Shown: positions 1-64,000 of the stretch, piece after piece
How the letters are laid out: the number at the start of each line of letters is the position of its first letter
How positions within the stretch are numbered: position 1 is the first letter of the stretch
Origin: Hallerella porci
GTDB lineage: Bacteria > Fibrobacterota > Fibrobacteria > Fibrobacterales > Fibrobacteraceae
Reading direction: 5' to 3'
Length of the DNA stretch: 64,000 bases
Assembly: GCF_003148885.1 (NCBI RefSeq)
Contig: NZ_QGHD01000001.1
Span: forward strand, 62,001 to 126,000
The notes under the pieces: generated by a model
Database searches by the model: none
What the model was told of the DNA's origin: nothing
Seen by the model: the letters and a program-made list of their open reading frames with translations, nothing else
Translations under genes and position numbers: made by a program

Positions 1-1
1 C

Positions 2-1447
2 GGGAATGACTTGGTGAATTTTATCGGCGTTCCGCTTGCGGGGCTTTCGGCGTTTATCTCGTATTCGAATAGCGGACTTCCGGCGGATCAAGTTTTGATG
101 ACAGCGCTTTGCGGTTCGGAAAAAAGTTTGTGGTGGATTCTTTCGCTTGCGGGAGTGATTATGGCGATTTCGCTTGCGACTTCGAAGAAAGCGCGCGGCG
201 TTATTCAGACTTCGGTTTCGCTTTCGAGTCAAAGTTCGTCAGAAGAATTATTTGGCACAAGTCCGATTGCGCGGGCGGTTGTGCGTTATGCGGATTCGGT
301 TTCGTCCATTGTCACAGGCATTGTGCCGGCGCGGATGCGGCGTTTTTTGCGGAATCGTTTTGATGTGCGCAATTTGCATTTGGAAGAAAGCGATGCGGCT
401 TTTGATTTGTTACGTGCTTCGGTCAATTTAATGCTCGCAAGTATTTTAATTTCTCTCGGCACATTTTTGAAGCTTCCGCTTTCGACAACATACGTCACTT
501 TTATGGTGGCGATGGGAACGTCTCTCGCCGATAAAGCGTGGGGAAGAGAAACCGCAGTTTATCGCATTACCGGAGTGCTTTCGGTAATTGGCGGTTGGTT
601 CTTTACCGCATTCGCTGCGTTTGTCTGCGCATTTATCGTCAGCGGAATCGTCTTCCTCGGCGGCATTTCCGTTGCGCTTTTACTCTTTGCACTTGTCGTT
701 TGTTTTATCATCCGTTCTTCCATTCGTTACCGCAAAAAATCCGCGGAGAAAAATTCGAGCGCCGAAGAATTTCACGCCATCATCGAAGAAAAAGACCCGA
801 CGAAAGTTCTCCCGCTTGTGCGCAAACATTACGCCGAAGGCTGGGGTTGGTATTTGGTTTTTGTAGAAGACTCGGTGCACGATACGCTTCAAGCGCTTGC
901 GCACGATGATTTGGATACGCTGCGTTACGTGCGACAAAAAATGAAAGAGGAATATAAAACGCTGCATCGTCTGCGGAAAGAAGGATTTGCTTGTTCGCAA
1001 AAAATGACAGTCGATGATTCTCTCGCCAAAAAATTTTTCTTGTATCAAGCAAACGATTTTGCGATGTCGCTTTACTTTAGTTTGGAGCGCGCATTTAAAC
1101 CGTGCTTGAATCATGTGGACAATCACTTGACGCCGCTTTCTCTCAAGCAAAAAAATATCATCTTAGAAATTGCTTCGGAGATGCGCGATGTCATCGAAGA
1201 TTCGGCGCGGATGGTTTTGGAAAGCGATTACACGGAATTTGAAAATTTGAAAAATCGCATTCGTTCTGCGGGCGCAAAAATTGTGAGCATTCGCAAAGAA
1301 ACGATGCAAAAAAATATCGCCGAAAATCAAAATGTGGCGAGCGTCAATTTGCTTTTCTTAACCGTTCTCTATGAATGTCGCGCCATTCTCGATGCGACGA
1401 TTTATCTCACAAAATCTTCGAAGAAAATGATGACGGATTTCATCTAA
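2..1447 (+). CDS. PiT-family inorganic phosphate transporter with C-terminal PhoU-like domain (5' partial)
   Basis: The reading frame is open through the left edge, so the N-terminal half of the permease is missing. The first visible residues, G-N-D-L-V-N-F-I-G-V-P, match the conserved GANDVANxxGP-type motif of PiT phosphate permeases. Four or five hydrophobic segments follow: near residues 40-55, 135-155, 157-170 and 185-235. After about residue 245 the protein becomes soluble, charged and helical (EEFHAIIEEKDPTKVLPLVR and onward). This is what a PhoU-like regulatory tail looks like and it is known in some bacterial PiT proteins. phoB and phoR follow after 66 nt, so phosphate uptake is the likely role. 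PiT family is well supported from sequence; phosphate rather than sulfate as substrate is inferred from the neighbours. Confidence 0.85.
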   Translation, partial: GNDLVNFIGVPLAGLSAFISYSNSGLPADQVLMTALCGSEKSLWWILSLAGVIMAISLATSKKARGVIQTSVSLSSQSSSEELFGTSPIARAVVRYADSVSSIVTGIVPARMRRFLRNRFDVRNLHLEESDAAFDLLRASVNLMLASILISLGTFLKLPLSTTYVTFMVAMGTSLADKAWGRETAVYRITGVLSVIGGWFFTAFAAFVCAFIVSGIVFLGGISVALLLFALVVCFIIRSSIRYRKKSAEKNSSAEEFHAIIEEKDPTKVLPLVRKHYAEGWGWYLVFVEDSVHDTLQALAHDDLDTLRYVRQKMKEEYKTLHRLRKEGFACSQKMTVDDSLAKKFFLYQANDFAMSLYFSLERAFKPCLNHVDNHLTPLSLKQKNIILEIASEMRDVIEDSARMVLESDYTEFENLKNRIRSAGAKIVSIRKETMQKNIAENQNVASVNLLFLTVLYECRAILDATIYLTKSSKKMMTDFI

Positions 1448-1513
1448 ATTTTACAAAACGAAAACGCCGAATTTACTTTTGAGTTTTACTTTATAGGAAA
1501 AAGGAAAGACGAA

Positions 1514-2227
1514 ATGATTTGCGTAGTTGAAGACGATAGCGATATTCGCGAAATGGAAGTTTACGCGCTGAAAAGTGCGGGTTATAAAGTGCTCGCTGCA
1601 GCATCTTCCGAAGAATTTTTTCGAGAACTCGGACTTGAAATTCCTGCGCTTGTCATTTTGGATGTGATGCTTCCGGGACGCGACGGCTTTTCAATTCTGA
1701 GCGAATTGCGGCATCGGGCGACGACATCCAAAGTTCCTGTGATGATGGTAACGGCGAAGACGACGGAAATGGATAAAATCAAAGGACTCGATTCAGGCGC
1801 CGATGATTATCTCACCAAGCCGTTTGGCATTATGGAATTTTTGGCGCGCGTGCGCGCCCTTTTGCGGCGGGCAGAAATGAAAGGTGAAGTCGTCGCAGCA
1901 AAGCCCGCAGAATTGCATCTCGGAAAAATTGAAATCGACGATGAACGTCATCAGGTCAAAGTCGATGGAAATTTAGTCGAATTTACTTTTAAAGAATATG
2001 AACTTCTCAAGTTACTTTGTTCTAAACCGGGAATCGTTTTTGATCGCGAACAGTTGATGTCAAAAGTTTGGGGAGTCGATGGCACTCTTGAATCGCGGAC
2101 AATCGATATGCACATTAAAACGCTGCGGAAAAAATTAGGCGCAGCGGGCGATTACATTAAAACGGTTCGCAACGTCGGTTACAAAGCGGAAATCGAGGTG
2201 ACAGATGAAGGAAAAACTGAGCTTTAG
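1514..2227 (+). CDS. phoB: PhoB-like winged-helix response regulator
   Basis: This is a 237-residue OmpR/PhoB-family regulator. The receiver spans about residues 1-120, with acidic pocket E6/D7/D8, phosphoacceptor D50 in ILDVMLPG, T80 and K102 in YLTKPF. A winged-helix DNA-binding domain spans about 138-230, with the typical EYELLKLLCSKPGIVFDRE and the SRTIDMHIKTLRKKLG recognition region. An AAAGGAAAGACGAA ribosome site precedes the ATG. Its end overlaps the following kinase gene by 23 nt, so the two are probably translationally coupled. The upstream PiT transporter supports a phosphate-starvation role. OmpR-type regulators are hard to tell apart by sequence, so the Pho name rests partly on context. 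Confidence 0.9.
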   Translation: MICVVEDDSDIREMEVYALKSAGYKVLAAASSEEFFRELGLEIPALVILDVMLPGRDGFSILSELRHRATTSKVPVMMVTAKTTEMDKIKGLDSGADDYLTKPFGIMEFLARVRALLRRAEMKGEVVAAKPAELHLGKIEIDDERHQVKVDGNLVEFTFKEYELLKLLCSKPGIVFDREQLMSKVWGVDGTLESRTIDMHIKTLRKKLGAAGDYIKTVRNVGYKAEIEVTDEGKTEL

Positions 2228-3869
2228 CCTTTTTTATGTAGGGCTTTTGTCTGCGGTCATCGCGATGCTTTTGACTGCGGGCGCATTTCGCACAAGTGTT
2301 TCGACGCAAACTCAATTTGATTTGAAGCAGCAAGGCGCAATTATTTCGAGCGCTTATGCGCTCATGCATTCTCCCGATGAACTTAAAAATTTTGCGACGT
2401 CGTCACTTCGGATTACGTTAATTTCTCCGACAGGAAATGTCCTATTTGAATCGGATGCGAAAGCGAATAAAATGGGTTCGCACCTTTCTCGGATTGAAGT
2501 GCAAAGTGCGATCAAAAATGGCGAAGGCTCGAGTTACCGCGAATCGCAAACTTTAGAAACCGATGTTTACTATTATGCAAAACTTTTGTCCGATGGCAAT
2601 GTGCTGCGTTTAGCGATTCGAAAAGCGACTGCGTATGCGATGCTTTCGGGAGTTTATCCGAAGCTTGCCATTTTACTCGTCGCCATTCTTCTCTTCTCAC
2701 TTTTTATGGCGCATATTTTATCGTCGCGATTTGTTGAACCGATTCGAAAACTCGCCGAGAATTTAGATGCGGTAAAATTTCCCGAAGGCGATATGGTTTA
2801 CAAAGAGTTTGCGCCGTTCGTCCGCGAACTCAAACGGGAACGCGACAATACCGAACGGGAAATGGCGCGGCTCAAATTTGAACGCAATCGTTTTCATACT
2901 TTGATCGAAGACATGTCCGAAGGCATGATTCTTCTCGATGCCAAAAACGAAGTCGTTTTGGTGAACGGAGTTGCCCGCGAAATGTTCCATACCGAAGGCG
3001 ATTTCACCGGAAGAAATGTACGTTGCTTTTCGCAAAATGCAGAACTCATTCACGCGGTGGAAACGGCTGCGGGCGGAAAAAAAGACGATGCAGAAATTCA
3101 ACTTTTTGGAAAAGATATTCGCGTGATTGCGAGCCCTGTTTTTGTGAGCGGCGAAGTTTCGGGCGTTATCATTATTCTTCTCGATGTGACCGAAAAAAAG
3201 AATTTGTCGGATTTGCGAGAAAAGTTTACGGCGAATGTTTCGCACGAATTAAAAACTCCGCTGACTTCGATTGCGGGCTATGCTGAAATGATTGAAACGG
3301 GAATTGCAAAACCCGAAGATATTTCGGGATTCGCCGCGAGAATTCATAAAGAATCGAAGCGCCTTCTGACTCTTACCAATGACATCATGAAACTTTCGGA
3401 ATTGGATGAACTTTCGCCGAATGCAATCCAATTAGAAAAAGTGAATGTGAGCGATGTGCTGCGAGAAATTGTCTCCGCATTAGAATCTTTAGCCGACAAG
3501 CGCCGCATTCAAATTGCATTACCGGCGGAAAATTTTTTCATTCTCGGCGATCGCAATAAACTTTATGAAATGTTTTACAATTTAATTTCGAATGCGATTC
3601 GTTACAATAAAGACGGCGGAAGCGTTAAAGTCGTCTATGAAAAAAATGCGGTCATCGTCGAAGATTCGGGAATGGGAATTGCCGAAGAACATTTGCCGCA
3701 TATTTTTGAACGTTTTTATCGCGCGGACAAAAGTCGCTCAAAAGAAACCGGTGGCACAGGCCTCGGGCTCGCCATCGTGAAGCACATCGCCGAATTGCAT
3801 CACGCCAAAGTTTCGGTCACTTCGAAGCTTGGTGAAGGCAGTAAATTCAAAATTTTGCTGAACGCGTAG
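2205..3869 (+). CDS. phoR: PhoR-like membrane sensor histidine kinase
   Basis: The 554-residue kinase has a transmembrane helix at about 8-28, an extracytoplasmic sensor of about 120 residues, a second transmembrane helix at about 153-172 and a HAMP-like linker. A PAS domain follows at about 230-330 (SEGMILLDAKNEVVLVNGVA). The HisKA domain carries H347 in ANVSHELKTPLTSIAGY. The ATPase has N (YNLISNAIRYN), G1 (EDSGMGI), F (HIFERFYRAD) and G2 (GGTGLGLAIVKH) boxes. The HELKTPLTSI H-box and the HAMP-PAS-HisKA order are typical of PhoR/VicK. The start ATG lies inside phoB. The extracytoplasmic domain is unusually large compared with E. coli PhoR, which has almost none, so direct periplasmic sensing is possible. 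There is no clear terminator in the 97 nt that follow. Confidence 0.88.
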   Translation: MKEKLSFSLFYVGLLSAVIAMLLTAGAFRTSVSTQTQFDLKQQGAIISSAYALMHSPDELKNFATSSLRITLISPTGNVLFESDAKANKMGSHLSRIEVQSAIKNGEGSSYRESQTLETDVYYYAKLLSDGNVLRLAIRKATAYAMLSGVYPKLAILLVAILLFSLFMAHILSSRFVEPIRKLAENLDAVKFPEGDMVYKEFAPFVRELKRERDNTEREMARLKFERNRFHTLIEDMSEGMILLDAKNEVVLVNGVAREMFHTEGDFTGRNVRCFSQNAELIHAVETAAGGKKDDAEIQLFGKDIRVIASPVFVSGEVSGVIIILLDVTEKKNLSDLREKFTANVSHELKTPLTSIAGYAEMIETGIAKPEDISGFAARIHKESKRLLTLTNDIMKLSELDELSPNAIQLEKVNVSDVLREIVSALESLADKRRIQIALPAENFFILGDRNKLYEMFYNLISNAIRYNKDGGSVKVVYEKNAVIVEDSGMGIAEEHLPHIFERFYRADKSRSKETGGTGLGLAIVKHIAELHHAKVSVTSKLGEGSKFKILLNA

Positions 3870-3966
3870 CGAAATTTTTCACATTGCAAAATTCTTTGCA
3901 AAACATCTTTTCTTTTCATTTTGCCAGCTCTTTTATTTTTGAGTAAATTGAGAGTGTGGTTTTGAC

Positions 3967-4803
3967 ATGGAAAAGATTTCACCGCTAGAATTTTTAGATT
4001 ACCGCGAATATCTTCTCGCCTTTTTCGAATATCGCAAGGCGAATGCGCCGTGGTATTCTTACAAAGTTTTCGGCGATGGCGTTGGACTCGATCAAAGTCA
4101 AGTTTTCCGCATTCTACAAAAAAATTTGCACATTTCTAAACGCGCGTTGCCGCGCTTTGTAGAATATTTAAAACTCAACGAAAAAGAAGCCATCTATTTT
4201 GAAAAATTAGTGGAATTGGGACGCGCCCGCAGCGAATCGGAAACGCGTCGTCTTTTCGCCGAAGTTTTAGCGTTAAAAGGTGCGCAAAGTAAAGAGCTTA
4301 AAAATGACCAATACGAATTGTATTCAAAATGGTATCATAGCGTCGTACGGACGCTGCTCGGATTTGTGCGCATTCAAAATGATTATGCAGCTTTAGGGGC
4401 GATGGTTTCGCCGCCGATTTCTGCGGACGAAGCGAAAAATTCTGTCGAACTTTTGCAGCGTTTAGGTTTAATCGAACGCGATGCCGAAGGCTTTTGGAAA
4501 TTATCCGATAGGACTTTGACGACGGGCGGCGATTACCGCTCAAAACTCATCCGCGCTTACCAAGCCGAATCGATGAAGCTCGCGATGCAGAGTTTAGATA
4601 TTCATGAAAAGTCAAAACGCGACATCAATGTGATGAATATGGCGCTTGACGAATCCGCATTCAAGGATTGTCTTGCTATTTTGAATAATGCGCGTGACGA
4701 AATTCGGGCAAGGGTTGAAAAGGTCAATTCTCCGGATCGCGTGATGCGTTTTGCTACTGCGTTTTTCCCAGTAGCGTTTTCAAAAGAGGTTTCGTCTTCA
4801 TGA
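3967..4803 (+). CDS. TIGR02147 family protein (HTH plus DUF4423)
   Basis: This 278-residue protein belongs to the TIGR02147 family, which is greatly expanded in Fibrobacter and has no assigned function. The signature opening is LEFLDYREYLLAFFEYRKA. A helix-turn-helix-like segment follows (residues ~25-70, including GVGLDQSQVFRILQKNLHIS), resembling XRE-type repressors. The remainder, with WYHSVVRTLLGF and LLQRLGLIERDAEGFWKLSD, is the DUF4423-type winged-helix-like region. The family is presumed to be transcriptional regulators; that is inference. Its stop overlaps the start of the next lipoprotein gene (ATGA), so the two are co-translated. This gene-lipoprotein pairing suggests the regulator serves envelope or carbohydrate-binding functions. 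Confidence 0.88.
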   Translation: MEKISPLEFLDYREYLLAFFEYRKANAPWYSYKVFGDGVGLDQSQVFRILQKNLHISKRALPRFVEYLKLNEKEAIYFEKLVELGRARSESETRRLFAEVLALKGAQSKELKNDQYELYSKWYHSVVRTLLGFVRIQNDYAALGAMVSPPISADEAKNSVELLQRLGLIERDAEGFWKLSDRTLTTGGDYRSKLIRAYQAESMKLAMQSLDIHEKSKRDINVMNMALDESAFKDCLAILNNARDEIRARVEKVNSPDRVMRFATAFFPVAFSKEVSSS

Positions 4804-5951
4804 AAAAAAGCGTCGTGCAAATTCTTTCGGCGTTTGTTGCGTTCGGATTATTTGCTTGCTCGGATTCGACGCAGGCAGGTGGCGGCATTTGGGATGAAAC
4901 GCAGAATACTTTGGCGGTTCATATTGTAACGGCCTCGGGGAATCCCGCAGTGAGTGCTCGCGTTCGTTTGGTAACGGGAACGGCAGTTGTCGAAGACAGT
5001 GCTGTCTCGGATGATGAAGGAATTGCGCGTTTAAAGCGTCCTTCGTCCGATGGTTTTATTGAAGTCCAAGAACAGTTGGGAGTCGCTCGGGGGCGTGTTT
5101 TCATGGGCGACTCCCTTCTGCGGGACACATTGCAAAAGCCTGCGACTTTGCAAGGCGTTCTCACGGCGAATGAGAGTCCGCAGAAACTCTATTTGCTCGG
5201 AACTTCGTATAGCGCGGATGTTTCGGCATCGGGAAATTTCTCGTTTGAAAATTTGCCCGCGGGCGAGTATGCGATTCTTTCGGCTTCGGATTCGGAATAC
5301 GTTTATTGGGGCGCTTCGCAGGTAAAAGCAAACGGCGATAATGCTGTGACATTAGCGGCTCCCGCTCAAGATAGCGCTTTAGTCGATGACTTTGAAAAGA
5401 AAGATGGGACGAATCTTTTCCACGCGTTAACCGGTTCTAGTTGGTGGTTTACCGCAGCCGATTCGTTAAGCGAAGTCGTTCCGTCGCTTCCGTTAAAAGC
5501 GCTTGTTCGCTCGGACGAAAGTTTCCAAGGTTCGCAGAGTTTGCATTTCATATTTAACGTGGATTCGTCCGCGGGAGCATTCGCTCTTTGCGGATTTGAC
5601 ATCGGCGTTTCGCAGTGGCAAGACAGCACCACTTCTTACGATTTATCCGAACTCGATAGTCTTTCGTTCTATATCCGCGGGCAGGGTCACATTATCGTTC
5701 AATTCGCTGGCTTCGATGAAACGGGAGCCGTTGCCGATTGGGATTTTGAATTTGATATTCCGAGTAAAACGGAATGGATTCGCATAGCAATTCCTCCTCG
5801 CGGAAATGAAGATTGGGAAGCGATTAAATCGCGGATGCGGACGATTACATTCCTTTCGACTTCGAATGCAGAAATTTGGTTAGATCAAATCGTCTTCTAC
5901 GGCGTCTCGGTGCAGAAATTATTTGCCGATAAATTCCGCAACGAAAAATAA
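4800..5951 (+). CDS. Lipoprotein with CBM11/CIA30-like carbohydrate-binding C-terminal domain
   Basis: The N-terminus is a lipoprotein signal: a charged MKKS, a hydrophobic core and lipobox LFAC with Cys20. Residues about 35-115 resemble a carboxypeptidase-regulatory/Ig-like fold (TLAVHIVTASGNPAVSARVRL, with a second short repeat at LQGVLTANESPQKLYLLG). From about 200 onward (VDDFEKKDGTN, then YDLSELDSLSFYIRGQG and ending AEIWLDQIVFYG) the pattern is that of CBM11/CIA30 beta-sandwich modules, which begin with DDFE and end with a DDI-like strand. No catalytic domain is present. It is likely surface-exposed and glycan-binding; this is inference from fold resemblance. It is coupled to the TIGR02147 gene upstream. 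A weak GCGCC-TTC-GGCGC hairpin lies just after the stop at 5966-5978. Confidence 0.75.
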   Translation: MKKSVVQILSAFVAFGLFACSDSTQAGGGIWDETQNTLAVHIVTASGNPAVSARVRLVTGTAVVEDSAVSDDEGIARLKRPSSDGFIEVQEQLGVARGRVFMGDSLLRDTLQKPATLQGVLTANESPQKLYLLGTSYSADVSASGNFSFENLPAGEYAILSASDSEYVYWGASQVKANGDNAVTLAAPAQDSALVDDFEKKDGTNLFHALTGSSWWFTAADSLSEVVPSLPLKALVRSDESFQGSQSLHFIFNVDSSAGAFALCGFDIGVSQWQDSTTSYDLSELDSLSFYIRGQGHIIVQFAGFDETGAVADWDFEFDIPSKTEWIRIAIPPRGNEDWEAIKSRMRTITFLSTSNAEIWLDQIVFYGVSVQKLFADKFRNEK

Positions 5952-6009
5952 ACTCTTTTGAAATGGCGCCTTCGGCGCGATAACTCAAAAAATCTTCCCA
6001 CCTAAAAGA

Positions 6010-6032
6010 AACGCCGCTCTTTGAGCGGCGTT
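6010..6032 (-). terminator. Intrinsic terminator for glgB
   Basis: This is a perfect 10-bp stem, AACGCCGCTC/GAGCGGCGTT with a TTT loop. It lies 12 nt beyond the glgB stop on the minus strand, where the stem runs into a T-rich tract (TTTCTTTT). There is no T-tract on the plus side. Confidence 0.8.
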
Positions 6033-6043
6033 CCTTGCAAAAT

Positions 6044-8443
6044 TTATTCTCCAATGTATTTGAAGAAGACTGCTCCTAACGGCGGCAGTTGAATGTTTGC
6101 GCTCCAAGGGCGATTTTGCCAAGGCGTTTCTTCGGAGTGGACTTCGCCGGCGTTGCCGATGTTTCCACCGCCCCACATCTCGGAATCCGAATTGAAGATT
6201 TCTTGCCAACGTCCGCGGGCCGGGAGACCGATGCGGTACGGAGTCCGCGGCACCGGTGTAAAATTGAATGCGCAGAGAATTGTCGCACCGTGTGCATCGC
6301 GGCGGATGAACGAAACGATGGAATTATCTGCGTCGTCGCACGAAATCCATTCAAAGCCTTCGGGTGCGTGATCCACTTCCCAGAACGGACTTTCGTTTTT
6401 GTAAATGTGCGAAAGGGTTTTGAACATTTCGTGCAATTTACCGTGAGTTTCCCACGTGAGCAAATGCCAGTCGAGGGATTGCTTCTCGTTCCATTCGCGG
6501 AATTGTCCGAAGTCGTTGCCCATAAAGTTGAGCTTTTTCCCAGGATGCGCAAATTGATACGAATAAGCGAGACGTAAGTTCGCAAATTTCTGCCAATTAT
6601 CGCCAGGCATTTTTCCGAGCATCGAGCCTTTGCCGTGGACGACTTCGTCGTGGCTTAAGACCAAGATGAAATTTTCGGAATACGCATAAACCATGCTGAA
6701 CGTAATCAAGTTGTGATGGTATTTGCGGTGAATCGGTTCGTGCTTCATATAGGTGAGGAAGTCATTCATCCAGCCCATATTCCACTTGTAATGGAAACCG
6801 AGACCGCCGCGTTCTGGCGGACGCGTAATGCACGGGAAACTTGTCGATTCTTCGGCGATGAGAATCGCGTGCGGCGCTAAGCGTCCCATGATGCTATTCA
6901 AATGCTTCAAGAATTCGAGGGTATCGTAATTGATGTTTCCGCCGTCTTTATTCGGCACCCATTCGCCGTCGCGTTTTCCGTAATCCAAGTAAAGCATACT
7001 TGCGACTGCATCGACGCGGAGACCGTCGCAGTGGAATTCGCGGAGCCAATACATCGCATTGGCGATGAGGAAATTCGAAACTTCTTTGCGGCCGAGATTG
7101 AAAATGTAAGTGCCCCAATCCGGATGTTCGCCTTGACGCGGGTCTGCGTGTTCATAACAAGCGGTGCCGTCGAAGCGTCCGAGCGCATAGGAATCTTTCG
7201 GGAAGTGGGCTGGAACCCAGTCGAGAATCACGCCGATTTCATTCTGGTGACAAAGATCGACGAAGTGACGGAATTCGTCCGGAGAACCAAAACGGCTCGT
7301 CGGCGAATAGTAACCGGTCACTTGATAGCCCCACGATTCATCGAGCGGGTGCTCCATAATCGGAAGAAATTCCACATGCGTGTAACCCATATCCTTCAAA
7401 TAAGGAATGAGTTTGTCGGCGAGTTCATTCCACGAAAGGAAACGATCAGGATTTGTGGGATCGCGTTCCCACGAGCCTGCGTGCACTTCGTAAATGTTCA
7501 TCGGACTGCCGAAGACACGGGTCGCATAATGCGTATCCATATATAATTTATCGTTCCATTCGTAGCCTTCGAGATGCGTGGTAACGCTAGCCGTCGCCGG
7601 ACGCATTTCGCTGAGCTTAGCGAGCGGATCGGACTTGGTTAAAAGGCGACCATCTTGCGAATGAATTTCAAAACGATACAATTCATTTGCGCCGAGTTCT
7701 GGAATGAAAATTTCCCAAATTCCCGATGCGCCAATCATGCGCATCGGATGTCTTCTGCCGTCCCAACTATTAAAGTTTCCGACGACAGAAACGCTTTTCG
7801 CATTCGGCGCCCAAACGGCGAATTGCACGCCGTTAAATCCTTGATGCCGAATCACATTGGCGCCGAGTTTCTTGTAAAGTTCGTAGTGCGTGCCGTTCTT
7901 AATCAAGTGGCAATCGAAGTCGGTGAGCACCGGCAAGAACGCATACGGATCGATGACAGAATATTGAATTCCATTGTCGAGTGTAATGTTCAACCGATAG
8001 AAGAACGGCTGAAATTCCATATCGAGAACGGCTTCGAAAAATCCCGAGTCGCCGATTTTCACAAATTCAAAGACAAGTTTTTTCGCTTCGGATTCTTCGA
8101 CTTTTGCTTTTTTTGCACGAGTTGTTTTCGCTTTTGTCGCTTTGGCAGCTTTCGTTGACTTCGTCGTCTTCGCCGATTTTGCGTTCTTTTTTTCGGCGGG
8201 TTTCTTTCCGACTTTTTCTTCGGTTACCGTTTCGGTATTTGCTGCTCCGTAAATGATTTCGGGTTCCACGGATTCACCGCTGATATGAGCGGCTCCGGGC
8301 AAGTAAACGCGGATAACGGTTTTGAGTCCGCGGTCGGTTTCTAGCGCATGAATGCCTAAAATCGAAAACGGATCGGAGCAATTAAAATCCCAAATGGCGC
8401 GCATCTGGTCGTTTGTCATCGTTGTTGAATCTTGAAAATCCAT
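6044..8443 (-). CDS. glgB: 1,4-alpha-glucan (glycogen) branching enzyme, GH13, with Lys-rich insertion
   Basis: The 799-residue protein transfers alpha-1,4 glucan segments to 1,6 positions in glycogen synthesis. The N-terminal CBM48 domain lies around residues 185-290 (GVQFAVWAPNAKSVSVVGNFNSW). The GH13 barrel has HVEFLPIMEHP, nucleophile Asp in GLRVDAVASMLY, acid/base Glu in ILIAEESTSFP and transition-state Asp in LSHDEVVHGK. The N1 domain (about 20-185) is interrupted at residues 70-122 by a K/A/T-rich low-complexity stretch (for example AKSAKTTKSTKAAKATKAK), absent from standard GlgB; this explains the extra length over the usual ~730 residues. The gene is monocistronic with its own terminator. 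No other glycogen genes are in the window. Confidence 0.96.
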   Translation of the reverse strand: MDFQDSTTMTNDQMRAIWDFNCSDPFSILGIHALETDRGLKTVIRVYLPGAAHISGESVEPEIIYGAANTETVTEEKVGKKPAEKKNAKSAKTTKSTKAAKATKAKTTRAKKAKVEESEAKKLVFEFVKIGDSGFFEAVLDMEFQPFFYRLNITLDNGIQYSVIDPYAFLPVLTDFDCHLIKNGTHYELYKKLGANVIRHQGFNGVQFAVWAPNAKSVSVVGNFNSWDGRRHPMRMIGASGIWEIFIPELGANELYRFEIHSQDGRLLTKSDPLAKLSEMRPATASVTTHLEGYEWNDKLYMDTHYATRVFGSPMNIYEVHAGSWERDPTNPDRFLSWNELADKLIPYLKDMGYTHVEFLPIMEHPLDESWGYQVTGYYSPTSRFGSPDEFRHFVDLCHQNEIGVILDWVPAHFPKDSYALGRFDGTACYEHADPRQGEHPDWGTYIFNLGRKEVSNFLIANAMYWLREFHCDGLRVDAVASMLYLDYGKRDGEWVPNKDGGNINYDTLEFLKHLNSIMGRLAPHAILIAEESTSFPCITRPPERGGLGFHYKWNMGWMNDFLTYMKHEPIHRKYHHNLITFSMVYAYSENFILVLSHDEVVHGKGSMLGKMPGDNWQKFANLRLAYSYQFAHPGKKLNFMGNDFGQFREWNEKQSLDWHLLTWETHGKLHEMFKTLSHIYKNESPFWEVDHAPEGFEWISCDDADNSIVSFIRRDAHGATILCAFNFTPVPRTPYRIGLPARGRWQEIFNSDSEMWGGGNIGNAGEVHSEETPWQNRPWSANIQLPPLGAVFFKYIGE

Positions 8444-8580
8444 GAAAAACCTATGCTTTAAAGTCCTATGTAAAATTACTTATAATTTCGCCAAGTGAAC
8501 AAAAAGAATGAAAAAAAATATTCCAAATAAATGCATTATTTTCCAATTTTCGCAGAAAAATTTTTGTCTAAATTTAGAGG

Positions 8581-9255
8581 GTGAAATTTTTGATTTCTGT
8601 TCTGCGTTTTCTGGGTTCGCTGCGCGTGGGCGTGGCTTTGCTTTTGGCGATTTTCGGGCTCGTTTTTTGGGGAACTCTTTTCGAAGCGCGCGCGGGCGTT
8701 GAACTAGGAACAGAACGATTTTTTGATAGTTGGATATTTTTTGCCGCGGGAATTTTTCCGTTGCCCGCATTGAAAACTTTAGCGATTTTTCTTTTTGTCA
8801 ATTTACTTTGCGCTTTGCTTTTTCGGATTCCGCGGACGAAGAAAAATGTGGGAATTTGGATTTTGCATTTTTCGCTTCTCATTCTCATCGCGGGAAGTTT
8901 TTTGAGTCATGCGTCGCGGGAAAATTTTGATGCCTTTGGCTTTGTGGGAGCCTCTCTTCCTCTCGATGAAAAAGCGAAAAATTCGCTGCGCTTACTCAAC
9001 GCGGATTCGATGAAAGTTTGCGCATTAAATGGAGCGGGCGATTCCATTTTTATCGCTGCCAATTCACCGCAGACAATCGGCGATTATCAAATTTATTTTG
9101 CCGAAACGATTCCGATGAACGCCGAAAAAACAATTGTCCGATTGCATATTCGCCGCGATCCGTTTGATTTTGTGCCGAAACTTTTTGCGCTCATTTTTTG
9201 TGCGGGAATTTTTTTGCAATGCATTTTTTGTCGAGGAAAAAATGAAAATTTTTAG
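8581..9255 (+). CDS. resB: ResB-like cytochrome c biogenesis protein
   Basis: This 224-residue membrane protein starts at GTG. Three hydrophobic segments lie near 5-30, 60-80 and 88-105, the first beginning LISVLRFLGSLRVGVALLLAIFG. A final membrane helix near 203-218 is preceded by an extracytoplasmic stretch (SPQTIGDYQIYFAETIPMN) that matches the membrane-proximal motif of ResB/Ccs1. It is shorter than classical ResB (about 450-550), as in minimal ResB forms of several phyla. It overlaps the CcsA gene by 14 nt, and together they would make a system II cytochrome c synthetase that exports heme and attaches it to apocytochrome c. A minimal form is inferred; the family call is supported mainly by topology and by the CcsA partner. 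Confidence 0.75.
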   Translation: MKFLISVLRFLGSLRVGVALLLAIFGLVFWGTLFEARAGVELGTERFFDSWIFFAAGIFPLPALKTLAIFLFVNLLCALLFRIPRTKKNVGIWILHFSLLILIAGSFLSHASRENFDAFGFVGASLPLDEKAKNSLRLLNADSMKVCALNGAGDSIFIAANSPQTIGDYQIYFAETIPMNAEKTIVRLHIRRDPFDFVPKLFALIFCAGIFLQCIFCRGKNENF

Positions 9256-10648
9256 CGTTTTCATTTTGCTGCTTTCGCTTTTTGTGTTTGCCGAAACAGA
9301 GCCTTCGACGGAAAATTTTTCAGCTTCAATTCCTACGACGGTCAATTTTGAAAATCGCATTCGTCCGCTGGAATCGTTTGAAATTTTACTTGCGGAACGC
9401 CTTTGTGAAAAACGGAAATGTGCAGATTTTTCGGCGGCAGAAATTTTGCAAAATATTCTTTCGGGGAAAGCGGATTCACAAAAAATTTTTGCGGTGAATC
9501 GGGCGACTGCACGCGACATTTTGCATTTGCCGAAAGATCGTCGCTATTTTTTGCGCAGCGAATTTGACGATGTGCGTTCTCTTTTGCGGCAATACGCAGA
9601 GCGCGAAGACGATCGTCCGCTGACTCTTGAATTGATTCGTTTAAATGATGCGTTAAATTTATACGATTCGTTGCAAGCGGGAATGCTTTCGCAAATTTCA
9701 ATTCCTTTCGAAAATTTACCCGTGAGCGAGCAAAGAAAAATTCGCGCTGAAGCGGCTTATTATAAAACGAATCCGATTTTCTTTTCGTGGATTTTATGCA
9801 TCGTCGGATTTTTGACGGCGATTTTTTGCCGCATTCAATCGCGCGTAAAATCGAGACTTTTTCTTCTCGGCATTTTTTTGCAGAGCTTATTTGCGGTGAG
9901 TTTAATCGGCATTTTTATTTGGCGGGGAATTGGCGAAGGGCGAATTCCTCTGACATCGCTTTACGAAATGATTTTGTGCATTTCTCTCGGCATTTCTTTG
10001 ACAACGATTTTTTTAGCGGTAAAAATGAAAGAAAGTATTCTTCTCATCGGCGCGGGAATGAATTTACTTTTCATGCTTCTTCTCCGTTCGATGTTTTCTG
10101 CGGGCGATTCTTTTGAATCGGTTTCCGTTCTTTTAAATTCTCCGTTTTGGCTTTCGCTGCATGTGTTTACAATCGCTGCGGGATTTTGCGTTTTAATTTT
10201 TGCAGCGTTTCTTGCGCATTGGCAGTTGATTCTTCGAAAATGGAAAAAATCGCCCGATGAAAAAATGAAAAATGCGTTGCGAATTTTACTTCGCGTAGGC
10301 TTTGCGCTTTCGTCTCTCGGAACGATTCTCGGCGGCTTTTGGGCAGACGTTGCGTGGGGACGTTTTTGGGGGTGGGATCCGAAAGAAAACGCGGCACTTC
10401 TTGTGATTTTGTGGACGCTTTTTTTGTTGCATTTACCGCGCGGAAAAATGATTTCAGAAAAATCCTGGGAAGCGTTGACCGCTGCACTATTACTCGTCAT
10501 CGGTTTTTGTCTTTTCGGCGTAAACCTTTTGGGCACAGGGCTTCACAGCTACGGTTATTCGCCAAAATTGCTCACGGTCTTTGTCGGATTTTCTTTGATC
10601 GATGCGATTCTTATTGCATTTTTAGGAATGCCAAAAGCGAAAAAATGA
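9242..10648 (+). CDS. ccsA: CcsA/ResC cytochrome c biogenesis protein with N-terminal periplasmic extension
   Basis: I chose ATG 9242 (MKIFSVFILLLSLFVFAETE, a good signal/anchor) over in-frame upstream codons inside resB. The first ~180 residues are an extracytoplasmic charged region. From about residue 180 there are eight hydrophobic segments. The hallmark tryptophan-rich heme-handling loop is present (WGRFWGWDPKENAALLVILW), with flanking histidines in LHVFTIAAGF and GTGLHSYGY as expected for axial heme ligands. The extension plus ResB resembles fused or split ResB-CcsA proteins of Bacteroidetes and Epsilonproteobacteria, where part of the ResB periplasmic domain lies next to CcsA. The fusion interpretation is inference. 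It ends 19 bp from the convergent PHP gene. Confidence 0.9.
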   Translation: MKIFSVFILLLSLFVFAETEPSTENFSASIPTTVNFENRIRPLESFEILLAERLCEKRKCADFSAAEILQNILSGKADSQKIFAVNRATARDILHLPKDRRYFLRSEFDDVRSLLRQYAEREDDRPLTLELIRLNDALNLYDSLQAGMLSQISIPFENLPVSEQRKIRAEAAYYKTNPIFFSWILCIVGFLTAIFCRIQSRVKSRLFLLGIFLQSLFAVSLIGIFIWRGIGEGRIPLTSLYEMILCISLGISLTTIFLAVKMKESILLIGAGMNLLFMLLLRSMFSAGDSFESVSVLLNSPFWLSLHVFTIAAGFCVLIFAAFLAHWQLILRKWKKSPDEKMKNALRILLRVGFALSSLGTILGGFWADVAWGRFWGWDPKENAALLVILWTLFLLHLPRGKMISEKSWEALTAALLLVIGFCLFGVNLLGTGLHSYGYSPKLLTVFVGFSLIDAILIAFLGMPKAKK

Positions 10649-10667
10649 GAAAAAGAAAAATGGAATT

Positions 10668-11525
10668 TTAGAAAGATTCTGCGCGGGATTTTTCGCGGCG
10701 TTCGCGGAGTTCTTCGACGACGGAATAGGGCATCTTCATGCAATTCGGATTGTAAGGACTGTTTTCGGTGTGAAAGTCCGAGCCGCCGGTGCCGACGAGA
10801 TTATAATGTTCTGCGAGTTCGCGGTAACGTCTGCCGACAGAACCTTTTTGTGCGGGCGAATAAATTTCGATGCCTTGTAATCCGGCTTCGACGAGATCGG
10901 GAATGAGCACATCGACATTGGATTTGTAAGGGTGCGCGAGAACAGCGATGCCGCCAGCGTTTTCAATTAAGCGAATCGTTTGCTGCGGATTCAGTCCGCG
11001 CTTTTCGACGAAAGCGGGCGCTCCATCGGCCAAGTATTTGTTAAAGGCTTCGCCAAAACTCGAAACGTATTCTTCATCGACGAGAGCCATCGCAATGTGC
11101 GGACGTCCGACGACTTTGCCTTTGCAATAACTCATCACTTTTTCGAAGCTCACATTGACGCCGAAACTCGCTAGCTTTTTGAGAATGGAGCGCGCCCGAG
11201 AAATGCGTTGCTTCGCACTTTCGGCAAGTTCCATATTGATGGCGAGATTTGTCGGATCGCAAAAATAACCGAGAATGTGCACATCGCGGCCTTGCCACAC
11301 AGCAGAAATTTCAATGCCCGGAATGAGTTCGAGCCCGAGTTCATCCGCATACGGTTTCGTCGCTTCGTAAGAGGCGAGTGTATCGTGATCGGTCACCGAA
11401 ATGCAGCGGAGTCCGCGTCGCTTTGCAAGTTTCACGAGTTCTAACGGCGAAAGAGAACCGTCCGAAAGATTCGTGTGCAAATGCAAATCAGCAAAGCCGA
11501 TTTTTTTCTTCGTCAAATCCGTCAT
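10668..11525 (-). CDS. PHP-domain phosphoesterase (RNase AM / nucleoside bisphosphate phosphatase type)
   Basis: The 285-residue protein has PHP motifs in order: ADLHLHTNLSDG (motif I, metal-binding His), SVTDHDTLASY (motif II), GIEISA (Glu ligand), GRPHIAMALVDEEYV, AVLAHPYKS and GTGGSDFHTEN (final Asp-His). This layout matches the YciV/TrpH family, which hydrolyses 3',5'-nucleoside bisphosphates and acts on RNA 5' ends. The metal-ligand set looks complete, so activity is likely, but the exact substrate cannot be told. The start ATG overlaps the stop of the preceding gene (ATGA), so the two form an operon on the minus strand. Confidence 0.88.
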   Translation of the reverse strand: MTDLTKKKIGFADLHLHTNLSDGSLSPLELVKLAKRRGLRCISVTDHDTLASYEATKPYADELGLELIPGIEISAVWQGRDVHILGYFCDPTNLAINMELAESAKQRISRARSILKKLASFGVNVSFEKVMSYCKGKVVGRPHIAMALVDEEYVSSFGEAFNKYLADGAPAFVEKRGLNPQQTIRLIENAGGIAVLAHPYKSNVDVLIPDLVEAGLQGIEIYSPAQKGSVGRRYRELAEHYNLVGTGGSDFHTENSPYNPNCMKMPYSVVEELRERREKSRAESF

Positions 11526-12121
11526 GCAGAAGCCTTCTTAAAAAGCTCCGTGAGAAATGACGCTTTTTTCTCCGAATCTTCGAGCGAGGAAAGGCTAAGA
11601 TTTAACAGCGGATAAAATTTTTCGCAATTAAAACCGAATCGATAAGCCGCACCGCAAACCTTTGCCAAATAAAGTTGTTGAAAACGCGGATTTTGTTCTA
11701 AGCAAATGCACATCGCCATTTTGCGGGCGAGAAGCATCGATTGAATTTTTTGAAATTCTTCTTCGCCGTAGCGGAGTCCTTTCGTTGTGTAGTAAGCGAT
11801 TTCTTGGGAAATGCGACTGGAAGTTAAAAGATTTTCGTGCTGCGTATTTGCAAGCAAGAGGACGCCGTGCGATTTCAATTTGGCGAGAGATTTTAAGAAC
11901 GGAATGGAAGCGAGAATTTCATCGGCGTTTTCGGGAAGCCAGATGAATAAATTTCCGATTTCAGAAAGTTTAAACGGATACCGAAATGCGGCGCTTTCGT
12001 TGCCCGCTTTTTTCACAAACCAACGGAAGAGCGAATCCTCGGAAAGGAAACGCTTGAAGAAAAACGCAAAAGAATCCGCAAAATAAGGCGACGGTTTCAA
12101 AAATAAACTCCAACTTTTCAC
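11522..12121 (-). CDS. Small protein resembling the N-terminal half of a GT9/heptosyltransferase
   Basis: I do not recognise this 199-residue protein with certainty. It starts at GTG and has no export signal. The stretch LSEIGNLFIWLPENADEILASIPFLKSLAK resembles the opening Rossmann segment of ADP-heptose:LPS heptosyltransferases (GT9), in which a phosphate-poor glycine turn is followed by A-L-P-x-L-x-x-L. LLLANTQHENLLTSS could be the next strand. The sugar-nucleotide-binding C-terminal half of GT9 is absent, so it is either a degenerate GT9 or an unrelated alpha/beta protein. Two cysteines occur close together (MCICLEQN). It is coupled by ATGA to the PHP gene downstream. Confidence 0.55.
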   Translation of the reverse strand: MKSWSLFLKPSPYFADSFAFFFKRFLSEDSLFRWFVKKAGNESAAFRYPFKLSEIGNLFIWLPENADEILASIPFLKSLAKLKSHGVLLLANTQHENLLTSSRISQEIAYYTTKGLRYGEEEFQKIQSMLLARKMAMCICLEQNPRFQQLYLAKVCGAAYRFGFNCEKFYPLLNLSLSSLEDSEKKASFLTELFKKASA

Positions 12122-12143
12122 TTGGAATATATAAATTTCGCTA

Positions 12144-12839
12144 ATGGGAAAGATGAAATTTTACGCGATAAAGACCCCTGCATTGCAAAAAATCGTGACT
12201 TCGTGGACAGAATGCGAAGCGCTTACGCATGGTGTAAAAGCTTGCCAATTTAAGTCGTTTCCGACCCGCGAATCCGCCGAAGAATGGCTCTCGGGAATTT
12301 CGAAAGTGCACGCAGACGGTTTACGCATTTATGTCGACGGTTCATTTTCCCCGGATTTTGATCGCGCTGGTTGGGCGTTTATCGCCGTCGAAGATGGAAA
12401 AGAAATTGCAACCGAAAGCGGCGTCACCGATTTGCCCGCCGAAAGCCGTAACATAGATGGCGAACTCACCGCGAGTTTGCATGCGATGGCTTGGTTAAAG
12501 CGGATGGGAAAAACGGGAGTGATTTGCCACGATTACGAAGGCATCGCACGCTGGGCAAAGGGCGATTGGAAAGCGAACAAACCGATTTCAAAACGTTATG
12601 TGCTCGAAGCGCGAAAATATCCCGGCATGAAATTTGAAAAAGTGCCTGCGCATTCTGGCGTTAAATGGAACGAAGCCGTCGATGAACGTGCGAAAGCAGC
12701 CATCGTCCGCGCCAAAAAAGAGCTCGCTATCGCTAAGCAAAATTTGTCGGCGCTTCCGCCTTTAGAAATTGAAAAGCCCGAAAAAAAATCCGCAACGAAA
12801 ATCGCTGCGGAGGGAACTCAACTCGATTTATTTGGTTAA
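12144..12839 (+). CDS. rnhA: Ribonuclease H1 with N-terminal viroplasmin/hybrid-binding domain
   Basis: The 231-residue protein starts with a caulimovirus-viroplasmin-type RNA/DNA hybrid-binding module (residues 4-50: KFYAIKTPALQKIVTSWTE and QFKSFPTRESAEEWL). It is followed by an RNase H domain. Catalytic carboxylates are visible as IYVDGSF (Asp), the Glu in NIDGELTASLHAM, the Asp in VICHDYEGI and the Asp in EAVDERAKAA. The protein degrades RNA in RNA/DNA hybrids. The C-terminal ~40 residues are Lys-rich and end in GTQLDLFG, a short hydrophobic-acidic tail (QLDLF) that resembles a beta-clamp-binding peptide. A second in-frame ATG lies three codons in, so the start is uncertain by 9 nt. Confidence 0.9.
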   Translation: MGKMKFYAIKTPALQKIVTSWTECEALTHGVKACQFKSFPTRESAEEWLSGISKVHADGLRIYVDGSFSPDFDRAGWAFIAVEDGKEIATESGVTDLPAESRNIDGELTASLHAMAWLKRMGKTGVICHDYEGIARWAKGDWKANKPISKRYVLEARKYPGMKFEKVPAHSGVKWNEAVDERAKAAIVRAKKELAIAKQNLSALPPLEIEKPEKKSATKIAAEGTQLDLFG

Positions 12840-12842
12840 AGA

Positions 12843-13853
12843 TTAACTTTCTTGCTTGCTAATGCAATGCAGACTTCCGCCTTGGCGGATGACAGTCGTC
12901 GCATCGATGCCGATAATTTCACGATCGGGGAAAACCGATTTGAAATAAGCTTCGGCAAGATTGTCGAATTTTTCTTCGTATTTCGGATAGACGAGTGCGC
13001 CGTTTAAGAAAATAAAATTCATATAAGACGCGGGGAGAATTTCGCCATCGATGACTTTTTGCGTGGGAATTTGCACTGTATCAACGTGGGCTTTTTCACC
13101 GTAATGACGCTTGAGCCAAGTCTCGAGAATCACTTTATTCCGTAACATCGGCTTAAAGTTCGGTTTATTTTGATCTTCTTCCCAAGCCATCGCGATGCGT
13201 TCATTCGAAACAAAGCGCACCGCGTTATCGATATGACCATCGGTATGGTCGCCGATTAAACCTTCGGGCAAGACGAGCAAATCGCGGAGTCCGAACGCTT
13301 CTTTTAAAGCCATTTCGACGTGCTTCAGTTCGGAAGTCGGATTGCGATTTTCACCGACGAGGCAAGGGAGAGTCGTAAGTCCTAAACCATCATCGTTGAC
13401 TTCGATGGCGCCGCCTTCAAAAATATACGGAAATGTTTTTAATGCGAGTCTTTTGCGGAGAGCGATTTCTTTTGGCACTTGCTCATCGTGATTCCAAGGC
13501 GGAAATTTTGCGCCCCAAGCGTTGAATTGGAAGTTGATGATTTTGGAAGTTTTGTGCTGAGAATAAACGAAGAAAGGACCGTAATCGCGAATCCAAATGT
13601 CATCGGTTTCAATCGGAATCCAACGAATTTTAAACGGTGCGTTGTCAAATTTTTTCTTTTGTTCTGCGGGCAAAATAAAATCGGGCTGCACGAGAACATT
13701 TACCGGCTGAAAGCGAGAGCAGATGCCGATGAGCTCATAATAAAAAGCGATAATTTTTTCGCGGAGTTCACCGCCCCAATTCATTTCGTTGTGCGGAAAC
13801 GCAAGCCAAATCGTTTTTTGCTCTTTCCATTCTGCGGGATAATTTAAGTTCAT
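12843..13853 (-). CDS. aguA: Agmatine deiminase
   Basis: The 336-residue enzyme converts agmatine to N-carbamoylputrescine plus ammonia. I chose ATG 13853 (MNLNYPAEWKEQKTIWLAFPHNEMNWG), the normal start of the family, over an upstream codon within aguB. Guanidino-group-modifying motifs are present: WIRDYGPFF, FEGGAIEVNDDG, GDHTDGHIDNAVRF (catalytic His/Asp) and the nucleophilic Cys near the end in RQGGSLHCISKQ. The start overlaps the aguB stop by four bases (TCAT on the plus strand). With aguB beside it and speA at 48.4 kb, the arginine-to-putrescine route is complete in the window. Confidence 0.95.
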   Translation of the reverse strand: MNLNYPAEWKEQKTIWLAFPHNEMNWGGELREKIIAFYYELIGICSRFQPVNVLVQPDFILPAEQKKKFDNAPFKIRWIPIETDDIWIRDYGPFFVYSQHKTSKIINFQFNAWGAKFPPWNHDEQVPKEIALRKRLALKTFPYIFEGGAIEVNDDGLGLTTLPCLVGENRNPTSELKHVEMALKEAFGLRDLLVLPEGLIGDHTDGHIDNAVRFVSNERIAMAWEEDQNKPNFKPMLRNKVILETWLKRHYGEKAHVDTVQIPTQKVIDGEILPASYMNFIFLNGALVYPKYEEKFDNLAEAYFKSVFPDREIIGIDATTVIRQGGSLHCISKQES

Positions 13854-14716
13854 GGAGTCATCCAATTTTTGAGAATGTCTTTGTATAAATCGGTGCGGCG
13901 ATCGCGGAAATGCGGCCACCAACGGCGATTAAATTCAATTTCTTTGAGATCGATTTCGGTAACCGATGCGCCCAAAAAATCAGAAGCGAGTTCGCTTATA
14001 AGGAATCCATCGGGAGCGCTCACAAAAGAATGCCCCCAGAAAGTGAGATCGCCTTCGGTGCCGATACGATTTGCTGCGACGACGAAAAGACGGTTTGCGA
14101 TTGCATGCCCGCGCATTACGGTCATCCAACTGTCTTTTTGACGTTCATATAAATCTTTGGATTCTTTCACATCCCAACCGATTGCCGTCGGATAAATGAG
14201 AATATCTGCGCCTTTGAGCGCTTGAATGCGAGCGGCTTCGGGGAACCATTGATCCCAACAAATGAGAACTCCTAATTTCCCAGCCGAAGTTTGAATCGGT
14301 TCAAATCCGGTATCGCCCGGTGCAAAATAATACTTTTCGAAAAATCCCGGATCATCGGGAATGTGACTTTTGCGGTAAAGCCCTGCGATGCTTCCGTCGC
14401 GTTCAAAAACATATGCGCTATTGTAATAAATTCCGCGGGCGCGTTTTTCAAAAAATGGGAAGACGACGACAGCGTTAATTTCTTTCGCAATTTCTCGCCA
14501 TTCTGTAATCAACGGGTCGCTTTTTTCAATCGCCCAATCAAAGCCTTTTTCACCTTCTTCGATGGGGAAGTAAGGGGTGTGATAAAGTTCGGGGAGAACG
14601 AGAATGTCGATGCCTTTTCCTTTGAATTTGCGGGCTTCGGCTGCATACCACGCATCCGTTGCGGGCGTTGTATTTTCCCATTTTCCTTGGAGAGTTGCAA
14701 TGCGAATTTTATTCAT
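13850..14716 (-). CDS. aguB: N-carbamoylputrescine amidase
   Basis: The 288-residue nitrilase-superfamily enzyme hydrolyses N-carbamoylputrescine to putrescine, CO2 and ammonia. The Glu-Lys-Cys triad is visible in LVLPELYHTPYF, LYRKSHIPDDPGF and GVLICWDQWFPEAAR. YRKSHIPDD and CWDQWFPE are diagnostic of AguB rather than of other nitrilases. Its start overlaps the rsmG stop (ATGA) and its stop overlaps the aguA start, so rsmG-aguB-aguA is one tightly coupled operon. Linkage of a polyamine pathway to an rRNA methyltransferase gene is probably incidental. Confidence 0.96.
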   Translation of the reverse strand: MNKIRIATLQGKWENTTPATDAWYAAEARKFKGKGIDILVLPELYHTPYFPIEEGEKGFDWAIEKSDPLITEWREIAKEINAVVVFPFFEKRARGIYYNSAYVFERDGSIAGLYRKSHIPDDPGFFEKYYFAPGDTGFEPIQTSAGKLGVLICWDQWFPEAARIQALKGADILIYPTAIGWDVKESKDLYERQKDSWMTVMRGHAIANRLFVVAANRIGTEGDLTFWGHSFVSAPDGFLISELASDFLGASVTEIDLKEIEFNRRWWPHFRDRRTDLYKDILKNWMTP

Positions 14717-15423
14717 ACTTCTACTTTTTCGAGGACGATGAGTGCGCGGTCTTGAGTGCTTTTGGGAATGCGGTAAAAATGCTTTTCCAAAAGTTTAAAA
14801 CCGTAATCTTCGGGGTGTAAAGTGGCGAGTTCTTCTTTGACGGCAGGACCTTTCATAAAGAAAGCGCGGCCGCCGGGAACGAGAGCTTTTTGAATGCGCG
14901 GGAGAGTGAGTTCAATCAGTTCGAATGCTCGGCTAATGACTCCTTCGACGGGGAAGGTGAGGCTTCGGCTGGTGACTTTGTGTCCAAACACATCAATTCC
15001 TTGGAGGCCGAGTTCGCGAATCACGAGATTCAAAAATTCCACGCGATTCGGGCGCGGTTCGCAAAGTGTCAAGCGAATATCGGGATTGACGAGCTTTAAC
15101 GGAATCCCAGGAAATCCAGCGCCGCTTCCGACATCGATCATCCGCTTCGGCCATTTTTCTACATAAGCGTTGATGAGAATGCAATCGGCATAATGGCGTT
15201 CCACAATCGTTTCGAATGCATTTAAGCGGGTCAAATCTTGATCTTTATTATTTTCCCGCAGCAGTTGATGGTAAGCCCACAATTGTTCCAAAGTTTCCTG
15301 TTGCAATTCCACTCCGTGGTATTCTAACAGTTGCTTTAATCCGGGAACAGAAGGCGTAGCCCGCTTCCCATGAAAGAGAGGAAAGTTCTGATTAGTCGGT
15401 CGGCGAGTAAATTTCTGCGGCAT
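14713..15423 (-). CDS. rsmG: 16S rRNA (guanine527-N7)-methyltransferase RsmG
   Basis: The 236-residue SAM-dependent methyltransferase modifies G527 of 16S rRNA. It shows LTRLNAFETIVERHYADCI, SAM motif I MIDVGSGAGFPGIPLKL, LCEPRPNRVEFL and VISRAFELIELTLP, all typical RsmG signatures. It is about 25 residues longer than usual at the N-terminus (MPQKFTRRPTNQNFPLFHGK), so translation may begin later, for example near residue 23. It heads the rsmG-aguB-aguA minus-strand operon. A dispersed-repeat copy lies directly upstream. Confidence 0.93.
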   Translation of the reverse strand: MPQKFTRRPTNQNFPLFHGKRATPSVPGLKQLLEYHGVELQQETLEQLWAYHQLLRENNKDQDLTRLNAFETIVERHYADCILINAYVEKWPKRMIDVGSGAGFPGIPLKLVNPDIRLTLCEPRPNRVEFLNLVIRELGLQGIDVFGHKVTSRSLTFPVEGVISRAFELIELTLPRIQKALVPGGRAFFMKGPAVKEELATLHPEDYGFKLLEKHFYRIPKSTQDRALIVLEKVEV

Positions 15424-15436
15424 GAAATAAATTTAG

Positions 15437-15470
15437 ATAATTAGGAATGAGTGCACGGCTGCACCGTGCG
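15437..15470. repeat. Copy of a dispersed intergenic repeat (TTAGGAATGAG + GCACGG hairpin)
   Basis: This intergenic stretch contains ATTAGGAATGAG followed by a perfect hairpin, GCACGG-CTGCA-CCGTGC (15453-15469). The same word order, ATTAGGAATGAG then a GCGGCT...AGCCGTGCG hairpin, recurs at 53511-53573, and parts recur near 16640 and 50300. Confidence 0.55.
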
Positions 15471-16201
15471 TCATAGTGCTAGAAACTTTTTTTCTGTTTG
15501 TATGCTGTGCGTCAAAAATTTGCCGTCCCGAAACAGGGCATAAGTCGTGACTGGGGCTGGAACATTTTGCGCTGTTTGCTTGTCGGTGATGTGGATAACT
15601 TGAAGGGCGATTCCGTGTTCCTTTGCCGCCTGCTCTACTCGAGGCACCCAGTAGCAAGTGAACGGGCACTGATCGGTATAGAAAAGAACAAAACCTTTGT
15701 CTTTTATTTTCGGGTGTTTTGCGCTTTCTTTGAACTTCGGCGGTTCGGCATTAGGCACAAGGGGCAAATACATCAGGTTGATTCCGCAGTCAGAGATGTC
15801 GGCAACTCGGAAACCCTTGTACACAAGAAACTTCGGGTCCGCTAAAAATTCACGTTTTCGCCCTTCAGCACACAAAATGCAAATTCCTCGCTTCTTCTGC
15901 GCTTGTGCATCATGAATGCATTTTCCCAAAAGATCGTTGGAATAGCCTCGCCCCTTCATGGAGCCAGGACCCACAGGCAGTTAATATAAAGAAAGTCCGC
16001 GGCGTCAATCGGAATCCAAGCGTTTTCCGCTGGGATGTATTCGATAAAGCACTTTCCTCGCTCCTCGCTGCGGTAAAAGACAAGCCCCTCGTCAAGACGA
16101 TTTTTGATCCACTGTTTCTTTGCAAGGCTCTGCTTTCTGGATATGGCACAGCAAACGGGCTCTTCGTCCATGTTATCTTTAGTGAGTTGGATATAGTTCA
16201 T
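15471..16201 (-). pseudogene. Frameshifted YoaP-type GNAT acetyltransferase
   Basis: Two adjacent minus-strand frames form one YoaP-like protein. The first (16201 to 15956) has MNYIQLTKDNMDEEPVCCAI, a Lys/Trp-containing segment typical of this family and WIPIDAADFLYINCLWV. The second, from about 15970 to 15471, continues GSMKGRGYSNDLLGKCI (acetyl-CoA-binding loop) and ends in the YoaP domain (VLFYTDQCPFTCYWV). The frames meet at 15960-15980, where GGTCCTGGC would restore one frame if it read GGTCCCTGGC, i.e. one C is missing. A spurious GTG start allows the second part to be read alone. Whether this is a real pseudogene or a sequencing error cannot be told. It lies next to a repeat-rich zone, which fits recent decay or acquisition. 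Confidence 0.8.
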
Positions 16202-16321
16202 CCGTCACCCTTCTTCGTTGTCAGAATTAACGAAAATAGATAAAATTTCATCAATCAATAGAAACTCCGTTCTCATTTTTTCGGATGGAGAATTCAAATC
16301 ATAATGAACAATTGAGTATTA

Positions 16322-16623
16322 GGCGCACCGGCTCTGTCGGGCCAGGCCGTACTTTTGGGTCGAAACTGCGAAAAAGCTGCGAAAATGACCCTTTGGCTCT
16401 GTTAGGCCAGGCCGTATAGCTGCGAACATGCTGCGGTTTTGACCTCGGCTCTGTCACAGCAGACTGTATGGTTGCAAGAACGCTGCGGAAACCAAAATTG
16501 GTCAAAATAGCCTAAATTCTGCAATTCCGTAGTGAATAAACAGCTTCGGAGGGGCTTACGAAATAGGGAAAGTTTGCTAGCCGGGCACAAGTGTACAGTT
16601 TGACCCGACAGAGCCGGCGCACC
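16322..16623. repeat. 302-bp segment with 20-bp imperfect terminal inverted repeats and internal direct repeats
   Basis: The left end, GGCGCACCGGCTCTGTCGGG (16322-16341), matches the reverse complement of the right end (16604-16623) at 18 of 20 positions. Inside are three 22-bp direct copies beginning GGCTCTGT, at 16330, 16395 and 16447. The first two match at 20 of 22 bases (GGCTCTGTYRGGCCAGGCCGTA). Each is followed by CTGCG-containing sequence. No transposase, clear target duplication or credible coding region was seen. It could be a MITE-like element or a decayed repeat. Confidence 0.6.
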
Positions 16624-16668
16624 GTAGTCGCGCCCTGATAACATTCCTAATTCTTCATTTTTTGTCTT

Positions 16669-16811
16669 GCAGCGCTGCGGCAAGGCATTTAACACGTCAA
16701 ATTCGTCCATGCAACGCTGCGGGAAGCCATCTAACATGTCAAATTCGTCCATGCAGCGTTGCGGGAAGGCATTTAACACGTCAAATTCGTTCATGCAGCG
16801 CTGCGGGAAGA
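16669..16811. repeat. 42-bp tandem repeat, three units plus a partial fourth
   Basis: Units start at 16669, 16711, 16753 and 16795, each with the near-palindrome GCAGCGCTGCGGG, then AAGGCATTTAACACGTCAAA and TTCGTCCAT. Spacing is exactly 42 bp. The period is a multiple of three; read on the minus strand it gives 14-residue units of the form M(N/D)EFDxLxxxPQRC. There are no spacers of independent sequence, so it is not a CRISPR array. Confidence 0.85.
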
Positions 16812-16865
16812 CTTTTTAAATGAGGAATGTAGATGATGGCGCCCCGGGTTTTGAGAACTTAGAGT

Positions 16866-17052
16866 GGAGAACTTTGATCTTAGAAATTCTAAGCTCTAAG
16901 CTCTAAGCTCTAAGCTCTAAGTTCTAAGATCTTTTGTCGCCCAAGGGCGCCGCCTCTATTTAAGCTAGTTAGGAGTGTAAAATTTGGCGCACCGTAGCCG
17001 CGCAAGGCTTTGAGAACTTTGATCTTAGAAAATTCTAAGCTCTAAGATCTTG
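16866..17052. repeat. TAAGCTC heptamer repeats and a repeated AGAACTTTGATCTTAGA block
   Basis: GAGAACTTTGATCTTAGAAA followed by TTCTAAGCTCTAAG occurs twice, near 16868 and again near 17012 (one base longer). In the first copy the heptamer TAAGCTC is repeated four times in tandem. Between them lies GGGCGCCGCC and TTTGGCGCACCGTAGCCGCG, the latter related to GGCGCACCGTAGTCGCGCC at 16617. The whole gap 16202-17168 holds only such repeats; I see no convincing gene in it. Confidence 0.7.
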
Positions 17053-17168
17053 CATTCCACTTTTTTCGCTTTTAAGTAAAATCTTCTTTACTTTAGAGAA
17101 ATTTTGTCGCATTTTTCCCGCTTCGAGCGTCTATATACATTAGACTCTTTTTTTTGAGGATATGGAAG

Positions 17169-18533
17169 ATGATTCGAAATTCATTGACGATTTGGCAGAG
17201 CGTTTTGCTCTTCGTTTTCGCGTTTTGCGGGAATATTTTTGCAGAAACTCGGGAGAGTGTATCCATCGAAGACGCATTTTGGGCGTATGACGACGGGCGA
17301 ATTAGTGAATCCGAACTCGAAGAACTTTTGTTCTACATCGAAGGCGGGGATAGTCGCGGCGCTTGCGCAGAATGGGAAGCGGCTGGGGGAGATCCGTGCG
17401 CACGGAGATTGTCCGAAAAATTAGAGGAATGGAAATTTCGCGGCAGCGCAGGCTATGCGATTTCTCTCGATTCGACGGGAAATGTGCGCTATGAACGTTC
17501 CCGCTTGGCGTTTAGCTTTTTGCGGTATTCCGCAGAAGTGCGCTTAAAATCAGAAAATCGCGGGGCTGTCCATGTCGAACATTGGCGGATGCTTTACAAA
17601 AGTAAAAATGCGTTCACCGTCCTCGGAAACATTACCGCAGCCGATATTCGAAGCGCGATTCCTTTGCAAATGCGCACGGGAAATGTGTGGAATCTCGGCA
17701 CGCAAAATTTCGAAGCAGGGACAATTCTTTTCTCCGATACGACGGCGGGAATTCACGCAGCGATTGGGCGCAAAGAAAAATTGCAACTTCTAATGGCGGG
17801 AATTGCGTCGCCCGAAGGATTCCGCGATGGATTTTTCCGTTTGCGAACAGAATTTGCCGAAACGCAAATCGCTTATTCCGAATCGTATCAAAAGCCGCTC
17901 CTTTACGTCGCAGGAAATTCACCGAGGAATTCTTGGCTGCGGTTGCGCTTTCGCGCGTATTTTCACGAGAATAAAAATCTCGATGGCATTTTTAGGGTGC
18001 CGAAAATGGTGGAGAAAAATCGGGCATTTGGAAATGCGACGGTGCAGACGAATTTTCAAACTTGGAATTTTCGTTTCGTGGGGAGTTTTGCGGTTCCTCT
18101 CGATTCGGGAAATTCAAGGGTCTCGGCAGAGGCGTCCATTTCGCGGACAAAAAAACGCGCAAAATTAGAATCGGGAACAAAGGTCGTTTCGGCGGGCGAT
18201 TCGCTTGCGATGACATTATTTCTGCGGAGCGGAATTCGTCTATTTGACGCCGAAAGTCTTTTCTGTGAATGGCGCGAAACATTGCGAAATCCGTGGACAA
18301 AAAGCCGCTACGAAATTCGCCCCGGTGCGCTCTTTTTTGTCGAAGAAAGTGTCACCGCCAAAGCGCTTCTCATTATCCGCGGCCCCGAAAAGAAACCTCT
18401 CGTTTTCCGCGAAGAAACGCAGATGAAAATCGCCAAAAGTTTTTACGCAAAAAGTCTTCTCGAATTGCGCGCGCCCCGATTGCGCAAATTGCACCTTTGG
18501 CGATTAGGTTTAGAAATGCGCGCTGACTTTTGA
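17169..18533 (+). CDS. Exported protein of unknown function (probable outer-membrane beta-rich protein)
   Basis: I chose ATG 17169, with GAGGA eight bases upstream, over a TTG 15 nt earlier. The signal peptide is MIRNSLTIWQSVLLFVFAFCGNIFA. A short helical region follows (SIEDAFWAYDDGRISESELEELLFYIEGGDS, broken here as two helices), resembling a helix-hairpin-helix-like or EF-like pair. After about residue 100 come alternating hydrophobic/polar strands ending in an aromatic/charged terminus (LRRLGLEMRADF-like), typical of an outer-membrane beta-barrel. No family was recognised. Its stop TGA overlaps the ATG of the next gene (TGATG), giving translational coupling with a nuclease-like protein of different base composition. 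Confidence 0.7.
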   Translation: MIRNSLTIWQSVLLFVFAFCGNIFAETRESVSIEDAFWAYDDGRISESELEELLFYIEGGDSRGACAEWEAAGGDPCARRLSEKLEEWKFRGSAGYAISLDSTGNVRYERSRLAFSFLRYSAEVRLKSENRGAVHVEHWRMLYKSKNAFTVLGNITAADIRSAIPLQMRTGNVWNLGTQNFEAGTILFSDTTAGIHAAIGRKEKLQLLMAGIASPEGFRDGFFRLRTEFAETQIAYSESYQKPLLYVAGNSPRNSWLRLRFRAYFHENKNLDGIFRVPKMVEKNRAFGNATVQTNFQTWNFRFVGSFAVPLDSGNSRVSAEASISRTKKRAKLESGTKVVSAGDSLAMTLFLRSGIRLFDAESLFCEWRETLRNPWTKSRYEIRPGALFFVEESVTAKALLIIRGPEKKPLVFREETQMKIAKSFYAKSLLELRAPRLRKLHLWRLGLEMRADF

Positions 18534-19054
18534 TGAAAAAAATTGAAGAACAATTAAAGCAGAAAATTAGCAGTCAACGCTGGCTTGTGTCGTGGTCTAT
18601 TTTAAAAAAGCAAAATCCTAAAGAAATTTTTATTCAACCGCAAGGAGGTTATGTGATTTCTTGCCGACGTTTATTGCAGGGATATAAAAATAATACAGAG
18701 TGGAAAAAATTGGAAAAAGAAATCGCAATCGCATTAAAGCTTGCGCGAGCAGGGCATGCAGTTGGAATGCTAACAGAATTTAGCAATCGTCAAACAAAAA
18801 ATCCTGACGCTGTTGTAGATGGAATTTTGTGCGATTTTAAAGAATGTAATTTTAAGAAAATTTGTGAACATTTCAAAAAAGCGATGCAACAAGCTGATAG
18901 TGTTGCAATTCATCTTATAAAAGAGGAGCCTCTTTCTAGAATTTTTGGCAAATTAAAACCGACAGCAAAATTGCATTATAAGAAAAATTTTTTGGTCTAT
19001 ATCATCACAGAAAATGCTGTAAAAATGAAATCCATTGAAGAAATCATAAAATAA
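18533..19054 (+). CDS. CdiA-CT-like PD-(D/E)XK nuclease domain protein (stand-alone)
   Basis: The 173-residue protein has a region (residues ~58-130) matching the CdiA C-terminal tRNase-like fold. A Glu-containing helix (EKEIAIALKLARAGHAVGML) is followed by NPDAVVDGILCDFKE, i.e. Asp92 and an Asp101-x-Lys103 pair, and then a helix with KKAMQQADSVAIHL. This order (E...hxVxxLxE...PDxxxDG...(D/E)xK...A..QAD.V) is the PD-(D/E)XK arrangement of contact-dependent-inhibition toxins and of related phage-associated nucleases. There is no signal peptide. Base composition is clearly more AT-rich and Lys-rich than the neighbours, suggesting horizontal transfer. A strong hairpin follows the stop. The function is inferred from motifs only; no immunity gene is recognisable next to it. 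Confidence 0.7.
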   Translation: MKKIEEQLKQKISSQRWLVSWSILKKQNPKEIFIQPQGGYVISCRRLLQGYKNNTEWKKLEKEIAIALKLARAGHAVGMLTEFSNRQTKNPDAVVDGILCDFKECNFKKICEHFKKAMQQADSVAIHLIKEEPLSRIFGKLKPTAKLHYKKNFLVYIITENAVKMKSIEEIIK

Positions 19055-19055
19055 A

Positions 19056-19089
19056 AGTCCCAAAAAATTTGGGACTCTTCACATTTTTT
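19056..19089 (+). terminator. Intrinsic terminator after the nuclease-like gene
   Basis: A perfect 9-bp stem, AGTCCCAAA-AAA-TTTGGGACT, begins two bases after the stop codon. It is followed by CTTCACATTTTTT, a somewhat interrupted T-tract. Confidence 0.75.
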
Positions 19090-19205
19090 ACAGTGAGAAA
19101 AATGCGAAAACTTTGGTTACCCTCAGTGTTGACTCAAGGTCAACTCTACCTCGGATATTACAAATCTATAAATTTTCTTTGCTTGATGCAATTGCGTTTT
19201 TGATG

Positions 19206-19243
19206 AAAAAAACGCCCCCGAGGAAAGGAGACCTCGGAGGGCG
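19206..19243 (-). terminator. Intrinsic terminator for glnS
   Basis: Read on the minus strand, CGCCCTCCGAGG pairs with CCTCGGGGGCG around an 8-nt loop (19213-19243) and runs straight into seven T residues (19206-19212). It sits about 90 nt after the glnS stop. Also in the 280-nt gap are an inverted repeat GTTGAC-TCAAG-GTCAAC (19128-19144) and a perfect palindrome GTTTACAGCTGTAAAC (19317-19332). Confidence 0.85.
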
Positions 19244-19334
19244 TAAGGGGGAGTGTTTGGTAATCTCAATGTATTTAATTCCGAGAGGAATGGGTAGAGA
19301 TTAAAAGCACTTTTTTGTTTACAGCTGTAAACAG

Positions 19335-21008
19335 CTACTTCTGCGATTTGCCCCAAGAATCCTTCAGACCGACGGTGCGATTGAACACCAAATGCTCGGG
19401 CTTTGAATCGCGGTTGTCCACGCAGAAATAACCTTGCCGCATAAATTGGAAGCGGTCTTCGACAGTTGCATTCGCAAGCATCGGTTCGAGCTTCGCTTGT
19501 TTAATTTGCAAGGAATCCGGATTTAAATAATCCAGCGGGTCTTCGCCTTCGGGAACGTTTCCGGTATTTTCCAAGGTGAAAAGGTTATCGTATAAACGAA
19601 TTTCTGCATCGACGGCAGTCGGCGCATAAACCCAATGAATCGTGCCTTTGACCTTTCTTCCGTCGGGAGAATCGCCGCCGCGGGTCGCAGGATCATAGGT
19701 GCAGTGAATCACGGAAACATTTCCCGCGGCATCTTTTTCTACGCTCACGCATTTGACAAAGTAGGCGCCTTTTAAGCGGACTTCGCCATCGGGTTTTAAA
19801 CGGAAATATTTCTTCGGCGGATTTTCCATAAAGTCATCGCGCTCGATGAAAATTTCTTTGCCAAAGGGAACTTTGCGCATGCCTGCGTTCGGATCTTCCG
19901 GATTATTTTCGACTTCGACTTCATCGATTTTTCCGTCTTCCCAGTTATCGATGACGACTTTGACCGGATCGAGAACTGCCATCGCACGCTTCGCGGTTTT
20001 GTTCAATTCTTCGCGGATGCAGAAGTAGAGCAAATTGATATCGACCATGCTATCGGCTTTGGAAATTCCGATGCGGTCGCAGAATTCGCGAATCGAAGAC
20101 GGCGTGTAACCGCGGCGACGAAGACCGCAAACCGTCGGCATCCGCGGATCGTCCCAACCGTTGACGCGACCGCTCTTCACGAGTTCCAAAAGTTTACGCT
20201 TGCTCATCACGGTATAAGAAAGATTCAAGCGGGCAAATTCAATTTGTTGCGGACGCTTCGGCAAATCCAATGTTTCGAGGAACCAGTTGTAAAGCGGACG
20301 GTGCGCTTCGAATTCGAGAGTGCAAATGGAATGCGTAATGCCTTCAATCCAGTCCGAAAGCGGGTGCGCAAAATCGTACATCGGATAAATGCACCACTTG
20401 TCGCCTGTGCGGTGATGAGTCGCATGTTTAATGCGGTAAATCGCCGGGTCGCGCATATTCATATTTGGGCTTGCAAGGTCGAGCTTTGCGCGGAGAGTTT
20501 TTTCGCCATCGGCAAATTCGCCAGCTTTCATCCGGCGGAAAAGGTCCAAGTTTTCTTCTACGCTGCGGTCGCGATACGGCGAAGGCTTCGAAGGTTTTCC
20601 GGCATCGTTTCCGCGGTAATCTTTCATTTCTTCGGGCGAAAGATCATCGACATAAGCTTTGCCTAATTGAATTAACTTTTCTGCAAAATCGTAAAGTTGA
20701 TCGTAGTAATCGCTCGCGTAGTGAACGGGTTCTTCCCAATTAAAACCGAGCCAATGCACATCGTTGTAAATGGAATCGACGTATTCGGTATCTTCTTTCG
20801 TCGGATTGGTATCGTCAAAACGGAGATTGGTTTTGCCGTTAAATTTTTTCGCGGTACCAAAGTTTAAGCAGATGCTTTTCGCATGTCCGATATGGATGTA
20901 ACCGTTCGGCTCAGGCGGGAAACGGGTGAGCACATAATCACGTTTACCCGTCTTGAGGTCGTTCACGATAATGTCTTGAATAAAATTGGAAGATTCCGGG
21001 ATTTCCAT
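19335..21008 (-). CDS. glnS: Glutaminyl-tRNA synthetase
   Basis: The 557-residue class I synthetase charges tRNA-Gln. It has the HIGH-type motif in [16 protein letters not shown], the GlnRS/GluRS-specific [10 protein letters not shown], the KMSKS-type VMSKRK, and GlnRS-specific [19 protein letters not shown]. The C-terminal half is the beta-barrel anticodon-binding region with [16 protein letters not shown] and [13 protein letters not shown]. The length is that of E. coli GlnRS. GGAGA lies seven bases before the start. Presence of GlnRS implies direct glutaminylation. It is transcribed divergently from nrdR. Confidence 0.97.
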
Positions 21009-21077
21009 AATGTTCTCCAGAAAGAATTTCGCCTAAAAATTAGAAAAGGTTCGTCGAAAAAACTATATTCAAGTTGT

Positions 21078-21524
21078 ATGATTTGCCCTTATTGTCATCA
21101 CGAACACGACAAAGTTGTCGATAGCCGTTCTAGCGGGCTTTCGATTCGGCGCCGGCGCGAATGTTTGGAGTGCGGCAAGCGCTTTACGACTTACGAATAT
21201 GTGGAAATGACGCCACTGACCGTTGTCAAACGCGATGGTTGCCGCGAACCCTTTAAGCGGGAAAAATTACTTGCGGGCATTGAAGCTGCCTGTAAAAAGC
21301 GTCCGGTGAGTCGTCAAACAATTGAAGACATCGCGACGAATGTGGAAAATGCGCTAATGCTCAGCGAAACTCAAGAAGCTCGTTACGATCAAATCGGAAA
21401 TTTAGTGATGGAAGAACTTCGCAAAGTCGATGCTGTCGCTTATGTCCGCTTCGCTTCCGTTTACCGCGAATTCAAAGAAGTCGGTGAATTTGTCAAACAA
21501 GTGCTAGAAGTTTCGAACAAGTAA
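21078..21524 (+). CDS. nrdR: NrdR transcriptional repressor of ribonucleotide reductase genes
   Basis: The 148-residue protein is the ATP/dATP-sensing NrdR. I chose ATG 21078, which gives the canonical MICPYCHH opening; upstream in-frame codons lie inside divergent glnS. The zinc ribbon uses C3, C6, C29 and C32 (RRRECLECGKRFTTYE). The ATP-cone follows from about residue 48 (VVKRDGCREPFKREKLLAGI) to about 138 (VAYVRFASVYREFKEV). No ribonucleotide reductase gene is nearby. A GC-rich hairpin terminates the gene. Confidence 0.97.
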   Translation: MICPYCHHEHDKVVDSRSSGLSIRRRRECLECGKRFTTYEYVEMTPLTVVKRDGCREPFKREKLLAGIEAACKKRPVSRQTIEDIATNVENALMLSETQEARYDQIGNLVMEELRKVDAVAYVRFASVYREFKEVGEFVKQVLEVSNK

Positions 21525-21529
21525 ATTCA

Positions 21530-21554
21530 AAACGCGCGCCGCAGGCGCGCGTTT
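21530..21554. terminator. GC-rich hairpin between nrdR and the 47-residue gene
   Basis: An 11-bp perfect stem, AAACGCGCGCC-GCA-GGCGCGCGTTT, lies six bases after the nrdR stop and eight bases after the stop of the convergent minus-strand small gene. The stem ends in TTT on one side and AAA on the other, so it could serve both directions. Confidence 0.75.
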
Positions 21555-21561
21555 GCAGTAT

Positions 21562-21705
21562 CTACTCCGATTTTTTCTGATTTAATTTTGTAATTTCTGC
21601 CTCTTTTCTTGCCGCATCAATTTCGAGATTGATTTCTTCGAGGCTCATGTTTGCGGAACCTGCGTTTTCTGCGTCTTGTGATAATTGTTTTAATAAAGAA
21701 TTCAT
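21562..21705 (-). CDS. 47-residue small protein, antitoxin-C-terminus-like
   Basis: A short minus-strand gene with a good ribosome site (AAAAAGGAATAAA before ATG). It begins MNSLLKQLSQDAENAG, continues SANMSLEEINLEIDAARKEA and ends EITKLNQKKSE. It has no signal or membrane segment and is probably one or two helices. The MSLEEINxEIDAARKE stretch closely resembles the C-terminal toxin-binding tail of RelB/DinJ-type antitoxins. No toxin gene is adjacent: upstream on the same strand is intergenic sequence and a lipoprotein gene that ends 30 nt before it. It could be an orphan antitoxin fragment or an unrelated small protein. Confidence 0.6.
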   Translation of the reverse strand: MNSLLKQLSQDAENAGSANMSLEEINLEIDAARKEAEITKLNQKKSE

Positions 21706-21734
21706 TTTATTCCTTTTTCCATTTTACATTTTCC

Positions 21735-22898
21735 TTAATTTGCGACGCAGATGACGGTGACGCTGGCGGTAACGGTGTACTTTTTGCCCGGAGCGCAACC
21801 ATTCGGGGTGAAGTAAGCGAAACTTGTGAGCGGATCATCCGAATCCCAGAAAATTTGCGTATTCGTGTAGTCGGAACCGAGTCTCGGTTTGCAGCCCACG
21901 ATGCAGCCGCTCTTTGCGCCTGCAGGAATTTGAACGGTGGTTGCAGTCTGCGCTGGGATAAAGAGCGAATCGGGGAGAGTCGGGAGAACTTTTTCGCCGT
22001 AATCTGCATCGTTAATACTGCCGAGCGGGAGAATTAAATCCACCGATTCGGGGTCGACAACGCTTACGCCATCGCAGGCATATTTGACAACGGAATTATC
22101 CGCATTGGTGACAGCAACGGTTGCAGAAACCGATTGCTTGTGCATTGCTGAATTTGCGATAATCGAGCCCGATGTTCCAGAACCGGACAATTCACCGTAA
22201 GCCGATGTCCAAGTGTAAGCGGTAATGGGGGATTCGGATTCCGCATCCACGGTCCACGTAATCGTTTCGCCCGCTTTGGCTGTAGAACGATTGGGTTTGC
22301 AAGAATTGATGACGATAGGAATGCCTTGAACTTGAATGGATTCACAAGCGATGTCGTTGCCATCGACATTTAAATAAGCGGCAAAAGAGCCGGCATCGGG
22401 ATAGCGAATCGTCACTTTATCCATGCCGTTTCCTTGAACATTTGTCGTCGCAGCGCCTTCAAATGCCCAAGCGAACGGGGCGAGAATTTGATCAAAAATA
22501 TCGCCTTCGCCTTCGCGGTAGAATTTCCATTCTCCGATTTCCCCTTTCGAAATAATCGGATTGGTGGGGGCGCAAGTTCCTTTGATGACGTTTTTGGCTT
22601 CGTTTAAAATTTCTTCGCTGCTAGTCGTTTCGGAGGATGCCGAAGATTTTGGCTTGGAGCTCGATGCGCTCGAAGTCGGCTTGGATTCGCTCGAAGTCTG
22701 CGTGCCTGAATCCGAAGATTTGACGCTTGCCGAAGATTTTGCTGCCGAAGAATATTCGGGAGGAGCTTCATCGGATGCCGAATTGGAATCGCTTCCGCAA
22801 GCCGTAAAACCAACACTCAGCGCAGAAAGAAGAAACGCTGAAAATAGCGAAGAAACCCCTGCGCGGGAAATCAAACGAAAACGACCTGAAAAATTCAT
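21735..22898 (-). CDS. Fibrobacter-type lipoprotein with Ser-rich linker and Ig-like domains
   Basis: The 387-residue protein has a lipoprotein signal (hydrophobic core SSLFSAFLLSALSVGF, lipobox TAC at about Cys34). Next is a long Ser-rich spacer (residues ~40-95, many SSAS/SSS units with Lys and Glu). The body carries two Ig/PKD-like segments: GEWKFYREGEGDIFDQIL to AAYLNVDGNDIACESIQV, and CKPNRSTAKAGETITWTVDA to KYACDGVSVV. The terminus has paired cysteines (SGCIVGCKPRLG, NGCAPGKKY, VICVAN). The Ser-rich spacer is a hallmark of Fibrobacter surface lipoproteins. Exact function is unknown. It is divergent from the first GH9 cellulase, so the pair may share a control region. Confidence 0.75.
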   Translation of the reverse strand: MNFSGRFRLISRAGVSSLFSAFLLSALSVGFTACGSDSNSASDEAPPEYSSAAKSSASVKSSDSGTQTSSESKPTSSASSSKPKSSASSETTSSEEILNEAKNVIKGTCAPTNPIISKGEIGEWKFYREGEGDIFDQILAPFAWAFEGAATTNVQGNGMDKVTIRYPDAGSFAAYLNVDGNDIACESIQVQGIPIVINSCKPNRSTAKAGETITWTVDAESESPITAYTWTSAYGELSGSGTSGSIIANSAMHKQSVSATVAVTNADNSVVKYACDGVSVVDPESVDLILPLGSINDADYGEKVLPTLPDSLFIPAQTATTVQIPAGAKSGCIVGCKPRLGSDYTNTQIFWDSDDPLTSFAYFTPNGCAPGKKYTVTASVTVICVAN

Positions 22899-23023
22899 AG
22901 CCTAAATATATATACTTTGGAAGAGTTCTTGTTTGTAACTTTTTTTATACCATCTAACGGCAAACTCAGAAAAGATTTATTTTTGGGTGGGATTGTGTGT
23001 GGTTTTTACAAAAAGGAGCTATC

Positions 23024-26000
23024 GTGCCTGTTTTTGCGTATATCTTGCTGTTTACCGCTGCCCTTTTCGCAGTGGAACAGGAGCAACCGACACCGTATGA
23101 TTTAATTCGTCCGATTTGGCCGATGACTTGGGACACTTCCGCAACCGATAACGGCGGTACTGTCGAAAGTTTTAGCCAATATGTGCCGAATAAAACCAAG
23201 CACAATACCGTTCCCAAAGTAGGTTCGGTTCCGCAAGATTTTAAGCCGAATGGACTCATTCCCGATTCATTAAATCAGGCATTCCGCGATGCTCAAAACT
23301 TGCGCATCGGCCGTATCCGCATTAACCAAGCGGGATATCTCCCCGAAGATTCAGAAAAGCAATTCTATTATGTTTCGGATGGAACTTGCGCCGAAACTTA
23401 TTCCGTCGTCGATCTCGATGGAAACGAAGTCGCTACCGGCGGCACTTTCACGAGCACCGGCAAAAAAACGCAGTCTTCTTGGACGATTGTTGCGGGCACG
23501 AACGCAGCGACGAACAACCAAAAGCGTTATTCTGTAGCCGCTGACGGTCCTTCGGGCACGGTTTGCGTCGGGCATTTAGCCGATATGGCGGGGTTATCGA
23601 CCGAAACGCGTTACCGCGTGAAAGTGCTTAAGCAATATTCTTCGACATTTATCATTAGCGATAAAGTTTATTCGATGGTCCGCGATGCGACATTGAAATT
23701 CTACGGCATTAACCGCAGCGGAAATTCGGAATCGTGGTTCCACAAACCGAGCCATACGAAAGATGGCGCTGGAAAATTTGTAGCCGGGGATGCCGCTGTT
23801 TCGGGATTTACTCCGAAAGAAGGCGCTTTGCAGGGCGGTTGGTATGACTGCGGTGACCACTTAAAGGAATCGCAGACACAGGCTTACGCCTTTATGGTTC
23901 TTGCGGTGATGGCGGCGAGTAACCCCGACCGCGACGAAGATCATTACGCTTATAATATGGGTGAAACAGTGAATACGGATGGTGTGCCCGATATTCTTCG
24001 CGAAGCAAAACACGGTGCCGATTACTTTATTCGTTCTTATGTTTTTGCCGATGGCATTATCGATAATATGGTCGTCTCGGTGGGAAATTTCGGCGCGGAC
24101 CACGGTTGGTGGGGACGTCCCGAAAACCAAGATGCGCTTCCGGCAACACTCACCGGTCGCGGTGGCCCGCACGAACGCGATTTGCGTTTAGGCGAACTCG
24201 GATCGAATATTTCGGGACAAATTGCAGCGGGTCTTGCTATTCTCGGTAAAGATTATGCGACTTACGATAAGCCTTTTGCCGATAGCTGCTTAATGATTGC
24301 GAAGAAAATGTATGACTTTGCCAAGAATTTAAAGCTTCAAGAAAAAGGTCTTGGACCGGGAACATATGATGGCGGCAAGAAATACGTTTATAACACGGTC
24401 GCCGATGGTTGGTCTAGCGCTGCGTATAACGGCAACAACGAATCGCACGATGACTTAGCGATTGCGGCAATTGCGCTCCATTATGCGACTTATCCGGATT
24501 CGGGAATGCTCTATTTGAACGATGCCGTCGAAGATAAGTCAATTGGTTCGGAACAAGAAGGTTCTGTTGGATTCTTCAACGGCGGTTGGATGGCGTGGAA
24601 CCGCGACGGAATGCGTAAATCCAGCAAGAATACGAGCTGGGCGAACGCTTACACCTATACTCTTTACGGCTTCTACAAGATGCTTCTCAAAGACGAAGAA
24701 ACCGGCAAAAAGTATGGCATCGATAACAAAACTCGTTTGAAATACGCCGAAAATGTCGCCCTTATTTTGGGAACAAACCTCAGCTATTTAAGCGGTTCGG
24801 GCGGATCGTCGATTACGATTCCGATTTTAGGTTCGGGTTCTGGCCCTGTGACTGCGGGCGAACTCTGGTACAATATGCAGACGGATCAGACTTGGATTTA
24901 TAACCGTTATCAAGCGGGTAATATTTTTGAAGTTCTCGCGTATGCCGATGTGACGAAAGATTTGGAAGGTGTTTCGCTTCCGCAGAAAGGCGTGCAGAAT
25001 TGGAATTCTGCAGCGATGAAAAAACTCGGCATTAACCAGTTGAATTATATGCTCGGCGTGAACCCGTGGGACGTTTCGTTCCTTCTTGGCGTCGGCGATA
25101 AAAATGATGCGCACCCGCACCACCGCGCAGCAAACCCCGAAGGTAAAAATATGCCGGGCGCAGGTTATGTTTATAATCCGCCGACCGGTGCGCTCTTCGG
25201 TGGTGTGACTCCGGATGATGTTAACGCTTGGGCGCCTTCTTCGATGAGCTGGGAAGATTATCATCTTTCGGAAACTTGTATCGATGCAACTGCGATGTTT
25301 GTCGCTTCGAGCGCAGTCGCTGTCCGCGAAGAAGACCGCAGCCGTGCTCCGTCAGATATTAATGTTGAAATTCGTTATGTCGGTTATGATTCTGCAATCG
25401 TCAAATCGACGCAAGATATGCGCGGTCCGGCGATGATTCTTTACAGCACCAATGAAACGGGTCCGTTTAATCAAGTTTTCAAAGATTCCCTTTTTGCAGT
25501 GGCTCACGAATTCCATTTGACAGGACTGCAGAACGGAACGGCTTATTATTTCAAGGTCGTCGCAATTAACGGCCGCAGCGAAGCCTATTCGACGAAGTGG
25601 CTTGTCGATAGCACGAGCACACCGTTCTCGTTTACGACTCTTGCGAGCCCGCCGGCAGATGCCGATATTCAGAATATCAAGGTTTGTAACCTTTCTGCGG
25701 ACAGTGCCGAAATTATGTGGTACACGCCGAATGGTCAATATGATTCGAAAGTTTATTGGGATACGACTCTCACGAGCTACGATCAGATGACTTGTCCGAC
25801 GACTCCGACGGGAAATTGCCAATTTGAACAAAATGCCGATGTTTCGGGAATTCCGACGAGTTTCCATTACATTAAACTCGGAAAACTCAAAGAAAAGACG
25901 ACGTATTATTATTGTGTGCAAAGTTACAATTCGATGCGCTGCACCGACGATAACGGAATGCCGCTCAAGTTTACGACTCCTGTCACTTCGTATGATTTTG

Positions 26001-29000
26001 ATGTGCGCACTTATCAGTATGAATTCGGCGGCATGGACTTCTTAAACTTGAACATTTACAACAACGAAGACCGTGCGTTTGACAGCTTAACTCTTCGCTT
26101 GTATTTGACCGCTCGTCCGGAACAAATCGAAGCGCAGCCGGGTGAAAATAATCAGCCGGGAACTTGCCCGATGCTTTTGGACGAAGATATTTGCCAAGCT
26201 TACGATGAAGCGGGCTTTAACAAGCCTTGTGAAAACGACCGCGAAATCCGCGACAATGCGCGCGGAGCACCTCCGGTAAAATTGGAAGATACTTATAACG
26301 CTGCGACTGGAACTTACGATTGGTATCTGCAGATTCCTCTCGGCTCGACGACGATTAAGTCTTCTTCGCGTATGCGTATTGACTTTGGCTTCTCGCGCGG
26401 AATTTATCAGAACGGTAAATGCGATCCTCTCCGTACGGTAACGGATAAACGGATGTCGGCAAGTTCGGGCGACTGGACTTGGGCTCCGCATAAACGCGAT
26501 ATCGATGGTGCTGATTATGATGGTATGCCGCAGTGGGGTAAAGACGAAGGTGACCAAGACGAAGCTCCGGTGAACCCTTATGTGGTCGTTTACCGCAAAG
26601 ATGAATTCGTCGCAGGCTTTAGCCCGTCTTATTCCGAAATGACGAAGAAGCGTGCAAATTACAAGATGACTGTTGCCTTTGACGCTCCGTTTAATGTGTC
26701 GAATGGATCTTACATTCAGTTGGATTCGACGATTAGCACGATGCGTTTAACGGGTAATGCAACCATCTCGGAAAACGGTTATGTGACATCGATTTGGGTA
26801 AACGGCGTTGCCCTTTCTTCGGAACAGATGAAAACGGCTGCGGTTTACAATTATTCTACCGGTCGCTTTGATTTGAATATTCCGGTCAAGATGTCGATTG
26901 GAACGAATAAAGTCGATGTGACGATTTTCGCAGGTCCGAATCCGGAATGCACCGAATGCCAAGAAAACGGTGGCTGCTCGTTTGTGAACCGCTCTTACTT
27001 TGTGCAGTTTAGCAAGGGTAACCGTACCGCGGGCAAGATGCAGCTTGTGCGTGAAGACGGTAACTCGGTCTCGAGCCCGGTGAAAGAAGATCCGATGACG
27101 TTCAAGATTTTTGTGAGCGATAAGGATAACGCGGGCTACGAAAGCATTCGCGTGATGCTTCACAATTCTCGGACGAAGGATTCGACGGCGGTGACCCTTA
27201 AGCGGACGAATGCCGCTCTCGGTTACTTTGAAAGCGATTTGATTTCGGCGGTGAATAGCGTAAGCGCAGACTTCCCGAAGATTCCGCTTCTCGGTGGCGA
27301 TACGGTAACCGCAGTTTATATCGATATTGAAGATCCGGAAGATTCGACGGCGCAATATTTCTACGCTGATCCGACAACGCCGATTCCGCAGAAGGCAATC
27401 CTCACCGATGCAAATTGCAATGCGACTGCAGACGGTTTAACGATTGAATTTAGCGGGGCTCAATTCGACGGTTCTTCGATGACTCTCGATAGCGTCCTCG
27501 TTTCTCTTGATTCGACGGAAACGGCTGCGGCAACTGCCTTCGTGGTGAAGCCGACTGCTGTGGTAACCGGAGCTCTTGCAACATTTAAATTCGACGAATC
27601 AACTCTTGCAAAGAATGCTTCTCCGGCGGGAACGATTACGGTTTACATGACCGAAAAGGGCGTCTCGAAGACCGCAGAAAAAGTCATCACCGATGGCATT
27701 GCACCGACTCTCACGAGCGTCGCCATTCTCGAAAATGAAAATCACGCAAACGCTCAAGATACTCTTCGCATCGCATTCTCCGAACGCATTACGATGAATA
27801 CGACCACGTGGCCGCTCGCCATTTATGACGCAGCCGGAAACGAAGTTGATCAAAGTTCGATTCATGTCGTAAGCGCAAAGTCAAAGGATAATGGCAAAAT
27901 CTGGGAATATGTCGTCGAAGGCAATACCGATGGCGCTTATATCAAAGATGGCTTGAAGGCGATTATCAAAGCGGGCTTTAGCGTGGTCGATATGGCGACG
28001 AATGCGCTCTCGGATTGTAATGGTCCGGTGACGATTGTCGAATCGGTCCGTCCGGTTCCTGTCAAGTATGCGTATATCGAAGACAAGGAAGGCGATGGTC
28101 AGCCCGATGAAATTTACGTGGAATTTACCAAAGAACTCCGCGAAAAAGATATGCTGGATACAATCGATGTTTACTGGGGCAAGCCCGAAGTTTACGTCGC
28201 ATTTGCAAAACCGGCAGCGGGCTGGGATTTGGATACAGTCCTCGGTGAAAAGAGCGCAAAATACATTATCAGTCTCGATTCTTCGCGCGGAACTTGGGTG
28301 AAGGGAACTGCGACAAAGAATTGCATCCGCACCGAAGATTCGCCGTATTATAAGAAGGATACGACTTGGGTGAAGCTCGATTCGGCAGGAACGGATTCGA
28401 CGATGAAAATCGATTCGACGATTTCGGGTTACAACAAGAAGTGCGTAGAATATGCGACATCGCAAGATTCGACCTTTATGCCGGCGATCGATACTTTGGG
28501 AATCGATTCTGTCCAGAGTACAGTCACTGCGATTCGTATTCCGATTACAGGCGATACTTATAACAAGAAGACTTACGGCAACCGCAATGGAAACGGCATG
28601 ATTTTGCCGCGTCAAGGTCCGCTCGGAGGCTTCTTCGATGACAATACTTCGACTCTTTATGACCGTTGCCCGCCGATTATTTTGAACGCAACGATTACAA
28701 AGCCGACGGATGCGATTGGCATTCTCCGCGTTACCCTTTCGGAGCCTCTCACGGTCATCGATTCCGCAGGTCCTTACTACTTGCAGAAACGCCGCGACGG
28801 TACAACGGGATTCTTTAACCAATTCTCGAATTTCCAAACGGTAGCGAACACGTGGACATTCTCGTATTCGTATGATTCGGATGCGGCAATTCACGTGGGC
28901 GATTACATCCGCTTACCGGTCGGCGCAGAATATTCGAAGGCATTTGACGGCTACAAGAATTTCCCGGGAACCGATAACCCTTGGGTCGCTGTGCAAGGCG

Positions 29001-29626
29001 ACATCGAAGACGTTTCCTTTAAGATTCACATTCTCACGGGAACTCAAGCAATTCCTGCGGATAAGGAAATGTATGCGGGCAATATGCCGCAACTCGATGA
29101 AAACTTCCGCCTTTCGTATGTGGTCGATTCGAAGGAAACGATTATCGCAAGCGGAAACAAGAAACTGCAAAAAGTTTCTCCGGTTAGCTACGATACCGCA
29201 GCGTATGTCCACGGCGGCGCGACCTTTGAAATCGATGTCAATATCCCGCTTCTCTTGCAGCAGGATTCTCTCGGCGAAGACGCTTGGGATGCAACCCTCA
29301 AGATTAGTGCGGATATTTACAGCAATATCGGCTCGGATGTCGCAAAGACCACTTATACATTCCCGCTCACGGACATTGTGAAAGACGCAATGGGCACTGA
29401 CGGCAATATCAAATTCCGCTTGGAATGGGTTGCGCAAGATGGCATTGCTCCGGTAACATCGAGCGGTCGTCATATCGGCACAGGCGCTTACATTGCGAAC
29501 TTCTCGTTCAAAGCAAATGAAGTGGCGAAAGCGAATACAGCGAACGGAAAATACAGAAAGGGTCACAAGAAGAAACAATCTTCAAGTAAGACCAAAACAT
29601 TCGGCTTCCGTCGAGTGGCCAAGTAA
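23024..29626 (+). CDS. Giant multidomain GH9 cellulase (about 2200 residues)
   Basis: Start GTG 23024 has AAAAGGAG five bases upstream and gives the signal MPVFAYILLFTAALFAVEQ. An N-terminal cellulase Ig-like domain (CelD_N) covers ~98-210 (IRINQAGYLPEDSEKQFYYV). The GH9 domain spans ~215-770, with catalytic-base Asp region GGWYDCGDHLK at ~270, HPHHRAANPEGK at ~700 and the acid Glu in LSETCIDATAMF at ~749. Two FnIII-like modules follow (~770-985), then a beta-sandwich segment (DFLNLNIYNNEDRAFDSLTL). The rest is a row of Ig-like and 'end of beta-strand plus Ca-like' modules (VKYAYIEDKEGDGQPDEIYV, ~1680), ending in a basic tail with HKKKQSSSK and FGFRRVAK. The role is extracellular endo-type cellulose hydrolysis; surface anchoring is inferred. 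A second GH9 of the same layout follows. Confidence 0.93.
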   Translation: MPVFAYILLFTAALFAVEQEQPTPYDLIRPIWPMTWDTSATDNGGTVESFSQYVPNKTKHNTVPKVGSVPQDFKPNGLIPDSLNQAFRDAQNLRIGRIRINQAGYLPEDSEKQFYYVSDGTCAETYSVVDLDGNEVATGGTFTSTGKKTQSSWTIVAGTNAATNNQKRYSVAADGPSGTVCVGHLADMAGLSTETRYRVKVLKQYSSTFIISDKVYSMVRDATLKFYGINRSGNSESWFHKPSHTKDGAGKFVAGDAAVSGFTPKEGALQGGWYDCGDHLKESQTQAYAFMVLAVMAASNPDRDEDHYAYNMGETVNTDGVPDILREAKHGADYFIRSYVFADGIIDNMVVSVGNFGADHGWWGRPENQDALPATLTGRGGPHERDLRLGELGSNISGQIAAGLAILGKDYATYDKPFADSCLMIAKKMYDFAKNLKLQEKGLGPGTYDGGKKYVYNTVADGWSSAAYNGNNESHDDLAIAAIALHYATYPDSGMLYLNDAVEDKSIGSEQEGSVGFFNGGWMAWNRDGMRKSSKNTSWANAYTYTLYGFYKMLLKDEETGKKYGIDNKTRLKYAENVALILGTNLSYLSGSGGSSITIPILGSGSGPVTAGELWYNMQTDQTWIYNRYQAGNIFEVLAYADVTKDLEGVSLPQKGVQNWNSAAMKKLGINQLNYMLGVNPWDVSFLLGVGDKNDAHPHHRAANPEGKNMPGAGYVYNPPTGALFGGVTPDDVNAWAPSSMSWEDYHLSETCIDATAMFVASSAVAVREEDRSRAPSDINVEIRYVGYDSAIVKSTQDMRGPAMILYSTNETGPFNQVFKDSLFAVAHEFHLTGLQNGTAYYFKVVAINGRSEAYSTKWLVDSTSTPFSFTTLASPPADADIQNIKVCNLSADSAEIMWYTPNGQYDSKVYWDTTLTSYDQMTCPTTPTGNCQFEQNADVSGIPTSFHYIKLGKLKEKTTYYYCVQSYNSMRCTDDNGMPLKFTTPVTSYDFDVRTYQYEFGGMDFLNLNIYNNEDRAFDSLTLRLYLTARPEQIEAQPGENNQPGTCPMLLDEDICQAYDEAGFNKPCENDREIRDNARGAPPVKLEDTYNAATGTYDWYLQIPLGSTTIKSSSRMRIDFGFSRGIYQNGKCDPLRTVTDKRMSASSGDWTWAPHKRDIDGADYDGMPQWGKDEGDQDEAPVNPYVVVYRKDEFVAGFSPSYSEMTKKRANYKMTVAFDAPFNVSNGSYIQLDSTISTMRLTGNATISENGYVTSIWVNGVALSSEQMKTAAVYNYSTGRFDLNIPVKMSIGTNKVDVTIFAGPNPECTECQENGGCSFVNRSYFVQFSKGNRTAGKMQLVREDGNSVSSPVKEDPMTFKIFVSDKDNAGYESIRVMLHNSRTKDSTAVTLKRTNAALGYFESDLISAVNSVSADFPKIPLLGGDTVTAVYIDIEDPEDSTAQYFYADPTTPIPQKAILTDANCNATADGLTIEFSGAQFDGSSMTLDSVLVSLDSTETAAATAFVVKPTAVVTGALATFKFDESTLAKNASPAGTITVYMTEKGVSKTAEKVITDGIAPTLTSVAILENENHANAQDTLRIAFSERITMNTTTWPLAIYDAAGNEVDQSSIHVVSAKSKDNGKIWEYVVEGNTDGAYIKDGLKAIIKAGFSVVDMATNALSDCNGPVTIVESVRPVPVKYAYIEDKEGDGQPDEIYVEFTKELREKDMLDTIDVYWGKPEVYVAFAKPAAGWDLDTVLGEKSAKYIISLDSSRGTWVKGTATKNCIRTEDSPYYKKDTTWVKLDSAGTDSTMKIDSTISGYNKKCVEYATSQDSTFMPAIDTLGIDSVQSTVTAIRIPITGDTYNKKTYGNRNGNGMILPRQGPLGGFFDDNTSTLYDRCPPIILNATITKPTDAIGILRVTLSEPLTVIDSAGPYYLQKRRDGTTGFFNQFSNFQTVANTWTFSYSYDSDAAIHVGDYIRLPVGAEYSKAFDGYKNFPGTDNPWVAVQGDIEDVSFKIHILTGTQAIPADKEMYAGNMPQLDENFRLSYVVDSKETIIASGNKKLQKVSPVSYDTAAYVHGGATFEIDVNIPLLLQQDSLGEDAWDATLKISADIYSNIGSDVAKTTYTFPLTDIVKDAMGTDGNIKFRLEWVAQDGIAPVTSSGRHIGTGAYIANFSFKANEVAKANTANGKYRKGHKKKQSSSKTKTFGFRRVAK

Positions 29627-29640
29627 AAAAATTGAAATCA

Positions 29641-29682
29641 GAACCGCGAAAGTTGAACTCAATTTTCGCGGTTCTTTTTTTA
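29641..29682 (+). terminator. Intrinsic terminator between the two GH9 genes
   Basis: GAACCGCGAAA pairs with TTTCGCGGTTC around an 11-12 nt loop (29641-29675) and is followed by seven T residues. It lies 15 nt after the first GH9 stop, so the second GH9 probably has its own promoter in 29683-29755. Confidence 0.88.
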
Positions 29683-29766
29683 TGCAAAAAACAATTACAC
29701 GTTTTTGTGAACCGCTTCTTTTATTCTTATTTTTAAAAGGAGTGTGGTGCCTTAAAAAGGAGCTTT

Positions 29767-32700
29767 ATGCGCCGTTTATTTTTATTGTTGTTGAGCCTCG
29801 TTGCGGTTGTTTTTGCCGATGACCGCATTCCGAATATCGACTTTACTTGCGACACTTGCAGCCGCCGCTATTTGGATAGCTTAAATGTTTACGATCGGCC
29901 GGTGATTCGGGTGAATCAAGTCGGCTTCCGTCCTGCGGATGCGCATAAGTATGCATTTGTCGCGGAACCGAAAGCGACGACATTTAAAGTCATCGATGCG
30001 TCGAGTGGAAATTCGGTTTACGAAGGCTCTCTCAAATCCGTGGGCACTTGGACGCGCCCGAATATGTGGGTGAACGGAGCGTTTAATTCCATCAATTCGG
30101 TCTATGAATTTGGCGATAACGATTCCACGTCTGCGCAGACCGAAAAACTTTACACCGCAGATTTTTCAAGTTTAACGGCTCCGGGCACTTACTTCGTCGT
30201 CGTCGGAGCGGATACTTCTTTCAATTTTATCATCAACGAGTATTTGTTTAATGCGGTCTTAGAAACGACTCTCAAATTTTTTGGCATTCAACGCTGCGGT
30301 AAAACAAATTCGCAATTACACGGTGCGTGCCACGTCAAAGATGGCGCTCAACTCGGACATGATTTGACGGGCGGTTGGCACGATTGCGGCGACCATTTTA
30401 AAGTGAGCCAAACTCTCGGCTATGCAGCGATGACTCTTGCTATCGCTTACGATGTTTACTCGGAACGTGCCGAAGATCATTTTGGCGCATCTTATGCGGA
30501 CACGGTAACGACGGACGGCATTCCCGATATTCTTTGGGAAGCAAAAGTCGGCGTCGATTTTATCTATAAACTTTACAAAGCGTCGAAAGAAGATGGTTTA
30601 ATTGCCAAAGGCGATATGTATCATTCGGTAGGCGTCGGTTCCGAAGATCACCAGTTCTGGGATGTGCCGGAACATCAAGATGCGCAAAGTACTGCGAAGG
30701 GCGGCGCTCCGCGCCCTGTGGCGAAAGGAGCTGGAACCAATGCGGCGGGCATGTATGCAGCGGCGATGGCATTTTTTGCAGTCGGCTGGGAAATGTATCA
30801 GACCGATCATTATTCGGATTCGTTAATCGCAGCGGCAAAAGATATTTACAAGAATATCATCGCGAAAAATAATCCCGATGGAAAAAATACCGATGAATTA
30901 AAAGGATTTTACACAGGAGGAGGCCCGCTTTACGACGATGCTGCCGCAGCAGCGCTCGGACTTTGGTATGCGACGAAAGATTCGTCTTATGCATTTGACT
31001 TGTACAAAAATCCTGCGATTAACAATAACGCCGACAATTACAAGTATAATTTGCCGTATTTTAAAGGCGGTTATTTGGGACATACGAGCGGATTTTATCC
31101 GGGCGGTTGGATGACCGACTACGAAAACGTCCACGCTTACGTTCTCTTCGCCTTTGCAAAACTCATTCTCCCGACGATAGCCAAAGCCCAAAGTTACGGC
31201 ATCGCGGCTGAGGAACGCGATACTCTTCTCACCCGATTGAAAGCGACGATGCTTCGGTTAACCGATGACGGCACGCAGGGAGATTCCATCGTCAGCACAA
31301 ATATGTATGGAAATTTCAAAGTCGTTCCGCCGTATAATCTCGTGTGGACGTCGAGCGATTGGGGATTTAACCGTTACAATATGGGCGCTGCGAATGCGGT
31401 CTTTATGCTTTACGATATGACGGGCGACGAACAATATTTAAATGTCGCATTGGACAATTTCTATTACAATATGGGCACAAATCCGTGGGGCATTTCGTTC
31501 ATCATGGGAGCGGGAACGCGTAACGAAAATCATCCGCACAATCGCGCATCCAATCCCGATGGCTATAATGCGGGCGCTTTACCGTATGAATATCGTTGCC
31601 CGAAAGGCGCTCTGATGGGCGGCGCTGCGCCGACGCAAACTTTGAAAGATGACTGGCTCGATTATACGGCAACGGAAACGTGCATCGACTTTTCTTCGCA
31701 ATTTATCATTCCGGGGTTAAGCCTTTCGAAAAAAGTCCCCGAAGATGTGGATGGTCCGAAATTTTCAAATATTCAAGGAACTGCGATTTCGGAAACTTCG
31801 GCGATTATCAGCTGGACAACGGATGAACGTGCAATCGTTACCGTTTACTACGGGCTTTCTCCCGATGCGGCAAAAGTGGACTCGGTAACGGCAGTTGCAG
31901 GCGTTGGCGGAAGCGTGACCATCGACGGTTTAACACCGGGCGCAAAATATTATTTCTATTTGGTCGGTCACGATGTAAAAAAGAATTATACGACGGATGA
32001 TAATCACGGGCAATGGTATAATTGGGATCAAGTCGCAGAGGCTGCGAATCTTTCGGGTGTAACGATTTGCCAAGTGACGAATAACAGCGCAAAAATTTAT
32101 TGGTGGACGGGAGATCAAGCGCTGAACGGCATCGTGCAATACGGAAAAAGCGCTACGGAACTTTCGCAAATGCATACCGCGGACTCGGGAAAAGTCGTGC
32201 GTTTCCACGAAGGTTATTTGACAAATCTCGAACCGGGAACGAAGTATTATTTCAAAGTTTCTTCGGGAAAAGCGACGAGCGATTCGACTTATAGCTTTAC
32301 GACTTCGGCAGAAGCGACGATGGTCGATTTCCGAGTCTTCGTGAAGCCGGCGAACAAAAACAGCAAATGTTCGGATTGGAAAACTTGCAATACATTCTTC
32401 GTCATCGTCACGAATAACGATTCCATTCCGTATTCGGATGTGGAACTGCGATTCTATTTGAAGAAGAATACATCGGCAACGGGCTGGGGACAACTCGTCA
32501 AAGTTTCGTATGACGATATGTCTTCGATGAGCGTGAGCTATGGCACTGCGGTTTCGGATGCGGCAAGTGGCGCTTATTATTTGCCGGTGACTCTTCAAGG
32601 AACGATTGGCGTTTCGAGCAGTTTCCAATTTGAAATGCAGTTAACGGGAGCGACTTACGGCGACCTTGAAGGCTCTTGGTCTTTGCGCCCGCACAAAGAG

Positions 32701-35499
32701 GCTTCGGATCCCGAACGCTTCGAAGGAATTGATCTCACCAAAGGTCCGCTTTATACCGGTTCCGAATCGACATTCCTCGAAACGGTTGACGGCAAAAAAG
32801 AAATTGCATTTACCAAAAATCCTTATGTCACCATTTACTATCACGGTTCGCACATTTACGGCTACGCGCCCGATTACGATCCTGCTTCCTCCGATTTGAC
32901 GATTACGCGGACTCTCACTCTCGACTTTGTGACTCCGTTTGAATCGCCTGCGACATCGCTAGAAGATACCGCTCGCGTGGCGACTTATACCGGTGAAAGT
33001 ACGGTTTCGCCATCGGGATTCCTCGACGACTTCGAAGGCAACGGCGTCTCGTATTTTGCGAATACGAGTTACAATCATCAATTTGACGATTTCGTTTTCT
33101 CGGTTGAAAAAAATCTCGCTTACGGCAACAATATGATCGATTGGGTGACGTGGCATAATCACGGCGCCAATGCGAAAGGCAGTTATGATTGCGCTTGCAA
33201 AGTGGTGCGTTCGAATGTCGAATGGGATTCGATTGTGACGCCGCTCGAAAAGCGATTCTTAATGTTCAATGTTGATACGGCAAAGGCTTACATCGGAAAG
33301 CGCACACAAGTCACGGTGACTTTATACGATTCCACCGGAGCAGAAATTACCGACGACGATATTACTCTCGCCCTTTCAATTGAAAACGGTTCAGCATTCT
33401 TCTACACAAGTCCGACGGCAAATATCGGCACAACGACGATTACACTTGTCAAAGGAAAAGCGACTTTCTACGTTTCGAGCGACACGCCGATGGAAACAAT
33501 TCTTTACGCATCTTCGATGACGTCGAGCTCAAAGTATAATTACACATCGGCAAAAGCGGTTCTCTTAATCGAAGAACTTCCGCCGTGGCCGATTATTAGT
33601 TCGGCAAAAATGTTCGATTCCGATTGCGATAATATTCCGGATCAACTGCAAATGATTCTCACTTCGCCGTATCAAGAAAATCAAAAATTTGAATCTGTCG
33701 CCTTTGAATATTTAGGCGATACAATTCGGGTAACGCAAGCGACGATTACGGATTCGTTGATGACGGTTTCGTTTACGCCGAAAAATTCTGCGGTTTACAC
33801 AAATCCCGAAGGCGTAATTATTCTTTCGAGCAACATCGCTGGAAAAATTGAAGCCAGCCAAGATGTTTATACCGATGCGATTTCGCCGACAGTGCTTTCT
33901 CTCTCGGTTTTGGAACGCTTAAAAGATGCGTCCGACGATAAAGTTTACATTCAATTCTCCGAACCGATTTCGGCGCCGGGAACTGCGTGGCCGTTAGCGC
34001 TTTTTGATGCGAGCGGAAATGCGGTGAGCACGGTTCCTAGCGTTACCAATTCCAGAATTTACAACGAAGAATTGAATGTTTGGGAATTCACAATTTCTTT
34101 TGATGCGGGTGGAAATTCTATTGTCACCGAAGGCATGAAAGGACAACTGCTTTCGAACGCAGCGATTACCGATAAAGCGGGAAATGGCGTTTCACAAATT
34201 TGCGCCGCACCCATTCTTCCGTTTACATTGAAAGTGCTCCCGATTCCGCTCAAGTACGCGAGTATTTCGGACGCAGATGGCGATGGTCTCGCAGAACATG
34301 TCATCGCAAATTTTGCTTATGAAGTCGATGAAAAACATGCGCCCGATAGCATTTCAGTTGTCTTCGGAACAGTTGTCCCCGAAACATTGTGGACGAAAAA
34401 TTTCACTTGGACGAGCGACCGCACCGAAGCGAATTTGCAATTATCGTCACCGTTTAAACTCGGCAATACGAGCGGCAATTACTCGGGCATTTCATCGAAG
34501 GGCGGCGACCTCATCGGCGCAGGTCTTTTGATGCAGCACAAAGGCAGCGGAGCAAATTATGAAAAAGATTCGACTCTCGCCGAAGATTTAACGGGTCCAG
34601 TCATCGTCGCGGGAACGATTAAAGATGCGGGCAATTTTGCATCGCTTAAAGTCGAAGCGAGCGAACCGCTTACTATTGGAGATTCCACTCTAACCCTTGT
34701 GCAACGCGAACGTTCGGGACCGATTAATGTACCGGCTTATCGCTGGACATTGGCGCAGTCAAGCTTCACGATGCTTTACGAAAAAGAAGCAGAAACCGCA
34801 GTGCAAGAAGGCGACCGCATTCGCTTTGCGCCGTTAGATGCGAGCCTTTTCCTCGACAACAGCGGCAACAAACCGTCATCCGAAAATCCGTGGGCAACCG
34901 TTGCGGGTTCTGGGAATCCGACGATTACATTTGATGTGCATCCGCATTCTCCGATTTCCGAAATTTCGCCGACGGCTGACGAAATTTGCAGCGAAGAAAA
35001 CGCAGACTTCCGCTTGGTCGTTCTCAACCAAGAAAATCGCAAGTGGGAAATTTTCGAAAAAGGTCAACTCGTTTCGAGTGCCGATACAAACGGTTACATT
35101 TTTGATGGGATGCTTTACGATGTCGAGATGGGAATTCCGCGCGGCACTTCGATTGGAAGCGATCCCGCCTGGGCGTCCATTCTTCTCGATATCGATATTC
35201 CGTTCTACACAAATCTCGGCGCATTCGTGAACCGTTACGAAGACGATTTTGTGTTAACACCGAAGTATCTTTCGACGGATAACAAAGTCATCATGCGTGT
35301 GCAGTGGCTTTCTCGTTGCACCCGAGGAATTGTTTCGACAGATGGACGTGCGCTCGGCACGGGCGCTTACATCGCCAAAATTGACATCGATGCGAAATTT
35401 ATTCCGAACGAAAATTTGGAAAAAGAAGTGCAAGCGCGATTCTCTTCCAAAGACAGTTACACAAAAACGCAAACATTCGGCATTCGTCGGGTGAAATAA
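29767..35499 (+). CDS. Giant multidomain GH9 cellulase (1910 residues)
   Basis: The signal peptide is MRRLFLLLLSLVAVVFA, with AAAAAGGAG seven bases upstream of the ATG. An Ig-like N-terminal domain (VIRVNQVGFRPADAHKYAFV, ~45-160) is followed by a GH9 domain (~165-650) with GGWHDCGDHFK at ~202, HPHNRASNPDGY at ~590 and acid Glu in ATETCIDFSSQF at ~637. Two FnIII-like modules (~660-860), a beta-sandwich with CSDWKTCNTFF (possible carbohydrate-binding module, class unknown) and an invasin-like Ig segment follow. The C-terminal half shares with the first GH9 the order SPTVLSLSVLERLKDAS..TAWPLALFDASGN, then PIPLKYASISDADGDGL, and the final TKTQTFGIRRVK. The pair probably arose by duplication and then diverged in sequence. 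It is expected to act outside the cell on cellulose. Confidence 0.93.
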   Translation: MRRLFLLLLSLVAVVFADDRIPNIDFTCDTCSRRYLDSLNVYDRPVIRVNQVGFRPADAHKYAFVAEPKATTFKVIDASSGNSVYEGSLKSVGTWTRPNMWVNGAFNSINSVYEFGDNDSTSAQTEKLYTADFSSLTAPGTYFVVVGADTSFNFIINEYLFNAVLETTLKFFGIQRCGKTNSQLHGACHVKDGAQLGHDLTGGWHDCGDHFKVSQTLGYAAMTLAIAYDVYSERAEDHFGASYADTVTTDGIPDILWEAKVGVDFIYKLYKASKEDGLIAKGDMYHSVGVGSEDHQFWDVPEHQDAQSTAKGGAPRPVAKGAGTNAAGMYAAAMAFFAVGWEMYQTDHYSDSLIAAAKDIYKNIIAKNNPDGKNTDELKGFYTGGGPLYDDAAAAALGLWYATKDSSYAFDLYKNPAINNNADNYKYNLPYFKGGYLGHTSGFYPGGWMTDYENVHAYVLFAFAKLILPTIAKAQSYGIAAEERDTLLTRLKATMLRLTDDGTQGDSIVSTNMYGNFKVVPPYNLVWTSSDWGFNRYNMGAANAVFMLYDMTGDEQYLNVALDNFYYNMGTNPWGISFIMGAGTRNENHPHNRASNPDGYNAGALPYEYRCPKGALMGGAAPTQTLKDDWLDYTATETCIDFSSQFIIPGLSLSKKVPEDVDGPKFSNIQGTAISETSAIISWTTDERAIVTVYYGLSPDAAKVDSVTAVAGVGGSVTIDGLTPGAKYYFYLVGHDVKKNYTTDDNHGQWYNWDQVAEAANLSGVTICQVTNNSAKIYWWTGDQALNGIVQYGKSATELSQMHTADSGKVVRFHEGYLTNLEPGTKYYFKVSSGKATSDSTYSFTTSAEATMVDFRVFVKPANKNSKCSDWKTCNTFFVIVTNNDSIPYSDVELRFYLKKNTSATGWGQLVKVSYDDMSSMSVSYGTAVSDAASGAYYLPVTLQGTIGVSSSFQFEMQLTGATYGDLEGSWSLRPHKEASDPERFEGIDLTKGPLYTGSESTFLETVDGKKEIAFTKNPYVTIYYHGSHIYGYAPDYDPASSDLTITRTLTLDFVTPFESPATSLEDTARVATYTGESTVSPSGFLDDFEGNGVSYFANTSYNHQFDDFVFSVEKNLAYGNNMIDWVTWHNHGANAKGSYDCACKVVRSNVEWDSIVTPLEKRFLMFNVDTAKAYIGKRTQVTVTLYDSTGAEITDDDITLALSIENGSAFFYTSPTANIGTTTITLVKGKATFYVSSDTPMETILYASSMTSSSKYNYTSAKAVLLIEELPPWPIISSAKMFDSDCDNIPDQLQMILTSPYQENQKFESVAFEYLGDTIRVTQATITDSLMTVSFTPKNSAVYTNPEGVIILSSNIAGKIEASQDVYTDAISPTVLSLSVLERLKDASDDKVYIQFSEPISAPGTAWPLALFDASGNAVSTVPSVTNSRIYNEELNVWEFTISFDAGGNSIVTEGMKGQLLSNAAITDKAGNGVSQICAAPILPFTLKVLPIPLKYASISDADGDGLAEHVIANFAYEVDEKHAPDSISVVFGTVVPETLWTKNFTWTSDRTEANLQLSSPFKLGNTSGNYSGISSKGGDLIGAGLLMQHKGSGANYEKDSTLAEDLTGPVIVAGTIKDAGNFASLKVEASEPLTIGDSTLTLVQRERSGPINVPAYRWTLAQSSFTMLYEKEAETAVQEGDRIRFAPLDASLFLDNSGNKPSSENPWATVAGSGNPTITFDVHPHSPISEISPTADEICSEENADFRLVVLNQENRKWEIFEKGQLVSSADTNGYIFDGMLYDVEMGIPRGTSIGSDPAWASILLDIDIPFYTNLGAFVNRYEDDFVLTPKYLSTDNKVIMRVQWLSRCTRGIVSTDGRALGTGAYIAKIDIDAKFIPNENLEKEVQARFSSKDSYTKTQTFGIRRVK

Positions 35500-35513
35500 A
35501 TTAGGTAACGCAG

Positions 35514-37760
35514 TTGAACGCATTTGAATTTGACATTCATTTTTTGCACGGAACCCTTGCACTCTTGATGTGCGTCGTGCTCACGCCGATGCTTCTTACG
35601 ACGATACTTTCAAATTCATTTGCGAAACAACTGCAGCGAAATCTTGTTTATCTCATTTTACTGAATATTGTTTGGAATCTTTTAGCGTTTATCGAACAAC
35701 TGCCGACGATTTACATCAGCGATGAAATGCGCCAAACGGTTTACATTCTCGGCGTGATTTGTTGGATTCAATATGGTTACGCAATTTTTTGCGTCATCTC
35801 TGAACTCGCTGGAAAAACGATTCGCCCTATTTGGAAAAAAATCAAAAATTTTCTGTTTGCGTGGAATTTAATCGGCGTCGTTTTTTGCCTCGTCACCGGA
35901 TTTCAAGGCTATTTCTATTCGGGAATTGTTTCGAAATGGTACGGCTACACCGCAGAAAATTCAATGCTAGCGAATGTATCCATTTTCCTCTTCTTAATTA
36001 TCCCGGTCACACTCTCGGCGATTATCGCTTACCAAGCGATTCAAACCAATGCCGCGCGCATTTACCGTTCTGTTTTTTCCATTTTTGTTTCGTCCGAAAT
36101 AATGGGCTTTACTTTGGACGCAATTCTTCCGGCGTTTGGACTTTACATTTACGCAGAAAGTGCCGCCATCTTTTTGTTCATTATCACCATGACACTATTC
36201 CGCGCCAACGCAGCGATTTCGCAAACCGAAATGGACTTGCCCGAAATTTTGGAACAGTTAGTGCAGCAGATGAACGATGGCGTAGTCGTTTTAAATTCGA
36301 ACGAAGAAATCGAATTTATCAATGATGCCGCAGCAAAAATGTTCGGCATCGGACGCAAAGCGATTCTCAAAAAATCGGTCGCACAAATTCTTCCGGAACT
36401 CATGCCGATTTCAGAAATGCAAAATATTCCGATTGAAATTAAAAGCACTGGCGTTTCAACTTCGGCTTCGGTTTCTTCTCTTTACGCCAACAATATTTTC
36501 ATCGGTTACCGCATCGATCTCGCGGATTTGAGCAAAAGTTTAAAACTGCGTCGGCAAAATTCTCTTCTCGAAAAAAGCTTCCAAGATAGCCTCAATTCCA
36601 TCAACACACGTTACTTTAAATTGCAGGAACATTTCCGCAAACAAAGTCAATTCTTGGAATCGCTTTTGAATTATTTGCCGTTGCGTCTTTGGTCCAAAGA
36701 ATCCGTCGGCGCGTATTCGCAGCAGAATAAAAAAGACGTCGCTGTCCGCGGCAATAAAATTAGCCAAGTGGAAAATCCGCCGTTTACCGATTTAGAGCGA
36801 CAAGCGATGACCGCATCCGGAAAAATCATCGTTCACCAAGAAGTGACTTTGGACAAAACCGGAAAAAAACATTGGGAAAAGCAAACGTTCGTTCCGATGT
36901 ATAGCGAAAATCAACAAGTGAGCGGCGTCCTCGGACTTATTGAAGATACAACGGAATTTCACGCCCTCGAAGAAGAACGCAATCAGCTCAAAGAAAATTT
37001 GCGGCAAGCTTCGAATTTTGATGCGATGAGTAACGTCGCCGGCGGTCTTGCGCACGACTTTAACAACATTCTTTCGGGTATTATCGGTTACCGCGACCTC
37101 GCCGAATCGACTCTTCCGCAAATTCCTGAAACCGTTCGCGTCGGCAAATATCTCGAAAAGATGAAGACGTCGTTAACGAATGCGACGGACTTGGTGAAGC
37201 GCACTTACGATCAATTAAAAGCGCAAGTCGATGGACAAGAAAAATCGTTTACGCAATTTAAAGTCAGCGTCGTCTTTGATGAAGTCCGCGATACTCTCGC
37301 CGCAACTCTTCCCCAAAATATTCAAATCGTCAAAAATGCAAATGAAGACGCTATCGCTTATGGATCCCCGACCGACTTCCATCGGATTATGCTCAATATG
37401 GGAAAGAATGCGATTTTAGCGATGCCGAATGGAGGCACTTTAACTTATCGCAGTCAGAAATGTGAACTTTCTGAGCAAATTGTAACGCCATATTCGACGA
37501 TTCCAGCGGGCGAGTATCAATTTATCACCGTCCAAGATACCGGTTCTGGAATGACTCCCGATGTCGTTTCGCACATTTTTACACCGTATTTTACCACGCG
37601 GGCGCAAGGACAGGGAATGGGAATCGGACTTTCTGCGGCGATGCAACTCATAAAAAGGGCAAATGCTTACCTCGATTTGGAAACAATTATCGGAAAAGGA
37701 ACTACATTTAAATTGTATTGGCCTTTGAACAAAAACATGGAGAATCCCACTCATGGCTAA
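35514..37760 (+). CDS. Histidine kinase with N-terminal multi-TM sensor and PAS domain
   Basis: The 748-residue protein starts at TTG 35514, after an in-frame TAG; AGGT lies seven bases upstream. Seven or eight hydrophobic segments (~10-225) form a 7TM-like sensor region. A PAS domain follows at ~240-345 (MNDGVVVLNSNEEIEFINDA), then a coiled coil and a second PAS-like segment (ALEEERNQLKENL near its end). HisKA of the NtrB type has H in GGLAHDFNNILSGIIGY. The ATPase has LNMGKNAILAM, QDTGSGM, FTPYFTT and GQGMGIGLSAA. The gene begins 14 nt after the second GH9 stop with no terminator, so read-through from the cellulase is possible. It overlaps the CheY-like gene by 8 nt. The signal sensed is unknown. 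Confidence 0.88.
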   Translation: MNAFEFDIHFLHGTLALLMCVVLTPMLLTTILSNSFAKQLQRNLVYLILLNIVWNLLAFIEQLPTIYISDEMRQTVYILGVICWIQYGYAIFCVISELAGKTIRPIWKKIKNFLFAWNLIGVVFCLVTGFQGYFYSGIVSKWYGYTAENSMLANVSIFLFLIIPVTLSAIIAYQAIQTNAARIYRSVFSIFVSSEIMGFTLDAILPAFGLYIYAESAAIFLFIITMTLFRANAAISQTEMDLPEILEQLVQQMNDGVVVLNSNEEIEFINDAAAKMFGIGRKAILKKSVAQILPELMPISEMQNIPIEIKSTGVSTSASVSSLYANNIFIGYRIDLADLSKSLKLRRQNSLLEKSFQDSLNSINTRYFKLQEHFRKQSQFLESLLNYLPLRLWSKESVGAYSQQNKKDVAVRGNKISQVENPPFTDLERQAMTASGKIIVHQEVTLDKTGKKHWEKQTFVPMYSENQQVSGVLGLIEDTTEFHALEEERNQLKENLRQASNFDAMSNVAGGLAHDFNNILSGIIGYRDLAESTLPQIPETVRVGKYLEKMKTSLTNATDLVKRTYDQLKAQVDGQEKSFTQFKVSVVFDEVRDTLAATLPQNIQIVKNANEDAIAYGSPTDFHRIMLNMGKNAILAMPNGGTLTYRSQKCELSEQIVTPYSTIPAGEYQFITVQDTGSGMTPDVVSHIFTPYFTTRAQGQGMGIGLSAAMQLIKRANAYLDLETIIGKGTTFKLYWPLNKNMENPTHG

Positions 37761-38133
37761 AGTTCTTGTAATTGATGATAAAGAAGAAATTCGCTCGGTA
37801 TTGCAGGATATGCTCGAAATGTCCGGCTACGAAGTTGATACCGCCGAAGACGGAAAAAAAGCGAAAGATCTCTACGACAAAACAGAGTATGACGCTGTCA
37901 TTACCGACATCATTATGCCCGAACAAGATGGCTTCGAAGTCATCCTCGACTTCCGGAATAAGAATCAGTTGGATCGCTTAATCGCAATCAGCGGTGGCGG
38001 ACGCACCTCTTCCGAAGATTATTTGAACATTGCAACGCATTTCGGCGTAACTTCGATTTTCTCGAAGCCGCCTAACTACAAAGACTTGCTCGCCAAAGTG
38101 GACGAAATCGTCGCTTCTCACGCACAAGGTTAA
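37753..38133 (+). CDS. Single-domain CheY-like response regulator
   Basis: The 126-residue receiver has no output domain. VIDDKEEIRSVLQDML gives the acidic pair; the phosphoacceptor Asp is in DAVITDIIMPEQDGFEV, and conserved Ser/Thr and Lys lie in LIAISGGGRT and SIFSKPPNYKD. It sits between a kinase and a sigma-54 activator and is likely an intermediate phosphate carrier in a relay (inference). The start overlaps the kinase stop. The loop SGGGRTSSEDYL is a typical variant of stand-alone receivers linked to hybrid kinases. Confidence 0.92.
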   Translation: MAKVLVIDDKEEIRSVLQDMLEMSGYEVDTAEDGKKAKDLYDKTEYDAVITDIIMPEQDGFEVILDFRNKNQLDRLIAISGGGRTSSEDYLNIATHFGVTSIFSKPPNYKDLLAKVDEIVASHAQG

Positions 38134-38141
38134 AATCTGCA

Positions 38142-39578
38142 ATGAATGTCCTGTTGGCAGATGCGGACAGGAAAATGTTAGACCAGGTAGCTTCTGCCTG
38201 GTCTCTTGCTGACGCATCCCTTTTTACGGTATCCGATTCGACAGCTCTCTTCAACACGATTGAAGAGAATCTCATCGATTGCGCTTTCGTTGACATCTCG
38301 TTGCTTTTGCACAAAGATGTCGATGTTATCAGTTTTCTCAAATCGCACAATCCCGAAGCGGAAGTGGTTTTGCTCTGCACCCCGCAGACTGCGAAAGAAG
38401 CGGAAAAAGCGATTTCGCACGGTGCGGCTTCGTATTTGGTAAAGCCTGTTGCCACTCGCACTCTCGAAGATGTCGCAAAAAAGTATCAGCAAGGATTAAA
38501 AAATTCAAGCAATTACCGCGAACTCCAAGATCATCTCTTGGAAAATCTTCTCGGCGATACACCGGGAATGCAAAAAATTTTGCGGCTTTTATACAAGGTT
38601 GCGCCGACGACGAGCTCTGTTCTCATTACCGGCGAATCGGGCTCGGGCAAAGAATTTTTAGCGCGGATTGTGCACCGCTTATCGAAGCGTGCGAACGAAC
38701 CTTTTGTCGCCGTTAACTGCAGCGCCATTCCCGAAAATTTAATCGAAAGCGAACTCTTCGGCAGTAAAAAAGGAGCGTTCACCGGCGCCGCAGACAAGAA
38801 AGGACTTTTCGAAGAAGCGAACGGCGGCACTCTTTTCTTAGACGAAATCGGCGAACTTTCGCAGGCGACGCAAGTCAAACTTTTACGTTTCTTGCAAAGT
38901 CACGAAACGCGGCGCGTCGGCGATACCGAAACGCGTTATTTGGATGTGCGAATTCTCGCGGCGACGAACGCAGATTTGGCGCAAGGAATGGCGAACAAAA
39001 CATTCCGCGAAGATTTGTATTACCGCTTAAATACATTTCACATCAACGTCCCACCGCTTCGCGAACGGCGCAGCACGATTCCGAATCTCGTCAAATATTT
39101 CATTTTAAAATTTGAAAAAGAAGAAAATAAAGTCATTCAAAAAATTGAGCCCGCAGCCCAGATGGCGCTTGCGACTTACAATTATCCGGGGAATGTTCGC
39201 GAACTCGAAAATATCATTGAGCATGCGGTGGTGCTTTCGGAAAATGGCTGCATTCGCTTAGAAGATTTGCCCGATGAATTGAGCCTCGCTCCGATGCAGC
39301 GCAAAACGGATTTGCTTCTTCCGGCAAAGTCATCGATTGCGGTAAATGCGAATCTTCCAGAAATCAATTCTACACAAACTAACTTATCCGCAGAAACGCC
39401 GAAAGCGTTGGAATATAACGCGGCGAGTGAATTTTTAACCTTAGATGAATTAGAAAAGCAACATATTTTGCGGGCACTTGATTTGTTCAAAGGCAACAAG
39501 ACCGAAGTCGCCGAAAAATTGGGCATTAGCCGCGCGACTCTTTGGCGAAAACTCAAAGATCACAAAATTGAAATTTAA
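38142..39578 (+). CDS. NtrC-family sigma-54-dependent response regulator
   Basis: The 478-residue protein has a receiver (1-115), an AAA+ domain (~137-365) and a Fis-type helix-turn-helix (~435-478: GNKTEVAEKLGISRATLWRKLKDH). The AAA+ motifs are Walker A ITGESGSGKEFLAR, the sigma-54 contact loop KKGAFTGA, Walker B GGTLFLDEIGEL, and the arginine-finger region EDLYYRLN. The receiver keeps its phosphoacceptor Asp (CAFVDIS) and Lys (YLVKPV), but the usual acidic pair is ADADR, with Ala at one position, so phosphorylation control may be altered. It would activate sigma-54 promoters; two such promoters are in this window at 53605 and 55385. Whether this regulator acts there is speculation. Confidence 0.92.
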   Translation: MNVLLADADRKMLDQVASAWSLADASLFTVSDSTALFNTIEENLIDCAFVDISLLLHKDVDVISFLKSHNPEAEVVLLCTPQTAKEAEKAISHGAASYLVKPVATRTLEDVAKKYQQGLKNSSNYRELQDHLLENLLGDTPGMQKILRLLYKVAPTTSSVLITGESGSGKEFLARIVHRLSKRANEPFVAVNCSAIPENLIESELFGSKKGAFTGAADKKGLFEEANGGTLFLDEIGELSQATQVKLLRFLQSHETRRVGDTETRYLDVRILAATNADLAQGMANKTFREDLYYRLNTFHINVPPLRERRSTIPNLVKYFILKFEKEENKVIQKIEPAAQMALATYNYPGNVRELENIIEHAVVLSENGCIRLEDLPDELSLAPMQRKTDLLLPAKSSIAVNANLPEINSTQTNLSAETPKALEYNAASEFLTLDELEKQHILRALDLFKGNKTEVAEKLGISRATLWRKLKDHKIEI

Positions 39579-39662
39579 AATATTTCGGCTTTGTTACAAG
39601 TTGGAATATCCACTGCGCAAAAATCCCTTGCATCTTAAGAAAAGAAGAACTACATTATAGAT

Positions 39663-39784
39663 GTGATTGGTCAAGAGCTGCGGCGAAAGGTTCGCAATGG
39701 CACTGCCAGCGGAACAAGTAGATGTTTCCTTCTGCGGCTCTCAATCTCAATAAAAGTCTGCCTCTTTCGGGGCGGACTTTTTTT
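39663..39784 (+). ncRNA. Putative structured RNA with intrinsic terminator upstream of ddl
   Basis: The 260-nt gap before ddl holds no gene but a cloverleaf-like fold. A 10-bp closing stem AGAGCTGCGG/CTGCGGCTCT (39674-39683 with 39732-39741, two G-U pairs) encloses three hairpins: CGAA-AGG-TTCG (39684-39694), TGGC-ACT-GCCA (39698-39708) and GGAA...TTCC (39711-39729). A terminator follows at 39753-39784. A possible promoter is TTGCAT, 17 nt, TACATT (39628-39656). No known family (6S, SRP, tmRNA, tRNA or common riboswitches) was recognised. It could be a small RNA or a leader controlling ddl. Folding is by eye only. Confidence 0.5.
39753..39784 (+). terminator. Intrinsic terminator ending the structured RNA
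   Basis: AAAGTCTGCC pairs with GGCGGACTTT (one T-G pair) around an 8-nt loop, then seven T residues. It lies 54 nt before the ddl start, so it ends the structured RNA or attenuates ddl. Confidence 0.88.
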
Positions 39785-39838
39785 ATGACTGAAAACTTTT
39801 CTAATTTCTAAAGTGACAATTTTTCAAGAAGGTTTTCA

Positions 39839-40876
39839 ATGTCTCGCTTGCGCGTTTTAGTCTTTATGGGCGGTTATTCTACAGAACACGATGTTTCTGT
39901 AACGAGCGGCACCGGCGTTATCCGGGCGATGGATGCAGAAAAGTATAACATTCATCCCGTCCTCATTCAAAAAGACGGCACATGGATTTGGTCTTCGCGC
40001 GAACTTTCGCCGTATCAAAAGAACAATTTCTCGGAAAATTATTTCTACGCTCTCGAAGGCCCGAGCGCTTGTTCTGAAAAAAATCCGCCGCTTTCTGCAC
40101 TGCCGAGCGCCGACATTGCGTTCTTAGCGCTTCACGGAAAATGGGGCGAAGACGGTCACGTGCAAGCGATGCTCGAAAACTGGGGCATTCCTTATACGGG
40201 CTGCGGACTTTTGGCGAGCGCACTCGCTATGGATAAAGTTCTTTGCAAGGCGGCTTACCTTTCGGCGGGAATTGCAACGCCTCCGTATCAAGTTCTTTAC
40301 CGCGATGATTTTAAAGGCGACGATTTAGTCGCTGCTGCGGATAAACTCGGATTTCCGCTGGTGATTAAAGATCCGGTGGGCGGTTCTAGCATCGGCATGG
40401 GCATTGCCAAAAATATGGACGAAGCCGGCGAAATTGTAAATCGCCTTTTCAAAAATTCGGCACGTCTTCTTTGCGAAAAATTTATTCGCGGAGGGGAAGC
40501 GAGCTGCGGTTATATGGAAGGCTTAGAAAAACCGCTTCCGCCGACCGAAATGCGCATGACAACTCGCGAATATTTTGACTACGAAGCGAAGTATAATGGC
40601 GAATGCCGCGAAGTTACTCCCGCAGAATTTCCGCAAGAACTCACCGAACGCATTCAGCAACTTTCGAAAAAAGCGCACCTCGCTATCGGCGGCGCAGGCT
40701 ACAGCCGTACCGATGTTCGCATCGATGCCGACGGAAAATTGTGGGCTCTCGAAACAAATACACTTCCGGGGATGACGCCGACTTCGATTCTTCCAGCCGA
40801 AGCAGCTGCTATCGGAATCAGCTATTCGGAACTCATCGATCGCATTATCGAAACCAGTTTAAAAATCAAGCGTTAA
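39839..40876 (+). CDS. ddl: D-alanine--D-alanine ligase
   Basis: The 345-residue ATP-grasp enzyme joins two D-alanines for peptidoglycan. Motifs: VFMGGYSTEHDVSV (substrate loop with Glu), ALHGKWGEDGHVQAMLE, YTGCGLLASALAMDKVLCK, FPLVIKDPVGGSSIGMGIA (ATP grasp lysine/Gly loop), and SRTDVRIDADGKLWALETNTLPGMTPTS (metal-binding Glu/Asn). AAGAAGG lies six bases before the ATG. The length and loops fit Ddl; DdlA/DdlB subtype is not distinguishable. It heads a long plus-strand run (ddl, tsaB, rimI and envelope genes). Confidence 0.95.
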   Translation: MSRLRVLVFMGGYSTEHDVSVTSGTGVIRAMDAEKYNIHPVLIQKDGTWIWSSRELSPYQKNNFSENYFYALEGPSACSEKNPPLSALPSADIAFLALHGKWGEDGHVQAMLENWGIPYTGCGLLASALAMDKVLCKAAYLSAGIATPPYQVLYRDDFKGDDLVAAADKLGFPLVIKDPVGGSSIGMGIAKNMDEAGEIVNRLFKNSARLLCEKFIRGGEASCGYMEGLEKPLPPTEMRMTTREYFDYEAKYNGECREVTPAEFPQELTERIQQLSKKAHLAIGGAGYSRTDVRIDADGKLWALETNTLPGMTPTSILPAEAAAIGISYSELIDRIIETSLKIKR

Positions 40877-40877
40877 A

Positions 40878-41519
40878 ATGAATCTCGATCTCGTCTTAGA
40901 TACATCGCGGAAAGGCATCGCTCTTGGAATTTTCGATGCGGGTAAAACCGTTGCCGAATATTTTGAGCCCGAATCGCGCGGAGAAAATCTCGGCAAAACT
41001 CTTGATTTGGTTTTAGCAGATGCAAAAATTTCTCTCGACGATGTGAAACGTGTTCTCGTAACTCTCGGACCGGGTTCTTTTACCGGTCTTCGGACGGGAA
41101 TTGCTTTTTGTGAAGGCCTTTGCTTTTCGGGAAAGCGTGCGCTTTATGGCGTTTCAACTCTTCGCGCTTTGCGCGCTCTTTCGACAGATGAAAATTGTGC
41201 AGTCGTTTTGTTTGCGCGGAACGGTTACTTTTACGTGGGAACAAAGACGGGAGAATTTTTCATTCCGATTGAAGAAGCAATTCAAAAATTTACCGATGAA
41301 AAAATCGTAAATTTCGTTTCGGATGCGCGCGTTTCGGAAGAGGAAAATTTCAAAAATTATCTGCAGAATTCGCAGGCAAAAAATTGCATTTCTCTCGGCA
41401 ATGAACTGGCACCATTCTGCCGATTCTTCGATGAACTGAAACCGAATTTAATTCAAAGCGCCAATTACATTCAGCCTTCGTATTACGAACGCCGCGGCGC
41501 AATGGGGGTAATTCGTTAA
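40878..41519 (+). CDS. tsaB: tRNA threonylcarbamoyladenosine biosynthesis protein TsaB
   Basis: The 213-residue ASKHA-fold protein is the TsaD partner in t6A formation on tRNAs reading ANN codons. The opening is LDLVLDTSRKGIALGIFDAG, with the family hallmark VTLGPGSFTGLRTGIAFCEGL. Part of the C-terminal ATPase half is short, as usual for TsaB. It follows ddl after one base and overlaps rimI by one base, a common tsaB-rimI arrangement. Confidence 0.93.
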   Translation: MNLDLVLDTSRKGIALGIFDAGKTVAEYFEPESRGENLGKTLDLVLADAKISLDDVKRVLVTLGPGSFTGLRTGIAFCEGLCFSGKRALYGVSTLRALRALSTDENCAVVLFARNGYFYVGTKTGEFFIPIEEAIQKFTDEKIVNFVSDARVSEEENFKNYLQNSQAKNCISLGNELAPFCRFFDELKPNLIQSANYIQPSYYERRGAMGVIR

Positions 41520-41980
41520 TGTCTGATTATCCGATGTCCGTCCGCGAAATGGACGAAAAAGATATTCCCGCAGTTCTCGCCATTCAAAACGAAACGCATT
41601 TTGAAAATTGGGATGAAAAAGCGTTAAAGCGTTTACTCGGAAAATCGTTTACGTTTGCTTTTGTCGCCGAAGCGCCAACGGCTGCGGGCGAATGGAAAGT
41701 CGCAGGCTTTGCGGTTTTTTCGTGTGCAGCAGACGAAGCAGAAATTTTAGCGATTGCCACAGCACAAGAATTTTTGCGCAAAGGCGTTGCGACGGAAATT
41801 TTTGCCGAAGGCGAATCCGCTCTTGCCGATGCTGGCGCGCGTCAATTTTATTTAGAAGTGCGCGCGGGCAATGCGAATGCGATTGCATTTTATCGCAAAT
41901 TAGGATTTGACCAATGCGGAGAACGCAAGAAATATTACTCCGATGGTGAAAACGCTGTTCTCATGTCGCGTCCGCTGTAA
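41519..41980 (+). CDS. rimI: Ribosomal-protein-S18-alanine N-acetyltransferase RimI-like
   Basis: The 153-residue GNAT has VREMDEKDIPAVLAIQNETHF at its start, strand 4/5 AGFAVFSCAADEAEILAIAT, the acetyl-CoA loop QEFLRKGVATEIF and FYLEVRAGNANAIAFYRKLGFDQCGERKKYY near the end. This ordering and the location after tsaB fit RimI. The substrate is inferred from context, since RimI paralogues acetylate other proteins. Confidence 0.88.
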   Translation: MSDYPMSVREMDEKDIPAVLAIQNETHFENWDEKALKRLLGKSFTFAFVAEAPTAAGEWKVAGFAVFSCAADEAEILAIATAQEFLRKGVATEIFAEGESALADAGARQFYLEVRAGNANAIAFYRKLGFDQCGERKKYYSDGENAVLMSRPL

Positions 41981-41991
41981 AAGGAATTGGA

Positions 41992-42864
41992 ATGACCCGA
42001 ATTTTTAAGCCGATAGAAGATCTGCGAAAAGAGAAGCGCAAAGCGCGTGTGATGACGCGGGCAAAAATCGCTCTTTTGGTGGCGATTCTTCTCGCACTTT
42101 TTTACATCCTCGTTTCTTTTAGCGGGCATTGGCTTGTAAACGATGTACCCTTTCAGCACGTCAAATGGGTCGTCATTCTCGACGGTCAAAGCGGTGACTT
42201 AGAACGTTCGGATTTTGCGGCAAAACTTGTCCGTGAAGGCAAAGCAGATTCCATTCTCGTTTTGGGACGTCGCGTATTCCGCGATAAAAGCAACGCGGAT
42301 TTTTACGCCGAAGATTTAGAAGAAGTCGCAGGAATTGATCCGAATTTGATTTACGTTTTCCGCCACGATGATCCGAGCACCGTCGAAGAAGCGGTTTCAA
42401 TTGTACCGTGGTTTAAACGCAAATCGTCGAAGGATTCTGTTTTGCTTTTGACTTCGGCGCCGGCGACGCGGCGCGCGGCACTTCTTTTCAACACGCTTTC
42501 GGGCGGACATCCATTTTTTATTACTGCGGATTTGCACGATTGGCGCTTTAATGCGGACAACTGGCTTTTCGAAAGAGAAGCGCGCAAAAATTGGCTTCGT
42601 GAATGGGCTGCGCTTATCAATGCCAAGTGGGAACTTTTTAATGTGGATTCTCTTCCGGTGACTGCACGCCCGGTGATTTTCCCGGAACCGTGGAAAAAAT
42701 CTACTGTCGTCGTCCCGAGTGTGAAAAATCTCAAAGCCGAAAAATTGATGTCAATTCAAGAAGCGATTGCTTCGCAAGATTCGACGGCAAAAGAAGTCAT
42801 CGACGAACTTCACAATGGCGTTTCGCAAAATCCAAAAAACGATTCAACGAAAAAACAGGAATAA
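41992..42864 (+). CDS. DUF218/YdcF-like membrane-anchored protein
   Basis: The 290-residue protein has a basic cytoplasmic start (LRKEKRKARVMTRAK), one membrane helix (~25-45, ALLVAILLALFYILVSFSG) and a periplasmic DUF218/YdcF-like domain: WVVILDGQSGDLERSDFAAKL, ILVLGRRVFRD, DDPSTVEEAVSIV, VLLLTSAPATRRAALLF. Relatives include ElyC and SanA, which affect envelope synthesis. The final ~60 residues, up to QNPKNDSTKKQ, are polar. The start has AAAAGGAATTGGA before the ATG. Position next to envelope genes supports an envelope role; its reaction is unknown. Confidence 0.78.
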   Translation: MTRIFKPIEDLRKEKRKARVMTRAKIALLVAILLALFYILVSFSGHWLVNDVPFQHVKWVVILDGQSGDLERSDFAAKLVREGKADSILVLGRRVFRDKSNADFYAEDLEEVAGIDPNLIYVFRHDDPSTVEEAVSIVPWFKRKSSKDSVLLLTSAPATRRAALLFNTLSGGHPFFITADLHDWRFNADNWLFEREARKNWLREWAALINAKWELFNVDSLPVTARPVIFPEPWKKSTVVVPSVKNLKAEKLMSIQEAIASQDSTAKEVIDELHNGVSQNPKNDSTKKQE

Positions 42865-42867
42865 CGG

Positions 42868-44037
42868 ATGAAAATATTTTCCGCAAAAAAACTTTTCACC
42901 TTTCTGAGCGTTGGACTTTTGTTCGCATGTTACAGTCCAGATCAATATGAAGGGAATACGATTTCCGACAATGATTCTGCGCAAGCGGATTTTGGAACGG
43001 TTTACGAAGTGAACGGAGGAAAGCAAATTTGCAATCCTTCGATTTCGATGGATGCCAAAAATTATCCCGGTTCTATGCTCTGGCTCAATTTCTCGGGCAC
43101 GTTGAATGTCAAAGAAACAAAAGGTTTTACGACGACGAAAGTGGGCGAACACGACCGCTTAACCGTTTCGGATACCGCTGGCAATGTGCAGTGGTTTGTG
43201 ATGATGGATTCCGTCGGCGTCGAATGCGAATTTCAAGATCCCGAATGGAGCGCCAATTCCGAATATATCGTCGCCTTGGCGGGTTCGAATGCGAAAGGTT
43301 CTCGCGGCTGCGATGAAGTCGAATATAAAATCGTCGCCATTCGCCTTTCCGATAAAGCGCATTTCATCCTTTCTGATAGCGTCGTCGATGAATCGGCGAA
43401 TCCGCATCTTTGGGTCGGTGAACCTTCGGCATCAAAAGATTCTTCGGATTCTTTCTCCAAATTTTTTGGCACAAAAAATGTGAAATTCGTTTACAAAAAT
43501 CCGGCGGGTTCTCTCGTTTACGTCGATTATGCAAAATCGAAAAAGCCGAAAAAACTCAAAGCGCCCGCAGGAGCGAACGGAAGCCTTCTCGATTCGCCGA
43601 TGATTTCTCCGGACGGTAATTTCATCGTCTACGATAAACTCACTTCATCCTACGAATGGAATTCTTATATTCAAGAACTTTCGACGTCGTCTATTCCCGT
43701 TGAAATTCAAAAATCTTCCGAACAATTTTCGAATCCGGTCTTTCCGCATTGGTGGAAATTCGGCGATAAACTTTTCCTCGTCTGGGCAGAATTTGCTGCG
43801 GGCAACGCTTACTTAAATAAAAGCGATCTCACCGATAAGAGCACTTGGGACGCTTCGATCGGCCGCACGGTAATGCGCGAACTTTCCGTCTCCGCAGGCG
43901 CTCCGAGCGATGTCGCTGTCGAATGGAATGGCGACGTGCGTCAAATCGCTCCGATTCCACTCATCGGCGGACGTTCTCCGGATGGACATTTTGTCGCGAC
44001 CGGAACGAATAACGGCTATTTACTTTATATTCCGTGA
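42868..44037 (+). CDS. Lipoprotein, TolB/beta-propeller-like
   Basis: The 389-residue protein has a lipoprotein signal (lipobox LFAC, Cys21). The mature part has WSANSEYIVALAGSN, YKIVAIRLSDKAHFIL, MISPDGNFIVYDKLTSSYEW and IGGRSPDGHFVATGTNNGYLLY. SPDGxFIxY repeats are the hallmark of TolB/WD40-like propellers that bind proteins or peptidoglycan-associated partners. The exact family is uncertain. It starts four bases after the DUF218 gene and is followed by a beta-barrel-like gene, so these three envelope genes are probably co-transcribed. Confidence 0.65.
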   Translation: MKIFSAKKLFTFLSVGLLFACYSPDQYEGNTISDNDSAQADFGTVYEVNGGKQICNPSISMDAKNYPGSMLWLNFSGTLNVKETKGFTTTKVGEHDRLTVSDTAGNVQWFVMMDSVGVECEFQDPEWSANSEYIVALAGSNAKGSRGCDEVEYKIVAIRLSDKAHFILSDSVVDESANPHLWVGEPSASKDSSDSFSKFFGTKNVKFVYKNPAGSLVYVDYAKSKKPKKLKAPAGANGSLLDSPMISPDGNFIVYDKLTSSYEWNSYIQELSTSSIPVEIQKSSEQFSNPVFPHWWKFGDKLFLVWAEFAAGNAYLNKSDLTDKSTWDASIGRTVMRELSVSAGAPSDVAVEWNGDVRQIAPIPLIGGRSPDGHFVATGTNNGYLLYIP

Positions 44038-44047
44038 GGATGCAGAA

Positions 44048-45154
44048 ATGAAAAAGAAAACGAAATTCATCCTGACGGCTCTTGTGGGTTTTACAGCTGC
44101 GTTCTTAGTTCCGAATGCGCCTTCGACTCCGTGGGAATCGATTGGCGGTTGCGGCGCTGGCGGAAGCGGCGGCGGTGCATCTGATGGAATTAAATGGATT
44201 GGGCAAGGCGTGAACGGCGGACTTGTCGAAGCCGAAGTGATGATGAAAGAAAATGTCGGCGAGAATTATTCGGCATTTACTTTGACTCCGCATTTTTCGT
44301 TTAAACCAACGTGGTCAACGACGGTGGGCGTAACTCTTCCTTTCGTTTCGCATCACGGCGAAGTGCAATACCGCACAAACCAAGCGCCTGTAGACCGCAC
44401 AACCGGCGGCTTCGGCGATATTTCATTTGATGTTTCGCAAATTGTCGGAAGCGGTGGCGCTGCCAATATTTCGCTTTCGCTCACGATTCCGACGGGACAG
44501 TATGATATCAAACGCGGAACGGACGCGTCGCAAGAATTTTTGCCGACGGGATTTCAGAAAGGTTCGGGCATTTATTCTCTTGCACTCGGCTGGAATTATA
44601 CGCGCGATACCGAAAACGGCATGTGGCTTTATTCGTTAACTTATACGCATCCGTTTAACATCAGCTTTAGCGGCGAAAACGAATTCAACGATTCTTATTG
44701 GAAAAATTACGATACCGATGGCGATGATCGATTCGATTATCATTTCAAATGGTACGGCGAAAATGACCTCGGCGGATTTACTCCTTCGAGTATTTCGGCA
44801 AGCGTTGCTTACGCTTACCGCGGACAAGAAAATTTTGTCCATTCTTTTGGACTCACATTCTCGGCTCCGTTCGGCGTCGCATGGATTCCGTCCGAAAAAG
44901 TCGGCGTGTATGATCCGCGTCCCGATCCCGATCACAAAGCATGGTCAGCGGCATTCGTCTATGGCTTAGAATTTTCGCGGACGGATTATCCGATTTTCAT
45001 CGCGTTCTCGCTTCCGTTGCACGATAAAGCAAACGCAGCAGATCCCGATGATGAATACGACGAAAGTCCGATGCGCAAATGGAACTTGCCCGATTGGGAT
45101 GCGTTCCTTGAAGAATGGACTTTGGCAGTTGGCATTAAAGCGAGCTTCCTCTAA
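44048..45154 (+). CDS. Probable outer-membrane beta-barrel protein
   Basis: I chose ATG 44048 (with GAGGATGC upstream), giving signal MKKKTKFILTALVGFTAAFLV; in-frame codons further upstream lie in the previous gene. After a Gly-rich segment (GGCGAGGSGGGASDG) the 368-residue protein alternates hydrophobic and polar residues with many aromatic ends: FTLTPHFSFKPTWSTTVGVTLPF, GFGDISFDVSQIVG, ANISLSLTIPTGQYD, SIYSLALGWNY-like, and it ends in WTLAVGIKASFL with a terminal hydrophobic Leu. The layout resembles phenol/MetA-type or FadL-like barrels. Substrate is unknown. Two cysteines are absent after the Gly region, consistent with a barrel. A lipoprotein follows after 16 nt. Confidence 0.7.
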   Translation: MKKKTKFILTALVGFTAAFLVPNAPSTPWESIGGCGAGGSGGGASDGIKWIGQGVNGGLVEAEVMMKENVGENYSAFTLTPHFSFKPTWSTTVGVTLPFVSHHGEVQYRTNQAPVDRTTGGFGDISFDVSQIVGSGGAANISLSLTIPTGQYDIKRGTDASQEFLPTGFQKGSGIYSLALGWNYTRDTENGMWLYSLTYTHPFNISFSGENEFNDSYWKNYDTDGDDRFDYHFKWYGENDLGGFTPSSISASVAYAYRGQENFVHSFGLTFSAPFGVAWIPSEKVGVYDPRPDPDHKAWSAAFVYGLEFSRTDYPIFIAFSLPLHDKANAADPDDEYDESPMRKWNLPDWDAFLEEWTLAVGIKASFL

Positions 45155-45170
45155 AAATAAAGGATAAAAT

Positions 45171-45662
45171 ATGAAAAAAATTTTTGCTCTTTCTACCGCT
45201 CTCGTTGCAGGACTTTTTGTGGCTTGTGACGATTCTAGCAGCGCAAGCGATGACGAATCTTCGTCGAGTGTAAAAGCGGAATCTAGCTCTTCGGCAAAGG
45301 ACGAATCGAGTTCTTCTGTCGCAGCAGATGATTGCGTTCTCGAAGAAGAAGGCGTGAAAATTCTTCTCCCGACCGAAGGCGCTGAACTCAAAATTGGCGA
45401 TACGGTTACCGTAAAATTTGTTGCGAATTACGCAAACGCTGGCGGTTTCCGCGTTCTTTACAAGAAGAATGCAGACGACAAGGGAACGGATTTGTTTGAA
45501 ACTTCTATCGGCGACGAAGCTCCGGATGGAAAAAGCTGCACCACCGAAAAAGCGGTTTTAAAATCCGACTTGGTTTCGGCTTCGGACGAAGCGATTCTCC
45601 GCGTGCAAACTTATAATGTTCCTAAAATTCGCGGCGACGTGAATATCGTCGTGAAGGAATAA
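45171..45662 (+). CDS. Small Ser-rich lipoprotein with Ig-like domain
   Basis: The 163-residue protein has signal MKKIFALSTALVAGLFVAC with the lipobox Cys at about 19. The Ser-rich spacer repeats ESSSSxKxESSSSxKDE over residues 22-48, exactly the Fibrobacter style. The body (~50-163) starts CVLEEEGVKILLPTEGAELKIG and includes TVTVKFVANYANAGGFRVLY, an Ig/FnIII-like beta domain with a conserved Cys near 125 (KSCTTEKA). It may bind polysaccharide or protein. It overlaps nothing but is followed immediately by an epimerase gene. Confidence 0.75.
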   Translation: MKKIFALSTALVAGLFVACDDSSSASDDESSSSVKAESSSSAKDESSSSVAADDCVLEEEGVKILLPTEGAELKIGDTVTVKFVANYANAGGFRVLYKKNADDKGTDLFETSIGDEAPDGKSCTTEKAVLKSDLVSASDEAILRVQTYNVPKIRGDVNIVVKE

Positions 45663-45663
45663 A

Positions 45664-46698
45664 TTGCCGAAGACCATTGCACTCGTCGGTGCGGGCGGCT
45701 TTATCGGTTCGCATTGGATTCGCGCACTTCTTTCGCGGACCGATTTTCGCATTTTAGCGGTTGATTTGGATTTTCATCGTTTAATTGATTTGCAAAAATC
45801 CGAAGCGCAAAAAGAAAATCCGCGCATTACATTTTGCGAAAATGATATCGCCGAAAGTGCGGTCGTTGAAAAAGTTGCCGAGTGCGATATCGTCGTCAAC
45901 TTGGCTGCGATTTGCACACCGAGCCGTTACATGGACGAAGCGATTGCGGTCATCGAAAGCAATTTTACTCATCCGATTGAACTTGCCAAAGCTTGCGCCA
46001 AAACGCATGCTTGGCTCATTTATTTTTCAACATCCGAAGTTTACGGCAAAACATCTTCGGCCGCGGAACCGTTGCTCGAAGATTCTTCGGATTTTGTACA
46101 AGGACCGATTACGGCTTCGCGTTGGTCGTATGCGGTTGCCAAGCAACTTTCCGAGCGTTACATTGCAGCGATTCCGCATTTGCGTTGGTCGGTCGTGCGC
46201 CCGTTTAATTTCGTTGGACCGTGGATGGATTTTATGCCCGGCGTCGATGGCGAAGGCATTCCGCGGGTTCTTGCTAATTTTTCAAGCGCACTCGTAAAAA
46301 ATGAATCGTTGATTTTGGTGAATGGGGGAGAAGCAAAGCGTTCGTTTACCGCAATTGATGACGCCGTAGAATTTCTCTTTTGTTTGCTTGCGCATCCCGA
46401 AGCCGCCTATTCGCAGGCGTTTAATGTCGGCAATTTGCAGAATGAACTTTCGATTCGCGAACTCGCCATTCTCATGCGAAAAATTTATGCGGAAATCAAA
46501 GGGATTTCTCCGGAAACTCTTCCGCCGATGCGAGAAATTTCGGGCGAAGATTATTACGGCAAAGGTTACGAAGATTCTTTACGTCGCGTGCCGTCGATTG
46601 AAAAAGCAAAACGCTTATTAAATTTCACCGCAAAAATTCCGCTGCAAAACGCTCTCGAAAAATCTCTCCGCTGGTTTGTGAATCATTATGGTGCGTGA
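45664..46698 (+). CDS. NAD-dependent epimerase/dehydratase (ArnA-C-like)
   Basis: The 344-residue SDR-family protein starts at TTG with AAGGAATAAA upstream. The NAD-binding motif is IALVGAGGFIGSHW (GxxGxxG), Asp at the second strand is LAVDLDFHRL, and the catalytic YxxxK appears as SYAVAKQLSERY with Ser in FSTSEVYGKTSS. The ArnA decarboxylase-like RPFNFVGPWMDFMPGVD and SRWSYAVAKQLSE are visible. It would act on a nucleotide sugar. It overlaps the next GT2 gene by 11 nt; together with a second epimerase at 47424 it forms an epimerase-GT2-epimerase unit. Confidence 0.85.
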   Translation: MPKTIALVGAGGFIGSHWIRALLSRTDFRILAVDLDFHRLIDLQKSEAQKENPRITFCENDIAESAVVEKVAECDIVVNLAAICTPSRYMDEAIAVIESNFTHPIELAKACAKTHAWLIYFSTSEVYGKTSSAAEPLLEDSSDFVQGPITASRWSYAVAKQLSERYIAAIPHLRWSVVRPFNFVGPWMDFMPGVDGEGIPRVLANFSSALVKNESLILVNGGEAKRSFTAIDDAVEFLFCLLAHPEAAYSQAFNVGNLQNELSIRELAILMRKIYAEIKGISPETLPPMREISGEDYYGKGYEDSLRRVPSIEKAKRLLNFTAKIPLQNALEKSLRWFVNHYGA

Positions 46699-47431
46699 TC
46701 TTTTTCTTTTTGTGCCCGCGTATCAAGTGGAGCGCGAACTTGCGGATTTAATGCATTCTATTCCCGCAGAAGTTTTACTCCGCACCGCAGAAATTTGCAT
46801 TATCGACGATGGCAGTTCCGATGACACTCTTCAAGTGGCGAAGAAAATTGCCGAGGAAGAAATTCGCACGAGCATTCGCATCGAATCGTTTGCAAAAAAT
46901 TCAGGTTACGGCGCGGTCATTAAATTTGGACTTTCGCGGGCAAAAGAACTCGGAAAAATGTTGCATGTCAAATACGCCGTATGTTTGCACGGCGACGGCC
47001 AATACAGCGCCGCAGCGATTCCTGCGATGATTCAAAGTTTGGAAAATTCCGAGGCGGTTTTGTGTCAAGGCTCGCGCTTACTTGAAAAAGGAAAAGCCCG
47101 CGTAGGAAAAATGCCTTTGTATAAATTTCTCGGCGGAAAAATTCTCACGGGAATTGAAAATTGCGTTTTCCAAAATAAATTAACCGATAGGCACAGCGGA
47201 CTCATCGCATACAAAGTCAATTTTTTACAGAATTTACCGCTCGAAAAATTCAGCGCTTCTTTTGACATCGATTTTGAAATTCTCGCCTTCGCCGATGCTC
47301 GCGGATTTCGTTTAAATGAAATTTCCATTCCGACGCATTATGCGGGCGAAAAATCCAACCTCCGCGTCATTCCTTATGGCCTGCGAGTTTTAAAAATTGC
47401 CCTTCGCAAAAAACGTGGATTTTATGACTGA
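46688..47431 (+). CDS. GT2 glycosyltransferase (DPM1/DPG synthase-like)
   Basis: The 247-residue GT-A enzyme has CIIDDGSSDDTLQVAKKI, the acidic LHGDGQYSAAAIPAMI in place of DxD and LTDRHSGLIAYKVNFL. The sequence SFDIDFEILAFADARGFRLNEI fits polyprenyl-phosphate or lipid-linked sugar transferases. No C-terminal membrane segment is seen. ATG 46688 overlaps the previous gene; the gene ends 8 nt into the next epimerase. The target is unknown. Confidence 0.85.
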   Translation: MVRDLFLFVPAYQVERELADLMHSIPAEVLLRTAEICIIDDGSSDDTLQVAKKIAEEEIRTSIRIESFAKNSGYGAVIKFGLSRAKELGKMLHVKYAVCLHGDGQYSAAAIPAMIQSLENSEAVLCQGSRLLEKGKARVGKMPLYKFLGGKILTGIENCVFQNKLTDRHSGLIAYKVNFLQNLPLEKFSASFDIDFEILAFADARGFRLNEISIPTHYAGEKSNLRVIPYGLRVLKIALRKKRGFYD

Positions 47432-48293
47432 CATTCTCATCACCGGCGGCGCGGGCGTTGTCGGGCGCAAATTGTGCGCCGCATTTTTAAGCCGCGGATT
47501 ATCCGTTCGCGTGCTCACTCTTCCCGGCGATAAAGGCATTCAAAATTTACCGAAAGAAGTGGAAGTTTTCGAAGGCGATGTGACGAAGCCCGAAACATTA
47601 ACCAGAGCATTTGAAAATGTGAAAACGGTTTGTCATTTGGCAGCGATAATTTTGTCGAAGCGCAAAGAAAATTTTGAACGCATCAATTTGGGCGGTACAA
47701 AAAATGTCATCGCTGCGGCAAAAAATGCACAGGTGCAACGCTTTCTTTTTGTGTCGAGTATTTCGGTTACGTATCCGGTTTTAACCGATTACGGCAAAAG
47801 CAAATTCGAATGCGAAAGCCTCGTGAAAAATTGTGGCATTCCGTTTACGATTGTGCGCCCGACTCTCGTCGTCGAAGAAAATGGCGCCGCGGAATATATG
47901 CTCTTCGTTCGCTATTTGAAAAAAGTTCCGATGGTTTTTCTTCCGGGCGGCGGGAAATGTTTGAAGCGTCCCGTGCGCACCGAAGATTTGGTCGAAGGCA
48001 TTGCGCAAGCGGCGACTGTTCCCGAAGCGATTGGAAAAATTTACGCGCTCGCGGGTTCAAAAATTCTTTCGATGAAAGAGATGGCAGAAATCTCGCTTAA
48101 ACGTTCTGGCTTGCACAAAAAAGTGCACAATTTACCGCTTTGGATTTGCCATATTTTTGCGGTATTAAAACAGATTTTAATTCCGGGAAGCGTTTCGGCA
48201 AAGCAAGCTCTCGCCGGTTTCCGTTACGACGCTGCGCCCGAAATTTCTCTCGCCGAAAACGATTTGAATTATCACCCGAAATCTCCGTTTTAA
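47424..48293 (+). CDS. NAD-dependent epimerase/dehydratase
   Basis: I chose ATG 47424, giving MTDILITGGAGVVGRKLC (289 residues), instead of an upstream codon in the GT2 gene. GGAGVVGRKL binds NAD; CHLAAIILSKRKENFERINLGGTKNVI and RFLFVSSISVTYPVLTDYGKSKFECE give the catalytic Ser and YxxxK. VRPTLVVEENGAAEYML follows. It looks like a nucleotide-sugar 4-epimerase/dehydratase of the extended SDR type, and a C-terminal hydrophobic stretch (LWICHIFAVLKQILI) may associate with the membrane. The gene is tightly packed with the previous GT2. Confidence 0.85.
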   Translation: MTDILITGGAGVVGRKLCAAFLSRGLSVRVLTLPGDKGIQNLPKEVEVFEGDVTKPETLTRAFENVKTVCHLAAIILSKRKENFERINLGGTKNVIAAAKNAQVQRFLFVSSISVTYPVLTDYGKSKFECESLVKNCGIPFTIVRPTLVVEENGAAEYMLFVRYLKKVPMVFLPGGGKCLKRPVRTEDLVEGIAQAATVPEAIGKIYALAGSKILSMKEMAEISLKRSGLHKKVHNLPLWICHIFAVLKQILIPGSVSAKQALAGFRYDAAPEISLAENDLNYHPKSPF

Positions 48294-48352
48294 AGCGCAA
48301 CTTTTTTAATTTGAAATTATCACCATCCACCTAAGAGAGGTACTCTGACGAA

Positions 48353-50251
48353 ATGAAAAACTGGCGTATCGATGATTCCCGCGATTTGTACAATGTCCGC
48401 GGCTGGGGCATCAATTACTTTGATATTAACGAAGAAGGGCACGCAACCGTTCGCCCGCTTCGCGATAAAGGTCCGGAAATCGATCTGCATAAATTGGTGC
48501 AGGAATTAGATCTTCGCGACATGCCTACTCCGATTCTTGTTCGTTTCCCTGATATTCTCGATATGCGCATTGAAAAAATCAATGAGTGCTTCAATAAGGC
48601 GATTCAAGAGTACGGCTACGAAGGCTCGTTCTACGATGTCTTCCCGATTAAAGTCAATCAACAACGCGCCGTTCTCGAAGAAGTTGTGCGCCACGGAAAA
48701 AAATTCAACATCGGACTGGAAGCCGGATCGAAACCGGAATTGCATGCGGTCCTTGCGAATATGGACAATCCGAATGCGTTGATTGTTTGCAACGGTTACA
48801 AAGACGAAGATTTTATTGAACTCGCTCTTCTCGCCCAAAAGATGGGAAAAAATATTTTCATCGTCGTCGAAAAGATGAATGAACTTCCGATGATTATCGA
48901 CATTTCGCGCCGCACCGGCGTGAAGCCGAACATCGGGCTTCGCATTAAACTCGCTTCGAGCGGTCAAGGAAAGTGGGAAGAATCCGGCGGATACAACAGC
49001 AAATTTGGCCTCAGCAGTTCGGATCTTTTGGATGCGATGGAACTCATTCGCAAAGAAAATATGTGCGATTGCGTGAAGTTAATTCACTGCCATCTCGGAA
49101 GCCAAATCACAAACATCCGCAAAATCAAATCGGGCTTGCGTGAAATTTCAGAATTTTATGCGCAATTAAAACAGCTCGGAATGGGCGTTGAATTTGTTGA
49201 CGTCGGCGGGGGACTTGGCGTCGATTATGACGGAAGTCGCAGCGCTGCAACGGGCTCGGTCAATTATTCGATTCAAGAATATGCGAACGACATCGTTTAC
49301 GCCATTTACGAAACCTGCAAAAAATTCTCGCTTCCGCATCCGAATGTCATCGCAGAAACGGGACGCGCACTTTCGGCGCATCATTCGGTTTTAATTTTCA
49401 ATGTTCTCGAAGCCGCTGGTCCCGAATTTTTCGAAGATGGTAATTATGAAATTCCAGAACGCGCAGCCGATACGATTAAAGATTTGTATGCGATTCTCAA
49501 AAATTTGAATGTGCGCAATTTGCTTGAAAACTGGCACGATGCGGTGCAAATCAACGATGACGTGCTTTCGGGATTCCGCGTAGGCTCTGTCGATTTGCAA
49601 ACGCGCGCTCTCGCCGAACGTCTCTTCTGGAGCGTTGCGCGCCGCGTGAATGAACTCGCCAATGAACTTCGTCATTCGCCGATGGAACTTTCGGAATTGC
49701 CGCGTCTTCTTGCGCGGAAATATTTCTGCAACTTCTCGCTTTTCCAAAGTCTTCCGGACAGTTGGGCAATCGATCAGATTTTCCCGATTATGCCGATTCA
49801 GCGTTTGAATGAAGCGCCGACGGTCAATGCGACGTTGCAAGATATCACTTGCGACTCCGATGGAAAAATCGATATGTTCGTAAGCGGCGATGGCGTTTCG
49901 CGGACTCTTCCGGTGCACACTCTCAAAGCCGGTGAACCGTATTATTTAGCGGTTTATTTGGTGGGCGCTTACCAAGAAATTTTGGGCGATTTGCACAATC
50001 TCTTTGGCGATACAAATGCGGTGCACGTAGTCTGCGACGGCGACGGATATCGCATCGATCAAATGATTGACGGCGAATCGGTCGAAGATGTTTTGGATTA
50101 TGTGAACTTTAGCGATAAAGCGCTCGTTCGCACCATGGAAAACTGGGTTTCGACATCGGTGAAAGAAGGAAAAATCACTTTGCAAGAAGGAAAAGAATTC
50201 CTAAACATTTACCGCTCCGGTCTTTACGGATATACTTACTTAGAAGAATAA
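48353..50251 (+). CDS. speA: Biosynthetic arginine decarboxylase
   Basis: The 632-residue PLP enzyme makes agmatine from arginine. Motifs: YDVFPIKVNQQRAVLEEV (PLP Lys), FNIGLEAGSKPELHAVLA, HCHLGSQITNIRKIKSGLRE, VDVGGGLGVDYDGS, IAETGRALSAHHSVL and, near the C-terminus, CDSDGKIDMFV. Length and the long insertion (~340-470) fit the SpeA type. AGAGAGG precedes the start by ten bases. aguA and aguB, the next two steps, are at 12.8-14.7 kb. An intrinsic terminator follows the stop. Confidence 0.97.
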   Translation: MKNWRIDDSRDLYNVRGWGINYFDINEEGHATVRPLRDKGPEIDLHKLVQELDLRDMPTPILVRFPDILDMRIEKINECFNKAIQEYGYEGSFYDVFPIKVNQQRAVLEEVVRHGKKFNIGLEAGSKPELHAVLANMDNPNALIVCNGYKDEDFIELALLAQKMGKNIFIVVEKMNELPMIIDISRRTGVKPNIGLRIKLASSGQGKWEESGGYNSKFGLSSSDLLDAMELIRKENMCDCVKLIHCHLGSQITNIRKIKSGLREISEFYAQLKQLGMGVEFVDVGGGLGVDYDGSRSAATGSVNYSIQEYANDIVYAIYETCKKFSLPHPNVIAETGRALSAHHSVLIFNVLEAAGPEFFEDGNYEIPERAADTIKDLYAILKNLNVRNLLENWHDAVQINDDVLSGFRVGSVDLQTRALAERLFWSVARRVNELANELRHSPMELSELPRLLARKYFCNFSLFQSLPDSWAIDQIFPIMPIQRLNEAPTVNATLQDITCDSDGKIDMFVSGDGVSRTLPVHTLKAGEPYYLAVYLVGAYQEILGDLHNLFGDTNAVHVVCDGDGYRIDQMIDGESVEDVLDYVNFSDKALVRTMENWVSTSVKEGKITLQEGKEFLNIYRSGLYGYTYLEE

Positions 50252-50255
50252 AAAA

Positions 50256-50280
50256 AGCCGCTCATCGAGCGGCTTTTTTA
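50256..50280 (+). terminator. Intrinsic terminator after speA
   Basis: AGCCGCTC-ATC-GAGCGGCT (50256-50274) is a perfect stem, preceded by A residues and followed by TTTTTT, directly after the speA stop. It could also serve the opposite direction. Confidence 0.92.
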
Positions 50281-50295
50281 TTTTCATTTGACAAA

Positions 50296-50340
50296 GCGCA
50301 ATTCTTAATTTCTAACTTCTAAATCCTAATTTCTATTTTT
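50296..50340. repeat. Degenerate copy of the TTAGGAATGAG dispersed repeat (reverse orientation)
   Basis: CTTAATTTCTAACTTCTAAA followed by TCCTAATTT matches, with small changes, the reverse complement of 53511-53538 (CTTATTTCTAACTCCTCATT, then CCTAATTT). It is an AT-rich intergenic stretch before the next gene, with no hairpin. Confidence 0.45.
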
Positions 50341-50354
50341 GATTTGAGGTTTTT

Positions 50355-50756
50355 ATGAAAAAATTTTTGTTAACGATTCTTCTTTCTCTCGCATTTACAT
50401 TTGCAGGAAATTTGACGGTCGAAGGAAAGCTTACCGAAATTCCGGGCAAGATGCCGCCGAATGATTTGTACAATTACGTTTACGTGCTCAAATACAAAGT
50501 GACGAAAGTTGTCGAAGGAAATTTCTCCGGAAAAGAAATTCTCGTGGGAGTTTACAATCCGTTAATCGCTCGCGGAAAAGTCACAGGAAAAATGGCCGAA
50601 AAATCTAAAGGCGATGTGCGGGCTTTTCAAGCGGGCGATAAGCATGTGCTCAAACTCATTCCGCTCGAAGGCAATTACGACGGCGCAGTCGAAGACGAAT
50701 ATTTTGATGATGAATCCGCGCGCTATTTAGCAATCGAAGTTCTCAAGGCGAAGTAA
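50355..50756 (+). CDS. Small exported protein found with MBOAT acyltransferase genes
   Basis: The 133-residue protein has signal MKKFLLTILLSLAFTFAG and a beta-rich body: YVYVLKYKVTKVVEGNFSGKEILVGVYN, then KHVLKLIPLEGNYDGAVEDEYFDD. The pattern 'VEGxLTE...PYxxxxYVxKYKVxxVxEGxxxxKEILVxxW...PGDxHxLxL' is one I associate with proteins encoded beside alginate O-acetylation-type MBOAT genes. The next gene, starting two bases after the stop, is an MBOAT protein, which supports that link. Exact role unknown; a periplasmic partner in polysaccharide acetylation is inferred. Confidence 0.65.
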   Translation: MKKFLLTILLSLAFTFAGNLTVEGKLTEIPGKMPPNDLYNYVYVLKYKVTKVVEGNFSGKEILVGVYNPLIARGKVTGKMAEKSKGDVRAFQAGDKHVLKLIPLEGNYDGAVEDEYFDDESARYLAIEVLKAK

Positions 50757-50757
50757 T

Positions 50758-52176
50758 TTGGTTTTCTCGTCGCAGATTTTTCTCTTTTATTTTCTCCCGC
50801 TCTTTTTTGCGGGCTATTACTTTTTGCTTTGGCGCAAAGCGAAGCATTCGTCGTTAAATTTTTTCATCACCATTTTCAGCTATATCTTTTACGGCTGGAT
50901 GGAACCGTGGCTCGTTTTCCTTATGTTCGGAACGACCCTTGTCAATTATTTTGCAGGGCGATTTATTTCGAAAGAGAATGCGACGCGGACGCAGAGAAAT
51001 TTAGCGCTCGCAATTTCTGTCATCGTGAACCTTGGAACTCTTGGATTTTTCAAGTATTATATGTTTGCGATGGGCGGCGTGAATGCAATCGCCGAAGCTT
51101 TTGGCGCAGAACCGTTCACCGTTTTGCGCGTCCTTCTTCCGGTGGGAATTTCGTTCTACACATTCCAAGCGATGAGTTATACGATTGATGTGTGGCGAGG
51201 CGATGCTCCGCCGGTGAAAAATTTTGCCACCTTCGCGTGTTACGTTTCGCTTTTCCCGCAACTCGTCGCGGGTCCGATTGTGCGTTACAATACCGTCGCC
51301 GAAGAACTTGCGACGCGGAAGCATACCTTCGAAAATTGGATGCGGGGCATGACTTATTTTTGCCTCGGCTTTGCTAAAAAAATTCTCATCGCCAACCAAG
51401 TCGGAGTAATCGCAGACCGAGTTTTTGAAGCCGATGCTCCCGGAATTCTCAACGCTTGGTGGGGTTCTATCGCTTACATGATGCAAATCTATTTTGATTT
51501 CTCAGCGTATTCCGATATGGCGGTGGGGCTTGGGCTGATGCTTGGATTTCATTTTCCGCGGAATTTCAATGGCCCGTATCGTTCGGGAAGCATCTCGGAA
51601 TTTTGGAGTCGTTGGCATATTTCGCTCACGACTTGGCTCAAAGATTATCTCTACATTCCTCTCGGCGGAAATCGCGTTTCGCGCGGACGCACCTATTTGA
51701 ATCTTTTCCTCGTGATGTTTGCTTCGGGAGTTTGGCACGGTGCTGCGATGACATTTATTTGCTGGGGACTTTTCCACGCTTTCTTTATGATTGTCGAACG
51801 CATCAATGGCAAGCGGGCGCTTTACTACAAACTGCCGCGGATTGCGCAAATCGGAATCACGCAAATCATTGTGTTATTTGGTTGGGTACTTTTCCGGGCA
51901 ACGGATTTAACTTCTGCAGGAAAAATGTGGGGCGCAATGCTCGGGCTCACCGCAGTGAATCCCGCAGACCCGATTCTTTCGGCAGAAATTTTTACGCCGA
52001 CGGCAATCGTCTTTATGCTTCTCGCATTTATCTATGCGTTCTCGCCATTGCGGGCATTTGACTGGTGCCAAAAAATTAGCATTCCGCGGACGATTACCGC
52101 TTTCGCACTTTTTGCGTTCGCCGTTCTCGCTCTCTTCACGCAGACTTATAATCCGTTCTTGTATTTTCAATTTTAA
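50758..52176 (+). CDS. MBOAT O-acyltransferase, AlgI-like
   Basis: The 472-residue multi-pass protein starts at TTG just after the previous stop. Ten or more hydrophobic segments are visible. MBOAT hallmarks: DVWRGDAPPVKNFATFACYVSLFPQLVAGPIVRY, then YFDFSAYSDMAVGLGLMLGFHFPRNFN, SEFWSRWHISLTTWLKDYLYIPLGGNR and the catalytic His in ASGVWHGAAMTFICWG. It moves acyl groups across the membrane onto exported polysaccharide. An AlgJ/AlgX/SGNH partner is not next to it; the gene is followed by convergent tatD. The target polymer is unknown. Confidence 0.93.
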   Translation: MVFSSQIFLFYFLPLFFAGYYFLLWRKAKHSSLNFFITIFSYIFYGWMEPWLVFLMFGTTLVNYFAGRFISKENATRTQRNLALAISVIVNLGTLGFFKYYMFAMGGVNAIAEAFGAEPFTVLRVLLPVGISFYTFQAMSYTIDVWRGDAPPVKNFATFACYVSLFPQLVAGPIVRYNTVAEELATRKHTFENWMRGMTYFCLGFAKKILIANQVGVIADRVFEADAPGILNAWWGSIAYMMQIYFDFSAYSDMAVGLGLMLGFHFPRNFNGPYRSGSISEFWSRWHISLTTWLKDYLYIPLGGNRVSRGRTYLNLFLVMFASGVWHGAAMTFICWGLFHAFFMIVERINGKRALYYKLPRIAQIGITQIIVLFGWVLFRATDLTSAGKMWGAMLGLTAVNPADPILSAEIFTPTAIVFMLLAFIYAFSPLRAFDWCQKISIPRTITAFALFAFAVLALFTQTYNPFLYFQF

Positions 52177-52194
52177 GTTTGCGATTTGTCGCAC

Positions 52195-52226
52195 AAAAAA
52201 AAGAAGTCATCGCTTGGTGACTTCTT
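52195..52226 (-). terminator. Intrinsic terminator shared by tatD and the MBOAT gene
   Basis: AAGAAGTCA-TCGCTTGG-TGACTTCTT (52201-52226) has a 9-bp stem. On the minus strand it is followed by six or more T residues (A-run at 52194-52202), ending the tatD transcript; in the plus direction the tract is weaker (CGCATTTTT). Confidence 0.88.
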
Positions 52227-52252
52227 CGCATTTTTAATGAAATATCACGCCA

Positions 52253-53029
52253 TTAAATGCCGTAGCAATTCTTGGTATTTTTTCGAACTTGTTCCATTAA
52301 ATCTTCGACGGAAACATTTTGCACTTTCGCAAGGACTTCGCCGATTTGCGGAATCATGCCTGCGTGGCTTACGAGTCCGCGGAAGGGAACCGGCGCAAGA
52401 TAAGGAGAATCCGTTTCGAGAAGCAAACGGTCAAGTGGAACATGCGCCGCGGCTTCGCGGACAGAGGCTGCGCTTTTAAAAGTTAAAATGCCGGTGAAAC
52501 CGATGAAAACGCGACAGGGGAGTTTGAGAACTTCTTCGACAAAGTTTGCGCTCGCGGTGCAACTGTGCACATGCAAAGTGGCGCCGTTTAAATTCGCATT
52601 GCGTAAAACGCTCAGAGAATCTTCTTCGGCTTCGCGGAGATGCAGCACAAACACTTTGTGAAACGGTAAACCGATTTCTAATTGACGCTCAAAAACTTCG
52701 CGTTGCTTTTCGTGCGTTGCTCCTTCGTAGTGATAATCAAAACCGATTTCGCCGATGCCGACAGTTTTCGGACGCGCCCACAAACGCTTTAATTTTTCTT
52801 CGGTTTCGGCAGAGTAAGCATCCGCATTTTCCGGGTGCACGCCAAAAGAAGCATAAACTTCGGGATAATCGTCCGAAATTTTTTCGGCGTAAGCAAATGT
52901 CGGCTCTTCACAAGAAACATGGATGAGCGCATCCGGTTTCGGCGAAACGGAATTCCACCAAGCGTCAAATTCAATTTCCGACGCTTCGGTGTAAGCGTCC
53001 ATGTGGCAGTGCGTATCGACAAAATTCAT
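52253..53029 (-). CDS. tatD: TatD-family metal-dependent hydrolase/DNase
   Basis: The 258-residue TIM-barrel enzyme shows FVDTHCHMDAY (metal His-x-His), GIGEIGFDYHYE (Glu), FVLHLREAEEDSL (His), ATLHVHSCT (His) and LLLETDSPYLAPVPFRG (Asp). It is a likely 3'-5' DNase or deoxyribonuclease of the YcfH/TatD type. The start overlaps the greB stop (ATGA). The final Cys-containing NTKNCYGI is near the usual end of the family. Confidence 0.92.
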   Translation of the reverse strand: MNFVDTHCHMDAYTEASEIEFDAWWNSVSPKPDALIHVSCEEPTFAYAEKISDDYPEVYASFGVHPENADAYSAETEEKLKRLWARPKTVGIGEIGFDYHYEGATHEKQREVFERQLEIGLPFHKVFVLHLREAEEDSLSVLRNANLNGATLHVHSCTASANFVEEVLKLPCRVFIGFTGILTFKSAASVREAAAHVPLDRLLLETDSPYLAPVPFRGLVSHAGMIPQIGEVLAKVQNVSVEDLMEQVRKNTKNCYGI

Positions 53030-53496
53030 GTGTAAGAAATCTCGATAATGCTGTATTCAATCGTTCCGCGCGGAACGGTAATCGGGACAATGTCGCCTTG
53101 TTTTTTTCCGATGAGCGCCATACCCACGGGAGAACTCACGCTGATTTTCCCGGCGAGCGGGTCAATTTCTTGGACGCCGACGAGAGTGTAAACGCGGCGT
53201 TTGCTGGTTTTGCGGTCTTGCAAAGTGACCGTTGCCCCAAAACGAATCGAGCCATCGGCAGGTGCCGCTGTCGAAACGACTTTTGCGTGATCGAGAATTT
53301 TATCCAGTTGACGCAACCGACGATCGATATCGCGGAGCCTCATTTTGCCATAAGTATAAGCCGCATTTTCGGAGCGGTCGCCTTCTGCCGCAGCAGCGCC
53401 TACTTGACGCTGCATTTCGGGGCGTTCCACAAATTTGAGGCGCTTCCATTCCTCCATCAATTTGTCGAAGCCTTCTTGAGAAATAAAATCAGACAT
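53026..53496 (-). CDS. greB: Transcript cleavage factor GreB-like
   Basis: The 156-residue protein has an N-terminal coiled coil with the catalytic acidic tip (EGDRSENAAYTYGKMRLRDID) and a C-terminal FKBP-like domain (VGVQEIDPLAGKISVSSPVGMALIGKKQGD). The YGKxRLRxIDRRLRQL signature is that of GreB rather than GreA (which has GDLxENAEYxAAKE). It rescues backtracked RNA polymerase. It overlaps tatD by four bases and a repeat element lies just upstream. Confidence 0.92.
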   Translation of the reverse strand: MSDFISQEGFDKLMEEWKRLKFVERPEMQRQVGAAAAEGDRSENAAYTYGKMRLRDIDRRLRQLDKILDHAKVVSTAAPADGSIRFGATVTLQDRKTSKRRVYTLVGVQEIDPLAGKISVSSPVGMALIGKKQGDIVPITVPRGTIEYSIIEISYT

Positions 53497-53501
53497 AAAA
53501 C

Positions 53502-53600
53502 AAATTTAAATTAGGAATGAGGAGTTAGAAATAAGAAAGGGCGGTAATGTGCGGCTACAGCGCAGCCGTGCGTACTTACACTTAATTCCTAATTAAATTT
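53502..53600. repeat. About 99-bp inverted-repeat element between greB and the exported-protein locus
   Basis: AAATTTAAATTAGGAAT (53502-53518) pairs with ATTCCTAATTAAATTT (53585-53600) with one bulged base. Inside is GCGGCT-ACAGCGC-AGCCG. It shares ATTAGGAATGAG and the GCACGGCTGC word (reverse) with 15437-15470. It lies directly before a sigma-54 promoter, so its arms may also serve as an activator site; more likely it is a dispersed element. Confidence 0.6.
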
Positions 53601-53604
53601 ATAT

Positions 53605-53621
53605 TTGGCATGATTCTTGCA
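53605..53621 (+). promoter_or_regulatory. Sigma-54 (-24/-12) promoter
   Basis: TTGGCATGATTCTTGCA matches the consensus TTGGCAYG-N4-TTGCW at all key positions, with GG and GC ten bases apart. The expected start (about 12 bases after GC) is near 53632, only two bases before the ATG at 53634. It lacks an evident -35/-10 alternative. Confidence 0.85.
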
Positions 53622-53633
53622 TAAAAACATTTG

Positions 53634-54089
53634 ATGAATACGAGAATTTTACAGATTGCATTTTTTATCGCTGTGTTTGGTTTGAGTGCAGCGAATGCTC
53701 GGTCTTTGCCCGAGGCCGATGTGGGAAGCCCTGCGGAAAACGCAGAAATAAAGGGACAAAACGCACACGACGAAAATTCTTGGGAAGAAAAACGCGCAGA
53801 ACGACGTGCGGCGCGTGCCGAGTTGCTCGCACGAATCCGCGAAAGTTCTGCGCAAGAAAAGGCTTCGGTGCGAGAAGAATTGCAAAAAAATCGGAACGAA
53901 AATTCTCAAATGAGAATAGATTTCCCGAAAAATGAAATGCGCCCGCAACGCGAAAATCGGCATCCGATGGAAAAAATGGAAAATGAGCGCAGCCCGATGC
54001 AAGATCCGATTTGGGAAGAAAGGCGCGAACCGATGCGACGCGATCCGATGCCGCCTCCGCCGCCAGAATTTGGCGATCCCGATTTTTAA
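53634..54089 (+). CDS. Small exported charged Met/Arg-rich protein
   Basis: The 151-residue protein has signal MNTRILQIAFFIAVFGLSAANA. The mature part is highly charged and helical: EEKRAERRAARAELLARIRE, SAQEKASVREELQKN, then a Met/Pro/Glu/Arg-rich tail (PMEKMENERSPMQDP, EPMRRDPMPPPPPEF). The helical portion looks like a Spy/CpxP/ZraP-type periplasmic chaperone, but no LTxxQ motif is present. The ATG lies just 12 bases after a sigma-54 promoter; no ribosome site is evident, so the mRNA would be nearly leaderless. A three-base gap separates it from the next gene. A second small exported protein with the same promoter geometry lies at 55414. Confidence 0.72.
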   Translation: MNTRILQIAFFIAVFGLSAANARSLPEADVGSPAENAEIKGQNAHDENSWEEKRAERRAARAELLARIRESSAQEKASVREELQKNRNENSQMRIDFPKNEMRPQRENRHPMEKMENERSPMQDPIWEERREPMRRDPMPPPPPEFGDPDF

Positions 54090-54092
54090 TTC

Positions 54093-55376
54093 ATGCGCTT
54101 TGGGGTTTTTGCTTTTTTCTTTTGTTGTTTTCTGTTTTGTGGAAACGGAGCGTTTGCGAGTGCCGTTCAAGATTCGCTTTTTGAAAAAGCCTTGGACGCA
54201 GAAAGCGCAGGCGATGTGGTAAAAACCATTGAACTTTTAGAAAAAGCCAATTCGTTTTCGGGAAATTACAACGACGAAATTCAGCAAATTCTTTCGGAAT
54301 ATTATACGGCGCTTGGCATCGTCAAAGAAGATGAAAATGAAAAAGAAAGAAATTGGCATTTGCTTTCGCGCGTTGAATTTGTCGGTTTAAAATACGATGA
54401 ATACGGCGATTCTTTAGGCGCTAACGAATATTCGGGCGAAGCGTATTTTCAAGTCGGCGCAGAATATGAATTGCATCGCGGAAAATATCTGCATCTTTTT
54501 TCGCTCGGCTTTGCATCGGATTTTTTTCTCCGCGAAAATGAAACCGTTTTTGATACGAGTCGTTGGGCGTTTACGCCTTCGTTCGAATACACACTCGAAG
54601 GTGAAAAATTTGTGCTGAGCGTGACCGCTGACGTAACGATTTCCGAAGAAGAAAACGCAGTCGTTTCGGGAAGTCTTTTCTTGGAACGCGATTTTTATTC
54701 GACGAAAAATTTTCGGGCGGGAACTTCGGATTTTGGATTTGTAAATGGCAACGGACGGATGCGTTTGAAAGTCGGAGGCTTTGCAGAATATCAGCCGCCA
54801 CGCGGATTTCGTTCACGCGTTTCTTTGAGCGGGCGATTTGACCGCGACACTTCGGTTTGCGCTTATTTTTGGTATGCAGCACCGCCGAATGAAAATTTAG
54901 GAGAATGGAATCCGTTTGAAAATCCGAATGAAAATGGATTCGAAAATTTGAATGGAAATGCCTTTGAAAATGACAGTGAAATTTCGCAAGATTCTCTCCG
55001 CGAACGTTATTATTTCGGGCGCAATTTAAAACTTGGACCCGAATTGAATTGGCGATTTGGTTACCGCTTTGACGAACATTTTTCTCTCGATTTTTTCAGC
55101 CAAATTTTTTGGGCGATGAATCCGCTTCCCGATAGATGGAAATCGTTTCGAGCAAATTCCGAAAACGGAGAAATTGTCGAATCGTCGTGGCATCGAAAAC
55201 AGCTTCTCGGTTCCGCGCGGTTGCAGGGAAATTTTCGCGGGAAATTTTTTGGAACTTATCTTTCCGTTGGCATGTCCTTTCGCCGATTTTTGGGACTTCC
55301 GTCCGATCATCCCGAATTTTATTCTTATGCGTATCGCCTCGGCGAAATAAGGCTTGGCGCCACTTTCCGCTATTAG
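54093..55376 (+). CDS. Exported TPR-like/beta-barrel protein of unknown function
   Basis: The 427-residue protein has signal MRFGVFAFFFCCFLFCGNGAFA. Residues ~25-75 look like a TPR-type helical pair (SLFEKALDAESAGDVVKTIELLEKANSF). The remainder alternates hydrophobic and polar residues in strands (SRVEFVGLKYDEYGDS, YFQVGAEYELHRGKYLHLFSLG, KLGPELNWRFGYRFDEHFSLDFFSQIFW) and ends LGEIRLGATFRY, a C-terminal aromatic typical of outer-membrane barrels. It is likely co-transcribed with the gene before it from the same sigma-54 promoter. A second sigma-54 promoter follows nine bases after its stop. No known family was recognised. Confidence 0.7.
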   Translation: MRFGVFAFFFCCFLFCGNGAFASAVQDSLFEKALDAESAGDVVKTIELLEKANSFSGNYNDEIQQILSEYYTALGIVKEDENEKERNWHLLSRVEFVGLKYDEYGDSLGANEYSGEAYFQVGAEYELHRGKYLHLFSLGFASDFFLRENETVFDTSRWAFTPSFEYTLEGEKFVLSVTADVTISEEENAVVSGSLFLERDFYSTKNFRAGTSDFGFVNGNGRMRLKVGGFAEYQPPRGFRSRVSLSGRFDRDTSVCAYFWYAAPPNENLGEWNPFENPNENGFENLNGNAFENDSEISQDSLRERYYFGRNLKLGPELNWRFGYRFDEHFSLDFFSQIFWAMNPLPDRWKSFRANSENGEIVESSWHRKQLLGSARLQGNFRGKFFGTYLSVGMSFRRFLGLPSDHPEFYSYAYRLGEIRLGATFRY

Positions 55377-55384
55377 AAAAAAGT

Positions 55385-55401
55385 TTGGCACGGAATTTGC
55401 A
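55385..55401 (+). promoter_or_regulatory. Sigma-54 (-24/-12) promoter
   Basis: TTGGCACGGAATTTGCA is a near-perfect consensus (TTGGCACG-N4-TTGCA) with GG and GC ten bases apart. The 12-nt distance to the following ATG (55414) is exactly that of the promoter at 53605. Confidence 0.88.
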
Positions 55402-55413
55402 AATCATTTCGGC

Positions 55414-55686
55414 ATGAGAATGGTTGTTGTTTTGGTGTTTTGTTTTTTCTCGGCGTTGTGGGCGGAAAATTCAACGATTTCGTTAGACGAAAAATTAGCG
55501 AAACGGCAATTTTTTATCGGGCAAATCGCTGCGCGTATTCGTACTCTTCCGCGGGAATCGAAAATGCAAATGCTTCAAATGCGGGAAAGGAAAATGCCTA
55601 GGGAAAATCGCGAATGCAAAGAACGGATGCGCGAAATGAAAAGAAGGGAAGATTTTCGCCCAAAATTTCCGGAGAAAAAGCTCTGA
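55414..55686 (+). CDS. Small exported Met/Arg-rich protein
   Basis: The 90-residue protein has signal MRMVVVLVFCFFSALWA. The mature part is KLAKRQFFIGQIAARIRTLP, then SKMQMLQMRERKMPREN, ECKERMREMKRREDF and the tail KFPEKKL. It shares with the 53634 product the ARIR motif, heavy charge and clustered Met. This resembles small periplasmic Spy/ZraP-like stress proteins, though no family motif is conclusive. The ATG lies 12 nt after a sigma-54 promoter, so the mRNA is nearly leaderless; a second ATG six bases in would leave an 8-nt leader. An in-frame upstream start was discarded because it lies within the promoter. Confidence 0.65.
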   Translation: MRMVVVLVFCFFSALWAENSTISLDEKLAKRQFFIGQIAARIRTLPRESKMQMLQMRERKMPRENRECKERMREMKRREDFRPKFPEKKL

Positions 55687-55738
55687 GAACGGGGAATTTT
55701 CGCCTTTTGCCATGTGCAATTTTCTATTTTTGGGGCGT

Positions 55739-56341
55739 ATGTTTACTGGACTTATTCAAGCGACAGGCGAAATTCTTTCGCTAGAAAATCGCGGAGATGC
55801 GCTCACGATGCGCCTGCGCGCACTCGGATTTTTTAAGAATTGTCATTTAGGCGATAGCGTTGCGAACGACGGCGTATGCCTTTCGATTGAAAGTTGCACC
55901 GCAGACGAAGCGACGTTTTGTTTAATGCATCAAACGGTTGAAAATACCGCCTTCAAACAAGCGCAGCCAGGAAAACTCGTCAATTTAGAATTGCCTGTGC
56001 GAGCGGATTCGTTTATGGGCGGACATTTTGTGATGGGACATGTGGATACGACAATCCGCGTCCTTTCGGTGATGAATCGGGATACCGGCGTCGAAGTCGA
56101 TTTGGAATTGCCCGACGAATTAAAGCATTATGTGATTCGCCGCGGTTCCATTGCCTTAAACGGAATCAGTTTAACCGTTGCCGAGAAATTTGAAAATTCT
56201 TTGCGCGTGTGCATTATCCCCGAAACTCTTGCGCGGACGAATTTGCGCAACTGGGTTCCCGGAACGATTGTAAATGTCGAAGTGGATATGCTCGGTAAAT
56301 ACATTGAAAATTATTTAAAGGAACGCGACCTTGCTAAATAA
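55739..56341 (+). CDS. ribE: Riboflavin synthase alpha chain
   Basis: The 200-residue enzyme makes riboflavin from two lumazines. I chose ATG 55739 for the canonical [11 protein letters not shown] start. Two homologous lumazine-binding barrels are seen: [19 protein letters not shown] and [14 protein letters not shown] in the first, [18 protein letters not shown] in the second. The preceding 52 nt hold no FMN riboswitch. Its end overlaps ribBA by 11 nt in a ribE-ribBA-ribH-nusB operon. Confidence 0.95.
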
Positions 56342-57536
56342 AATTGAAGAAGCGATTGAAGATTTTAAAAACGGAAAATTCCTGATTGTCGTCGATGACG
56401 AAGATCGTGAAAACGAAGGCGATTTCATTATCGCAGCCGAAAAAATTACTCCGGAAAAAGTGAATTTTATGCTGCATAACGGACGCGGCGTTCTTTGTTG
56501 TCCGCTTCCGAAGAGCCGTTGCCGAGAACTCGGCCTTTCGCGTCAAACCGAAGAAAATACATCAATGCTCGGCACGCCGTTTACGATTATGGTCGATAAA
56601 ATCGAAGGCTGCACGACAGGCGTTTCGGCTCATGACCGAGCTGCGACAATTCTCGCTCTTTCGGATCCGAATTCAAAATCGAGCGATTTCGGTCGTCCCG
56701 GACATATTTCTCCGCTTTATGCACAAGAAGAAGGCGTTCTCCGTCGCGCAGGACACACCGAAGCCGCAGTTGATTTGGCAAAGCTTGCAAAACTGCGTCC
56801 GGCGGCAGCTCTCATCGAAATCATGAATGAAGACGGCACGATGGCGCGGATGCCAGATCTGCAAAAAGTCGCCGAAAAATTCGGATTAAAAATCATCTCG
56901 ATTAAAGATTTAATCGAATATCGTCTGCGGACAGAATCCTTTGTCGAACGCATTGCAGCACCGAATGTGCCGACGAAATTCGGCAAATTCCGCGCTTACG
57001 GATTCCGCAGCAAAACCGATGGTTCGGAACATGTCGCTTGGGTTGCAGGCGATCCCGATTTTTCGAAGCCCGTTTATGTGCGCGTGCACAGCGAATGCTT
57101 GACCGGTGACGTCTTCGGCTCGAGACGCTGCGATTGCGGTGCTCAACTCGAAAGCGCGATGCGTTTTATCGGAGAACACGGCGGCATTTTCTTGTATATG
57201 CGAAATCAAGAAGGCCGTGGCATCGGACTTTGTAACAAACTCCGCGCGTACGAATTGCAAGAACAAGGCTTGGATACGGTCGAAGCAAACCAGCACCTTG
57301 GGTTTAAACCGGATCTCCGCGAATACGGCGTGGGCGCTCAGATTTTGAAAAATTTGGGTGTGCAGAAAATGCGACTTCTCACGAATAATCCGGCGAAGGT
57401 CACGGGCATCGAAGGCTACGGGATTGAAATTGTGGAACGCGTTCCTATCGAAATTCCGCCGACTCCCGAAGACCGTTTTTACTTGCAAACAAAAAAACAA
57501 AAAATGGGTCACATTTTGAATCACTTGGACGCTTAA
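56331..57536 (+). CDS. ribBA: Bifunctional DHBP synthase / GTP cyclohydrolase II
   Basis: The 401-residue protein starts at TTG (AAAGGAACG upstream). The N-terminal RibB half (~1-205) has [34 protein letters not shown] and [15 protein letters not shown]. The C-terminal RibA half (~208-400) has [21 protein letters not shown] (zinc-binding cysteines), [20 protein letters not shown] and [18 protein letters not shown]. Together they make the two early substrates of riboflavin synthesis. Both active sites appear complete. Confidence 0.97.
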
Positions 57537-57557
57537 GCATTGGAAAGGAAAATTGAA

Positions 57558-58034
57558 ATGAATGCAAATGTCAATTTTTACAAGACGAATTTGAATGGCA
57601 AAGGCTTAAAAGTGGCAATCGCCGTCGCCGAATTCAATACGACGGTTACCGAAAGCCTTTTGTCGGGCGCGGTTTCTAAGTTAGAAGCGCTTGGCGTCCT
57701 CGCACAAGATATTTCTGTCGCCCGCGTTCCTGGGGCATTTGAACTTCCGGGAGTTGCAAAGCGTTTTGTCGATTCGCAGAAATTTGATGCGGTTATCGTC
57801 CTCGGGGCGGTAATCCGCGGCGAAACTCCGCATTTTGATTGCGTGGTGAATGCGGTGACAAGTGGAACCGCAGCGCTTGCTGCAAATGGAAAAATTCCCG
57901 TCATCTTTGGCGTTCTCACGACGGATAACGTCGATCAAGCGATGGCGCGTTCGGGCTTAAAAGGCGGCAATAAAGGCGCAGATTGCGCAGAAACCGCCGT
58001 GGAAATGGTGAATCTTTACAAGGAACTCGCATGA
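57558..58034 (+). CDS. ribH: 6,7-dimethyl-8-ribityllumazine synthase
   Basis: The 158-residue protein condenses the RibA and RibB products. I chose ATG 57558 with GGAAAGGA before it; an upstream in-frame codon lacks a good ribosome site. Motifs are KVAIAVAEFNTTVTESLLSG, SVARVPGAFELPGVAKRF, IVLGAVIRGETPHFDCV (catalytic His) and PVIFGVLTTDNVDQAM. It overlaps nusB by four bases (ATGA). Confidence 0.96.
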   Translation: MNANVNFYKTNLNGKGLKVAIAVAEFNTTVTESLLSGAVSKLEALGVLAQDISVARVPGAFELPGVAKRFVDSQKFDAVIVLGAVIRGETPHFDCVVNAVTSGTAALAANGKIPVIFGVLTTDNVDQAMARSGLKGGNKGADCAETAVEMVNLYKELA

Positions 58035-58492
58035 TATCGAAAGAATTAAGACTCGCACGCGTTTTTGCGATGCAGTTATTGTATTGCGTCGAAATTTCGG
58101 GGCATCAAATGGGTGATTGCGTGGAAATTGTGTTAAACAGTTTTCGTGAAGCCAACAAAAAGGATTTAAAACCGGAATTAAAAAATTACGGAATGTCTCT
58201 CGTCGATTTGGTGCAAGAACATCGCGCAGAACTCGATCAGACGATTCAAGAATTTTCCATCGGCTGGGATTTGAATCGTATTGCAATTCTCGATCGCATT
58301 GTGCTCGAAATCGCTCTTGCCGAGTTGCAGTATAAGCCCGACGTTCCTGTTAAAGTGGTGCTCACGGAAGCGGTTCAAATCGCAAAAAAATACAGCACCG
58401 ATGATTCTTTCCGTTTTGTGAACGGCATCTTGAATCAATTTGCTCGGAAAAAAGGAATGATTCTTAGCGATAAAGGGGAAAATTCAAAGTGA
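58031..58492 (+). CDS. nusB: Transcription antitermination factor NusB
   Basis: The 153-residue all-helical protein starts MISKELRLARVFAMQLLYC and contains ILDRIVLEIALAELQY, VPVKVVLTEAVQIAKKY and DSFRFVNGILNQFARK, typical of NusB. ribH-nusB is a widely conserved pair. Its end overlaps the GT117 start by four bases (GTGA). Confidence 0.95.
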   Translation: MISKELRLARVFAMQLLYCVEISGHQMGDCVEIVLNSFREANKKDLKPELKNYGMSLVDLVQEHRAELDQTIQEFSIGWDLNRIAILDRIVLEIALAELQYKPDVPVKVVLTEAVQIAKKYSTDDSFRFVNGILNQFARKKGMILSDKGENSK

Positions 58493-61400
58493 AAAAAATC
58501 TCTGAAAAAATGTTAAAGTATTTGACAGCGGGACTTGCTGCATTCGTCGCTTTAATCGTTTATGCGATGACGATGGCGCCGACGGTGAGTTTCTGGGATT
58601 GCGGCGAATTTATCGCTTGCGCAAATATTCTCGGTATTCCGCATCCGCCTGGAACTCCGTTCTTCGTTCTTCTTTCTCGGGCGGTGATTCTTGCACTTCC
58701 TTTTGTCGAAGAAATCGCAAAACGAGTGAATTACATTTCGGTTGTATGCTCTGCGCTGACCGTTTTTGTGACCTCGCTTTTTGCGTGGGATTTTTTGGCA
58801 AAAATTCTCGAAACGGATAAATTCAAAGAAAAAGTTTCGGCGGGCTTCCGCAAATTGGTCTTGCTTTCGGCGGGATTAACTGCGGGCTTCCTTTTAACTT
58901 TTAGCGATACATTCTGGTTTAGCGCTGTTGAAGCAGAAGTTTACGGCTTTGCGATGTTCATCGTGATGCTCATTTCTTACTTGGCGCTCAAATGGCTCGA
59001 CCACAAAGAAGATGGTTGGGGAAATCGCATTTTAATTTTCATTTGCTACATCGCTTTCCTCGGCGTCGGCGCGCACCTTTATACTCTCTTGACCGTGCCC
59101 GCTGTTTTTGTGCTTTTGCTCCTTGCAGAACCGAAGAAAATTGTCGCACGTCTTCCGATTTGGATTACGGGAACTCTTCTTTGCTCAGTCATTTATGCGG
59201 TTTCAAATTTCATCGCTATTGCAATTGTTTCGGCGATTGTCCTCGGCATTTTGGCTCTCGCAAAAGTGGGAAGCGTCGAAGTGAAAAAGAGCATTCGCTT
59301 GTCGCTCGCCTTTGCGCTCGTCGCTCTTCTCGGTTATAGTTCGCATCTCTATTTGCCGATTCGTTCCGAAATGAATCCGGCGATTGATGAAAATGACCCG
59401 GAAATTAACTTCCGCGATGAACAAGGAAATTTGCAACTCGGCAACCTCTTCGATTCGGAAAATTGGAAAGCGTTTAACGACTTCATCGAACGGAAACAGT
59501 ACGGTTCGGAAAGTATGCTTTCTCGTGCGATGCATCGTCGTGCGCAAGCGTCGCATCAATTTCTCTCGTTCCCGAATATGGGTTACGGCGGCTATCAAAT
59601 TGCGCAGTATTTGCCGTTTAAGGTCGGCGGCGTTTCTTTCGGAAATGGCACATACGTCTTTGATCCTTCGGAAAATGTTCCGTTGGAACGCTTTGGATTC
59701 TATTTCCCGACGCAGATGCAGTTGATGGGCGATAATATTCCGGCGCAGTTGCTTTGGTTCTTGTTCTTCAACGGGGCAATTCTCGCCGTCTGCGTTTTCG
59801 CTTACCGCCGCAATAAAAAGCTCGGCATTTATGTCGGATTTTTGTATGCGCTTTGCTCGTTTGGACTTCTCTTCTATGTGAACTTTGCCGATGGAACCCG
59901 GATGGATTCTGCTCGCGATTACACATATTGGAAACAAGCGATGGCAAATAATGTGCACGATTTGAGCCAAGCGGGAATTAACATTCCCTCGGTTCCGGAT
60001 CCGAATGATTTGATCGATGCGCGGCAAGATATTGAACACGCGAAGATGGTTTTGAATACTCTTCGCTACCGTCAAGCTTCGGCTTCGGAAATTTCTGCGG
60101 CAGAAAATAAATTACGCGCTTTGGAAAATGCTCCGGTTTGGCAGACTTGGAAAATGATTGAAGCGGGTTACGCAAAAGTGGGACGCCGTGCTCCGTTCCC
60201 CGAAACCGTGCACATCGAAGTTCGCGAACGTGATTACTTCTATACGCCTGCTTACATTTTCATGAGTTTAATCTTTGGCGTAGGCATCGGCATTCTCGTC
60301 TATTTGCTCGCTGCAAACGCTTCGATTTTTGCAGCCCCGGTGGCGATTGCCTTTATCGTGATTTGCTCTGTCATTCCGTGCATCTCGAATTATACAGAAC
60401 ATGACCGTTCGGGAGTTTGGGTGCCGTGGGATTATGCATATAATCTTCTCAACAGCTGCCGTCCGAATGCAATTCTCTTTACGAATGGCGATAACGATAC
60501 ATTCCCGCTTTGGTTTGCGCAGCAAGTGGCAGGTATCCGCAAAGATGTTCGCGTCGTGAATTTGTCGCTCGGCAATACCGATTGGTACATCAAGCAAATG
60601 CTCACACAAGAACCGATTCTCAAGTTGAGCTACGATAAAGAAGGCATCGAAAAGACGATGGCAATCGGCGATATGAACGACCGCAATCCGGATCATTACA
60701 CGCAGACTTGGATTGCTCGCGCTGACCGTGCGATTCCCGCTCTTGAAGCTCGCATTGCCAACATGACCGATTCGACGGGTGCGCTCAAAAACGCAGCGGA
60801 TTCTCTTAAACTGAAGCAGTATAAAGTTATGCTCCAAGTTTATACCGCATTCAAAGAATGGCAAGCAAAATCGCATGCGGGTTTAATGCTTACGCAGTAT
60901 AAACTCGTCTTGGATTTGGCGATGAATAACATCGATCGTCCGCTTCATTTCTCGACGACCGTGGGACAGTCCAACTTTATGGGACTTGAAAAGTACATGG
61001 TGCAAGAAGGCATGATCTTTAATTTAATGCAGGGCGATATGACCGATCGTCGTGCACAAAATAAAGATTTTGATTTGGAACGCACCGCTTACTTAATTGA
61101 CAGCGTTTATAAATTCCGCGGGCTCGGTGATGGCACCGCTCACATCGATGGCGAAACGATGCGCTTGCTTTCGAGCTACACGTCGCTTTATTTGCAAATC
61201 GCATTCCAAGTCCGCGAAGACATCGGAGCGATTCTCCAAAGCGGTCCTCTCACCGCCGAAAAGAAAAAGCAAATCGACGAAAAAGTGGAATATGCGCTTC
61301 ATTTCCTCGATCGCGGAATCGCTCAATTTGCGGATGAATGGCGCTGCTACTGGGCTGCTTCTTATGTGCTCGAAATCGTCCGTGACAAGAAACGCGCAAC

Positions 61401-61560
61401 GGAATACCTGAACAAGGGTCTAGAAAACGTTTCGGTTTACGACGAACAAGGACGCGCTCGTTTGGAAATGAATCTTCAATCGATTGCGGTGATGCCCGAC
61501 GCTCCGCTGCAAGTAGTGCCCGATGCAGAAATTGCATCCGATTCGACGGCGTCTTTATAG
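58489..61560 (+). CDS. Large membrane protein, GT117/DUF2723 family
   Basis: The 1023-residue protein starts at GTG (AAAGGGGAAA upstream). The DUF2723 signature is at the N-terminus: YAMTMAPTVSFWDCGEFIACA and GIPHPPGTPFFVLLSRAV (residues ~25-70). Many membrane helices lie at ~12-30, 75-105, 118-135, 140-275, 405-465 and 585-640, followed by a soluble C-terminal part (GVWVPWDYAYNLLNSCRP, FTNGDNDTFPLWFAQ). GT117 transferases resemble protein O-mannosyltransferases and use lipid-linked sugars; the Asp-Glu in the CGEF motif is proposed as catalytic in this clan. The next three genes are glycosyltransferases, supporting a role in glycosylation of exported products. Confidence 0.9.
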   Translation: MKKISEKMLKYLTAGLAAFVALIVYAMTMAPTVSFWDCGEFIACANILGIPHPPGTPFFVLLSRAVILALPFVEEIAKRVNYISVVCSALTVFVTSLFAWDFLAKILETDKFKEKVSAGFRKLVLLSAGLTAGFLLTFSDTFWFSAVEAEVYGFAMFIVMLISYLALKWLDHKEDGWGNRILIFICYIAFLGVGAHLYTLLTVPAVFVLLLLAEPKKIVARLPIWITGTLLCSVIYAVSNFIAIAIVSAIVLGILALAKVGSVEVKKSIRLSLAFALVALLGYSSHLYLPIRSEMNPAIDENDPEINFRDEQGNLQLGNLFDSENWKAFNDFIERKQYGSESMLSRAMHRRAQASHQFLSFPNMGYGGYQIAQYLPFKVGGVSFGNGTYVFDPSENVPLERFGFYFPTQMQLMGDNIPAQLLWFLFFNGAILAVCVFAYRRNKKLGIYVGFLYALCSFGLLFYVNFADGTRMDSARDYTYWKQAMANNVHDLSQAGINIPSVPDPNDLIDARQDIEHAKMVLNTLRYRQASASEISAAENKLRALENAPVWQTWKMIEAGYAKVGRRAPFPETVHIEVRERDYFYTPAYIFMSLIFGVGIGILVYLLAANASIFAAPVAIAFIVICSVIPCISNYTEHDRSGVWVPWDYAYNLLNSCRPNAILFTNGDNDTFPLWFAQQVAGIRKDVRVVNLSLGNTDWYIKQMLTQEPILKLSYDKEGIEKTMAIGDMNDRNPDHYTQTWIARADRAIPALEARIANMTDSTGALKNAADSLKLKQYKVMLQVYTAFKEWQAKSHAGLMLTQYKLVLDLAMNNIDRPLHFSTTVGQSNFMGLEKYMVQEGMIFNLMQGDMTDRRAQNKDFDLERTAYLIDSVYKFRGLGDGTAHIDGETMRLLSSYTSLYLQIAFQVREDIGAILQSGPLTAEKKKQIDEKVEYALHFLDRGIAQFADEWRCYWAASYVLEIVRDKKRATEYLNKGLENVSVYDEQGRARLEMNLQSIAVMPDAPLQVVPDAEIASDSTASL

Positions 61561-61579
61561 TTTTTAGTTAGGACAAATT

Positions 61580-62524
61580 ATGGATTTGAGTCTGGTTATT
61601 CCCGTCAAAGATGAAGCAGAAAATTTGCCGCCTTTGATGGAAGAAATCATCCAAGCGATTACGCCGACAGGAAAATCGTTTGAAGTGATTGTCATCGATG
61701 ACGGAAGCCGCGACGATTCGTGGAAGGTTTTGCGCGGACTCGCTGAAAAGTACGATTTTTTACGCCTTTTCCGTTTTCAATTTAACTGCGGAAAAGCGGA
61801 TGCGTTATCGCTCGGTTTCTCAAAAAGCCGTGGCGATTTAATCGCAACTCTCGACGGCGATTTGCAAGATGACCCCCGCGAAATTCCGAAGATGATGAAA
61901 ATCCTCGACGACGGTTACGATCTCGTCTCGGGCTGGAAAGTACGCCGTCACGATCCGTGGCACAAAACGTGGCCGTCGAAACTTTTCAATTTGACGGTTT
62001 CGTTGATTTGCGGAAAGCGTTTGCACGATTTTAACTGCGGCATTAAATTGTATCGCAGTTCTGTCGTTCGCTTCATCAATCTCTACGGCGATTTTCATCG
62101 CTTTATTCCGGTGATGGCGAAGTGGCAGGGCGCGCGGATTACCGAAATGCCGGTTGCGCATCGCGCCCGCATTCACGGTTCTTCTAAATACGGCGTTTCG
62201 CGTCTCGTCTCGGGATTTCTCGATCTCTTAACGCTTTTATTCTTAAATCGTTTTGCGACAAAACCGCTGCATTTCTTCGGACTTTTCGGACTCATTTTCC
62301 TCTTGTTCGGCGGTGGCGTTTTCGGTTACTTCGGACTCGAATGGATTCAAACGGGAGCGTTGCATTTGCGTCCGCTCATCGTTGTCGGAGGCTTCTCGCT
62401 TTTGATGGGCGTGCAACTTTTCTCGCTCGGATTTTTAGCGGAACTTTTTAATCGCAATAAAAAGCAACGTTATCCGATTGCAGAAACGGTCCGCGGCAAT
62501 ATCGATGAGGAGGGATCGGTATGA
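61580..62524 (+). CDS. GT2 polyprenyl-phosphate glycosyltransferase with two C-terminal membrane helices
   Basis: The 314-residue enzyme has VIPVKDEAENLPPLMEEI, VIVIDDGSRDDSWKVL, TLDGDLQDDPREIPKMM (DxD-like) and LHDFNCGIKLYRSSVVRF, typical of ArnC/DPM/GtrB-like enzymes. Two hydrophobic helices at ~230-258 and ~268-292 anchor it. It transfers a sugar to a polyprenyl phosphate, a substrate type used by GT-C enzymes such as the GT117 gene just before it (the pairing is an inference). It overlaps the next gene by four bases. Confidence 0.9.
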   Translation: MDLSLVIPVKDEAENLPPLMEEIIQAITPTGKSFEVIVIDDGSRDDSWKVLRGLAEKYDFLRLFRFQFNCGKADALSLGFSKSRGDLIATLDGDLQDDPREIPKMMKILDDGYDLVSGWKVRRHDPWHKTWPSKLFNLTVSLICGKRLHDFNCGIKLYRSSVVRFINLYGDFHRFIPVMAKWQGARITEMPVAHRARIHGSSKYGVSRLVSGFLDLLTLLFLNRFATKPLHFFGLFGLIFLLFGGGVFGYFGLEWIQTGALHLRPLIVVGGFSLLMGVQLFSLGFLAELFNRNKKQRYPIAETVRGNIDEEGSV

Positions 62525-63234
62525 GTTATCCCAAAAGTTTGGTGATTATTCCCACGTATAATGAAAAAGACAATATCTCGCTCATTATTCCAGCGGTGCT
62601 TTCACAAGATCCGTGCTTAGAAGTTCTCGTCGTTGATGACGGATCCCCCGATGGAACGGGCGACATCGTCGAATCGATGATGAAAGAAAATGCCAAAGTG
62701 CATTTGCTGCGTCGCCCCGGAAAAATGGGACTCGGTTCGGCTTACGTCACCGGATTTAAGTGGGCGCTAGAAAAAGACTTTGAACGCGTCTTCGAAATGG
62801 ACGCCGACTTTAGTCACAATCCCGAAGATTTGCCGCGCTTTTTAGCCGCAGCCGAAGATGCCGATCTCGTTCTCGGCAGCCGTTACAACGAAAAGAAACT
62901 CGGCGTTGTCAACTGGGATTGGAAACGTCTTTTGCTCAGTTACTTTGCGAACCTTTATACGCGAATCGTCACAGGGCTTCCCGTCAAAGATGCGACCGGC
63001 GGCTTCAAATGTTTCCGGCGTTCTGCGCTCGAAGCGCTTGATCTTTCGGGGATGAAAAGCGACGGTTATTGCTTTCAAATCGAAACGACTTTTAAAATTT
63101 GGAAAAAAGGTTTGCGGGTCAAAGAAATTCCGATTGTCTTTACGGATAGAATCCGCGGCGTGTCCAAGATGAGCGGGGGAATTATTTCCGAAGCGTTTTT
63201 CTTGGTTTTAAAACTGCGCTTTAAGCGTTCGTAA
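62521..63234 (+). CDS. Polyprenol monophosphomannose synthase-like GT2 (Dpm1 type)
   Basis: The 237-residue enzyme has VIIPTYNEKDNISLIIPAVL, VLVVDDGSPDGTGDIVESMM, VFEMDADFSHNPEDLPRFL and DATGGFKCFRRSALEAL, SDGYCFQIETTFKIWKKG: the hallmark Dpm1 set. It lacks a membrane helix, as bacterial Ppm1/Dpm1 domains often do. It would make a polyprenyl-phosphate sugar, with mannose likely but not certain, for the envelope glycosylation cluster. ATG overlaps the previous stop. Confidence 0.93.
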   Translation: MSYPKSLVIIPTYNEKDNISLIIPAVLSQDPCLEVLVVDDGSPDGTGDIVESMMKENAKVHLLRRPGKMGLGSAYVTGFKWALEKDFERVFEMDADFSHNPEDLPRFLAAAEDADLVLGSRYNEKKLGVVNWDWKRLLLSYFANLYTRIVTGLPVKDATGGFKCFRRSALEALDLSGMKSDGYCFQIETTFKIWKKGLRVKEIPIVFTDRIRGVSKMSGGIISEAFFLVLKLRFKRS

Positions 63235-63243
63235 AGGAGCCGA

Positions 63244-64000
63244 ATGACTGCGCCGTATTCTTGTTCTGTCATTATCGTCGCTTACAATTCCCGCGACTAT
63301 ATTCCGGCTTGTTTGGCTTCGGTTTCCGATGCACTCAAAAACATCGATTCCGAAATTATCGTTGTCGATAATGGTTCGCCGATTCCAATTCTTCCAGAAC
63401 AGAAAAATGCATTTCCGCATGTGAAATGGATTGACAGCGCAGAAAATTTAGGCTTCGGCAAAGGCTGCAATCTCGCGGCAAAAAGCGCAACCAAAGAAGT
63501 TCTCTTCTTTGTAAATCCCGACACTGTCGTTTCGCGCGGAACTTTTGAACGCACTCTTTCTTACATGGCGTCTAAGCCCGATGCCGGGGCAGTCGGCTGT
63601 AAAATTTTAAATGGCGATGGAACATTGCAGTGGGCGTGCCGCCGTTCTTTCCCGTCGCCGTTTGCTGCGATTTGCAAAACGATTGGACTTTCTGCTTTAT
63701 TTCCAAAAAGCAAAATTTTTGCGTCGTATAATATGACGTATTTGGATCCGGATGAAGAAACTGCGGTCGATGCGGTGAGCGGATCTTTTCTCGGCGTCAA
63801 GCGCGAAACCTTTGACAAGTTACACGGATTTGACGAAGACTTTTTCATGTACGGTGAAGACTTGGATATTTGCCTGCGGATAAAAAAGTTGGGCTTTAAC
63901 AATTATTATTATCCGGGCACGAGCATTCTCCATTTCAAAGGTCAAAGCAGTAAAACGCGGCGATTCCGCACTTTCGTCGAATTTTACATGGCGATGCTCA
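63244..64000 (+). CDS. GT2 glycosyltransferase, rhamnosyltransferase/WbbL-like (3' partial)
   Basis: Starts with AAAGGAGCCGA before ATG and runs off the right edge (252 residues visible). SVIIVAYNSRDYIPACLASV, SEIIVVDNGSPIPIL, FFVNPDTVVSRGTFE (the NPD form of DxD) and DFFMYGEDLDICLRIKKLGF are typical of WbbL-type rhamnosyl- or hexosyltransferases of envelope polysaccharides. Its acceptor is unknown; the downstream end is missing. Confidence 0.88.
   Translation, partial: MTAPYSCSVIIVAYNSRDYIPACLASVSDALKNIDSEIIVVDNGSPIPILPEQKNAFPHVKWIDSAENLGFGKGCNLAAKSATKEVLFFVNPDTVVSRGTFERTLSYMASKPDAGAVGCKILNGDGTLQWACRRSFPSPFAAICKTIGLSALFPKSKIFASYNMTYLDPDEETAVDAVSGSFLGVKRETFDKLHGFDEDFFMYGEDLDICLRIKKLGFNNYYYPGTSILHFKGQSSKTRRFRTFVEFYMAML

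Follow-up and report, generated by a model that had tools for sequence, protein, structure and literature searches.

Sigma-54 elements placed against start codons in Hallerella porci and other Fibrobacterota: a candidate leaderless promoter class

Leaderless mRNAs are known from many bacteria and bypass normal ribosome recruitment, and few bacterial promoters are gated as tightly as those of sigma-54. In Campylobacter jejuni every reported leaderless mRNA lies behind a sigma-70 TAnAaT box, with poor conservation from one species to another (PMC3847290), and the leaderless starts of Sinorhizobium meliloti are all AUG (PMC3616915). The motif of leaderless transcripts in Bradyrhizobium japonicum is an extended -10 (TGnTA); according to that paper, leaderless genes have had no specific promoters described, and in its accessible part the RpoN motifs form a set separate from the leaderless motif (PMC4842269). 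The promoters assigned to leaderless mRNAs in PMC3847290, and in the accessible part of PMC4842269, are of the sigma-70 type. A literature search in which few subscription papers were covered returned no description of a conserved sigma-54 leaderless class, although individual cases may be known, and no map of transcription starts for Fibrobacter. Here we describe two sigma-54 elements that lie directly before start codons in a 64,000-nt stretch of the Hallerella porci genome (referred to as the window), and their relatives elsewhere in the Fibrobacterota.

Two sigma-54 elements and the genes behind them

The features of the locus are collected in Table 1. A first-pass annotation of this DNA had noted that both elements fit the -24/-12 consensus with GG-N10-GC, that exactly 12 nt separate each from an ATG, and that neither ATG has a visible Shine-Dalgarno site. 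Inspection of the sequence agrees on all of these points: the match to the consensus is near-perfect, and the gaps are TAAAAACATTTG before the ATG at 53634 and AATCATTTCGGC before the ATG at 55414. The two proteins encoded behind these ATGs are small and highly charged and have signal-peptide-like N-termini, and their reading frames offer no better start.

Table 1. Features of the H. porci locus in window coordinates
Feature	Position	Strand	Remarks
greA-type gene, divergent from gene 1	53026..53496	-	Activator gene holds this upstream position in relatives
Sigma-54 -24/-12 element of gene 1 (TTGGCATGATTCTTGCA)	53605..53621	+	Homologous elements upstream of gene-1 homologues
Predicted gene-1 transcription start, G 53633 or A 53634 (0-1 nt leader)	53633..53634	+	From initiator position of leadered promoters
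Gene 1, secreted, charged protein of 151 aa	53634..54089	+	Predicted; family founder, 80/111 family genomes
Gene 2, TPR-like helices and predicted 14-strand outer-membrane barrel, 427 aa	54093..55376	+	Structure prediction
Sigma-54 -24/-12 element of gene 3 (TTGGCACGGAATTTGCA)	55385..55401	+	Kept in four congeners, 11-nt spacing
Predicted gene-3 transcription start, A of ATG	55414..55414	+	From initiator position of leadered promoters; pyrimidine C at 55413
Gene 3, secreted, charged protein of 90 aa	55414..55686	+	Predicted

Because each element abuts its start codon, there would be no leader that can hold a ribosome site. Gene 2 begins 3 nt past the gene-1 stop, also without a Shine-Dalgarno site, and is probably translationally coupled to gene 1, as coupling to the leaderless AUG would be the simplest route to its translation. 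The gene-3 element begins 8 nt past the gene-2 stop.

The predicted structure of gene 2 (mean pLDDT 72) has the CymA and OmpG porins as its nearest folds, and no sequence family or match was found for it in Pfam, NCBIfam or PDB sequences. Its TPR and barrel architecture would fit a Slam protein, but there is no sequence match and the best folds are those of the two porins, and we do not claim membership. A Spy/CpxP-like identity was considered for genes 1 and 3 from their composition, and no family matched. From their predicted location, a role of the products in the cell envelope may be proposed.

An inverted repeat (AATTAGGAAT ... ATTCCTAATT, window 53509-53600) lies between greA and gene 1 and is perhaps a small repeat element; other genes too have similar motifs nearby, among them htpG on its upstream side (L005).

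Both window sites are exact matches to the sigma-54 pattern. With one mismatch allowed, the pattern is not above chance in the window alone (3 matches, with 1.85 expected from shuffles), and the case thus rests on genome-wide and comparative data.

Distribution and conservation of the close layout

The H. porci genome (2.85 Mb in 78 contigs) encodes a full RpoN of 505 aa, with AID, core-binding and DNA-binding domains, and five activator proteins with a strong Sigma54_activat domain and a GAFTGA motif. Genome-wide, TTGGCNNGNNNNTTGCW has 12 matches versus 2 for the reversed pattern, and TTGGCAYGNNNNTTGC has 9 versus 0 for the reversed control. Further TTGGCNNGNNNNTTGCW matches precede the genes for PII, htpG, glutamine synthetase, grpE, groES, hsp20 and spoVG, and the start codons of these targets are at least 34 nt from the element, each with a Shine-Dalgarno site. 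ATGs present 4-9 nt past the elements near PII, hsp20 and other genes were not accepted as starts, since a conserved start with a Shine-Dalgarno site is found further down. Only the two window genes have the close spacing in this genome.

Across the Fibrobacteraceae we note that consensus sigma-54 promoters precede the main chaperone genes (dnaK, grpE, groES, htpG, clpB and hsp20) and likewise spoVG and the genes for PII, glutamine synthetase and an RpoD-like sigma factor (L003, L005, L007-L010 and L012 in the window genome, together with loci in other genera). This suggests that the heat-shock regulon is run by sigma-54 in this family.

A profile of gene-1 homologues places the gene-1 family in 80 of 111 family genomes; many of the loci are from related Fibrobacter species and so are not independent. 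Among the 36 assignable loci the distance from element to ATG is 11 nt in 30, 12 nt in three (including the window) and 13 nt in one. The two deviating homologues have spacings of 33 and 43 nt, and the close layout can therefore be lost. Two more homologues, in another genus, keep the 11 nt with GT replacing GC in the -12 box. Gene 3 is detected only in its own genus and in one other genome, and its element is kept in four congeners at 11 nt. By this comparison the 12 nt seen in the window departs by one base from the usual 11.

The pattern TTGGCAYG-N4-TTGC-N12-ATG, in which the ATG is 11 nt after TTGCN, has 91 matches in 168 Fibrobacterota genomes versus 0 for its reversed form. Such a control addresses the layout as a whole, not its spacing by itself; the argument from spacing derives instead from conservation and from the bimodal distances described below. 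The counts in the window by themselves would fit chance, with the elements as functionless sigma-54 look-alikes that lie near start codons. That explanation is contradicted by the reversed controls, both in the genome and across the phylum, and by conservation of the layout across genera, and we give it almost no credence.

The first-pass annotation had named element loss in relatives as grounds for refutation, and this is not seen, with 11-13 nt in 34 of the 36 gene-1 loci and the gene-3 element present in the four congeners. Its points on the 12-nt spacing have to be modified. The close layout does recur throughout the phylum, but relatives mostly have 11 nt and less often 12 or 13; the conserved feature is thus this spacing of about 11 nt, and not the exact 12-nt twin.

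Unrelated genes have the layout in Candidatus Fibrimonadaceae, where the 11-nt form precedes flgG, a flgF-like gene, flgK and a gene whose product has a FlgB-like N-terminus. Pfam supports the first three and makes no call for the fourth, which is probably flgB. The flagellar proteins align with their families beginning at the first ATG, and since homology fixes the protein starts of flgG, flgF and flgK, doubt about the start codon is removed for these genes. Judged by the genes that carry it, the close layout is a class and not a single gene family.

Four loci in other genomes (L336, from an unassigned rumen bacterium, L407, L408 and L414) have the 11-nt layout before a secreted-protein family with the N-terminus MRKTIYIIAVFLLALS, and in a Rickettsiales genome (L370) the layout also stands before a flgE/F/G-type gene; the close class may thus extend beyond the Fibrobacterota. 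When the GTDB genome collection, of which Fibrobacterota are a very small share, was scanned with a stricter pattern, 23 of the 80 titled loci among the matches listed were Fibrobacterota by title. Many of the non-Fibrobacterota matches do not open a gene, and those in Aquificales were set aside as the ATG at 11 nt is followed by a Shine-Dalgarno site and a better ATG.

Two other arrangements of sigma-54 sites were observed. Five near-identical sites are clustered at both ends of a genome's single contig (G002:C1, at 3647, 6966, 8141, 3123020 and 3126339), each preceding a small ORF with a Shine-Dalgarno site, and resemble a tandem gene family. In L137 (G007:C11), and also in G007:C41, the unit of a short tandem repeat contains the -24/-12 consensus (TGGCACGATTTTTGCA), forming an array of promoter-like elements.

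Transcription starts and Shine-Dalgarno signals

Fibrobacteria are listed as having a CCUCC-containing anti-Shine-Dalgarno sequence (PMC10783764), and in Fibrobacteres a Shine-Dalgarno signal can be detected, though it is less obvious (PMC3155529). The leadered sigma-54 targets (dnaK, groES, htpG, PII and others) have at least 32 nt from element to start. Shine-Dalgarno matches of at least 4 nt are present in 46/46 of them, compared with 12/76 close-spaced starts and 11% of random positions, and the rate in the close class is thus near chance. When starts were assigned automatically at 108 sites from 13 genomes, the distances were bimodal: one group clusters at 9-12 nt, and the other lies at 30 nt or more and mostly has a Shine-Dalgarno site, while two cases fall at 13-29 nt.

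Only about half of the 46 window genes have a Shine-Dalgarno match, and its absence alone is therefore a weak argument. Translation without such a site seems possible in this organism, and the sigma-54 elements could be real while an upstream promoter, of the sigma-70 type or acting by read-through in the case of gene 3, makes the mainly translated mRNA, with a leader that lacks a Shine-Dalgarno site. Gene 3 starts 37 nt after gene 2, and read-through into it is possible. We consider this scenario unlikely, because the conserved 11 nt before gene 1, gene 3 and the flagellar genes would be purposeless if the sigma-54 transcript were not translated, and because a Shine-Dalgarno site is present in every leadered sigma-54 target tested.

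The position of the transcription start can be approached through 62 leadered sigma-54 promoters (those of chaperone, PII, glutamine synthetase, spoVG and sigma-factor genes). After TTGCN these have a pyrimidine and a G at positions 11 and 12 (36/62), or this pair displaced by one position, and A-rich sequence comes next, such that a pyrimidine-purine initiator is found 11/12 or 12/13 nt after the element. We note that these promoters share an initially transcribed sequence, pyrimidine-G-(A)-AA at 11-14 nt after the -12 element; conservation of this kind behind a sigma-54 element is unusual.

The close class has a pyrimidine at position 11 in 71 of its 76 distinct sequences, and the A of the ATG stands at position 12. 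The A of the ATG thus occupies the inferred +1 site, and close-class mRNAs should start 0-2 nt before the AUG. Gene 1 reads T-G at positions 11-12, predicting a 5'-GAUG or AUG end, and for gene 3 the C-A falls at positions 12-13, predicting 5'-AUG. The first-pass annotation had placed the sigma-54 start almost at the ATG, and the +1 of the leadered promoters does fall on or beside its A. In C. jejuni, sigma-54 starts scatter 8-13 nt from the -12 motif; an initiator 12-13 nt after the element is compatible with this range, which is measured from a slightly longer motif (PMC3847290). With a scatter of a few nucleotides, the leader could reach about 4 nt, or a smaller share of the starts could fall within the AUG. 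From the position of the start site we infer that close-class transcripts are leaderless.

The start codon itself could be questioned in gene 3 and its homologues, where a second in-frame ATG lies 6-9 nt downstream; were a downstream in-frame codon the true start, the leader would be short and ordinary. This appears very improbable, as the basic residues of the signal peptide would be lost with the Shine-Dalgarno site still missing, M1 is invariant in gene-1 homologues, which mostly have no second ATG nearby, and the flagellar proteins fit their families from the first ATG.

We regard it as likely that both elements are true sigma-54 promoters, each fused to a start codon, with genes 1 and 3 leaderless and gene 2 reached by coupling. 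An NtrC-family activator would switch on sigma-54 RNA polymerase at both elements, and RNA would begin at the A of the AUG or 1-2 nt earlier. Genes 1 and 3 would then be translated from leaderless mRNAs, and gene 2 through its coupling to gene 1.

A candidate activator and comparison with described systems

In Fibrobacter, gene 1 has an activator gene as its immediate upstream neighbour. The activator carries an AAA+ domain, a Fis-type HTH and a weak GAF-like N-terminus, and its gene is itself preceded by a Ser/Thr-kinase-like gene. Of 36 gene-1 loci, 33 show the activator C-terminus immediately before gene 1, and four congeners of the window genome are among these 33. The window-genome orthologue is L060, one of the five activators, on contig C6, with 63-67% identity over the full length (complete copies); it too is beside a kinase-like gene, and greA takes the upstream place in the window. 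From this orthology L060 is the likely activator of the window promoters. A plausible scenario is that an ancestral locus of kinase, activator, gene 1 and gene 2 was split in the window genome. An alignment of the upstream regions shows the end of the activator coding sequence and no clear shared palindrome.

The window also encodes an NtrC-type response regulator (receiver, AAA+ and Fis HTH domains; 38142-39575, + strand). It was set aside as the cognate activator because the Fibrobacter neighbour of gene 1 matches L060 far better.

More tentatively, and at less than even odds in our estimation, the Fibrobacterota may use a dedicated class of promoters whose sigma-54 initiator doubles as the start codon, tying activator-gated transcription to leaderless (5'-AUG) translation. 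If so, envelope and flagellar genes would be set apart, at the level of translation, from the leadered chaperone and nitrogen genes that have Shine-Dalgarno sites and use the same sigma factor. A conserved fusion of this kind on unrelated genes, beside leadered targets, would provide a natural side-by-side test of the purpose of leaderless translation, and transcription starts and start codons would be jointly predictable from sequence in a phylum for which our search found no start-site map.

The elements resemble classical sigma-54 (RpoN) promoters in having a GG-N10-GC element of the TTGGCACG-N4-TTGCW type, with RpoN and GAFTGA activators encoded, and differ in that those of the window abut the start codon whereas the other sigma-54 targets of these genomes are leadered. 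With the leaderless transcripts of S. meliloti and B. japonicum they share a start exactly at the AUG, predicted in our case (PMC3616915 and the accessible part of PMC4842269), but the promoter is sigma-54 and not the extended -10 given for B. japonicum in that part of the paper. As in the leaderless mRNAs of C. jejuni (PMC3847290), there is an ATG start, no Shine-Dalgarno site and a promoter box at a fixed short distance; unlike those mRNAs, the promoter here is of the sigma-54 type and the layout is conserved across genera.
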